39,423 nt of DNA from assembly GCF_008973825.1 (NCBI RefSeq), contig NZ_WCHR01000015.1, positions 1 through 39,423 on the forward strand. Reading direction: 5' to 3'. Under the pieces are notes generated by a model. It did no database searches. It was given only the letters and a program-made list of their open reading frames with translations, and had not been told where the DNA came from. Positions 1-39,423 of this stretch are shown here, one piece after another. Position numbers and translations under genes: made by a program. Every line of letters starts with the position of its first letter. The stretch's first letter is position 1. The DNA comes from Gemmobacter serpentinus. Its GTDB lineage: Bacteria > Pseudomonadota > Alphaproteobacteria > Rhodobacterales > Rhodobacteraceae.

Positions 1-46
1 CCCAGCCCTTGACCCAAGCCTGAACCCCGGAACATAACCCTCAGGT

Positions 47-90
47 GGGTCAGTTCTCGACGGAAAACCCGGGTCAGTTCTGCGTGGAAA
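47..90. repeat. tandem IS21-type terminal repeats (IS end remnant)
   Basis: Two imperfect direct copies of a 20-base unit lie at 47-66 and 71-90, both starting GGGTCAGTTC and ending GGAAA, with a 24-base period. They are followed by AATCAACA. Closely spaced repeats of this GGGTCAGTTC type are typical of the ends of IS21-family (istA/istB) elements. No transposase reading frame lies inside the window on this side, so only an end is seen. The element body, if present, lies to the left. Family assignment is from memory of the motif. Confidence 0.55.
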
Positions 91-96
91 TCAACA

Positions 97-489
97 GACT
101 TCGTTCAAGATCGGCCGTACTGTGGCTTCGTTGGGGATCGGCATGCTCGGGCCTCGATTGTTTTGTGGGAGGATAGCCAAGGCCGTTTACAAATACAACA
201 GCAAAATATTCACCAGAAAATTCCGCGGGCGGTCCAACGGATCGGATGAACCGCTGATCTGCGCATATCACAATCGTTCAAGTTGGTGCGGAAGGCTCGG
301 CAGTGGCCCTTTCAGGTGCACAATTGTGCCCATCGCCATGCCGGACAGGCATGACAGCACCTGCCATCATCGCCCAGCAGCGAATCCCTGCCGCTTGTTG
401 ACACCGTGAATCCATAAACCGGGCCGGGCGATGCTTCGCGGTCGAGGCGTCTGGCGCTTGCCTCGTGGGGGCTTTGTCCGGCCCGGATT
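97..489. other. intergenic region, no gene recognised
   Basis: This stretch lies between the IS-type repeats and the end of the o-spanin gene. Short open frames exist on both strands, but none has a convincing start, codon bias or recognisable protein. GC is lower than in the phage genes around 180-270. An inverted repeat (CCGGGCCGG near 419-427 and CCGGCCCGG near 478-486) brackets about 50 bases downstream of the lysis genes on the minus strand. It lacks a T-tract and is not a clear terminator. Confidence 0.5.
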
Positions 490-735
490 CTAACGGCATG
501 CCCGCGCCTGGTCGCGAAGAACGGCATAGTCGCTCAGCATCCGGACGATGACCGCGCCTTCCGGCAGTGCCTCGACCTCGTCAGCAGCCCGCGCTTGATT
601 CCCGGAGGAGTATTCGACCACGGGTGGGCAGGGTGCGCGGGTCTCAGAACCTGCCGTCGCGCAACCGGTCAGCCAGAGCGTCACGATCAGCAGGGCGACG
701 GGCGGCAGCGTCGAGCATTTGGCGGTGGATGGCAT
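490..735 (-). CDS. outer-membrane spanin lipoprotein (o-spanin, Rz1-like)
   Basis: Small predicted lipoprotein of 81 residues. A short charged N-terminus is followed by a hydrophobic segment (VALLIVTLWL) and a lipobox ending LTGC, which would place the mature protein on the outer membrane. The rest is polar and ends in Arg-rich sequence. The start was chosen at 735 because a GAGAAAG ribosome-binding site lies 5 bases upstream; ATGs at 753 and 792 would add residues before the signal. The gene begins inside the preceding i-spanin gene in another frame and shares about 90 bp with it, the classic Rz/Rz1 overlap. The expected role is fusion of inner and outer membranes at the last step of lysis. 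Family inferred from architecture and position, not from strong sequence similarity. Confidence 0.7.
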   Translation of the reverse strand: MPSTAKCSTLPPVALLIVTLWLTGCATAGSETRAPCPPVVEYSSGNQARAADEVEALPEGAVIVRMLSDYAVLRDQARACR

Positions 736-889
736 CGTTTCTTTCTCGGGCATCAAGCCGTTCGGCAGCGCGCCCGGCGCGTTCACCGGCACGGCGCAGG
801 TTCAGAAGGAACAGCATGATCGCTGCGGCGGCGAGGATGAGGCCCAGCGCTCTTCGCGCCGGGCCATGGGTCAGAAGCCAGCCGATCAC
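644..889 (-). CDS. inner-membrane spanin (i-spanin, Rz-like)
   Basis: Protein of 81 residues with an N-terminal membrane helix (about residues 14-31) followed by a highly charged alpha-helical stretch (Arg/Glu/Asp-rich, about 32-80), the expected layout of an Rz-type i-spanin. The GTG start at 889 overlaps the TGA stop of the endolysin in a GTGA arrangement, so translation is probably coupled. The o-spanin lipoprotein starts inside this gene in a different frame. It is short for an Rz protein, so the periplasmic domain would be compact. A longer in-frame extension upstream exists, but it runs through the endolysin gene and is not needed. Function inferred from topology and the partner gene. 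Confidence 0.65.
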   Translation of the reverse strand: MIGWLLTHGPARRALGLILAAAAIMLFLLNLRRAGERAGRAAERLDARERNDAIHRQMLDAAARRPADRDALADRLRDGRF

Positions 890-1560
890 CGCTGGCCCCG
901 TTTCCAGTCGTCGAGCCGGGCGTGGATGGTGACGGCGATGCCGATAAGCGCGATGGCGATCAGCACCCAACGCAGGGTGTCGAGGTAGGGCACCAGCGGC
1001 TGGATGGTGGATTGGGCTTCCGCGAGGACGCCCCTCACAGCCTCCACCCCGGCTGCGCCAACGGTGGCCGCGCCAGCCGCGCCGCCACCGCGCAGGGTAC
1101 GGCTTTCCGAAAGCACCTCGCGCGCAGGCGGCATTTCCGCGGCGAAGGGCACCGGCCGCACGGGGAAGGGATCGCCCCAGGACCGGGCAGGACCAAGGTC
1201 GATGTGCATGAAGCCGGAGCGGGGATAGTATCCGAACCCCAGGAATCCGACCGCCCGTGCCGCCGCCTCGAAGGCCACCGGATCATGGTTTGCCATGGCG
1301 ATGTCGAAGGCCTTGCCCTGCATATGCTTCGAGGTCGGGGCGCCACCGACAGCACGGTTGTGTTCCGGACTGCGATAGGCGGAGCGGATGATGAGAGGCT
1401 TGCCGAGGCGGTCGCGCAGGGCCTGCAGCTTGTCCATGGCTTCCGTGTTGATCTTGATCGCGCCGGTGCCGCGGCAGGCGATCTCGGCGGCCGAGAAGTT
1501 CGGCCAACGCCATGCAGTCGCGGGCAAGTCGCGCCAGTGGGGGTAGGTCAGGGTGGGCAT
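886..1560 (-). CDS. endolysin, peptidase M15 family (D-Ala-D-Ala carboxypeptidase-like)
   Basis: Zinc peptidase of 224 residues that probably cleaves peptidoglycan cross-links at lysis. The M15 zinc ligands are visible: SKHxxGKAFD with His79 and Asp86, and HID with His119. SAYRSPEHN (about 60-68) matches the M15A family. After the catalytic domain comes an Ala/Gly-rich linker (about 158-175) and a C-terminal membrane helix (about 198-213) followed by a basic tail, so the enzyme may be membrane-tethered. There is no N-terminal signal peptide. The ATG at 1560 is preceded by GGAGG 7 bases upstream; an in-frame extension to 1785 has no similarity. The start lies just past a terminator hairpin, and the stop overlaps the i-spanin start. 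Confidence 0.85.
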   Translation of the reverse strand: MPTLTYPHWRDLPATAWRWPNFSAAEIACRGTGAIKINTEAMDKLQALRDRLGKPLIIRSAYRSPEHNRAVGGAPTSKHMQGKAFDIAMANHDPVAFEAAARAVGFLGFGYYPRSGFMHIDLGPARSWGDPFPVRPVPFAAEMPPAREVLSESRTLRGGGAAGAATVGAAGVEAVRGVLAEAQSTIQPLVPYLDTLRWVLIAIALIGIAVTIHARLDDWKRGQR

Positions 1561-1576
1561 CGTGGATCCTCCAGAT

Positions 1577-1601
1577 GAAAAAACCCGCCTTGAGGGCGGG
1601 T
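1577..1601 (-). terminator. rho-independent terminator / attenuator before the endolysin
   Basis: On the minus strand an ACCCGCC stem arm, a short CTCAA loop and the complementary GGCGGGT arm are followed directly by TTTTTT. This is a textbook intrinsic terminator. It lies after the small membrane protein gene (stop at 1631) and only a few bases before the ribosome-binding site of the endolysin, which has no other obvious promoter. It could act as an attenuator that limits lysis-gene transcription until read-through. Confidence 0.75.
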
Positions 1602-1630
1602 GGGTTGTCAGTTGGCAAGGGTCAGGAAAG

Positions 1631-1942
1631 TCAGTCGGATCGGCCGCGCTGGAAGGCGTCGAACAGCATGTCGCGCATCGAGCGGATGTCCGTCTCGATC
1701 CGGTCGAGGCGGTCGCCGTCGGCCTTACGGTCCTCGCTACGCTGGCGGTCAATCCGGTCCCGGTCGGCGATGAGTTCCCGGTCAAGGCGGTCCAGCAGGG
1801 CCTCGTTGGTGAAGGCCTTGCGCGTGATCGCCGCGATCAGGGCCATGGTGCCGCCGATCAGGGCGGTCAGCGCGGCGGTGATCCCGTGGTCCCGAAAGGC
1901 CCGCGCGACCTCCCCGGCGAGAGTGGTCTGGTTATCCATCAT
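1631..1942 (-). CDS. small membrane protein with coiled coil, candidate holin
   Basis: Protein of 103 residues with one clear membrane segment near the N-terminus (about residues 21-40, ITAALTALIGGTMALIAAI) followed by a long charged helix rich in Asp, Arg and Glu with heptad-like spacing (about 44-95). The ATG at 1942 has GGAAAGGA upstream. The gene sits directly before the endolysin and spanins, where holins are usually found, so a holin or pinholin-like role is the best guess. No named family was recognised. The single membrane helix and long cytoplasmic coiled coil would also fit a lysis regulator. A strong terminator follows it. Confidence 0.55.
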   Translation of the reverse strand: MMDNQTTLAGEVARAFRDHGITAALTALIGGTMALIAAITRKAFTNEALLDRLDRELIADRDRIDRQRSEDRKADGDRLDRIETDIRSMRDMLFDAFQRGRSD

Positions 1943-1971
1943 GGTCCTTTCCGGCCACGGGGCGTGGCGCT

Positions 1972-3897
1972 TCAGTAATCCGTCTCGACGTAGACGCCCG
2001 AGCAGTCGTAGGCGACGGCCGCGGCGGTGCTGCCGTTGTTGAGGTAGTTGCGCGGGCTCAGGAGCTGGGTCGCCGAGGGCATGTCGGTGGTGATCGTGGC
2101 CTCCGCCACCGCGCCCGAGACTTCCTCGACCATGCGGATCCCGACCGTGCTGTCGTTCGGGGCCGCAGCGATGTAGAGCGTCAGGACATTCGTCGTGCTG
2201 GCCACGGGGAAGCCCGCGCCGAGGTCGATCAGCGTCGGCGCGCCAGCGCCGTCATTGTGCACGATCTGCCAGTTGGCATGGGTGCCACGCTCGAACCCGA
2301 TGCCCAGCGCGTTGACCACGGCCAACAGCGTCAGGCTGGTTGACAGCGCCGCGACCGATCCGATCAGGCCGAAGAAGCCCATGCCGGTCGCCTGCAATGT
2401 AACCATCGACAGCCGGTTCACATAGGTGAAGCCGCCCAGACCATCTGCATTGCCGCGCCAGCAGACCCATCCCGCCGAGCGCTCTTCGGCCGCCGCCCCG
2501 GCCGTGGCCGCGGAGGTCATCCGCCAGCGGCGCATGGAGGTGGAGAGGTTGGTCGTGGCCAGCGTCGGCGTCGCCGCAGTGCCGACGGCGGTGCGCGGCA
2601 TGCCGTTGGTGTTGATCGTGGTGCTGGTCGAGGGCGCCCAGGTCGCGATCCGGTTCACCCCGAAATGCGGCTGGAGCGGGAAGTGGCGGCCCGAGGGGCG
2701 CTCGACATCGAGCCATCCCATCCCCGCGCGGTCGCGGGCATAGAGCGCGAGTTTGCCTGCGGGCGGCGGCGAGGGGACGGCATCATGGGCGGGCAGGACG
2801 ACCGGTTCGGCCAGTTCGACGCGACCGTTGGTGCGGTCGACCTTGAATGCGTCGAAGAAGGCAGACCCATCCGGGCTGACCTTGAAGCTGAAATCGTCAT
2901 TCCCGAGCAACCCGATCAGCGCGCGGGCCGAGAAGCCGGTCTTGAAGGCAAAGGCCGCGTCACTCCCGGCCGTAGCCTTGTTGACCGTCGCCTCGATGCC
3001 CGCGCCTGCGTTGTTCAACAGCACGGCCGGGGTGTTCACCGACATCCGGTTGAAACTGTCGGCCGTCGCCCCGCCGAGGCCAAGAAGCTGCGCCGTCAGG
3101 TTCGCCTGGGGCATGCCGACCTGCGTGACGGCGTTGGCGAAGGTGACGGTGGGCGTGTTCACCACCGTTGTGCCGCCCGCCCCGGCCGTGGCCGAGCCGA
3201 TGTTGACGACCGTGGTCGATCCGGAAGCGCCGCCAGTCCCGAGGTTCACCGTCTTGGTGATGCCGGTGGTCGTCGCACCAGTGCCCATCCCATAGGTGGC
3301 CGTCGCCGTCGCCGTGCCGATCGAGGCGCTGGCGGCCGAAACAGTGACGGTTCCAGACGCCGTGAGCGTCCCAGAGAAGGACTTGTTGCCGGTGAAGGTC
3401 TGGGTGCCTGCAAGGATCGCCAGTTCGGACGAGGTGTTCGGCAGGGTGAAGCTGCGCGTGGTGCCGGTGCTGATCCCCGCCAGCGAGAAGGTGGCCTTCT
3501 TTGTCGGGTCCGCATCGTTCACCAGGCTGAAGACCGCGTCCGAGACGTCGCGCGGCTCGCCCACGACCTCCCAGACGCTGCCGCTCCAGACGAGGAACAG
3601 GCCCTCGGCTGCGACCCAGACCAGCCAGCCGGTGCGCGGCACCAGCCGGATCCACGCGCCGTCAACCCAGAAGGCCACGTTCAAGTCCCACCCAGCCCAA
3701 AGGCCGGTGGCGCCCGAGGCCACAAGATGCCGGTTCCCATCGGCGGGGCTGGCGGGCGGGGCCGTCCGCGTGCGGTCGAGAACGGAGAGCTGAACCATGG
3801 CGTCGAGCAGGCGCAGCGCCTCGTTGTGGGTGACATGCTTCTGCGCCTGCGCCGCCACGAGGTAGGGCAGGCCCAGATGGGTCGTTGTATCGGACAT
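1972..3897 (-). CDS. tail fibre protein with N-terminal DUF2793 domain
   Basis: Long structural protein of 641 residues. The first ~110 residues are a DUF2793 domain (LGLPYLVAAQAQKHVTHNEAL near the start, then tryptophan-rich strands), typical of Rhodobacterales phage and prophage tail fibres. Residues about 135-300 are Thr/Gly/Ala-rich and repetitive, as in beta-structured fibre shafts. The C-terminal third looks like a receptor-binding domain. The start at 3897 follows the stop of the megatron gene by 12 bases. An in-frame extension further upstream lies wholly inside the megatron gene and is rejected. Expected role: host recognition at the tail tip. Confidence 0.8.
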   Translation of the reverse strand: MSDTTTHLGLPYLVAAQAQKHVTHNEALRLLDAMVQLSVLDRTRTAPPASPADGNRHLVASGATGLWAGWDLNVAFWVDGAWIRLVPRTGWLVWVAAEGLFLVWSGSVWEVVGEPRDVSDAVFSLVNDADPTKKATFSLAGISTGTTRSFTLPNTSSELAILAGTQTFTGNKSFSGTLTASGTVTVSAASASIGTATATATYGMGTGATTTGITKTVNLGTGGASGSTTVVNIGSATAGAGGTTVVNTPTVTFANAVTQVGMPQANLTAQLLGLGGATADSFNRMSVNTPAVLLNNAGAGIEATVNKATAGSDAAFAFKTGFSARALIGLLGNDDFSFKVSPDGSAFFDAFKVDRTNGRVELAEPVVLPAHDAVPSPPPAGKLALYARDRAGMGWLDVERPSGRHFPLQPHFGVNRIATWAPSTSTTINTNGMPRTAVGTAATPTLATTNLSTSMRRWRMTSAATAGAAAEERSAGWVCWRGNADGLGGFTYVNRLSMVTLQATGMGFFGLIGSVAALSTSLTLLAVVNALGIGFERGTHANWQIVHNDGAGAPTLIDLGAGFPVASTTNVLTLYIAAAPNDSTVGIRMVEEVSGAVAEATITTDMPSATQLLSPRNYLNNGSTAAAVAYDCSGVYVETDY

Positions 3898-3908
3898 GGA
3901 AAATCCCG

Positions 3909-6900
3909 TCAGAACTCGAGGGTCACGGTCGCAGGTGTGCCGCGGCCGAGGCGGTTCGAGAGTTGGAAGATGCGGATCGCCAGCGCCTGGCCGGGGCCGA
4001 GCGGCGCGCCCCAGTCGGCGGTCTGCTGGGCGGTAGTGTAGAGGACGGACGTCGTGCTGCTGGACAGCATGCGTTTGATGATGGCCCCGTCGAGGATCTG
4101 GACGTCGTAGTATTCCTGGTCCTCGGCCAGCGGCACCTCGACCTGTTCCCAGGCATCCGCGACTAGCGCCCGCGATCGCCGCGACCAGCGGATCGTCAGA
4201 TCGCCCGGGCTGCGGGCCGTCCGCCATGGCTGTTCGACATGCACCGGCGCAAAGGGAACAAGCCCCCGGCCGGTCGGGGTGAAGCCCAGCGCGGCATAGC
4301 TTGCGTCACTGACCGCTCGCGCAGCCGGGCCGACCCGCCAGTTCCAAGGTAGACCGAGATCGGCCTCGGCGATGGGCAGCGAGGCCAGTGTGGCATCCAG
4401 CACGACGACCCGCGCCCCGGCCGGGGTCGGGTTGCCCATCGCGTGCTCTGTCCCGCGCTGGCCGCGTAACAGCCGGGTCAGGCGATAGCGGCTGGGGGCG
4501 ATCAGTTCTGCTTGGCCAGCCTGAACGATCTCCCACACCCCTGCTGCGCACTCGACCGCTAGCGCATTCGTTCCACCGAACAGCGCGACGTCCGTCACGC
4601 TTTCCAGCGTGCCAGACAGCAGATCGACGACCAGCGCGTTGCCGAGATCGAAGCGGGAGGTTGGCCCCGGAAAGAAGTCGAAGGTCAGTGTCCCGATCCG
4701 CGCGCGACTGCCGAATGTGGTCAGAAGGTTGAAACCATCGCTCGATGCACTGCGGAACACCGCGATCTCGCCCGGCCAAGGGCTGGCATGGGCGGCGATC
4801 AGGGGGCGATGCGCGGGCTGATCCTCGGAAATCTGCGGCAGGTCCAGCATCACCACCTCGGGCGTGCCAAAGACGACGGGGCTGGCGAGCGACGCGGGCC
4901 GCGGATCGCCGGGCGGCAGGTCGTAGGCGGCGCGGTCCTGCCGGACTGCCTCGATCCCGCGCGCCTCGGCATCGGCGACCGAGACGAGGCGGAACTCGAC
5001 CTCGCGACCGTCATGCGCGAGCCGGATCACGTCGGCCGGATCGAGGGCCAGCCGCGAGGGCGGCAGGCGAAAGGTGGCGCTTTCCCGGCCGATCCAGGCT
5101 TCCATCAGCGCGCGGCGGCAGCGGCGTTCCGCCTCCTCGGGCGGGATCGCAATCGGGAAGCTTTCCGAGGCGATGCGGGTGGTGTCGACGGTGATGCGCC
5201 GTGCCTCGACAAGCGCCGCGTCGTAATCCTCGTCGGCGCGTGCGACCTGCCACTTCAGTGCCTGCGGCAGTTCCGTCTCCTGGCCACGGGTCAGCTCAAA
5301 AGCCTCGCCCTCACGACTGGCCACCAGATCGTCGATGGACAGCGTGGCGAGCGATGCCCGCCCGCGCATGACGAAGCGGATCACGCCCTCGGTCTCGATG
5401 GCATCGAAGCCGAAATGCCGGGCCAGCGTGGAAATCGACGCGCGCGGGCTTTCCAGCGCCCCGATCACATAGCCTTCGACGGCGCCCCAGAGGCCAGATA
5501 CGTCGATCAGGCTTTCCGCCAACCCAGCGCGCAGGCAGAGATGGCGCACAAGCGCGGCGAGCGACACCGCGCCCAGCCGCCCTGTCAGCCAGTGACCAAG
5601 CCGCCAGTTCGGCCCGTCTGTCCAGATGCCTGTCAGTTCGGGGAAGAACGGATAGGGCCGCGCGTCCCAGGTCCAGGCTGCGCATTCGGGGACATGGACC
5701 ATCCGACCGCCGTAGATTGCCGACACGGGATTGTTGGCAGGGGTGCCCCACCACAGGTAGCTCGCCTCGAGATAGGCGCGCTGGATCGCATCATCGCGCC
5801 AGCCCCGCGAAAAGTAGGGCGTGAAGCTCTCCGACGACTTCGGATCGAAGAAAACGTTCGGCTGGTTCGTCCCCCGGTCGATGGCGGGGCACCCCAGTTC
5901 GGTGAACCAGATCGGCTTCGACTGCGGCACCCATGCGGTGGCCAAGCCGCTCTCCACCCCGCCCGGTCGGTTGAAATGGGCATTCGACCACCAGGCCCGC
6001 AGATCCTTGTAACGGAAGACCCAAGGCTTGCCTGCGGCACCATCGGTGATGGGCGTCCGGATCTGTGCCGACCGGTCTGCGGCACTGGCGTATAACCAGT
6101 CGAAGCCTTCACCACCCGCGATATTGGCCTGCAGGTAACCCCGATCATGGATCGTAGGCCAGCCTTGAAGGGCGTCTGCATGGTCGAACCCGTCGCGCCA
6201 GTCTGACGCCGGCATGTAGTTATCGATGCCGATGAAGTCGATGTTGGCATCCGACCAGAGCGGGTCGAGGTGGAAGAAAACGTCCTCTGTTCCATCGCCC
6301 GGCTGGTGGCCGAAATACTCCGACCAGTCCGAAGCGTATCCGATCTTGGTGCCCGCCCCGAGGATCGCCTTCACGTCAGCCGCCAGCGCCTTGAAGGCCG
6401 TTACGGCCGGATAGGCACTGGCGCTGGACCGGATCGTCGTCAGGCCGCGCATCTCGGTGCCGATCAGGAATGCATCGACACCGCCCGCCACGGCACAGAG
6501 ATGGGCGTAGTGCAGGATCATCCGGCGCAGGCCCCAATCGCCGGAAGGGCCGGTCCAGCTGACACTGTCGCCCGCCACCGCGAACTGCGACGGTGTGGCC
6601 GCTCCGAAAAAGCTGGAGACCTGCGTTGCGGCGGCGGCGGTCTTGTCCGCGGTCCCGGCATAACCTGCTGCCGGGGAGCAGGTGATCCGGCCGCGCCAGG
6701 GAAATGACGGCTGCCCCGGCATGGCGGCGTTGTTCGAATAGGGGTTCGGCAGGGTGTTGCCGGGCGGCACATCCATCAGCAGGAAGGGATAGAAGGTGAC
6801 GCGCAGCCCGCGAGCCTTCATCTCGCGGATCGCCTGCACCACGGCGAAGTCGGCAGGCGTGCCGCCATAGACCGGCCGGTCCTCGGCGTCACGGCTAACC

Positions 6901-7907
6901 AGATGAGCGGCGGCCCGTGCCACGCCGTTGACCGTCCAGACCTTGGGGCTGGTGACCTTTGTCGCCACCTCGACGCCGGGCTTGATCGTACAGTTGCCCG
7001 CGCGCAGATCATTGCCGAACCAGGCGACGACAAGGCTGACGCTCTCGACGGCAGGGGCCATGGCCAGGAGCCGGTCCAGCGCCACGACGATGTCGGCCTC
7101 ATCCGGCAGCGCGTTGAGGTTCTCGGCCGAGGTTGTGCCGCCGGTGGTCTGGCCGAAGACCGTGGTGGATGCGCCCACGGTCTTGCGGACAGCCTCGGTC
7201 GCATAGGTGAACTCGCCCGAGGCGGGGATCATGGTGACGGCCTTGACCAGCCCCTCGGCCGTGTCGGGATCCGCAAGTGGCCGAAAGACCTCGAAGGACA
7301 GCTGCGGCAGGCGGTTGCCATAAGTGGAAAGCGCCAGTTCCTCGAAGACGACGTAGGCGGTGCCGCGATAGGCCGGGGTATTGGCCGCGCACATCTTCGT
7401 GGCAATGAATGGGTCAGCCGTCTGGGTCTCGTCGCCGGGATACCAGCGCCAGGTGATGCCGGTCATGTCGAGCGGCTTGCCGTCAGCCCAGATGCGCCCG
7501 ATGCCGGTGATCGGGCCTTCACACAATGCGACTGCGAAGGACGCATAGTAGAGGTATTCGGTGGTCTGGACCCTCCCGCCGCCACCGCCCTTGCCACCAC
7601 CCTGCGTCGTGGTCTTGGTCTCCTCGCGGAAATCGGTGGCCCAGATGATGTTGCCGCCGATGCGCATGCGGCCGTAGAGGCGCGCGATGATTGCCCCTTC
7701 TGTGGCCGAGGTGATCCGCAAGCTGTCGAGGCGCTGACCCTCGATCTTCTGCGCGGGCGCCAGCGAGGACACGATCCAGCTGTCCACCACCGACCCAATG
7801 GTGGAGCCGATGAAGCCACCGATGGCGGCGCCAGAGAAGCCGAGGATCGCGCCGCCAAAGGCCCCGCCGATGGCGGAACCGACGGCGCCGAGGACGAGCG
7901 TGGCCAT
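3909..7907 (-). CDS. baseplate/tip 'megatron' with GTA TIM-barrel and phage-tail domains (RcGTA g15-like)
   Basis: Largest gene of the window, 1332 residues. The N-terminus is a Gly/Ala-rich hydrophobic segment (about 1-45), which in megatron proteins is linked to membrane penetration. Residues about 450-720 carry the GTA TIM-barrel-like domain (DWSEYFGHQ, IDFIGIDNYMP and WFTELGCPAIDRG), a glycosidase-like fold. Residues about 790-950 fit the phage-tail_3 domain and the C-terminus is beta-rich. The Rhodobacter gene transfer agent has the same protein after its NlpC/P60 gene, as here. It should form the tail tip that contacts the cell and may act on surface glycans. Catalytic activity of the barrel is not shown. 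Confidence 0.9.
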   Translation of the reverse strand: MATLVLGAVGSAIGGAFGGAILGFSGAAIGGFIGSTIGSVVDSWIVSSLAPAQKIEGQRLDSLRITSATEGAIIARLYGRMRIGGNIIWATDFREETKTTTQGGGKGGGGGRVQTTEYLYYASFAVALCEGPITGIGRIWADGKPLDMTGITWRWYPGDETQTADPFIATKMCAANTPAYRGTAYVVFEELALSTYGNRLPQLSFEVFRPLADPDTAEGLVKAVTMIPASGEFTYATEAVRKTVGASTTVFGQTTGGTTSAENLNALPDEADIVVALDRLLAMAPAVESVSLVVAWFGNDLRAGNCTIKPGVEVATKVTSPKVWTVNGVARAAAHLVSRDAEDRPVYGGTPADFAVVQAIREMKARGLRVTFYPFLLMDVPPGNTLPNPYSNNAAMPGQPSFPWRGRITCSPAAGYAGTADKTAAAATQVSSFFGAATPSQFAVAGDSVSWTGPSGDWGLRRMILHYAHLCAVAGGVDAFLIGTEMRGLTTIRSSASAYPAVTAFKALAADVKAILGAGTKIGYASDWSEYFGHQPGDGTEDVFFHLDPLWSDANIDFIGIDNYMPASDWRDGFDHADALQGWPTIHDRGYLQANIAGGEGFDWLYASAADRSAQIRTPITDGAAGKPWVFRYKDLRAWWSNAHFNRPGGVESGLATAWVPQSKPIWFTELGCPAIDRGTNQPNVFFDPKSSESFTPYFSRGWRDDAIQRAYLEASYLWWGTPANNPVSAIYGGRMVHVPECAAWTWDARPYPFFPELTGIWTDGPNWRLGHWLTGRLGAVSLAALVRHLCLRAGLAESLIDVSGLWGAVEGYVIGALESPRASISTLARHFGFDAIETEGVIRFVMRGRASLATLSIDDLVASREGEAFELTRGQETELPQALKWQVARADEDYDAALVEARRITVDTTRIASESFPIAIPPEEAERRCRRALMEAWIGRESATFRLPPSRLALDPADVIRLAHDGREVEFRLVSVADAEARGIEAVRQDRAAYDLPPGDPRPASLASPVVFGTPEVVMLDLPQISEDQPAHRPLIAAHASPWPGEIAVFRSASSDGFNLLTTFGSRARIGTLTFDFFPGPTSRFDLGNALVVDLLSGTLESVTDVALFGGTNALAVECAAGVWEIVQAGQAELIAPSRYRLTRLLRGQRGTEHAMGNPTPAGARVVVLDATLASLPIAEADLGLPWNWRVGPAARAVSDASYAALGFTPTGRGLVPFAPVHVEQPWRTARSPGDLTIRWSRRSRALVADAWEQVEVPLAEDQEYYDVQILDGAIIKRMLSSSTTSVLYTTAQQTADWGAPLGPGQALAIRIFQLSNRLGRGTPATVTLEF

Positions 7908-7916
7908 GGGAGACTC

Positions 7917-8363
7917 TCAGCGTGCGGGGAACAGGAAAGCGAAGGCGATGCTGCGTCGCCAAGTGGGTGTCAGCGCTTCCTCGATCACGCCGAGGCGTTC
8001 GTAGGCGTGGAGGAAGGTGTCGGGCCCGGTGAGGATGCCCACATGCTTGGCGATGGCGCGGGGCATCATCCGGAACAGGATCATCGCGCCGGGTGGGGCG
8101 TCGGCCGGTGCGATCTCGGGCATCATCGCCCGCGCCCCATCGGCCAGCACCTCGCGCGGCCCGGTCTCGCCCCAATCCCGGCTATAGGGCGGGATCGGAA
8201 ATGGCTCCGGCCCTACCACCTCGCGCCAGACGCCCCGCGCAAGGCCGAGGCAGTCGCAGCCGATCCCGCGCAAACTGGCCTGGTCGTGGTACGGCGTGCC
8301 GAGCCACGACCGCGCGACGGCGATGACGCGAGCCGGATCGGCCGTCAGGGCTGTCGCGGTCAC
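7917..8363 (-). CDS. NlpC/P60 family tail-tip peptidase (RcGTA g14-like)
   Basis: Cysteine peptidase of 148 residues that would cut peptidoglycan stem peptides during DNA injection. The NlpC/P60 signature is clear: WLGTPYH near residue 20, GCDCLGLARGVWRE with the nucleophile Cys38, and a second block AKHVGI with His107. GTG at 8363 overlaps the TGA of the DUF2163 gene (GTGA). The megatron gene starts 10 bases past its stop. The order DUF2460, DUF2163, NlpC/P60, megatron is the same as RcGTA g12-g15. Length and context fit a tail-tip assembly or entry peptidase rather than the lysis enzyme, which is encoded separately at 886-1560. Confidence 0.9.
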   Translation of the reverse strand: MTATALTADPARVIAVARSWLGTPYHDQASLRGIGCDCLGLARGVWREVVGPEPFPIPPYSRDWGETGPREVLADGARAMMPEIAPADAPPGAMILFRMMPRAIAKHVGILTGPDTFLHAYERLGVIEEALTPTWRRSIAFAFLFPAR

Positions 8364-9244
8364 AGCACCGCTCCCTCATGGCCGCCGTCCTTGGTGGCGT
8401 ATCGAAGGACTGCGTCTTGCCCTGGGATGTGTGGGAAGCCCCGGAAGTTCGCGACATTGGTGAACTTGGTGCCGCAGGTCGCGATCCGCTTGTCGCAGCC
8501 CGCGCGGATGATAAACCCATCCGTCGCCATGATTGGTCGCACCGGCGCTTCCAGAAGGGTCAGGATCGCCACGCCATCGACGAGGTCGTGCGACAGCACC
8601 TCGACCCGCCGCCCGGCATTCGCGCCGGTCGACCATTCCACCAGACCGAAGGCGAACCAGCCCGCCGTGAAACTGGTGAGGCCGGAGGCGGTGAAGGCCC
8701 GGTCGCGCAGCACATCGATGATCGCGCCGCTGCCCTTGAAGGCAGGGGCATCGAGGTTCACGCCGCAGCGCGCATCGCCCAGCGCCGCGTCGCAGCTGAC
8801 CTGGAAGGTCCGCCCGACGGTCTGGCCAAGGACATGGGCCAGTGACCGCACTTCGGCCACGAAGGCCAGCCGCCCGCGCCTGATCTGTCCGATGGCCCCG
8901 CGACGCAGCAGCACGCGCTGCGAAGGGGCCGACCAGTTCACCCGCCAGACCTCGACCGCTGCATTGTCCCACCGGCCGTCGAGGATGTCGGTCTCGGTGA
9001 TCCGGTCCGACGACAGCACGCCTTGCGAGTCCTGCGCATCGACCGAGAGGTCTGAGCCCGACCGGACCTCGGATGCCGTCAGCCCGCTTTCCGGCTCGAA
9101 CTCGGTTCCGTCGAACGCCAGCGTCCGGTCATGGTCGGTGAAGCCGAAGGTCACGCCATCGGCACGGGTGATGCGCCAGCACCAGGCGAGCGTCGTGGTG
9201 CCGTCGTCGAGATGGGCCTGCAGCGCGGGGTTCAGAGACTTCAT
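8360..9244 (-). CDS. tail hub protein, DUF2163 (RcGTA g13-like, lambda gpL-like cysteines)
   Basis: Protein of 294 residues matching DUF2163 with the BR0599-type C-terminal domain. N-terminal TRADGVTFGFTDHDR and the C-terminal block CDKRIATCGTKFTNVANF are characteristic. Four conserved cysteines (151, 160, 250, 257) are spaced in two pairs as in lambda gpL, which binds an iron-sulfur cluster, so the same is likely here (inference). It should form the hub joining the distal tail to the megatron. ATG at 9244 overlaps the stop of the DUF2460 gene (ATGA). A longer in-frame extension upstream reads out of frame through DUF2460 and the tape measure gene and is rejected. Confidence 0.88.
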   Translation of the reverse strand: MKSLNPALQAHLDDGTTTLAWCWRITRADGVTFGFTDHDRTLAFDGTEFEPESGLTASEVRSGSDLSVDAQDSQGVLSSDRITETDILDGRWDNAAVEVWRVNWSAPSQRVLLRRGAIGQIRRGRLAFVAEVRSLAHVLGQTVGRTFQVSCDAALGDARCGVNLDAPAFKGSGAIIDVLRDRAFTASGLTSFTAGWFAFGLVEWSTGANAGRRVEVLSHDLVDGVAILTLLEAPVRPIMATDGFIIRAGCDKRIATCGTKFTNVANFRGFPHIPGQDAVLRYATKDGGHEGAVL

Positions 9245-9867
9245 GTTCGGATTTCCAGAAGCGGGATCGAGGTGATCGACCCGAGGCGCTCGATGTCGAG
9301 GGTGACGTCGAGGGCATCGGTGTCGAAGCGGACGGGGACGTCGAATTCGAAGCCTGCGGTGATCGCGACGCCCACGGCCGGGGCGGTGGTGAAGGTAATG
9401 AGGCCGGTTGAGGTGGAAACCGACCAGCCGGAGGCTTGGGGCGTGCCGTTCAGGGCGATTGTCACCGTCCCGGCGACGGGCTTGGTGATAGCGCGCGACC
9501 AGGACTGCGCGCCGGAGATGTAGCGTTTGGTCAGCTGGAACAGGGTGGCCGACCCGTTGCCGATTCCGATCGGTTGATCGGTCGGGCCGGGCGTCTGCGA
9601 TGGCAAACCGGACTTGAAATCGGCCCAGTCCTTGAAGCGGAAGCCGTGCAGGCGGCCGTTGCGGGCCTCGAAGAAGGCGACGACCGCCGCCAGATCGTCG
9701 GCGCGGCGGATGCCGTAGGCGACGTCGTAGCGGCGGCGGCTGTTGGCCCAGCTGGCGTTGCGCTCCTCGGCGCCAGAGGCGAGCTCGACGATCTGCGTGC
9801 GCCGCTCGGGACCACCGCGTGCCCCGCGGCTGATGTTGTCCGGAAACCGGACCTCGTGAAACGCCAT
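9241..9867 (-). CDS. distal tail protein, DUF2460 (RcGTA g12-like)
   Basis: Protein of 208 residues with the DUF2460 signature: FHEVRFPDNISRG at the start, RRYDVAYGIRRADDL, and FRFKDWADFKS in the middle. It should be the distal tail ring between tail tube and hub. ATG at 9867 shares one base with the tape measure stop (TGATG), and its own stop overlaps the DUF2163 start, so the tail-tip genes look translationally coupled. Codon use agrees with neighbours. Same position and order as RcGTA g12. Confidence 0.88.
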   Translation of the reverse strand: MAFHEVRFPDNISRGARGGPERRTQIVELASGAEERNASWANSRRRYDVAYGIRRADDLAAVVAFFEARNGRLHGFRFKDWADFKSGLPSQTPGPTDQPIGIGNGSATLFQLTKRYISGAQSWSRAITKPVAGTVTIALNGTPQASGWSVSTSTGLITFTTAPAVGVAITAGFEFDVPVRFDTDALDVTLDIERLGSITSIPLLEIRT

Positions 9868-12329
9868 CACATGCCCCTCCTGCCCAGCGACACGGCGCGG
9901 GCGATGTCGCTGGCGACCTGCGTCCGGGATTGTCGGAAGCTCTCGGCGTCGCGCGCGTTGATCGTGACGTTGACGGTGGAGGCAACCGACTGGCCGTATC
10001 CCGCAGCTTCCCTGCGCGAGAGGACCCGCTCCCCGCGTTGCAGGATCGCTGGCACCTCGTCGGGCCGCAGCCCGGCCCAGCCACCGTTGTGCATGCGCGG
10101 GGCACCCGAAAAGGCCAGCGCCGGGACCATGCGTCCGGGACCAGGGGCACCGACCATCCCGCCCGCATGCAGGATGTTGGCGAAGATCCCGCCCGCGCCG
10201 CCCAGCGCTCCGGAAAGGGCGTTTGCGATGGGACCGAGGATGAAGCGGCGGGCGGCGAGCTTGGCCAGGTCGGCGATCATCGACGTGACCAGATCGCGGA
10301 AGTCGAGTTTGCCGGTCTTCACGAAGTCGCCGATGGCATTCTCGGCGCTCTGGAAGGCCCCGACCAGCGCGCTGCCGATGTCCCCGCCGATGTCGCGTGC
10401 CTTCGCGGCGTAGTCGGCGAGGGCGGCGGTGACGGCCTGCCAGCCGGTGAGGGCCGTGTCCGCGCCTTGGGCTGCAGCAGCCCCCGCGTCGCGTGCAGCG
10501 CCGCCCGCGCCATCGGCGGCGGTGGCGGTCTCGTTCAGCCCGGCCGTGAGGGCACCGACCGCGCCAGCCGCATCCGCCAGTGCGGTCTCGGCCTCGGTCC
10601 CTGTGCCGGTGACGGCATCGCGCAAGGCTTGCCAGCTGGCCAGCGGCCGACCCGCGGCATCGGCGAGCATCCCGGCCGCCTCGCGATAGCCGTCGGACCA
10701 AGCGCGGGCGTCGTCGGCCATGGCGCCGAGCCCGAGATCGGGCGGCTCGAGGTAGGTCCGCGACAGCGCTGCCGAGAAGGCATCGGCGGCGGCTGCACCG
10801 GCTGCGGTCGCAGCCCCCTCGAACGGGTTGCCGATGCGCCCCAGTTCCACCGGGTCGAGAATGCCGATCCGCACCCCGCCTTCGCCCGTCGCCCATTCGG
10901 GCAGGAGGGCCAGCGCCGCGTTCAGCGTCTCGATGAAGCTGTTGATGCGGGTGACGACGCCGTTCAGCATCGCCTCGACGCCGGAGATCAGCCCGTTCGC
11001 GGCCTGGAAGGCGAAATCGCCGATGGCCCCGGGCAGGCTGCCCCAGATCGCCACCGCCGCGTCGTAGGCACCCTGGAAGATCGCCGCCGTCCTGTCGCCG
11101 AAGCTGACGACGCCTGCGATGATGCCTTCCAGCGCCGAGAGACTCGCGGCCTTCAGCCCCTCCCATCCGGCCGCCATGCGCGCCAATGCGGCGTCGAGCG
11201 ACAGGCCGATGCGCGACCAGACTTCGCGGGCCAAATCGCCGAGCAGGCGAAACGCCTCGCCCACACCGCCGACCCGGGCCACCAGCTGCGAGAACTGGTA
11301 GACCAGCTCGCCCGCCCCGACGATCAGCGCGCCGATGCCGGTGCGGATCAGAGCGCCGCGCAGGAACACCAGCGCGGTGGCAAGCCCGCGCACGGACAAG
11401 GCTGCGGCCGCCAATCCCGCGACCCAGCGCCCGGCCATGACGGCGGCGAACGTTGCCGCATAGGAGGCAAGACGGCCGAGGTTGCCGATCAGCCCGTCGA
11501 TGGCCGAGCGCAGAATGCCTCCGTCGGACGCGAGCGCCACGAAGGTATTGGCTAGCGCTTCGATGGTCGGGGCGACGGCCACGGCGATGCGGTTCCGGAG
11601 GCCATCGAACACGAGGGATACGGTGCCCAGCGCAATTTGCGTACGGCGCAGGGCTTCCAGCGCATTACTGTCCAGCACCGCCCCGAGATCGGAAGCCTGC
11701 TCCCCGAGACGGGCCATCTCCGCCCCGCCGTTCCGCAGGAGGGGGATCAATCGCGTGGCGTCCGAGGCCATGGCCTCCAGATAGAAGGTCATTTCCTGCT
11801 GGCTGAGACCGGCCCGCTCCAGCGTGTCGACGTAAAGTTGCAGTGCCTCCGGTCCCGACAGCCGCGCGAACTGGTCGGCGGTGACACCGACCCTCGGGGC
11901 CACGTTCTCGAAGAAATCCGCCATCGGCCCGCCGCCGGTTTGGAGGAAGTCGCCCACCCGGGCGTTCACGTCCTTCAGGATGTCGGCCAGCTTCTCCTGC
12001 TCGATCCCGACCGTCCGCGCCCCGGCCGACCAGCGCTGCAGCGCTTCGGGCGTCGCATTGGCGACCTGCGCGAACTGCCGGATTTGCGCCGCGCTCTCGG
12101 CCGTGGATCGCACGATCAGACCGAGCGAGGCTGTGGCGGCAGCGGCAGCAGCCCCAAGGGCGAGGCCTGCGCGACGCGCGAAAGCGGCCAGCCGCGTGTT
12201 CGCGAGTTCCATCTCGCGCGACAGGCGGCCAAAGCCGCGCGCCCCGGCCTCGCCCACCCCTTCCAGTTCGGCGCGCACGCGGCGTCCGCCCTCCGCCACG
12301 AGGCGGACGGAGACCTTCTTCTCAGCCAT
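9867..12329 (-). CDS. tail tape measure protein
   Basis: Protein of 820 residues that sets tail length and fills the tube lumen. It is Ala-rich and mostly helical, with several long hydrophobic segments (about 265-345 and 370-440). Near the C-terminus, FRDLVTSMIADLAKLAARR (about 685-705) and the following Gly-rich sequence match the lambda tape measure C-terminal domain. Its start at 12329 lies 8 bases inside the frameshifted end of the tail assembly chaperone gene. At 820 residues it predicts a tail somewhat over 100 nm if the usual ~1.5 Å per residue holds (inference). Position before DUF2460 equals RcGTA g11. Confidence 0.9.
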   Translation of the reverse strand: MAEKKVSVRLVAEGGRRVRAELEGVGEAGARGFGRLSREMELANTRLAAFARRAGLALGAAAAAATASLGLIVRSTAESAAQIRQFAQVANATPEALQRWSAGARTVGIEQEKLADILKDVNARVGDFLQTGGGPMADFFENVAPRVGVTADQFARLSGPEALQLYVDTLERAGLSQQEMTFYLEAMASDATRLIPLLRNGGAEMARLGEQASDLGAVLDSNALEALRRTQIALGTVSLVFDGLRNRIAVAVAPTIEALANTFVALASDGGILRSAIDGLIGNLGRLASYAATFAAVMAGRWVAGLAAAALSVRGLATALVFLRGALIRTGIGALIVGAGELVYQFSQLVARVGGVGEAFRLLGDLAREVWSRIGLSLDAALARMAAGWEGLKAASLSALEGIIAGVVSFGDRTAAIFQGAYDAAVAIWGSLPGAIGDFAFQAANGLISGVEAMLNGVVTRINSFIETLNAALALLPEWATGEGGVRIGILDPVELGRIGNPFEGAATAAGAAAADAFSAALSRTYLEPPDLGLGAMADDARAWSDGYREAAGMLADAAGRPLASWQALRDAVTGTGTEAETALADAAGAVGALTAGLNETATAADGAGGAARDAGAAAAQGADTALTGWQAVTAALADYAAKARDIGGDIGSALVGAFQSAENAIGDFVKTGKLDFRDLVTSMIADLAKLAARRFILGPIANALSGALGGAGGIFANILHAGGMVGAPGPGRMVPALAFSGAPRMHNGGWAGLRPDEVPAILQRGERVLSRREAAGYGQSVASTVNVTINARDAESFRQSRTQVASDIARAVSLGRRGM

Positions 12330-13007
12330 TGCGGCGTCCTTCCATCTGCTCGTTTAGCTTGCGCACCATCACCGCCTCGATCTCTGGCAGCAGTTCGGCG
12401 GTGATCAGCCCGTTGACGCCAAGCGCCTGCGCCAGTGAAAGCGCAGCGCCCATGTCCCATCCGATGACGGCACCCGGCGCGATGCGCAGCTGGCCGCCGA
12501 GGCGCTGGGTCAGGTCCCAGACCTGCCAGCCCTCGAGCGTCTGCGGCCGGTTCAGTCTTGCGGGGCAGTCGGGGCAGATGCCCCCAGGGCCCTCGGAGGG
12601 TGTGCAGGCCGCGCAGTAGCCGTCGCCCCCGCCGAAGAACCAGTCGGCGAGGGCGCGGAGGCGTTTTTTTCCTGATCCAGCATCAGGCCGCGGGCGACGT
12701 ATTGCGCTTGGAATGCCTCGAAGACCGGCCAGATTTCGAGCAGGGCGTCGATCCCGGCCGGGCTGACGGGCACGAGGTTGCCCGCCTTGTCGCCGACACC
12801 TTCCCATTCTAGAACTGCGCGGCGCGCGACGGCCTTGGCCATGGCCAGCGCCATGTCTTCCTGGCTGGAGGTTTCCGACAGGCCATCGATGGCGGGATCG
12901 GCGCGGGCGGAGACCATCAGCGCGGTGGTCAGGGGCGCTACAAGGACGCGCAGGCCGGGCAAGAGGTCCAGCCATTCGGGCCGGTTCGACAGATTCAGGC
13001 GGATCAT
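12322..13007 (-). CDS. tail assembly chaperone, -1 frameshift product (gpGT-like)
   Basis: Reading shifts by -1 after codon 115 (AAC at 12665-12663), so the next codon is CGC at 12663. It continues 113 residues to the stop at 12322, giving a 228-residue fusion. The downstream part has no start codon of its own near the junction. It encodes a compact domain with four cysteines (CAAC, CPDC, about 17-33 past the junction) that suggest a metal-binding knuckle, then EGWQVWDLTQRLGG and a helical C-terminus. Codon bias in the -1 frame is good. It overlaps the tape measure start by 8 bases. This mirrors lambda gpG/gpGT, where the T part recruits tail tube protein. Frameshift use is inferred from sequence. 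Confidence 0.75.
12552..13007 (-). CDS. tail assembly chaperone, short form (gpG-like)
   Basis: Protein of 151 residues lying between the tail tube and tape measure genes, the conserved slot for tail assembly chaperones. Residues 1-115 look like a folded helical domain (LSNRPEWLDLLPGLRV, EWEGVGDKAGNLVPVSP, EIWPVFEAFQAQYVARGL). After residue 115 the in-frame tail turns into low-complexity Ser/Ala/Pro sequence, as expected past a frameshift site. The site is an A AAA AAC heptamer read in frame (codons 113-115). ATG at 13007 lies 2 bases after the tail tube stop. By analogy to lambda gpG this short form would coat the tape measure. Confidence 0.75.
   Translation of the reverse strand: MIRLNLSNRPEWLDLLPGLRVLVAPLTTALMVSARADPAIDGLSETSSQEDMALAMAKAVARRAVLEWEGVGDKAGNLVPVSPAGIDALLEIWPVFEAFQAQYVARGLMLDQEKNASAPSPTGSSAGATATARPAHPPRALGASAPTAPQD
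12663..12669 (-). promoter_or_regulatory. programmed -1 ribosomal frameshift slippery heptamer
   Basis: The minus strand reads GG followed by seven A and C. In the frame that begins at 13007 this gives GAA AAA AAC, which is the canonical slippery heptamer A AAA AAC. The sequence just after it is very GC-rich and could form a stimulatory stem, which I have not folded. The two frames joined by a -1 slip are both good coding sequence on their respective sides. Confidence 0.75.
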
Positions 13008-13009
13008 GA

Positions 13010-13948
13010 TCAGTATCCCGTGACGGTGTTGACGAGGACGGCGGTGCACATGCGGGCGGGGCTGGTGGCCTTGGCGGCCTGCCAGTCGAAGGTTGCCTGG
13101 ATACCCTGGGGCCCGGGGATCTCGATCCGCGGGACCGGCAGGTAGACGGCATGGGCGGTGAAGGTGAAACTGGCACTGGCCCCGAGGCTGTAGGCGAACT
13201 CGAGCTCGCAAGGCGTGCCGTCGATGGCTTGCGTCACCAGCGCAGAGTCCGCGAACCGCACCTCGATCCGACCGGTCAGCGCGGCCATGCCGGGATCGGC
13301 GCCCTCGATCTTGCCGTCGTTGCGGATGGTCTCGATCCGATCGAGGCCGTTGGCATAGGTGATCTCGGCCGAGACGACATTGCCCAGCGCTGTGCCATTG
13401 CGCTTCACCACCCCGTTGAAGTGGCCGAAGCGCTGCAGACCCAGCGCGGTCGGGGTGCCTGCGGCAGTGGTTGCCGCAATCGCCTCGCCTTGGGCGATCA
13501 GCCGTGCAGTCGCCGTCAGCAGGCCGGATCGGTTCATCTGCCAGCTGAGCTGGTCCATCACGCAGCCCGCATACATCGCGAACCGCGGCACCTCGGGCAT
13601 CGCCACTTCGATGGCCATCGAGGGCAGGGTCCAATTCCCCGACTGGAAGGTGTGGGTCTTGGGCGTGGTCCCTGTCGTGGTCGGTGCCCCGAAGGCGGCC
13701 TTCAGCCAGAAGCCGAATGCCTCCACATCAATCGGCACCAACACTTCGCCATCGGCGGTGACGGCGTCCTTGATGGGGGCCAAGGGATCGCGGCCGTAGC
13801 CCAGCAGCTCGGAATTCAGCAGGGGCTGTTCTGCGCCCAGCGTGGTGCGGGCGAAGGGCATCAGCCGATAGCCGCTGGCGGGCGGGGTGCCGTAGACGGT
13901 TTCGAACGCAAGCGCCATCTGCGCCCGCGCGCCGTGTGCGCGTGCCAT
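13010..13948 (-). CDS. major tail tube protein
   Basis: Protein of 312 residues, beta-rich with many Gly/Thr/Val stretches, placed between the tail terminator and the tail assembly chaperone, where siphophage tail tube genes lie. FETVYGTPPASGYRLMPF near the start and FGFWLKAAFG (about 77-86) fit the phage tail tube family seen in alphaproteobacterial prophages. The C-terminal part (about 225-312) has an immunoglobulin-like feel (ASFTFTAHAVYLPVP). Its stop is 2 bases before the chaperone start. It should polymerise into the inner tube of a long non-contractile tail; no sheath gene is present. Confidence 0.82.
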   Translation of the reverse strand: MARAHGARAQMALAFETVYGTPPASGYRLMPFARTTLGAEQPLLNSELLGYGRDPLAPIKDAVTADGEVLVPIDVEAFGFWLKAAFGAPTTTGTTPKTHTFQSGNWTLPSMAIEVAMPEVPRFAMYAGCVMDQLSWQMNRSGLLTATARLIAQGEAIAATTAAGTPTALGLQRFGHFNGVVKRNGTALGNVVSAEITYANGLDRIETIRNDGKIEGADPGMAALTGRIEVRFADSALVTQAIDGTPCELEFAYSLGASASFTFTAHAVYLPVPRIEIPGPQGIQATFDWQAAKATSPARMCTAVLVNTVTGY

Positions 13949-13972
13949 GGGGGTCTCCTTGGATGTGGGGTG

Positions 13973-14395
13973 TCAGGCCAGAGGGCCGGTCGTCGAGTAA
14001 TGCAGGATGACGGTGATCACCGCCGCCTTCAGGGTCGCCGTGCCCTCGATGGGCAGATCGACCGAGGCCGGGGCCTCTGGTTCGACCCAGTCACAGAGGC
14101 CGCCGAGCGTCCGGTCAGCTTCCAGCTCCGTGCCGATGGCGGTGATCAGGTCATCGAAAGCACCGGCCCGGCCGGTGCCCGCCTGGACGACGACCTCCAG
14201 CTCGGCCCGGTGCTGGTAGTGATAGCGCAGGGGCGATAGCGTCACTTCCGGCTCGCCCGGCTGGCCGTCGCGCAGGATGATCAGCCCGGCCGCCGGGATC
14301 CGTTCGGGCAGGACCTCGTCACGCAGGGTGAGGGCGGCAAGCGGCTGCAGCCGCGCGAGCAGCGCGGTAAGGACGGTTTCGCGGGTGGTGGGCAT
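13973..14395 (-). CDS. tail terminator protein
   Basis: Protein of 140 residues that should cap the head-proximal end of the tail. RETVLTALLARLQPLAA at the N-terminus, LIILRDGQPGEPEVTLSP and HRAELEVVVQAGTG in the middle fit the tail-terminator group that is often mislabelled acyl-CoA transferase in alphaproteobacterial prophages. It lies just upstream of the tail tube gene, as usual. On the other side it has been separated from the head-tail genes by the FRG-domain gene, whose stop is 12 bases before this start. Family assignment from pattern and position. Confidence 0.75.
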   Translation of the reverse strand: MPTTRETVLTALLARLQPLAALTLRDEVLPERIPAAGLIILRDGQPGEPEVTLSPLRYHYQHRAELEVVVQAGTGRAGAFDDLITAIGTELEADRTLGGLCDWVEPEAPASVDLPIEGTATLKAAVITVILHYSTTGPLA

Positions 14396-14407
14396 ACGCG
14401 ATCTAAA

Positions 14408-15256
14408 TCAAGCGCCAACGTGATGGATGGCGCCGACGGTGAAATCTGAATGGGGAACAGATAACAGCATCCCGTAACCCGTATCAAAGTAAGGAGGAGG
14501 AAAGAGAGAGCGGACGCCTACCATGCTCCCTGAGCCAAGCCACTTGAACGCGTCAGAGAGGTTGAATCGGATCACGCCAATAATCGCTTCTGAATAATCC
14601 ATTATTCGGCCGCCCTGCTCGCCCTTTGCCCGAAAGAGCATTCCATGCTGAGAATGAGGCCGCAAGAAAATGGACGGGACCGTAACTCTCAGGTCGATAA
14701 GTTCGGTTTTGCGGCTCAACAGCATTCCGCGGCGAGGTTTTCCGCGTCTATCATCGTTGGCGGACAGCAGGATTATGTAGCAATAAGAATCTTCCGTGAC
14801 TTTTCGTTGGTCGAAATGGAGAAATTCTTTGTGTTTCCCGACCGAGAAAGCTTGATGGGATGCGAACCAGAGCGCGACCCAAACATTGTCCACCACATCG
14901 ATCCACGTTGTGTGAATTCCGTAATGCTGAAGCAGCGGCTCATGGGCGTAGTCCGGAAATCCTTCGAAAATTCGGCAGTTGGCTCGAAACAATTCCAGCG
15001 TGGAGTTAAGTGCTGCATGTCTGTTTGTTTGGGCGGCGTCACTCTTAATTCCGCGGTAAAGCGTTGGTGACAGACCATCATATAGCTTCGATTGGCCTCG
15101 CAAGAACACTCGCTCAAATGGTTGCGCTTTGAACTTTGCGTATCCAACGGCTTGAGTGAGCGCATGTGGACTCTCTACGTGCAACACATTCTTGCCTGAC
15201 GCTTGATCAACCAAATAGCTTGCATCGCGAATAGTCACCTTCTCGAAAACGCTCAT
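14408..15256 (-). CDS. FRG-domain protein (moron inside the tail operon)
   Basis: Protein of 282 residues with the FRG domain signature: FLRGQS and the LSPTLYRG that follows (about 51-69, numbering from the ATG at 15256), then LLQHYGIHTTWIDVVDNVW (about 108-126) and VALWFASH. FRG domains take their name from the Phe-Arg-Gly motif and are common in uncharacterised, often defence-linked proteins of mobile elements. Base composition is clearly more AT-rich than the structural genes on both sides and codon use is less biased, so it looks like a later insertion. GTG at 15268 is an alternative start. It interrupts the otherwise tight head-tail gene run and is not expected to be structural. Anti-phage or superinfection exclusion is a guess. 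Confidence 0.82.
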   Translation of the reverse strand: MSVFEKVTIRDASYLVDQASGKNVLHVESPHALTQAVGYAKFKAQPFERVFLRGQSKLYDGLSPTLYRGIKSDAAQTNRHAALNSTLELFRANCRIFEGFPDYAHEPLLQHYGIHTTWIDVVDNVWVALWFASHQAFSVGKHKEFLHFDQRKVTEDSYCYIILLSANDDRRGKPRRGMLLSRKTELIDLRVTVPSIFLRPHSQHGMLFRAKGEQGGRIMDYSEAIIGVIRFNLSDAFKWLGSGSMVGVRSLFPPPYFDTGYGMLLSVPHSDFTVGAIHHVGA

Positions 15257-15318
15257 TGCGAACCCCACTATCGGTCAGATTTGTAAGGGCTAATCCATCT
15301 CGAAGCTCGCGTCGAGAG

Positions 15319-15936
15319 TCAGACCCACCCCGCCACGATCCTTCCCGGCACGCCGTCGATGGCCTGTTCTGCATCCCGCGCCAGATCGAGCCGCTTGCGA
15401 AGCTTGACCTGCGGCACGAGGAGAAAGATTGGCACGGTGGTCAGTCCTCGGCCCGTCTTCGCGCGGGATGCCACCGCCCGGCCCTTGCTGTTCAACCGCC
15501 CCTCGGCCACCAGCAGGCTTGGGCCCCGGCGGCGGTAGATGAACCGCAAACGGAGGCCGGTTCGGCGTTCCCATTCGCCGGGGGTGATGCGGCCGCCGCG
15601 GGTGGATTTGCCTGCGGCGGGGGTTGGGATGGCCAGCCAGAACCCGTTGCGCGACCGGATCAGCGGCCCGGTGTCATGCGCGCCGACGATCACCGGGGCG
15701 TTGGACCAGACCATCGCCGCGGCGTTCAGGCTTTCGCCGCCCTTGGGATAGGTCGCGAGCCGGATGGAGTTGCCGAGCCGGGCGCCGAGCCCCGCGCCGG
15801 TGATCTGGCCGCGCCAGGCGGATTTCAGGCCCGCCCCCGTCTCGCGCATGGCGGTGGTAACGGCCTTTTCACCCGCGGCGATTTCGGCCTCCATCAGGGC
15901 GACGAGGTCAGGATCGATGGTGAGCTTAAGTTTCAT
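15319..15936 (-). CDS. phage neck/head-tail protein, DUF6441 family
   Basis: Protein of 205 residues beginning LKLTIDPDLVALMEAEI, followed by GAGLKSAWRGQI and GLGARLGNSIR, a pattern I associate with DUF6441 proteins of Rhodobacterales prophages. It lies between the head-tail joining protein and (before the FRG insertion) the tail terminator, the position of a tail completion or neck protein. The basic middle part (about 110-170, several Arg runs) may contact DNA or other neck proteins. ATG at 15936 overlaps the previous stop (ATGA). Precise function unknown. Confidence 0.7.
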   Translation of the reverse strand: MKLKLTIDPDLVALMEAEIAAGEKAVTTAMRETGAGLKSAWRGQITGAGLGARLGNSIRLATYPKGGESLNAAAMVWSNAPVIVGAHDTGPLIRSRNGFWLAIPTPAAGKSTRGGRITPGEWERRTGLRLRFIYRRRGPSLLVAEGRLNSKGRAVASRAKTGRGLTTVPIFLLVPQVKLRKRLDLARDAEQAIDGVPGRIVAGWV

Positions 15937-16247
15937 TCTGGCCTCAAATCGAGCGTCCAGATCAACCGTTCCCGGTCGCGCAGCGGTTCTCCCTGGATGA
16001 CATGGCTGTCGGCATCGATGACGATCACGTCGCCGGGGCGCGGGGCGGGGAGGTCGGCCACGCGCACATCCACCGCGGTCGTGTCGCTGACAAAGCGCCC
16101 AGCGCCGAAGTCGGTGATGCGGTCAGGCGCGCGGCGGATGATGCGGATCGGGCGTTCCTCGGATGTGGTGGCCGAGATCCAGAGGGCCGGGGCCGCCATG
16201 GCAGTATGCATGAAGATGCGGTCCATGGCGGCTTTGAGGACGGACAT
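15933..16247 (-). CDS. head-tail joining protein (lambda FII-like)
   Basis: Protein of 104 residues between the major capsid gene and DUF6441. It starts SVLKAAMDRIFMH and ends with VIDADSHVIQGEPLRDRERLIWTLDLRPE-type sequence; its size, small beta-barrel-like composition and location match the phage attachment protein family (lambda gpFII), which forms the ring where the tail docks onto the filled head. Its stop overlaps the next start by four bases. It begins 12 bases after the capsid stop. Confidence 0.72.
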   Translation of the reverse strand: MSVLKAAMDRIFMHTAMAAPALWISATTSEERPIRIIRRAPDRITDFGAGRFVSDTTAVDVRVADLPAPRPGDVIVIDADSHVIQGEPLRDRERLIWTLDLRPE

Positions 16248-16259
16248 GCGCGATACCCG

Positions 16260-17285
16260 TCAATTCGACGTGTGCAGGCGGATCGCCAGCCGCGGCCGCT
16301 TGTTGACGGGCAGGATCGAGGCCTCGGTCATGACGTCGATCCAGCGGCCCTTCTCGTCGAGATGCTGGCGGGCGTAGAGGGGCAGACCGATGGTGTTGGC
16401 GGTTTCCAGGAGGTTCGCCGGGCCGCCATAGGTGGTGAATGTGTCCATCGTGCCCAAGGGGAAGGCGATGCCCTCGTTCGCCGGGACCAGCCGTTCGGTC
16501 GCCTTGGTCGAGAGGGTGACGGTGCCGGAGTATTCCTCGAACAGGATGCCGCCGAAGGGGAAGTTGCGGCGGACGTCCTCGCGCAGCGGCTGGGCACCGG
16601 TCGAGGCGTAGAACTTGTAGGCCTCCTCGGTCTTCGGATGCGCGATCAGCTTGTCGAAGAATTCGCGGCTGACCAGCGCATGGACGGAGGTCATCGCCTC
16701 GCCCAGAAGGTTGTCTTCGATGGCGCGCAGCACCTCGCGGACCTTGCCCTGCACGTTGGTGCCAGCCGTGCCGAGGACGAAGTCGACCGAGATCTGTGCC
16801 AGGCCGAATTCGGTGAAGTAGTTGTAGAGCGTGGTGCCCGCGCCGTCTTTCACGATGCCGCGGAGCGCGTTCACCTCCATGTATTCACGGGTCTGAGCGT
16901 GCTTGCGCCGCATCAGCAGCAGCTTGCGGTTCATCACCTCGACGAGGGGATCGGCAGCATCGAACGCGCCGCCCAGCGCGGGCTGTCCCTGGATGTCTGC
17001 GGGCAGAACCACATCGTCATGCGGGATCCAGGGCAGGGCGAAGGATCGCATCGACCGGCCCTCGCGGGTGCCGACGGTGGCGGGGCCGCCGAGGGGGACG
17101 GAGGGCAAGAGGCTCAGGACGCCTTCGTATTGCTCGATGATGACCGAGCGCTGGCTGACGCCTTCGAAGCGGAAGAGGCCGATTTGGGCGAGGCGGGTAT
17201 AGAGGTTGGGCAGGATGTTGATGGCCTGCGTCATCTCGGCCAGCGAGTAGCCGCCAGCGTCGAAGGGATTGCGGACGAGGGTCAT
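16260..17285 (-). CDS. major capsid protein (lambda gpE family)
   Basis: Protein of 341 residues matching the phage capsid E family (HK97 fold). Diagnostic stretches are FSVNPFDAGGYSL-like RNPFDAGGYSLAEMTQAIN at the start, TREGRSMRSFALPWIPHDD (about 73-92), and LPVNKRPRLAIRLHTS at the end. It follows the decoration protein with a 27-base gap, giving the lambda order C (protease), D, E. Length is the same as lambda gpE (341 residues). It should build the icosahedral shell on the scaffold encoded at the end of the S49 protease gene. Confidence 0.93.
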   Translation of the reverse strand: MTLVRNPFDAGGYSLAEMTQAINILPNLYTRLAQIGLFRFEGVSQRSVIIEQYEGVLSLLPSVPLGGPATVGTREGRSMRSFALPWIPHDDVVLPADIQGQPALGGAFDAADPLVEVMNRKLLLMRRKHAQTREYMEVNALRGIVKDGAGTTLYNYFTEFGLAQISVDFVLGTAGTNVQGKVREVLRAIEDNLLGEAMTSVHALVSREFFDKLIAHPKTEEAYKFYASTGAQPLREDVRRNFPFGGILFEEYSGTVTLSTKATERLVPANEGIAFPLGTMDTFTTYGGPANLLETANTIGLPLYARQHLDEKGRWIDVMTEASILPVNKRPRLAIRLHTSN

Positions 17286-17312
17286 GGTGGGGCTCCGGGG
17301 GAATGAGGGGGA

Positions 17313-17693
17313 TCAGACGCCGTCGCGGGCGACGATGCCGACGGCGGCCAGCTGGCCGATCTTGGTGGTGATCTTGGCCGCGTCATCGACGGTGGCGTCG
17401 TAGGCGAGCGCTGCGCGCGAGACGATTGCCGGGCCGCGGGCGACGACGATGCCGGTGGCGTCGGCCAGCGTGGCGTCGACGGCATAGAGCAGGACGGCCG
17501 TGGCGATCTGCGCGCCATCGGTGCCCGCCGCGGTGGACAGGGTGTATTTGCCGCTGGCCGTGATGCGGCCGAGGACGGCGCCCACGGGATAGGGCGTGCC
17601 CGCGAGCAGCGTCACCACCTCGCGGGTGTAGTTCGGGTTGACCTCATATTTGAGGACGTCGCCCATGCTGGGCGGTTCCGTCAGGACGGGCAT
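17313..17693 (-). CDS. head decoration protein (lambda gpD family)
   Basis: Protein of 126 residues of the head decoration protein D family. The pattern LKYEVNPNYTREVVTLLAG, then YPVGAVLGRIT, YTLSTAAGTDGAQIATAVLL and the Val/Ala-rich C-terminus is typical. It would trimerise at the three-fold axes of the expanded capsid and stabilise it against packed DNA pressure. It lies between the protease-scaffold gene and the capsid gene, as in lambda. An 81-base gap separates it from the protease stop. Confidence 0.9.
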   Translation of the reverse strand: MPVLTEPPSMGDVLKYEVNPNYTREVVTLLAGTPYPVGAVLGRITASGKYTLSTAAGTDGAQIATAVLLYAVDATLADATGIVVARGPAIVSRAALAYDATVDDAAKITTKIGQLAAVGIVARDGV

Positions 17694-17774
17694 GGTTCAG
17701 TCTCCAGGATATTGGGGGATGGGGAGGCGGGGCGAGGGCGCAGCGACGACTGTCGCCGGTGGCCAGCGCCAATG

Positions 17775-18149
17775 TCAGCGCGAGGCGGCGGCCGATTTCT
17801 TCGCGGCCGCCACGATGGGGCTTTCCTTCGCGCCCGCCGCCGGGGCGGTTGCGATGATGCCCGCGGCATCGCTGCGCGCGGCGAGATCGGCCAGCACCTT
17901 GGCGCGCAGGGCCTCGGGTTTCACGCCCTTGGCCACGGCATCGGCGGCATCGATCTGGACGCCGAGACGCGCGGCCTGCGCGCAGACCTGAGCGACCTCG
18001 GCCGCCTCGGCCCGGATCGCTTGGGGCGACATGTCGGCCGCCGCGGTTTGCGGCGGCGCGCTTGCCGCGGGCGGGGCCGGTTCCGGCGGGGTGCTTGCGG
18101 CAGGCGCGGGCACAGGCTGCGCATGATCTTCGGGGGCGGTGGTCATCAT
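17775..18149 (-). CDS. internal in-frame scaffold protein (Nu3-like)
   Basis: An in-frame ATGATG (Met318-Met319 of the protease) at 18149 is preceded by the purine-rich AAGGGAAAGGG, which can serve as a ribosome-binding site. The product would be 124 residues: a Pro/Ala linker, then helical sequence (about 40-95) and a Lys/Ala-rich end. This is the arrangement of lambda Nu3, where the scaffold is made from the 3' end of the protease gene in the same frame. Internal initiation is inferred from this site, not shown. Confidence 0.55.
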   Translation of the reverse strand: MMTTAPEDHAQPVPAPAASTPPEPAPPAASAPPQTAAADMSPQAIRAEAAEVAQVCAQAARLGVQIDAADAVAKGVKPEALRAKVLADLAARSDAAGIIATAPAAGAKESPIVAAAKKSAAASR

Positions 18150-19100
18150 CGGGCCCTTTCCCTTGGGGTTGGATGTGAGGGTGGATGTGCCGCGGGGTGC
18201 GGCGGCGAAAGCGCGGAAGGCGGTGACGGGATCGGCCACCTCGTCGGCGAGACCGGCGAAGACCGCCGCCTCTCCGCGGAAAACGGCGGCCTCGGTGCCC
18301 AGCGCGCGTAGGGTGTCGAGGCGGCGGCCGCGCCCTTCGGCGACGGTTTCGGCGAAGAGCTGGCGCAGGTCCTCCAATTCGCCCCCGATCCGGGCGCGGA
18401 CGGCCTCGGGCAGGGGCTGATACGGGTTCGCATCGACCTTGCGGGCGCCTGCATGGATCAGCGTCACGGCGATGCCCTTCTGGTCGAGCGCCCCGCTCAT
18501 ATCGCTGTGCATGGCGACGACACCGATGCTGCCAACGGCGCCGGTGCGGGGCAGGATGATCCGGTCAGCCTGGGAGGCAAGCGCATAGGCGGCCGAGAGG
18601 GCGTGATCCGCGACGAAAGCCTGCACGGGTTTGACCTGACGAGCCGCGCGGATGCGGTCGGCGAGGTCGAACGCGCCCGCCACTTCGCCGCCGAAGCTGT
18701 CGATGTCGAGGGCGATGCCGCGAATGGCAGGGTCGGACAGCGCCGCCTGAAGCTGGGCGGCAATGCCCTCGTAGGAGGTCAGGCCGGAGGATTGCCCGAT
18801 CCAGGCACCGCGATGGACCAGCGTGCCCGCGATCTCGATGACGGCGATCCCGTCCACCACAGCGAATGGCTGGCCACCATTCCGAGCCTGGCGGTTGGTC
18901 AGATCATCACCGAACAACGACGCCCGGACGGTCATGCTGGCGGCCTCCCGCGCTTCGGCGGCGATTTCGACCCCCTCGACGCTGATTTCTCTGCCGGTGA
19001 TCCGTGGGTCAAGCCCGGTCAGGAAGGCCAGCGCCTTGGCGGGATCGACCATCAGGGGCGTGTTGAAGACGCGCTGGGCGATCTGGGTGTGATGCATCAT
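17775..19100 (-). CDS. S49 family capsid maturation protease with C-terminal scaffold (lambda gpC-like)
   Basis: Protein of 441 residues. Residues about 80-300 form an S49 (SppA/ClpP-fold) serine peptidase: GGEVAGAFDLADRI (about 138-150), the nucleophile region DHALSAAY with Ser169, TGAVGSIGV (about 187-194), and GARKVDANPYQPL with the likely catalytic Lys221. After about residue 305 the protein changes to Pro/Ala-rich then helical sequence, the usual shape of a scaffold. It should cut scaffold and other head proteins during prohead maturation. ATG at 19100 overlaps the portal stop (ATGA). Internal translation from Met318 is likely, as in lambda C/Nu3. Confidence 0.9.
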   Translation of the reverse strand: MMHHTQIAQRVFNTPLMVDPAKALAFLTGLDPRITGREISVEGVEIAAEAREAASMTVRASLFGDDLTNRQARNGGQPFAVVDGIAVIEIAGTLVHRGAWIGQSSGLTSYEGIAAQLQAALSDPAIRGIALDIDSFGGEVAGAFDLADRIRAARQVKPVQAFVADHALSAAYALASQADRIILPRTGAVGSIGVVAMHSDMSGALDQKGIAVTLIHAGARKVDANPYQPLPEAVRARIGGELEDLRQLFAETVAEGRGRRLDTLRALGTEAAVFRGEAAVFAGLADEVADPVTAFRAFAAAPRGTSTLTSNPKGKGPMMTTAPEDHAQPVPAPAASTPPEPAPPAASAPPQTAAADMSPQAIRAEAAEVAQVCAQAARLGVQIDAADAVAKGVKPEALRAKVLADLAARSDAAGIIATAPAAGAKESPIVAAAKKSAAASR

Positions 19101-20608
19101 CCCTCCTCCGCGGTCCGAGGTTCCCGGTCCTCGCCGTCGTCGTTCTCGCGCTGGTCCTCTTTGTCAGGGTCAGTTTTTCCGCCCTGATCCTCGCTGCCGC
19201 CGCCCGCCGCCTGCGCGGGCGATCCGGGCCGCCGGAAGTCGAGACCCAGCGCGGCCTCGCGCTTGCGTTCCGCGGCGATCTCGCGGTCGACCTGTTCTGC
19301 GTCGTAGCCGCGCTCCGCGATGGCCTGCGTGCGGGACTTCAGCCCCGCTTCGATCTGCAGGATCTCGGCCGCGGCATCCTTTGCGGGGTCGATCCAGTCC
19401 CATTTCGTGGGGAGCCAGTCGCAAGCAAGGTATTGCCGCCGCTCCGTCGCATAACCCGTTAGATCAATGGCACCGACCAGCACCGCCATGTCCATCCAGC
19501 GCATCCAGACGGCGCGGCAGAGCTGATAGACCATGACAGAATGCTGGAAGGCCGAGATGCGGCGGCGGAAGTCCACCAGCGCGATCCGGGTGTTCGAGAA
19601 GTTGCCCTTCGCCGTGTCGCCAGTCAGATAGCCATAGGGCACGCCCAGCGCCGCGCCGATCTGCAACAGCGTGCGGTACTGGAAGGGCTCATAGGTGGAC
19701 CCTGAGTCCGGGGTGGACGGCGTGGTGACATCCTCGCCGGGGTCCAGCCTCACCACCTGGCCCGGCTCCACCTCGAGATCGTCCTCGGCCGGATCGAGGG
19801 CGGTTTCCGGGGCGGGCGACGTGATGAACATCGCGAACATCGCGGCGGTCTTCTTCCGCTCCAGTTCCGCATCGTCATAGAGGTCGAGCGTGAAGAGTTT
19901 CACCACCGCCGCCGCAAAGCGCGACACCCCGCGCAGCTGGCCCGCCTCGACGGGGTCGAGGATGTGAATCACCTCGGAGGCGGGCACGCGCACCGTCTCT
20001 CCCGCCATCCCCTGATCGGTCATGTCGCCCGGATGACGGCGCAGGAAGTGGTAGGCCACGCGGCGTCCGATCCCGTCGAACTCGATCCCCTGTCGAATTG
20101 AACCCGCGCCGGGCAGGATGCGCGTCATGTCTTGGGGCAGCATTTCTGAGGGCAGCATCTGCAGCTGCATCGGCACGGTCAGCCCGTCCTCCGGCCGTCG
20201 CGTCCGGATGCGCAGGAACACTTCACCCGCCAGGAACACCTCCCGCGCGGCCCGGCGCTGCAGGCCGAAGAAGTCGGTCAGACCCTCGGCATCGGCCTCG
20301 TCGGTCCAGGCGAGCCAGAGCTTCTGCAACTCCTCCTTCTTCGCAGCCTCTGCGATCTTCGACGAAGGCTTGATGCCGTCGCCGACGACATGGTTCGCGA
20401 AGGCGTCGACAGCGTTCGCGGCGTAGCCATTGTTCCTGACCAGCCAGCGCGCCCGGGCGGTGATCGTCTCGCCCGAGGCGGCGATCAGCGTGTTCACATG
20501 CGCCCGCGTGGCCCGGAACCCGCGCATGCGGCGGTGGGACTGCGCGGCGTCGAAGCCACCGATGATGGACCCGAGCCGCGCGCGGAAGGCATCCAGCACC
20601 ATGGTCAC
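19097..20608 (-). CDS. portal protein (lambda gpB family)
   Basis: Protein of 503 residues of the lambda-type portal family. Typical stretches: RMRGFRATRAHVNTLIAAS (about 27-45), ARWLVRNNGYAANAVDAFAN (about 53-72), HILDPVEAGQLRGVSRFA (about 216-233) and LLQIGAALGVPYGYLTGD (about 315-332). The last ~50 residues are very acidic and Gly-rich, probably disordered. It forms the dodecameric ring at the head vertex through which the terminase packs DNA. The start overlaps the gpW-like gene by 4 bases and the stop overlaps the protease start. Confidence 0.93.
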   Translation of the reverse strand: MTMVLDAFRARLGSIIGGFDAAQSHRRMRGFRATRAHVNTLIAASGETITARARWLVRNNGYAANAVDAFANHVVGDGIKPSSKIAEAAKKEELQKLWLAWTDEADAEGLTDFFGLQRRAAREVFLAGEVFLRIRTRRPEDGLTVPMQLQMLPSEMLPQDMTRILPGAGSIRQGIEFDGIGRRVAYHFLRRHPGDMTDQGMAGETVRVPASEVIHILDPVEAGQLRGVSRFAAAVVKLFTLDLYDDAELERKKTAAMFAMFITSPAPETALDPAEDDLEVEPGQVVRLDPGEDVTTPSTPDSGSTYEPFQYRTLLQIGAALGVPYGYLTGDTAKGNFSNTRIALVDFRRRISAFQHSVMVYQLCRAVWMRWMDMAVLVGAIDLTGYATERRQYLACDWLPTKWDWIDPAKDAAAEILQIEAGLKSRTQAIAERGYDAEQVDREIAAERKREAALGLDFRRPGSPAQAAGGGSEDQGGKTDPDKEDQRENDDGEDREPRTAEEG

Positions 20609-20817
20609 AGACCCTTCGTGGCGACCGTGCCCCAGCGGCGGCGGCGTGGCGTGGCCGAAGCCGCTGCAACCCGTGCCTCGAGATCGCGAACGGCCGTCGC
20701 CAGTTCGGCGTCCGAGCCATAGGTCACGGTCTTGCCGTCGTAGCTGACGCTGCGCAGCCCGGCGAAGCGGGCTTCCTGCAGCGCGGTCAGCAGGGCCTGC
20801 ATGCGTTCCAGGTCCAT
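20605..20817 (-). CDS. gpW-like head-tail joining protein
   Basis: Small protein of 70 residues between terminase and portal, the position and size of lambda gpW (68 residues). Residues 1-50 read as two helices with a short beta turn (MDLERMQALLTALQEARF, then RSVSYDGKTVTYGSDAEL, then a helix), as in gpW; the tail end is basic. ATG at 20817 shares one base with the terminase stop (TGATG). A longer in-frame reading upstream runs through the terminase gene and is a shadow. Confidence 0.82.
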   Translation of the reverse strand: MDLERMQALLTALQEARFAGLRSVSYDGKTVTYGSDAELATAVRDLEARVAAASATPRRRRWGTVATKGL

Positions 20818-22868
20818 CAGTCCCTCATGAAGTTCGGGGTGTAGGCCCGCCGTTTCCGGCGCGGCGTGGTCAGGGTTCCGGCCTTGGGCTGGGTCGGATC
20901 GGGTGGTGTGGCGTCCGTCGCGACCGCCGCAGGCATGCGCGTTTCCACGCCCGCCTGTGCCTCGAGCCGCCGCCAGGTGGCCTCGTCCCATCGGTCGGCG
21001 CCGAGGATCCACGCGGCAGCGCGGGCATAGACCCGGCAGTCCAGCGCCTCGTTCCGCTCGCGCATCTTCTGCCATTCCTGATGGGCATAGCCGCGCTTGT
21101 TGCGGATCGTGACCAGCTGTTCTGCCACCAGCTGCTTCAGCCATTCGGTGTCGGCCCAGCCAGGGATGTGCATGGTCCCCGGCGCATCGAGGATGCCCAT
21201 CGCCCGGTCTTCGTCCGAGGGGCGTTCGATCCGCAGGAACCGGTAGGTCTCTGCTTTGAACGTTGCCGTGGCCACCGACCAGAGCCGCGCGCCGCGGCGC
21301 AGGCGTTTCCCGCCGATGGTCGCATCGACATAGGTCGGGCCAGAAACCGGGGCGGCCCGGTTGAAGCCCTCAAGCCCCTTCAGGGGCGCGACCTGTTCAA
21401 ACCCGACCTTGCGAGACCACGCATAGACGGCCGCGGCCTCGTAGCCGGTATCAATGCCAAGCCGCGCCACGGTCATGAAGGCGCCGTTGGCATGTTGCCA
21501 CGACCGGCCGAGCAGGGCCGTCAGCTTGTCCCAAGCGGCGGGGTCGTCAGGCCCGCCCGGAATGACGATGTGATCGACGAGCCAGCTTTCCATGCCCCGG
21601 CCCCAGGCCCAGATATCGACTTCGATCCGGTCCCTCTGCACATCGGCCCCGGCGGTCAGGAACAGCCCCGCCATCGGCACCGTGCCCGGCTTCCAGGCCT
21701 CGCGCCGATCCGCCAACCGTTGCCATTCCGGCGCGTCGCCCGACTCGACCCATGTCTCGCCCAGAAGCGTGTTGCGCGCCGCGCGCAGTGTCTCGTCCGA
21801 TCCTTGGGCCGCGAGCCATTCCCGCGCGACGTCGGACCAGCTTTTCCACCCGAGCGGCGAATAGAGCGCCGAGAGGTGGAAGCCGATGGCCTTCGGATCC
21901 CTGGAAACCGCCGTCGCCCGCCATTCGCCGCGGGCGAGCATCTCGGTCTTGTGGTGCTCGGCGATGGCCCTTTCGCAACCCTCGCAATGGTAGGCGGCGG
22001 TGTCCGGCTTCCCCTTCGCCCAGCGCAGCCTGTTGAATTGCAGCCATTGCATCGCCCCGCAATGCGGACAGGGGACGAAGTAGCGCCGCTGGTCCGATGC
22101 CTCGAACTCGCGCTCGATCCGGCTCAGCCCACGGATCGTGGGCGTCGAGACCATGAACACCTTGCGCCGGTGCGAGAAGGTGGTGGTTCGGGCCTCAGCC
22201 AGCGTGACCGGATCGCCCTCCTCGTCGGCCGAGGCGGGATAGGCATCGACCTCGTCCAGAAACACGTAGCGCGCAGGCATCGACCGCAGGCCGGTGGCGC
22301 TGTTCGCCCCGGTCAGCACCAGGATGCCGCCGGGAAATTCCTTCGACAGCATCGAATTGCCCGCATCCCGCGACCGTGCCGGGTTCACCCGTTCGCGCAG
22401 CACCGGGCTGTCCGCAATCAGCGGATCAAGACGGCCGCGCGATGTGCGCTTGGCCAGTTCGAGGCTCGGCAGCACCGCCAGCATCGGCCCCGGGGCGTGA
22501 TGGATCACGAAGCCGATCCAGTTGTTCCCGGCCTCGGTCGCGCCCACCTGCGCCGCCTTCATGAAGGTGATGCGCTGGGCGGGATGACCGGGCGAGAGCG
22601 CATCCATGATCTCGCGCAGGTAGGGGGCACGGGCGGTGCGATAGCGCCCCGGCTCCGCCGCGCCCCGCGAGGACAGCCAGCGATGCTGATCCGCCCATTC
22701 CGATACCGTCAGGTTCGGATCGGGGCGCAGGCCTTGCCGCCAGACCCGGAGCAGGTCTTCAGCGCCGTCAAAGCCGAGATCGAGACCCGCGGTCAGGTCG
22801 TTGTCGTCATCCTCATCATGCAAGCGAGACCCGGAGGTCGGCGAGGGCGTCGAGCTGTTCGCGGACAT
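20817..22868 (-). CDS. terminase large subunit (GpA family)
   Basis: DNA packaging ATPase-nuclease of 683 residues, GpA type. N-terminal YLREIMDALSP (about 83-93), the deviant Walker A KAAQVGATE (104-112), Walker B YVFLDEVDAYP (201-211), and STPTIRGLSRIE (about 245) are present. Two CxxC pairs (CPHC and CEGC, about 270-300) form a zinc ribbon common in this family. DTGYEAAAVYAW (about 470) lies in the nuclease half. The start at 22868 has GGAAG 3 bases upstream and overlaps the small subunit by 53 bases. GpA enzymes normally cut at cos sites; I could not recognise one here. Confidence 0.93.
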   Translation of the reverse strand: MSANSSTPSPTSGSRLHDEDDDNDLTAGLDLGFDGAEDLLRVWRQGLRPDPNLTVSEWADQHRWLSSRGAAEPGRYRTARAPYLREIMDALSPGHPAQRITFMKAAQVGATEAGNNWIGFVIHHAPGPMLAVLPSLELAKRTSRGRLDPLIADSPVLRERVNPARSRDAGNSMLSKEFPGGILVLTGANSATGLRSMPARYVFLDEVDAYPASADEEGDPVTLAEARTTTFSHRRKVFMVSTPTIRGLSRIEREFEASDQRRYFVPCPHCGAMQWLQFNRLRWAKGKPDTAAYHCEGCERAIAEHHKTEMLARGEWRATAVSRDPKAIGFHLSALYSPLGWKSWSDVAREWLAAQGSDETLRAARNTLLGETWVESGDAPEWQRLADRREAWKPGTVPMAGLFLTAGADVQRDRIEVDIWAWGRGMESWLVDHIVIPGGPDDPAAWDKLTALLGRSWQHANGAFMTVARLGIDTGYEAAAVYAWSRKVGFEQVAPLKGLEGFNRAAPVSGPTYVDATIGGKRLRRGARLWSVATATFKAETYRFLRIERPSDEDRAMGILDAPGTMHIPGWADTEWLKQLVAEQLVTIRNKRGYAHQEWQKMRERNEALDCRVYARAAAWILGADRWDEATWRRLEAQAGVETRMPAAVATDATPPDPTQPKAGTLTTPRRKRRAYTPNFMRD

Positions 22869-23352
22869 GGGCTTCCAGCACCCTCTGCATGATCGCGGTC
22901 TCGATCGTCACCGATGCCCCGGATTGCCGTTCCACCTCCGCCATGATCTGCGCCGCCATCAGTGCGGCCACCCGTCCGGGCCAGGTGACCCAGACATCCC
23001 GTTCCTGCCGTGCCAGGCGAAACACCAGCGTTTCCGCCCGCGCACGGTCGACCAGCGTGCCCTTCTTCTTCTGCACCGCCAGCTGGCGTTCCTGAGCCGC
23101 ATAGACTGTGAGTGCCGTGCGGGCCTTGATGTACGATGTCGTGTCCCCGGGGCCGCTGGCCAGCCCATCGCCACCAAGAGACCGGCGTTGCTGGTCGGGG
23201 TCCGTCATTTCCGCCCGCCGCACGTCCGAGGCCGCGGCGTTGATCGACCCGTCGTCATGGACCACCAACCGCCCGTTCTTGCGCGCCTTCTGCACCCCGC
23301 CGCGCGACAGGCCGGAATGGGCCGCGTACTCGCGTTCGCTCATGCCTTTCAT
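22816..23352 (-). CDS. terminase small subunit (Nu1-like DNA-binding)
   Basis: Protein of 178 residues placed directly before the large terminase. The N-terminus carries a winged-helix-like motif (EREYAAHSGLSRGGVQKARK, then NGRLVVHDDGSINAAASDVRR), the pattern of Nu1-like subunits that bind cos DNA. The rest is helical with a Lys-rich region (VQKKKGTLVDR). I chose the ATG at 23352; 23343 is a second ATG, and an in-frame TTG at 23400 would add 16 residues read from the AT-rich promoter region, which seems unlikely. It is the first gene of the late minus-strand operon. Confidence 0.82.
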   Translation of the reverse strand: MKGMSEREYAAHSGLSRGGVQKARKNGRLVVHDDGSINAAASDVRRAEMTDPDQQRRSLGGDGLASGPGDTTSYIKARTALTVYAAQERQLAVQKKKGTLVDRARAETLVFRLARQERDVWVTWPGRVAALMAAQIMAEVERQSGASVTIETAIMQRVLEAHVREQLDALADLRVSLA

Positions 23353-23370
23353 GGCGCTGAGATACCTATC

Positions 23371-23400
23371 AAGATATTGAAAATAAACAGGAAAAGACAA
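23371..23400 (-). promoter_or_regulatory. candidate sigma70-type promoter of the late operon
   Basis: On the minus strand TTGTCT (23400-23395) is followed after 17-18 bases by ATATCT/TATCTT (23377-23371), in a patch much richer in A and T than anything nearby. Transcription would begin close to the small terminase start at 23352. The -35-like box overlaps one arm of a dyad, so a bound regulator could control it. Alphaproteobacterial promoters are degenerate, so this is a candidate only. Confidence 0.4.
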
Positions 23401-23418
23401 TCATTCCCGTTGATTGTC
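23396..23418. promoter_or_regulatory. inverted repeat, candidate operator
   Basis: Perfect 7-bp arms GACAATC (23396-23402) and GATTGTC (23412-23418) are separated by 9 bases. The dyad lies between the minus-strand late operon and the plus-strand small-gene cluster and overlaps the -35-like box of the former. Spacing of about 16 bases centre to centre fits a dimeric helix-turn-helix protein. No repressor gene is recognised in the window, so the binder is unknown. Confidence 0.45.
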
Positions 23419-23486
23419 TCCGCCTCTGGAGCGATTCTGTCGTCCATCAGCAGGCCGCATCGCGCCGATCCCAGGAGGGCTTCACC

Positions 23487-23702
23487 ATGACTACGACCAC
23501 CATCCGCATCGACTACTCCACCCTTCCGGAGGGCTTCGATCTGAGCCGCCCGGACGCCATCGCCGAGGTCATCGAGCAGGCGCTCCGCGAGAGCGGGATC
23601 CCGGCCGAGGCGTCTGACGTCCTGTCGCACCTCAAGATCGAACTGCCGACCGCCCAGCTGGGTGCCGCCAGCCACACGCTGGCCGAGATGCGGCTGATCT
23701 GA
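23487..23702 (+). CDS. small hypothetical protein
   Basis: Protein of 71 residues; family not recognised. The ATG at 23487 is preceded by a strong AGGAGG 8 bases upstream and codon use is strongly GC3-biased, so I consider it real. It begins with a Thr run and IRIDYSTLPEGFDLSRPDA, followed by an amphipathic helix (EVIEQALRES) and ends EMRLI. Acidic overall, no membrane segment. First of three short plus-strand genes that run opposite to the phage operons on both sides; a regulatory or accessory early role is possible. Confidence 0.65.
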   Translation: MTTTTIRIDYSTLPEGFDLSRPDAIAEVIEQALRESGIPAEASDVLSHLKIELPTAQLGAASHTLAEMRLI

Positions 23703-23813
23703 CCGGAGCGATCAGAAGGCACTGATATTGCTCCGATTTGCCTACGATCATTCGCCCGACAGAGCGATGGTGTTCGCACCAGAACGATGCAACTCACCGA
23801 AGGATGCCCCGCC

Positions 23814-24041
23814 ATGACCACCCGCCGCGCCACCGACAATTCCAAAGCCCTCGACGCCTTCATCGCCGCGAAGGCCGAGATCGACACCATGCTTGAGCGC
23901 CTGAAGGCCCTTAGCGACGACCACTTCGAGGCCCACCCCGACGAGATCCATTGGGGGCACGTCGGGGCGCTGAAGCACTACGCGGGCCTGCTGCGCCAGA
24001 TCACCGACAGCGCCTTCAAGGAAGGCGAACACGCCGCCTGA
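23814..24041 (+). CDS. small hypothetical phage protein
   Basis: Protein of 75 residues. After a short Thr/Arg start it is one long helical region (KALDAFIAAKAEIDTMLERL) with the stretch HPDEIHWGHVGALKHYAGLL, which I have seen in small proteins of Rhodobacterales prophages next to DUF3489 genes. The start at 23814 has GAAGGA about 10 bases upstream; an ATG at 23787 would add 9 residues. Codon bias is high. Function unknown; it likely shares a transcript with its two neighbours. Confidence 0.6.
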   Translation: MTTRRATDNSKALDAFIAAKAEIDTMLERLKALSDDHFEAHPDEIHWGHVGALKHYAGLLRQITDSAFKEGEHAA

Positions 24042-24136
24042 CGCGCCCACACGGCGCGACGGCCGCCCCGTCCGACGACGGGGCTTGCCTCCGTAGAAGG
24101 CACGCACACCGCGCGCCCACAGCCACGGAGGCCCCG

Positions 24137-24697
24137 ATGACCACCCCGTCCGACACCCAGACTATGATCCTGTCCCGCGCCGCGACCCGGCCCGGCAACC
24201 TCGCCCTGCCGCTGCCCGAGGGGCTGGTCGGCGCCGCGGCCAAGATGGTCGTCGGCAAGATGATTGCCCGCGGCTGGCTCGAGGAGGTCGAGGCCAACCT
24301 GCGCCGCAGCGAGCCGATGTGGCGCGAGACCGGCGACGGCCACGGCACCACGCTGATCGCCACTGAGGCCGGGCTGGAGGCCATCGGGATCGAGCCAGTG
24401 GTGGCCAGCGCCGTCGCCAATGTGCGGAAGGCGAGGCCGCAGCCGGAACCGGTGCAGATGCCCTGCGACAGCGAAACCGTGAAACCCGTCGCCATCCGCG
24501 CTGGCACAAAGCAGGCGCAGATCATCGCCATGCTCCAGCGCCCCGAGGGAGCGACGGTCGCCGAGATTGTCGCGGCGACCGGATGGTTGGCGCACACGGT
24601 CAGGGGCTCGATCTCAGGTGCCCTGAAGAAGAAGCTGGGCCTGCCCATCGCAACGGAGAAGGTCGAGGGCAGGGGGACGGTATACAAGCTGCCCTGA
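24137..24697 (+). CDS. DUF3489 domain protein
   Basis: Protein of 186 residues. The C-terminal part matches DUF3489: RAGTKQAQIIAMLQRPEGAT, then VAEIVAATGWLAHTVRGSIS and ALKKKLGLPIATEKVEGRG, a winged-helix-like fold suggesting DNA binding. Residues 1-90 resemble a second helical module (LPLPEGLVGAAAKMVVGKMI, LIATEAGLEAIG). The ATG at 24137 has CGGAGG 5 bases upstream. DUF3489 proteins are common in alphaproteobacterial genomes and prophages with no settled role; transcriptional regulation is the natural inference. Last gene of the plus-strand trio and convergent with the HNH gene. Confidence 0.8.
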   Translation: MTTPSDTQTMILSRAATRPGNLALPLPEGLVGAAAKMVVGKMIARGWLEEVEANLRRSEPMWRETGDGHGTTLIATEAGLEAIGIEPVVASAVANVRKARPQPEPVQMPCDSETVKPVAIRAGTKQAQIIAMLQRPEGATVAEIVAATGWLAHTVRGSISGALKKKLGLPIATEKVEGRGTVYKLP

Positions 24698-24711
24698 TCA
24701 GGATTGCAGCA

Positions 24712-25107
24712 TCAGACCCTTCTGGCACCCGAACCCGGGCCGACAGTGTTGCTGATGTCTCTCAGTTGCGCGGCCAGCCATTTCCCATTTGCCATCCTCT
24801 CTCGGACTCGGGCGCGATGGATGTCCGGGGAGGGTGGCTCCTTCCTGTGATGCCGCCTTGTGTTGCAGTACCAGCAGGCGGCGACGATGTTCGCGGCCAC
24901 GTTGGCACCGCCGTCAGAGCGGGGGTGCAGATGCTCTGCCGTGCAGCGGAGGTACTTCCGCATGGCTGGTGCCCGGCAGATTTCCGGCTCGGCATTATCC
25001 AGCTCCGGATCCCACATCGGCAGGTCGCAGTAATAGCACCGGCCGCCCTGCGCCAGCATCTTGGTTCGACGAATATTCGACAGCTTTCCCATCCAAGGGG
25101 TCTCCAT
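24712..25107 (-). CDS. HNH endonuclease
   Basis: Protein of 131 residues with a complete zinc-bound HNH nuclease core: CYYC (Cys24, Cys27), TAEHLHPRSDGG with His59/His61, the Asn-containing ANVAANIVAAC, and CWYCN (Cys78, Cys81). A phage HNH near a terminase often helps DNA packaging by nicking at cos, but here it lies 1.4 kb upstream of the small terminase, separated by an oppositely oriented gene cluster. Start at 25107 or 25092, neither with a strong ribosome-binding site. It could also be a homing-type or defence nuclease. Confidence 0.82.
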   Translation of the reverse strand: METPWMGKLSNIRRTKMLAQGGRCYYCDLPMWDPELDNAEPEICRAPAMRKYLRCTAEHLHPRSDGGANVAANIVAACWYCNTRRHHRKEPPSPDIHRARVRERMANGKWLAAQLRDISNTVGPGSGARRV

Positions 25108-25320
25108 TCAACTTCGTGAGAAGCGAATGCGCGGCGCCTTGGAGGGGCGCTCCCCGGCGGGAAGCTTATGCTCGCGCGAGACCCGATCGTTCGTGGTTCT
25201 GCAGTCCGTACAACGATGCCGTCAGGGTTTTCACTGCCGACCTGAGAGGGCTTATGCCGCCGTCAAAGCTCAATTCTGAGCCTTCGTTTGGGCAAGCGGT
25301 AGAGAACTGCGGATTACCCG
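25108..25320. other. intergenic gap, no gene seen
   Basis: Between the HNH gene and the small membrane protein gene, both on the minus strand. It contains no open frame with coding character. The stretch at about 25125-25170 is GC-rich with short inverted motifs (GGCGC/GCGCC) that could fold. No clear promoter was found for the HNH gene here. Confidence 0.4.
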
Positions 25321-25530
25321 TCAACGGAATCTCTCGAACAGCCTGCGCAACACATATCCTCGCACCAGCGAAATGGCTGTGAAGGCAAGCCCGATTGACA
25401 GCTGATCGCCCAGCGCGATGTGAATGCCGAAGACGGGAAACACCACGATCTGCATTCCGACGGCGAGGGTATAGCCGACGATCACGTTGGTTGCGGCCTC
25501 GACCAACGACATGCGGCGGGACTGGGTCAT
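25321..25530 (-). CDS. small membrane protein, DUF7220 family
   Basis: Protein of 69 residues. It starts TQSRRMSLVEAATNVIVGY and has two membrane helices (about 13-34 and 40-57) with a basic end (RRLFERFR). The pattern is that of the DUF7220 small phage membrane proteins found beside DNA methyltransferases in proteobacterial phages. ATG at 25530 overlaps the stop of the upstream methyltransferase (ATGA), so it is coupled to it. Function unknown; a superinfection or membrane-modifying role is only a guess. Confidence 0.7.
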   Translation of the reverse strand: MTQSRRMSLVEAATNVIVGYTLAVGMQIVVFPVFGIHIALGDQLSIGLAFTAISLVRGYVLRRLFERFR

Positions 25531-26900
25531 GCGCGCTTTCTCGACCGGCGCGCAGGCTTTGTCGCCGCCTCGGCTCCCTTGACCCGGCTGGCTGTCCGCC
25601 CCGTCGCCATCTCCCACCGCCGCACCGCGACGTCGCAGTAGACCGGGTCCAGTTCCATCGCGCAGCAGCGCCGTCCGGTGCGTTCGGCGGCGATCAGCTG
25701 GGTTCCGGAGCCGCAGAAGGGTTCGAACACCAGGTCGCCGGGATCGGTGAAGGCCTCCAGCACCGCCTCGACCAGCGCCACGGGGAACACGGCCGGGTGG
25801 GATCCGGCGGCGCCCAAGCCCCCTTTGTGGCGCATGATCCGGAAGATGCTGTCCGGGATGCGATGGCTCTGGATCGCGTTGCCGGTGCCGGTCTTGCGAT
25901 GGACCGTGCCGTCGGCCCCGCGCAGTCCGCCGCCACCGAGGGTTTCGCCTGCGTGCTTGCTCTCGACCGTCTTGTTCGGCTTCCGGGGATGGCGGTTGAA
26001 GTGGAAGATGAACTCGTGCGAGGGCGCGAGGCGGCCGTTCCAGTCGCCGGGCAGGCCCGGCCCTTGGTCCCACACATACCAGCCAAACCGCCGCCAGCCC
26101 TGCGCACGCATCCAATCGAGCCAGCCCTCCCAATACGGAACCCACTCGCCATCGCGATGGACGAGGCCGAGGTTCACCAGCAGCTGGGAATCGGTATTGA
26201 CCGGCGCTGTGGCGAAGACACCCTGCATCAGCGCATCCCAATCACCGACCTTCTCCTTCGCCGCGCCATAGTCGCGCTGCTGGGCGTAGGGCGGGGAGGT
26301 GAACATCAGCGCTGCCTGCGCCCCGCCCATCAGCCGCGCCACCACGGCCGGGTCGGTCGCATCGCCGCAGATCAGCCGATGCTCGCCCAGCGCCCAGATA
26401 TCGCCGGGGCGGGTGATCGGGTCAGCCGGAGCGTCAGGGATGGTGTCGGCGGTGTCGTCATCGATGGGCGCGCGGTCGTCGGCATCGTGCAGCAGCGCGT
26501 CCAGCTCGTCCTCGGGGATGCCCATCAGCCCGAGGTCGAAATCCTCGGCCATAAGGCCCCGCAGTTCCTCGAGCAGTAGCGCCTCGTCCCACCCGCTCAG
26601 TTCGGTCAGCTTGTTGTCGGCGATGCGATAGGCCCGGCGCTGCGCTTCGGTCAGATGGCCCAGAACGATGACCGGAGCCTCGACCAGCCCGAGCTGGACT
26701 GCGGCCAGGACGCGGCCATGGCCCGCGATCAGCTCGCCATCGGCAGCGACGAGGCAGGGCACGGTCCAGCCGAACTCGGCCATGCTGGCGGCGATCTTCG
26801 CCACCTGGTCGGCATCGTGGGTCTTGGCATTCCGCGCATAGGGGCGGAGGCGGGACAGCGGCCAATGCTCTATGCGGCCAGGCAAGAGTGGCGCATTCAT
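25527..26900 (-). CDS. ParB-like domain fused to DNA methyltransferase (SPPY type)
   Basis: Fusion protein of 457 residues. Residues 1-100 are a ParB/sulfiredoxin-like domain (RLRPYARNAKTH, GELIAGHGRVLAA at about 55-67, RAYRIADNKLTEL). Residues about 175-440 are an N4/N6 methyltransferase with catalytic TSPPY (201-205) before the SAM-binding FEPFCGSGT (392-400), the beta-class order. TSPPY is the form usual in N4-cytosine enzymes. The tail is basic. It overlaps its downstream neighbour by four bases and its own start overlaps the stop of a paralogue. Phages use such orphan methyltransferases to protect their DNA from host restriction. Confidence 0.88.
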   Translation of the reverse strand: MNAPLLPGRIEHWPLSRLRPYARNAKTHDADQVAKIAASMAEFGWTVPCLVAADGELIAGHGRVLAAVQLGLVEAPVIVLGHLTEAQRRAYRIADNKLTELSGWDEALLLEELRGLMAEDFDLGLMGIPEDELDALLHDADDRAPIDDDTADTIPDAPADPITRPGDIWALGEHRLICGDATDPAVVARLMGGAQAALMFTSPPYAQQRDYGAAKEKVGDWDALMQGVFATAPVNTDSQLLVNLGLVHRDGEWVPYWEGWLDWMRAQGWRRFGWYVWDQGPGLPGDWNGRLAPSHEFIFHFNRHPRKPNKTVESKHAGETLGGGGLRGADGTVHRKTGTGNAIQSHRIPDSIFRIMRHKGGLGAAGSHPAVFPVALVEAVLEAFTDPGDLVFEPFCGSGTQLIAAERTGRRCCAMELDPVYCDVAVRRWEMATGRTASRVKGAEAATKPARRSRKRA

Positions 26901-28159
26901 GCCGCGAGCCGCTTGGCCTTGAGGGCGGCGAAACTCTCGCCGGTCTCCGCCAGCACGGCCTCCTGACCCGTGAACGACTGCCAGCGCTCGATGGCCACGT
27001 CGACATAGGCCGGGTTCAACTCGATCCCGAAGCAGACCCGGCCCGTGGTTTCGGCCGCGATCAGTGTGGTGCCGGATCCCATGAAGGGTTCATACACCGC
27101 CTGGCCGGGGCTGGAATTGTTCAGGATCGGCCGTCGCATGCATTCGACCGGCTTCTGGGTGCCGTGCACGGTGTCGGCATCCTGATCCCGGTTGGCGATC
27201 TGCCACAGCGTCGTCTGCTTGCGGTCCCCCGCCCAGTGACCCTTGCCCTTGGCGCGCACCGCATACCAGCAGGGTTCGTGCTGCCAGTGGTAATCGCCCC
27301 GGCTGAGCACCAGCCGGTCCTTGGCCCAGATGATCTGCGACCGGATGGCGAAACCCGCGGCGGTCAGGCTGTCCGCCACGGTCGCGGCATGCAGCGCGCC
27401 GTGCCAGACATAGGCCACGTCGCCGGGGAACAGCGCCCATGCCTCGCGCCAGTCGGCCCGGTCGTCGTTCAGCACCTTTCCGGTGCGTTTCGTCTTGGCC
27501 GCGCCCGCCTGATTGCGCCAGGAGGGATCGTATTCTACGCCATAGGGCGGGTCGGTCACCATCAGCAGGGGGCGCAGATCCCCGAGCAGCCGCCCCACCA
27601 CATCCGCCGCCGTGCTGTCACCGCAGATCAGGCGGTGCGCGCCCAGCTGCCAGAGTTCGCCCGGCACCGACACCGGCGTGACCGGAAGCTCCGGAACATC
27701 GTCCTCGCCCTCGACCGGACCATCGCCGCCCAGCGCCTCGGGATCCCGCAGCAGCGCATCCAGATCGTCGTCACTGATGCCCAAGAGCGTCAGGTCGAAA
27801 TCCTCGGCCAGCAGCCCCGCGATCTCGTCGCGCAGCATCGCCTCGTCCCATTCGCCCAGTTCGGTCAGCTTGTTGTCGGCGATCCGGTAGGCCCGGCGTT
27901 CCGCCTCGTCGAGATGGCTGAGCCGGATCACCGGTACCTCGGTCAGCCCGAGCATGGTCGCCGCCAGCACCCTGCCATGGCCTGCAATCAGCTCGCCGTC
28001 GTCGGCGACCATGCAGGGGACGGTCCAGCCGAATTTGGCCATGCTGGCGGCGATCTTCGCCACCTGGTCGTCGCCATGCATTTTGGCATTGCGGGCATAT
28101 GGGCGCAGCCGGGCAATCGGCCAGGACTCTACCTGGCTCGGCGCGAAGACGAGGTCCAT
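26897..28159 (-). CDS. ParB-like domain fused to DNA methyltransferase (DPPY type)
   Basis: Paralogue of the next gene, 420 residues. The first ~135 residues align almost without gaps to its neighbour (RLRPYARNAK, DQVAKIAASMA, FGWTVPC, GELIAGHGRVLAA, RAYRIADNKLTEL, AEDFDL). The catalytic motif is DPPYGVEY (DPPY at 203-206), typical of N6-adenine enzymes, and EPFMGSGTT binds SAM near the C-terminus. I chose ATG at 28159, which lines up exactly with the start of the paralogue; an in-frame TTG at 28270 would read through a terminator-like hairpin. The pair probably arose by duplication and now should modify different bases or sites. Confidence 0.88.
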   Translation of the reverse strand: MDLVFAPSQVESWPIARLRPYARNAKMHGDDQVAKIAASMAKFGWTVPCMVADDGELIAGHGRVLAATMLGLTEVPVIRLSHLDEAERRAYRIADNKLTELGEWDEAMLRDEIAGLLAEDFDLTLLGISDDDLDALLRDPEALGGDGPVEGEDDVPELPVTPVSVPGELWQLGAHRLICGDSTAADVVGRLLGDLRPLLMVTDPPYGVEYDPSWRNQAGAAKTKRTGKVLNDDRADWREAWALFPGDVAYVWHGALHAATVADSLTAAGFAIRSQIIWAKDRLVLSRGDYHWQHEPCWYAVRAKGKGHWAGDRKQTTLWQIANRDQDADTVHGTQKPVECMRRPILNNSSPGQAVYEPFMGSGTTLIAAETTGRVCFGIELNPAYVDVAIERWQSFTGQEAVLAETGESFAALKAKRLAA

Positions 28160-28191
28160 GGGATGTGGCTCGGGATGTGGGGAGGGAAATG

Positions 28192-28223
28192 AAAAGCGCC
28201 CGCGAGGGGTGTCCTCCGGGCGC
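28192..28223 (-). terminator. terminator-like hairpin in the leader of the DPPY methyltransferase
   Basis: On the minus strand GCGCCCGGAGG pairs with CCTCGCGGGCGC (one bulge, five-base loop) and is followed by TTTTC. It lies about 30 bases before the chosen ATG at 28159. It could end a transcript coming from the defence island or attenuate expression of the methyltransferase genes. A TTGACA sequence (28270-28265) upstream might be a -35 box, but I see no good -10. Confidence 0.5.
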
Positions 28224-28270
28224 AATTCTTCGATGATCGAGGGGTAGGTCAATGGGGGCAGGTCTGTCAA

Positions 28271-28586
28271 GCCGAAAAGTGAAGCGGATTCAACGGCTTC
28301 TGAAGAATTGGCTTCCCGAGGTGGCTTCTGGCCACCTGACTTCCCCGGAGGTGGCTTCCCTGGCTTCCCGCCGGGAATCCACCCCGGCCAGCTCCCGATT
28401 CCGCAAGCCGCTGATCTGACTCACGAATTCCGGCATAAGGTCGCAAGGTGGCTTCCGCCTGGCTTCCCCGGTGAAACTGCCTCACGCTAGCGAACCGCCG
28501 CGCTGCGCCCCCCCGCATACGTTCGGGGCCAGGGAGGAACCAGAGGAGGGGGGATGCCGAAACCTAGCCTTCGACCTGCAAACCGG
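28271..28586. repeat. gene-free region with seven GGCTTC repeats
   Basis: No coding frame is convincing in this 316-base gap. GGCTTC occurs seven times on the plus strand at 28295, 28310, 28323, 28353, 28362, 28450 and 28461, mostly within TGGCTTCC(C) and often preceded by GG. Several copies come in pairs 8-15 bases apart. The rest is GC-rich with pieces that can pair (AGGTGGC / GCCACCT near 28320-28336). It separates the defence island from the ParB-methyltransferase operon. Confidence 0.55.
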
Positions 28587-29564
28587 TCAAAACGGAATCT
28601 CGTCCGGCAACGCGTCGAGCTTTGGCAGGGCTTTCTCCGGGAGGGGAATATTGTAGGTGACATAAAGGTTCAGGATGTCTTCACGGTCCATGAACATGAT
28701 CTGGCTGCGCTTTGAGGCATCGAGCTTTCCTCCCAGCCAATTGCGCGCTTGCTTGGTAATGATGCCACCGGCAACGATAAAGGCATGGTCGACAAGGGCC
28801 TTTTTGCTCGTCTCCGGATCGAATATCTCATGCCCCAGCATCATCAAGACCTGCTGATATATCTCGGCAATATTGGCATTCGATCCCTTCGTCATCCCGG
28901 CTGAGTCAAGCTTTCCCTTCTTCGCCTGAATGCCAAAGTACAGGACGTGCTGGGTGGGCAGGACAAAGCGCATCCAAACATCCTTGCCATACTCGAGGGC
29001 CTTGTCAGCGTGACCAGCGGCTGTCAGTCGGTGGAAACCAAGTTGCCGGAACAGTGGCAAAAGGATTTCTTCTATCAGCTCATCTTCGCTGCACGTGTCG
29101 AGATAGGCGTTCAGCTGTCTCTTACGCTCCGCTTCTTTGGGGGTTAAGGGGCGATGGGGATTGGTCGCCGTGGACACTGTCTTGCTACCGACGTGGCGAA
29201 TCTGCAGCGTCCGATCCTCATCGTAGTAGGCTTGATAGCCCTCCCTGGTCAGCGGCTCGTTCAGCGATGCCAACGCTTTGCTTCGGTCTAGGTCATCGTC
29301 CTCTGCCTCCCGAGGGTCCATTAGCGTCCGGAGCAAAGCGACAAAGCGCGTCGGCAGCTGAAAGGCGGCGGGTTGGGGTTCTTCCAAAAGCTCTTCGAGG
29401 CGCTGGGAAGTCCAGATCGCTCGCGTGCTCCCATCGTGAACGAAGTCGAGATCGCACTCTTCAAAAAACTTGGTGATATAAAAGCTAGATCGACGTGGAA
29501 AATGCTCAGCATCCCCAATGACCATTTCGGCGATTGCGCGAAGGTTGCGTGGTTTGAATTTCAT
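28587..29564 (-). CDS. hypothetical protein with possible PD-(D/E)XK-like nuclease core
   Basis: Protein of 325 residues encoded at the end of the type I restriction operon. The N-terminal half (about 1-130) is unrecognised and charged. The second half contains EDELIEEILLPLFRQLGF (160-177), then EYGKDVWMRF with Asp195 and YFGIQAKKGKLD with Gln213-x-Lys215. This D...(Q/E)xK pattern with a preceding helix is what Mrr-like restriction nucleases show. The C-terminus has HAFIVAGGIITKQAR. Base composition is less GC-rich than the phage genes. A defence nuclease or restriction accessory is the best inference. No family name recalled. It follows the hsdR stop by 73 bases. Confidence 0.65.
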   Translation of the reverse strand: MKFKPRNLRAIAEMVIGDAEHFPRRSSFYITKFFEECDLDFVHDGSTRAIWTSQRLEELLEEPQPAAFQLPTRFVALLRTLMDPREAEDDDLDRSKALASLNEPLTREGYQAYYDEDRTLQIRHVGSKTVSTATNPHRPLTPKEAERKRQLNAYLDTCSEDELIEEILLPLFRQLGFHRLTAAGHADKALEYGKDVWMRFVLPTQHVLYFGIQAKKGKLDSAGMTKGSNANIAEIYQQVLMMLGHEIFDPETSKKALVDHAFIVAGGIITKQARNWLGGKLDASKRSQIMFMDREDILNLYVTYNIPLPEKALPKLDALPDEIPF

Positions 29565-29637
29565 GCAGCCGACCTTCTCAGACGTTCAGCAGTTTCGATT
29601 GCAGGTCAGTTTTCCCCCTTTGCACAATGAATTCATA

Positions 29638-32600
29638 TCACCTCGAAATTTCCGATAGCATCGCCTCAGCCTGAGCAAGCACGCCCCTTACAGCGGCCTC
29701 TTCGAGGTCTGGTGGATAACCGTACTTCCGCAGGATGCGCTTGACGAGGACCCTCAGACGCGCCCTGGCGCTGTCGCGGTGCGCCCAGTCGATGCTGACG
29801 TTGGCCTTGAGTCCCGTCAGCAGTTCATGGGCGATGACTTTCAGCTGGTTGTTGCCGAGCACGTCAACCGCACTCTGGTTGTCGGCCAGCGCATCGTAGA
29901 AGGCGACCTCTTCTGGTGTGAGCCCGGCCTCTTCACCGCGACTTCGTGCGTCGCGAACGTCTTTGGCTAGTGCGATCAGCTCCTGAAGAACCTCTACCGT
30001 GCTGATGGCGTTGGTGTGATAGCGCGCGATAGCTTCTTCCAGCCGTTCCGAGAACTTCCGGGTCTCGATGACGTTGGAACGGCTCCGAGACCGGATCTCG
30101 TCGTTCAGCAGCTTCTTCAGGGCCTCGAGTGCGAGGTTCTTCTTATCCATCTGGCCAACTTCGGCCAGGAAATCGTCCGACAGGATTGAAATGTCGGGTG
30201 ACGACAGCCCGGCTGCAGACAAGATGTCCACAATCTCGGTCGAGGCGACAGCGTCATTGACGATCTGGCGGATCGCGAGGTCGCGGTCAGCGGCCGAACG
30301 GCCGGACGTGTCGGCCGCCTTGACCATGGCCGCGCGCACCGTCTGGAAGAAGCCAACCTCGTCGCGAACTCCGCGGGCCGTGTCGCTGGCCGAGCAAAGT
30401 GCGAACGCCTTGGAGAGTGCCAGAACTGCATCCGGATATCGGCGATGCGCTGCCTTCTTGGCCTCCTTGTCGGTTTCGCGCTGTGCGGCTTCGTCCTGTC
30501 TGGCCAGAACCCAGTTTAGCGCCTCGGCCAGCGCGACAAGTCGTTGGTGCGGGGTGCCGGTCAATCCGGCCGAGTAGTTGAAGCCGTGGAACATGGCACG
30601 CACGACATCCAGGCGTTCCAAAAGAGCTGCGACCGCTTCGCCCTCGTCGATCCCGGCCTGTTCCTGGTCCGCTTTGGAATACTGGCCCAGCGCCGACTTC
30701 AGATTCTGGGCGATCCCGATGTAGTCGACGATTAGCCCGGCAGGCTTGTCGCGGAATACGCGGTTCACTCGGGCGATGGCCTGCATCAGCCCATGGCCCC
30801 GCATCGGCTTGTCGATGTACATCGTGTGCATCGACGGGCTGTCGAAGCCGGTCAGCCACATGTCCCGCACGATCACCAGCTTCAGCGGGTCTTTCGGGTC
30901 CTTCGCGCGCTTGGCCAGCAGGTCGCGCCGGGCCTTGCTGCCAATATGGGGCTGCCAAGCCTCGGGGTCCGAGGCTGACCCGGTCATCACGATCTTTACC
31001 AGCCCGGCGCTGTCGTTGTCCGAATGCCAGTCGGGACGCAGCGCGACGATCTGGTTGTAGAGGTCGACACAGATGCGTCGGCTCATGCAGACGACCATGG
31101 CCTTCCCGTCCATCGCCTGCACCCGCGCCTCGAAATGGGCGACGAGGTCCTCTGCGACCATGCGCAGCCGCTTCTCGGCCCCGACCAGCGCCTCGACGGT
31201 CGACCACTTCCGCTTGAGCCGTTCCTGCTCGCTGACGGCCTCGTCCTCGGTAAGTTCCTCGATCTCGGCGTCGACCTTCGGCTTTTCCTCGTCGGGCAGC
31301 TCGATCCGTGCGAGGCGGCTCTCGTAGTAGATAGGCACCGTCGCCCCGTCCTCGACGGCGCGGCTGATGTCGTAGACGTCGATGTAATGGCCGAACACGG
31401 CGGGCGTGTTCACGTCGTCCTGTTCGATCGGCGTGCCGGTGAAGCCGATGAAGGACGCATTGGGCAGCGCGTCGCGCAGGTGCTTGGCGAAGCCGTAGGC
31501 GATCTCGCCGGTCTTCTCGATCCGTGCCTTGAAGCCGTACTGGCTGCGGTGGGCCTCGTCCGCGATGACAACGACGTTTCGCCGATCGGTCAGCAGCGGA
31601 TAGGCCTCGCCCTTCTCGGGCGCGAACTTCTGGATTGTGGTGAACACCACCCCGCCCGAGGCACGGGACAGCGCCTTCTGAAGGTCCTCGCGGCTGTCCG
31701 CCTGAACCGGCGTCTGGCGTATCAGGTCGCGGCACATAGAAAACGTGGCAAAAAGCTGGTCGTCTAGGTCGTTTCGGTCAGTAATCACCACGATTGTCGG
31801 GTTTTCCATCGCTGGATCACGCACTAGCTGACCCGCATAGAAGGCCATGAGCAGGCTCTTGCCCGACCCTTGCGTATGCCAGATCACTCCCGCCTTGCGG
31901 TCGCCGCCTGACCGGCTAGCCTCGACGGTGCTGGCGACCGCGCGCTTCACTGCGTGGAACTGATGATAGCCCGCGAGGATCTTCGCGAGCCCGTTTGACG
32001 TGTCGCCGAACACCGTGAAGTCCTGCATCAGCGACAAAAGGCGCGGCCGCGCAAACACACCCTCAATGAGGACCGGCATTTCTGGCGCACCCTTGGGCGC
32101 AACTTCGGCGCCATCGGTTGTGCGCCAAGGCATGAAGCGTTCCAGATCCGCTGTGAGCGAACCGATGCGGGCTTGGATGCCATCGGTCGTGACCAGCACG
32201 GCATTGACGCGAAACAGCGACGGGATCTGTGCCTTGTAGGTCTGCAACTGGTTGAACGCTGCAGCAAGCGTCGCGTTCTCTGCCCCTGGTTTCTTGACCT
32301 CAATAACGCCGACAGGCAGCCCGTTCAGGAACACTACAACATCCGGGCGGCGGTTGTTGCCGTTCTCGATCACCGTGAACTGCGCAATCGCCAGCCAGTT
32401 GTTCAGACCATCCTCCGGGTCCACCAACCGCACGGCATCGCCGCGGATCGTGCCATCCTCGGCCCGGTACTCCACCGGCACGCCTTCGACCAGAAAGCGG
32501 TGCAGACGGCGGTTCTCTTCGATGAGCGAGGGGCGATCTGAAGCAACAACCCGCCGCAGGGCATCTTCGCGTGCATCGTCAGGGATTTGTGGGTTAAGCC

Positions 32601-32769
32601 GAGCGATGGCATCTCGGAGTCGGCCTGCCAAAATGGTGTCGGAATAGGCCTCCCGCTCAGGGGCATGGCCATCGGGACCCGAGACAGCATCATTGAGGCA
32701 AGAGTAGCCCAACTGAAGGAGTTGATCGAGAAGGACGCCTTCGATTTCGGCTTCGCTCAAGGTGGTCAT
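29638..32769 (-). CDS. hsdR: type I restriction endonuclease subunit R
   Basis: Motor and nuclease subunit of 1043 residues. The PD-(D/E)XK nuclease is intact: RPDVVVF (Asp143) and VIEVKK (Glu157, Lys159). The helicase core follows: HTQGSGKS Walker A (298-305), [30 protein letters not shown] box (401-413), GFTGTP, and motif VI-like [13 protein letters not shown]. The C-terminal helical region binds the methylase complex. It translocates DNA and cuts unmodified invading DNA. It sits after the SIR2 gene with a 45-base gap and in the same operon as hsdM and hsdS. No truncation is seen. Confidence 0.95.
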
Positions 32770-32814
32770 TTGATCCCTCCCTTTCCGGAAACTCCCAATG
32801 AAAGTCTGCAGGGA

Positions 32815-33837
32815 TCAATCATGAAACCCACCTTCCATCAGGGAGATCAACAGATCTTCGATGGCTTGGTCATGGTTCTCGGGCGGATACCAGATTGGGT
32901 GAATATCTGCTGCGCCGAGTTCAGTGCGCCGTGCCTCCCGATCCAAGCCCTCGGTTAGAGGCAAAAACGCGAAGTGCCTCGGAGTTGCAACGCGCGCGGC
33001 AGCCTTCAGTTCGACAAGAGCCGCAATTGTGCGGTCAATGTTGAGACTGCATCCAAGAAAAAGCAGGCTTGTGCTGTTGATGGTGTCGCGCAGAATATCT
33101 CGATAGAGTCCCTCTGCACCATAACTGGCTTCATATTCGGCTCGAGTAAGTACGCGACCTATCGCCGTATCAGCCTCGCCGTGCAGTCGAAGAAGGCAAT
33201 GAGGTTGATCGCCTATTCGCCTCGGGGCTTCACCCAGATAAGCGCCCGCCAGCTCGAGCCTGAACCGGTTCCCCGCGGTGTTGTAAACTTCGTTCAGCAC
33301 GTAGTCGAAATTCGTTGTAACTGCCCCCCTCCGAAACACAAAGGGTAGCAGCTGAACCGGGCCCGAGATTCTCCTGCGGTGTCCAAAAGTGCTCTGAACT
33401 GCTTCGTCAAAGATCGCGGCCCCCATTCGGTCCAGCATCAGCTGGGCGGCTTCTTCGTACCGCCAGGCAGCAAGATGCGCGTCGAGTTCTGGGCGGCAAG
33501 CGGCATAGTCTGCGGTCAGCGTACGCAAGAAGTCTCCCCAAAGGGGGTAACCGGTCGACCGAGACAGCCCTGCACCCACAAAAGGCATGACGCGCTCTTG
33601 TGCGCATCTGGCGGACAACCAGTTGAATCGCTCCAGGCAACCGTACTCCTTGAGGAATTCCCGAGCACGATCCTTTGCGGCATCCTTGACGCCTTCCAGC
33701 CAGTCGACGAAGTGGGCATCGAACAGTTCAGGGGCCATGGCTTTGAACACGTCCACGCTTGGCCATTCGAAGGTTCGGATCTTCACCGGACCTTCATCGT
33801 TCAACTCATCGATGAACCGTTGACGAAAATACTCCAT
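32815..33837 (-). CDS. SIR2-like domain protein (candidate defence NADase)
   Basis: Protein of 340 residues with the SIR2-like fold of anti-phage NADases. Visible motifs: MPFVGAGLSRSTGYPLW (84-100, GAGLS nucleotide loop), TTNFDYVLN (174-182), LLRLHGEAD with the likely catalytic His219, and LGCSLNIDR (261-269). The N-terminal ~75 residues are unrecognised. SIR2 effectors in other systems (Thoeris, DSR, prokaryotic Argonaute partners) deplete NAD+ on infection; that activity here is inferred. The gene is placed inside the type I operon: it starts 2 bases after the hsdS stop and ends 45 bases before hsdR, so it is surely co-expressed. Confidence 0.85.
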   Translation of the reverse strand: MEYFRQRFIDELNDEGPVKIRTFEWPSVDVFKAMAPELFDAHFVDWLEGVKDAAKDRAREFLKEYGCLERFNWLSARCAQERVMPFVGAGLSRSTGYPLWGDFLRTLTADYAACRPELDAHLAAWRYEEAAQLMLDRMGAAIFDEAVQSTFGHRRRISGPVQLLPFVFRRGAVTTNFDYVLNEVYNTAGNRFRLELAGAYLGEAPRRIGDQPHCLLRLHGEADTAIGRVLTRAEYEASYGAEGLYRDILRDTINSTSLLFLGCSLNIDRTIAALVELKAAARVATPRHFAFLPLTEGLDREARRTELGAADIHPIWYPPENHDQAIEDLLISLMEGGFHD

Positions 33838-33839
33838 GC

Positions 33840-35155
33840 TCAGCTTGCCATCTCTTCCAGCTGAATCTGGATCTCTCCAGACATGAGACGCGGCAGCAAA
33901 AGGTCGCGGGTCTGAGCCAGGGTTCGAGATTCGCGTTCATTCTTGGCGATGCGCTCGTAGAGCGGCTTCGCTATGGCATCGAAAGCATTGAGCATCGGCT
34001 CTGGTGCGATCACTACGGGCAGCGGGCGGAAGTTGCCTTTGCTGATCTCCTGGAAGGTTGAGCCGTTCGCTTTGGCGAGGATCGCTTCCATGTTTTCCAG
34101 CGTCCAGAGCCAGGCAAAGACGTTGGACACCCGCTTGTCGCAGACCATCCCGATGAAACCCTGATTGATCGCCACCGGCACCTCGGCGATGGCGAGGTAG
34201 CCAATCGGCGCGCGGGACGACAGCAGGAGCGACCCCACGGGTAACTGGCCCGAACTGATCTTCGCAAGGCCTGCGGCGCTGATCGTCCGCGAGGTTTCAA
34301 GCAAGATGGGCGCGGCAAGGGCGGACAGATCCTTCGGTGTGGCCCAGTTGATGCCGCCGTCCCAAAGGTCCGGTTCCTTGGTGCTGGGGGTCGAGCCGCC
34401 GACAACGCGCACCTCTTCACCGATCGACGAAACCTCCCACCCCTCCGGCTTGCCATCGGCGTCCAGGCGGTCGGGGAAGAGGGACCAGAGGTCGGTGGAG
34501 AGGTAGGGGGCGCGACCTTCCATCCTGGCGCGGGTGGGGCCGAAGTCGACGAACCAGTCGCGGAACAGCGCCCGCGCCATGGCCTCCAGCGTGGCGTTCA
34601 TCTTCCGGTTCAGCTCGATCTTGTCATCCAGCGCCCCGAGGGTGGCGGCAATGGCGCGTTGTTCGGGGAGGGGAGGCAAGGAAAGTAGGTAGCTCTCGGC
34701 AAACTGGGTGTATTGAAACCGGGCAACGCCAGTGTGCTGAACGTGGTAAGGCATCATCCGGCGGGAGTGGTATTCGTCTTGGAGCTTCCAGAACAGGAAT
34801 TGCGGGTCAACGCGGTTCGGGTCAGGACGCAAAAATCGCGCAAAACTGGCGCAGACCAAAGGAAACTCAGCGGCGCCGACTACCGAAGCCGGAATGAAAA
34901 CAGACCGTCCGGTAGGTTGGTCTTTCGTTCCTCCTGCGGTTTCAATCAAGGTGTCACCAACGGCGATGGTTTTTCGCTTTAGAATGTCACTTCGGATATA
35001 TCGCAAAGGCAGCCTGTCGAGATTTCCCACTCGGACGCGCTCAAAATCCGTCCCGCGCACGACAAGCGCCGGTGAGCAACCCTCCGTGGGTTCCCCGTTC
35101 CCCCATTCGCCGTCACGGGTGAATGTCAGGAGATCGGCAAGAAGCGCTTCTTGCA

Positions 35156-35156
<1 letters not shown>
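33840..35156 (-). CDS. hsdS: type I restriction specificity subunit S
   Basis: DNA-recognition subunit of 438 residues with two target recognition domains. The first covers about 1-160, ending LPPLPEQRAIAATLGALDDKIELNRKMN, the usual conserved coiled-coil spacer. The second starts around 230 (WEVSSIGEEVRVVGGSTPSTKEPDLW) and ends with another conserved helix (AKNERESRTLAQTRDLLLPRLMSGEI). ATG at 35156 shares one base with the hsdM stop (TGATG); GTG at 35159 is an alternative. It sets the methylation and restriction site, which cannot be read from sequence alone. Confidence 0.93.
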
Positions 35157-36718
<1,562 letters not shown>

Positions 36719-36784
36719 TGTGAAATCTGCCCCCTGGTAAGTCTTTTTCAGACGGTATTTCAGCCAGAGGGCGAAATCCAGCCG

Positions 36785-37465
36785 CTAACAGCGGCTTGGT
36801 AGGGTTCTTTCCCACGGCCGTGCCTTCGGCATGGCATCCGTCACCTCGACCTCGCGCAGCATCCCACCCGCGATCAGCCCCTCGCGCACCCAGCCCAGTG
36901 CCTGCCACCAGTCGTCATAGCCGCGCCGGGCGGCCTCGATCTGATGGGGATGGGGAGAGAAGGTGACCGGGCAGGCCAGGATGTCGATGGTCTTCCATGT
37001 GGCGCGCGCGCCCGCTCCCCGCACCCGGATGCGTTCGGTGCCCACGACGATGGCGCCCGCATGCGTCCCATGCTGGTTCTGTTTCACGATGGTCGGCACG
37101 CAGCGCGGGACGGCGCCGGGCATCCAGTCCGGGGTCAGCCCAGTGCGGGCCAGTTCGGCGACGCGGATCGCCATGCGCTTGCCGCCGAGGCTGTCAGGGA
37201 TCCCGGCGACGGCGGCGGCGATCACCTCGGCATCCTCGTGGGTGTAGCCGCCGATCTTGTGCTGGCCGCCGTCGATCTTGCAGCCCAGCACGGCCCGTTG
37301 CAGCAGGACGTATTCCAGGCCGAAGCCGAACCCTTCCTCGGTGACGTCCGGGGGCAGGGGCAGCTCGAGCTGCGCCTGTTCGATCCGGAACGCCCATTCA
37401 AGGGCGGCCTGCACGCCCACCGCGCGCTTGATCCTGGTGCCGCTGACGCGGCCGTGGAAAGTCAT
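36785..37465 (-). CDS. hypothetical phage protein
   Basis: Protein of 226 residues, family not named. It has a well-defined pattern (GFGFGLEYVLLQRAVLGCKIDGG, then AEVIAAAVAGIP, VPTIVKQNQHGTHAGAIVVG, and YDDWWQALGWVREGLIAGG) that I recall from uncharacterised Rhodobacterales prophage proteins. No membrane segment or catalytic motif is obvious. ATG at 37465 has GAAGGA 8 bases upstream and overlaps, as ATGA, the stop codon of the second reading frame of the cytosine methyltransferase gene. Probably an early phage gene left of the original early region. Confidence 0.7.
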   Translation of the reverse strand: MTFHGRVSGTRIKRAVGVQAALEWAFRIEQAQLELPLPPDVTEEGFGFGLEYVLLQRAVLGCKIDGGQHKIGGYTHEDAEVIAAAVAGIPDSLGGKRMAIRVAELARTGLTPDWMPGAVPRCVPTIVKQNQHGTHAGAIVVGTERIRVRGAGARATWKTIDILACPVTFSPHPHQIEAARRGYDDWWQALGWVREGLIAGGMLREVEVTDAMPKARPWERTLPSRC

Positions 37466-38046
37466 GGCTGCAATCCTTCAAGGAAATCCATCTGCGCCGG
37501 GCGCTGGGCGGCATCTGTTGGCCGCCAGATCCACGGGCCCGAGGCCATGGGCAGCTGCGAGAGCGCGCCACGCATGTGCTGCTGCCAGAGGGTGAACTCC
37601 GTTGCCGAGCAGGCGCAGAGCGCGTGCCCCATGGGCCAGCCCATCAGCCATCCTACAAAGAGCGGGTTCAGCCGCCGCCGCGACCGGCCCTTCAGGATCC
37701 GCCGCGAGACGACGCGCCCATGCGAGGCAATCATCGAAGCCCAGAGCGGGCGCGAGATCGGGGCGTGTGGCAAGGACCGCGGCCCATCCGGCAAGGTCGG
37801 CTGGGCCGGGCGGGTGAAGCCCTGCTCCGCCCGGTAATGCAGCAGGTCCATCCGAGACTTGCCGTCGATGCGGATGATGCTCGCTTCCGAACTGCCCTTC
37901 CAGTTCTGGGCGGCCGGGGTCGGCCAGTGGTTCGGCAGGGCCTTTGCGATGCCCAGCGCAAGCGCCTCGGCCTTCCGGGTAAAGTCGCTGTTCCCGGCCG
38001 GGTTGTAGCGGCCGGTACCGGGGTGCAGGCTCATCGGTGTGGGCCA
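37462..38046 (-). CDS. second reading frame of the cytosine methyltransferase C-terminal half
   Basis: In the +1 frame relative to the methyltransferase, from about 38046, a long stretch reads like the C-terminal half of phage C5 methylases: WPTPMSLHPGTGRYNPAGNS, PNHWPTPAAQNWKGSSEA, DGKSRMDLLHYRAEQGF, LNPLFVGWLMGWPMG and ATEFTLWQQHMRGAL. By eye, third positions are about 85% G or C here against about 55-60% in the other frame. Its TGA (37464-37462) overlaps the ATG of the next gene as ATGA, the coupling seen throughout this phage. An ATG exists at 38034 but has no ribosome-binding site. It may be joined to the catalytic half by a +1 shift, or be an overlapping gene, or mark an indel. Confidence 0.6.
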   Translation of the reverse strand, partial: WPTPMSLHPGTGRYNPAGNSDFTRKAEALALGIAKALPNHWPTPAAQNWKGSSEASIIRIDGKSRMDLLHYRAEQGFTRPAQPTLPDGPRSLPHAPISRPLWASMIASHGRVVSRRILKGRSRRRLNPLFVGWLMGWPMGHALCACSATEFTLWQQHMRGALSQLPMASGPWIWRPTDAAQRPAQMDFLEGLQP

Positions 38047-38554
38047 GGATGAAGATCCGCAGCCGCTCGTGCGGTGCGCCGACCTCTGCCGCCGAGAACA
38101 GGCCCGCCGCAGGCGTGTAGCCCAATCCCCAAAGCTCTCGCAGGACGGTTTCAAGGCCGAGGGTGACATGCCCGGCGACGTTTTCGAGGAAGACCCATTC
38201 CGGGCGACATTCGCCGATGGCGCGCGCAACGTCGGGCCACAGGTAGCGGGGATCGTCGGCGCCGCCACGCTTTCCGGCCGCGCTGAAGGGCTGGCAAGGG
38301 TATCCGGCGAGGATGGCGTCAAAGGCGCCGCGGAAGGGCCGTGCATCGAAGCTGCGCAGATCGGTCCAGATAGGGGCCGGGGCGAAGTAGCCCGCGCGCT
38401 GGGCGGCGACGAGGACGGCGCGAGGCCAGTCCTCCCACTCGACGAAGGCGCGGGTGTGATATCCGGGTTCGGCGAGCATGAGGCCCAGATCAAGGCCTCC
38501 GCCGCCTGCGCAGAGGGACAACCCGTGCCGGGGACGTGACACCATGCCATTCAC
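37478..38554 (-). CDS. C5-cytosine DNA methyltransferase (full-length frame)
   Basis: Protein of 358 residues. C5-methyltransferase motifs: LSLCAGGGGLDLGL (12-25, motif I), GYPCQPFS with catalytic Cys87 (motif IV), FLENV (122-126, motif VI), RLRIFIL (164-170, motif VIII) and LLGNGVHPLAAAHAW (315-329, motif X). Residues 171-255 are the poorly conserved recognition region. In the first ~170 codons third positions are mostly G or C; after that this frame has weak codon bias while another frame (stop at 37462) becomes strongly biased, so the C-terminal half may be read in that frame instead. Start at 38554 or 38545. It should modify phage or host DNA; orphan, with no paired nuclease. Confidence 0.75.
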   Translation of the reverse strand: MNGMVSRPRHGLSLCAGGGGLDLGLMLAEPGYHTRAFVEWEDWPRAVLVAAQRAGYFAPAPIWTDLRSFDARPFRGAFDAILAGYPCQPFSAAGKRGGADDPRYLWPDVARAIGECRPEWVFLENVAGHVTLGLETVLRELWGLGYTPAAGLFSAAEVGAPHERLRIFILAHTDEPAPRYRPLQPGREQRLYPEGRGACAGHRKGPAEPLADPGRPELEGQFGSEHHPHRRQVSDGPAALPGGAGLHPPGPADLAGWAAVLATRPDLAPALGFDDCLAWARRLAADPEGPVAAAAEPALCRMADGLAHGARALRLLGNGVHPLAAAHAWRALAAAHGLGPVDLAANRCRPAPGADGFP

Positions 38555-39216
38555 CGCACCCCGCGCTCGCGCAGGCGTTCGGCCGTGACCACCGCCGCAC
38601 CGAGACGCCGCGCGAACGCTTCCTCTCCAAGGACGAGATCGCCAAGCTTGCCGCCGCGCTGGAAGCCGCCGAGGATCGGCGCGCGGCCGACATCATCCGC
38701 ATGTGCATGCTGACCGGCGCCCGGCTGGGCGAGGTGCGGCAGTCCCGGTTCGAGCAGTTCAACCTCGAGCACATGAGCTGGTCGAAGCCGCCCACCATGA
38801 CGAAACAGCGCCGCGCCCATCGCGTGCCGATCTCGGACGAAACCGCCGCCATCGTGCGCCAGCGGCAGCTGCTGGTGCCGAAAGGATCGCCGTGGCTCTT
38901 CCCCGGCGACACTCCCGGCCAGCCGGTGCAGGAGGTGCGCCGCTTCTGGGCGCAGCTCCAGAAGCAGTGCGGATTGCAGGACGTCCGGATTCACGACCTG
39001 CGCCACACATTCGCATCGCTTCTGGTCAGTGGCGGGGCTTCGCTGGAAATGATCGGCAAGCTCTTGGGTCACAGCCAGATGCAGACGACCCTGCGTTATG
39101 CCCACCTGATGGATTCGCCCCTGCGCGCCGGGGTCGACGCCGTGGCCAGCGCCTTCCGGCCGAAGCCCCGGCTGGTCCATGACGTCGACGATCAGGGCGG
39201 TCGGAAGACCGCCTGA
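38536..39216 (+). pseudogene. tyrosine integrase, catalytic domain only (N-terminus missing)
   Basis: The 226 residues from the GTG at 38536 contain the whole tyrosine recombinase catalytic set: TGARLGEV with Arg63, Lys90 region, HDLRHTFAS with His153 and Arg156, LGHSQMQTT with His179, and the nucleophile in RYAH (Tyr188). The N-terminal arm-binding and core-binding domains of phage integrases, about 150-180 residues, are missing. The first ~25 residues resemble no integrase and overlap the 5' end of the methyltransferase gene on the other strand, so a deletion or rearrangement joined them. Domain homology starts near PRERFLSKDEI. It is probably inactive alone. No tRNA or att repeat is recognised beside it. 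Confidence 0.75.
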
Positions 39217-39241
39217 TCCGGGCCAGCGCGGACACTGACCA

Positions 39242-39329
39242 TCACGACTCCTCCCGCCGCAACGCCCTCCATATTGGCGTGATCCTCCGCCGGATCGAGC
39301 GGCTGTCGGGCATCTTCTTGCCGTCCGAC
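39242..39329 (-). pseudogene. possible C-terminal ORF remnant next to the IS5-type element
   Basis: On the minus strand an open frame with very high GC3 (about 25 of 27 codons) runs out of the IS boundary at 39330 to a TGA at 39244-39242 and ends IWRALRREES. It may be the 3' end of a gene cut off by the insertion sequence, but it is under 30 codons and matches nothing I recognise. Confidence 0.2.
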
Positions 39330-39423
39330 GGCTTTGTTGCAGAAGTCCCCAGGGAGCAGGATTCACACGGGGAATCCATGGGGTTAATGGTCTGAGATGA
39401 CGAGACCTGATCCTGCCCGCTAT
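39330..39423 (+). mobile_element. left end of an IS5-type insertion sequence (cut by window edge)
   Basis: GGCTTTGTTGCAGAAG at 39330-39345 resembles the terminal inverted repeat of IS5-family elements found in Rhodobacterales and acetic acid bacteria. A transposase start follows 67 bases on. The rest of the element lies outside the window, so the right end and target duplication cannot be seen. Confidence 0.6.
39397..39423 (+). CDS. IS5-family transposase, first nine codons
   Basis: ATG at 39397 opens a frame reading MTRPDPARY to the window edge. IS5-family transposases of alphaproteobacteria commonly start with a short basic/proline sequence and PARYRTTNW, so the fit is good despite only nine residues. 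It lies just inside an IS-like terminal repeat, which supports the call. Partial at its 3' end because the window stops. Confidence 0.55.

Follow-up and report, generated by a model that had tools for sequence, protein, structure and literature searches.

The DNA of one cytosine methyltransferase gene in Gemmobacter serpentinus is open in two frames, and both give C-terminal sequences of methyltransferase type. Do these frames represent two alternative ends of one enzyme, two unrelated proteins, or two parts of a single enzyme? The window, i.e. the whole stretch of DNA that was analysed, is 39,423 nucleotides long. The two open reading frames (ORFs), called alpha and beta, overlap almost completely on its minus strand, beta being read at +1. 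The ATG of beta at 38550 lies four bases after the GTG of alpha. The features of the locus are as follows.

37478 to 38554 (stop included), minus strand: alpha, the C5-methyltransferase frame, 358 amino acids, GTG start; ORF with matches to PF00145 and, to residue 336, PHROG_363
37462 to 38550 (stop included), minus strand: beta, the nested +1 frame, 362 amino acids, ATG at 38550; ORF with matches to PHROG_27243 and PHROG_1008, ATG present in 76/76 loci found by alpha alone
38030 to 38521, minus strand: alpha motifs I-VIII, the catalytic domain, residues 12-175; PF00145, profile match up to about residue 175 with the structures of HaeIII and HhaI, Foldseek match to HhaI
37820 to 38026, minus strand: alpha codons 177-245, the PTP region, with weak constraint in alpha and strong constraint in beta (omega values); pLDDT below 50 at residues 196-246 of the alpha model
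37544 to 37774, minus strand: double-coded tract, alpha codons 261-337; omega_alpha 0.19, omega_beta 0.18
37589 to 37612, minus strand: alpha motif X (LLGNGVHP); G317 and N318 do not vary among the 57 aligned alpha sequences
38035 to 38046, minus strand: first WPTP of beta, from the sequence
37915 to 37926, minus strand: second WPTP of beta, from the sequence
37624 to 37677, minus strand: beta RRLNPLFVGWLMGWPMGH, motif IX-like; aligned by hhalign to canonical RRLTPRECARLMGYPDDF, with L, N, P, L, M and G near-invariant in 70 beta sequences
37462 to 37465, minus strand: ATGA, in which the stop of beta and the start of the gene that follows overlap; present in 31/31 aligned sequences, window included
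36785 to 37465, minus strand: next gene, 226 amino acids, profile match to PHROG_9306, function not assigned

A preliminary description of this DNA had placed the double coding from about 38046 onwards, in the C-terminal half of the gene. Both frames are present there, but the beta ORF already begins at the ATG at 38550 and covers the full gene, so the double frame is not confined to that half. The GC3 values estimated by eye in the same description, about 85% in the +1 frame against 55-60% in the zero frame, are borne out by the computed values of 0.87 and 0.58 after 38046, as is the overlap of the +1 stop with the next gene in ATGA.

The neighbours of the methyltransferase gene are type I restriction genes (HsdM, HsdS, SIR2-like and HsdR) and a gene of the phage integrase family. 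The type I restriction-modification set, at 29638-36718, adjoins the prophage-like methyltransferase region, and the SIR2-like protein is encoded between HsdR and HsdS. The genome contains one further PF00145 gene besides alpha. Named relatives of the locus are largely from Rhodobacteraceae, which makes a host from this family probable. We infer that the biological role of the locus is that of a phage-borne orphan modification enzyme.

Alpha has the hallmarks of a C5-methyltransferase. It matches PF00145 with an E value of 1.3e-30 over residues 12-175 and PHROG_363 with an E value of 6.5e-54 over residues 12-336, that is, through the motif X region. The catalytic signature of these enzymes, P86, C87 and Q88 of the PCQ motif and N125 and V126 of the ENV motif, is invariant in an alignment of 57 sequences, and so are the two residues of motif X listed above. 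The target-recognition domain and motif IX are not found in the alpha chain: the PF00145 match ends at residue 175, and LNP..LMGWP is in the other frame. The structure model of alpha has the catalytic fold at high confidence, a disordered stretch at residues 196-246, and a helix over and after motif X. The best structural match, found with Foldseek, is M.HhaI over about 178 columns. The catalytic domain of alpha thus resembles those of M.HhaI and M.HaeIII, but these two enzymes hold the target-recognition domain, motif IX and motif X in one frame. Alpha has catalytic motifs I-VIII and X, and its model contains no structured target-recognition domain.

The identity of beta is less obvious from database matches. 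The protein matches PHROG_27243, a family of unknown function, with an E value of 6.5e-100, and PHROG_1008, labelled DNA methyltransferase, with an E value of 2.3e-18. The latter match, together with that of alpha to PHROG_363 through motif X, agrees with the earlier statement that the same DNA gives two C-termini of methyltransferase type. No Pfam or NCBIfam family matched beta, and a beta profile gave no match to PDB sequences at an E value of 10. The AlphaFold2 model of the chain alone has a pLDDT of 66.5 and a pTM of 0.24, and Foldseek returned no structural match to it at an E value of 0.001 or better; with a model of such low confidence and no match, no fold is claimed for beta. A comparison of beta with canonical methyltransferases by hhalign (21 loci listed, 18 with sequence) gave one weak and short match, in which RRLNPLFVGWLMGWPMGH is aligned with the canonical motif IX, RRLTPRECARLMGYPDDF, at 44% over 18 columns (P 0.036, probability 1.4%). 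Members of the window's clade have beta ORFs of 362, 389 or 420 amino acids, mostly with 2, 3 or 4 W[PSQA]TP modules. The lengths differ by multiples of three bases, and both frames are preserved. No clear Shine-Dalgarno sequence was established for beta.

Is the beta frame open by chance? The alpha amino acids of 23 sequences were held fixed while their codons were drawn anew according to genomic usage. Beta stayed open in a mean of 2.1% of the recodings over alpha codons 2-140 and in a mean of 0.75% over codons 2-337. The openness of beta in the 23- and 31-sequence sets used here is partly by construction, because these sequences were chosen for a 362-residue beta ORF. The sample found by alpha is free of that choice. 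It comprised the best 80 of 151 genome loci; two could not be located and two duplicates were dropped, leaving 76 distinct loci. The beta ATG is present in all 76, and beta is open over codons 2-140 in all 76, compared to 3/76 for the third frame. Through motif IX it is open in 67 of them. Of the other nine, three reach a contig end (L508, L524, L535), three keep a full-length ORF that lacks the exact IX pattern (L512, L527, L553), and three have a changed or shortened frame (L486, L504, L556). The beta frame stays open even where the beta amino acids vary. It is open more often than chance predicts, and the conserved ATG and the openness of the frame in the loci found by alpha point to a beta start at 38550.

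Rates of change per alpha codon position were calculated from 25 ungapped sequences (23 distinct, window included). Over codons 41-140 the third position is the fastest, over codons 181-240 the first position, which is the third position of beta, is the fastest, and over codons 261-340 all three positions are slow. Substitutions were also counted by their effect in each frame in 31 distinct aligned sequences. Within codons 261-337, 11 substitutions are silent in both frames, 60 are silent in alpha only, 47 are silent in beta only and 12 alter both proteins, giving an omega_alpha of 0.19 (0.11-0.33) and an omega_beta of 0.18 (0.09-0.38), with p of about 2e-5 for each frame. Doubly silent changes are still frequent in this tract, so its slow rate is not due to a low mutation rate. 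Codons 177-245 have an omega_alpha of 0.66 (0.39-1.63) and an omega_beta of 0.07 (0.03-0.15). Over codons 41-140 there are 408 alpha-silent changes compared to 56 beta-silent ones; omega is uninformative there, because that region has a single doubly silent change. Repeating the count with 23 sequences does not change this.

In the window's clade both frames are present and conserved, and both have been subject to purifying selection, which acts on the two together in codons 261-337, mainly on beta in codons 177-245 and mainly on alpha in codons 41-140. The preliminary description had proposed to look for homologues that keep both frames open and conserved, with rates taken frame by frame; in the 31 sequences both frames are constrained over codons 261-337. 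Its suggestion of overprinting fits this tract.

At the 5' end of the gene, in alpha codons 2-40 (38440-38554), alpha-synonymous change is unusually low. The omega values there are 0.21 (0.07-0.94) for beta and 0.04 for alpha. The low synonymous change is read as constraint on the N-terminus of beta, which is one among possible causes.

After motif VIII, change at the first codon position exceeds that at the third in 50 of 54 pairs from the window's clade, the reverse holding in 4. The same pairwise test gives 12 versus 14 of 26 pairs in a Synechococcus phage scan, 9 versus 8 of 18 in a phage K1H scan, and 7 versus 4 of 14 in a scan for Paenibacillus phage Diva. In these other clades, where the module regions align poorly, the ratio of first- to third-position change moves from 0.56 to 0.97, from 0.33 to 1.07 and from 0.56 to 1.30. 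For clades other than the window's this test is therefore no more than suggestive, with a shift of the ratio rather than a clear beta-only signal.

The arrangement is found in other phages and prophages. In phage K1H a nested gene, ORF28, is annotated inside the cytosine methyltransferase gene, ORF29. In phage Diva gp50 lies inside gp49, the nested gene being annotated as 'g49 internal gene', and in the Synechococcus phage locus a nested beta is present and unannotated. The K1H and Diva pairs belong to the same alpha and beta families, in the same phase, as the window's; their GenBank records give the annotation and state no mechanism. PHROG_1008 matches both of these nested genes (E 1e-55 for K1H and 1e-73 for Diva). 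The coliphage gene is mentioned in passing as 'Mte8-like' in PMC5582158. A search of the literature found no paper describing nested alpha/beta cytosine methyltransferases of phages; subscription journals were mostly outside that search, and absence from print is not claimed.

Four viral scans seeded with beta proteins yielded 77, 79, 60 and 80 loci. The phase census covered 334 loci, window copies included, with 339 beta-profile matches and six loci without one. The beta match overlaps an alpha ORF in the +1 phase in 322 of the 339 cases; 5 are in phase 2, 5 are in the same ORF and 7 are without alpha, three of these seven starting at a contig end. The beta domain is spanned to its end by alpha in 315, and alpha has a GN motif in 296. 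The presence of beta in these scans is by construction, since they were seeded with beta, but the presence of alpha and the phase are not. Two samples seeded with alpha comprised 80 loci each, nearest relatives only, of which 4 genome and 3 viral loci are cut by a contig end. Motif IX is at +1 in 71/76 of the genome loci and 68/77 of the viral loci. Among the exceptions, 4 genome and 8 viral loci have no IX pattern, one genome locus has it at +2 and one viral locus has it in frame.

The distribution of motifs between the frames was examined in 331 distinct genes in which a catalytic domain is followed by a recognisable motif IX. In 303 of these motif IX is at +1 and motif X is in the alpha frame. 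The remainder consists of 3 genes with both at +1, 2 with everything in one frame, 13 with IX at +1 and no recognised X, and 10 with other patterns, two of which are ordinary methyltransferases. LNP of beta and GN of alpha are 65 bases apart in 201 of the 275 genes (of 322) where the spacing could be measured. Two relatives, L238 and L247, are single-chain enzymes, with motifs I-VIII, the WPTP modules, LNPDWVECLMGFP or LSPDWVECLMNYP, and motif X all in one frame. PHROG_363 and PHROG_1008 both match them, the latter at residues 205-341 (E 2e-16) in one and 205-321 (E 1e-13) in the other. In another gene, L210, the PTP modules and IX are in the alpha frame and X is in another frame.

On the basis of the motif partition in the 331 genes, the single-chain relatives, the PHROG_1008 match and the weak alignment of RRLNPLFVGWLMGWPMGH, beta most likely corresponds to the part of such a methyltransferase that recognises the target and holds motif IX. 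Enzymes made of two polypeptides are already known in this class. In M.EcoHK31I the beta chain is reportedly encoded in another frame inside alpha, a finding attributed to Lee, Kam and Shaw in 1995; the window's beta is likewise nested in alpha in another frame. For M.EcoHK31I (YGGCCR), PMC3404938 describes an alpha polypeptide with motifs I-VIII and X, in which the target-recognition domain is predicted, and a smaller beta with motif IX. The window's alpha also has motifs I-VIII and X, a likeness by description. Motif IX is tentatively assigned to the window's beta by a weak 18-column profile match, with which the single-chain relatives and PHROG_1008 agree. Unlike that of M.EcoHK31I, the window's alpha has a disordered recognition region under almost no constraint; the PTP modules belong to beta, which spans from the start of alpha to past its end. 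M.AquI (CYCGRG), another alpha/beta C5-methyltransferase, has its catalytic part split from its target-recognition and IX part, with motif X in the small subunit, according to PMC3404938. The locus probably has the same split between catalysis and target recognition with IX, but its motif X is in the alpha frame; a partition of the AquI type fits 3 of the 331 genes (L207, L242, L240).

The reading preferred here, with a probability of roughly 0.75, is that the locus encodes one C5-methyltransferase made of two polypeptides from overlapping frames, which would work like M.EcoHK31I. The two chains would come from one message and join to form the active enzyme, in the manner reported for M.EcoHK31I. 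Translation of beta would most likely begin at its ATG, four bases after the alpha start, and end in the ATGA of the next gene. Bound to alpha, beta would supply target recognition, presumably through PTP modules that read the target, and motif IX (LNP.....LMGWP). The constant order of the modules and the existence of single-chain relatives suggest descent from a single-chain enzyme that became divided between frames, its target-recognition and IX segment having moved to +1.

Programmed +1 frameshifting after motif VIII, one of the options in the preliminary description, would instead give a second methyltransferase with another C-terminus. It would account for an offset in the same direction in 322 of the 339 matches, and the switched product would join the catalytic domain to the PTP modules and IX as in the single-chain relatives. 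That product would, however, be without motif X, a motif that 303 of the 331 genes encode in the alpha frame. Frameshifting would also have no need of an upstream beta that is open to codon 140 in all 76 loci, starts at a conserved ATG and is partly constrained over codons 2-40, and in other phage records beta is entered as an internal gene of its own. It is improbable, and it was set aside as the main mechanism on the motif X partition, the upstream constraint and the open frame. A different possibility is that alpha is a complete single-chain methyltransferase over which beta was overprinted with a separate job, for instance as a regulator or anti-restriction protein. The failure of beta to match Pfam, NCBIfam or the PDB would agree with this, the constraint on beta in codons 177-245 needs no alpha, and the start of the next gene lies inside the beta stop codon. 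Yet the region of alpha where target recognition is expected is nearly unconstrained and predicted to be disordered, beta occurs without alpha in just seven matches, and a beta-like region is part of the methyltransferase in the single-chain relatives, all of which makes a separate job unlikely.

That only one frame is real, the other being a by-product or a sequencing error, is scarcely credible. GC-rich DNA more easily leaves other frames open, and codons 41-140 of the beta N-terminus are without amino-acid constraint; but the layout is identical in many independent records, both frames are selected in codons 261-337, and the third frame is rarely open to codon 140. A local frameshift or sequencing error is ruled out by the conservation of the arrangement across these records, and coding by alpha only or by beta only is rejected, both frames being constrained and the beta frame open in loci found by alpha. 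The preliminary description held that homologues with WPTP..LMGWP in one frame, a single base apart, would reduce the case to such an error. Only two contigs and one chimeric one have that frame, and they differ by far more than a single base. Its idea that an indel had split one gene thus fails as a local error and is probably right as a statement about evolution, because the two single-chain relatives read everything in one frame and the target-recognition and IX segment may have passed into +1 through an ancient shift.

The two-polypeptide reading can be extended, with somewhat better than even odds, to a large share of the phage and prophage methyltransferases of this family. These would be dual-frame, the recognition and IX segment of a single-chain ancestor being now a nested +1 gene, so that PTP modules could be gained and lost while the catalytic chain keeps its frame; the second half would mostly be annotated as hypothetical or as a second methyltransferase. 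If the two-polypeptide reading is true, the locus is a natural two-subunit methyltransferase held in one stretch of DNA, with about 77 codons selected in both frames, and occurs in many unrelated phages. It would explain the paired, overlapping annotations of 'DNA methyltransferase', warn that single-frame gene calls lose half of the enzyme, and provide a source of many natural split methyltransferases. It would also be a well populated case in which to measure how two proteins that share their bases evolve, and the single-chain relatives would serve as a reference.

Several loci have layouts of their own. L241 (2500-3193) combines PTP modules, a variant IX (LNPDWVECLMWFP) and X in the single frame of a beta-like ORF, and the retrieved locus has no alpha match. 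In L007 (Gordonia phage Camerico) the PTP, IX-like and X segments are together in the +1 frame. L008 (Rhodococcus phage ReT1v-1) has its PTP repeats at +1, whereas its IX-like segment and X share the frame of alpha. Four loci, L059, L485, L498 and L516, contain about 36 additional bases at motif X of alpha (LGNGPRGLSRT...NPLAAA compared to LGNGVHPLAAA). The alpha frame continues past this insert in three of them; in L498 the reading past it differs.
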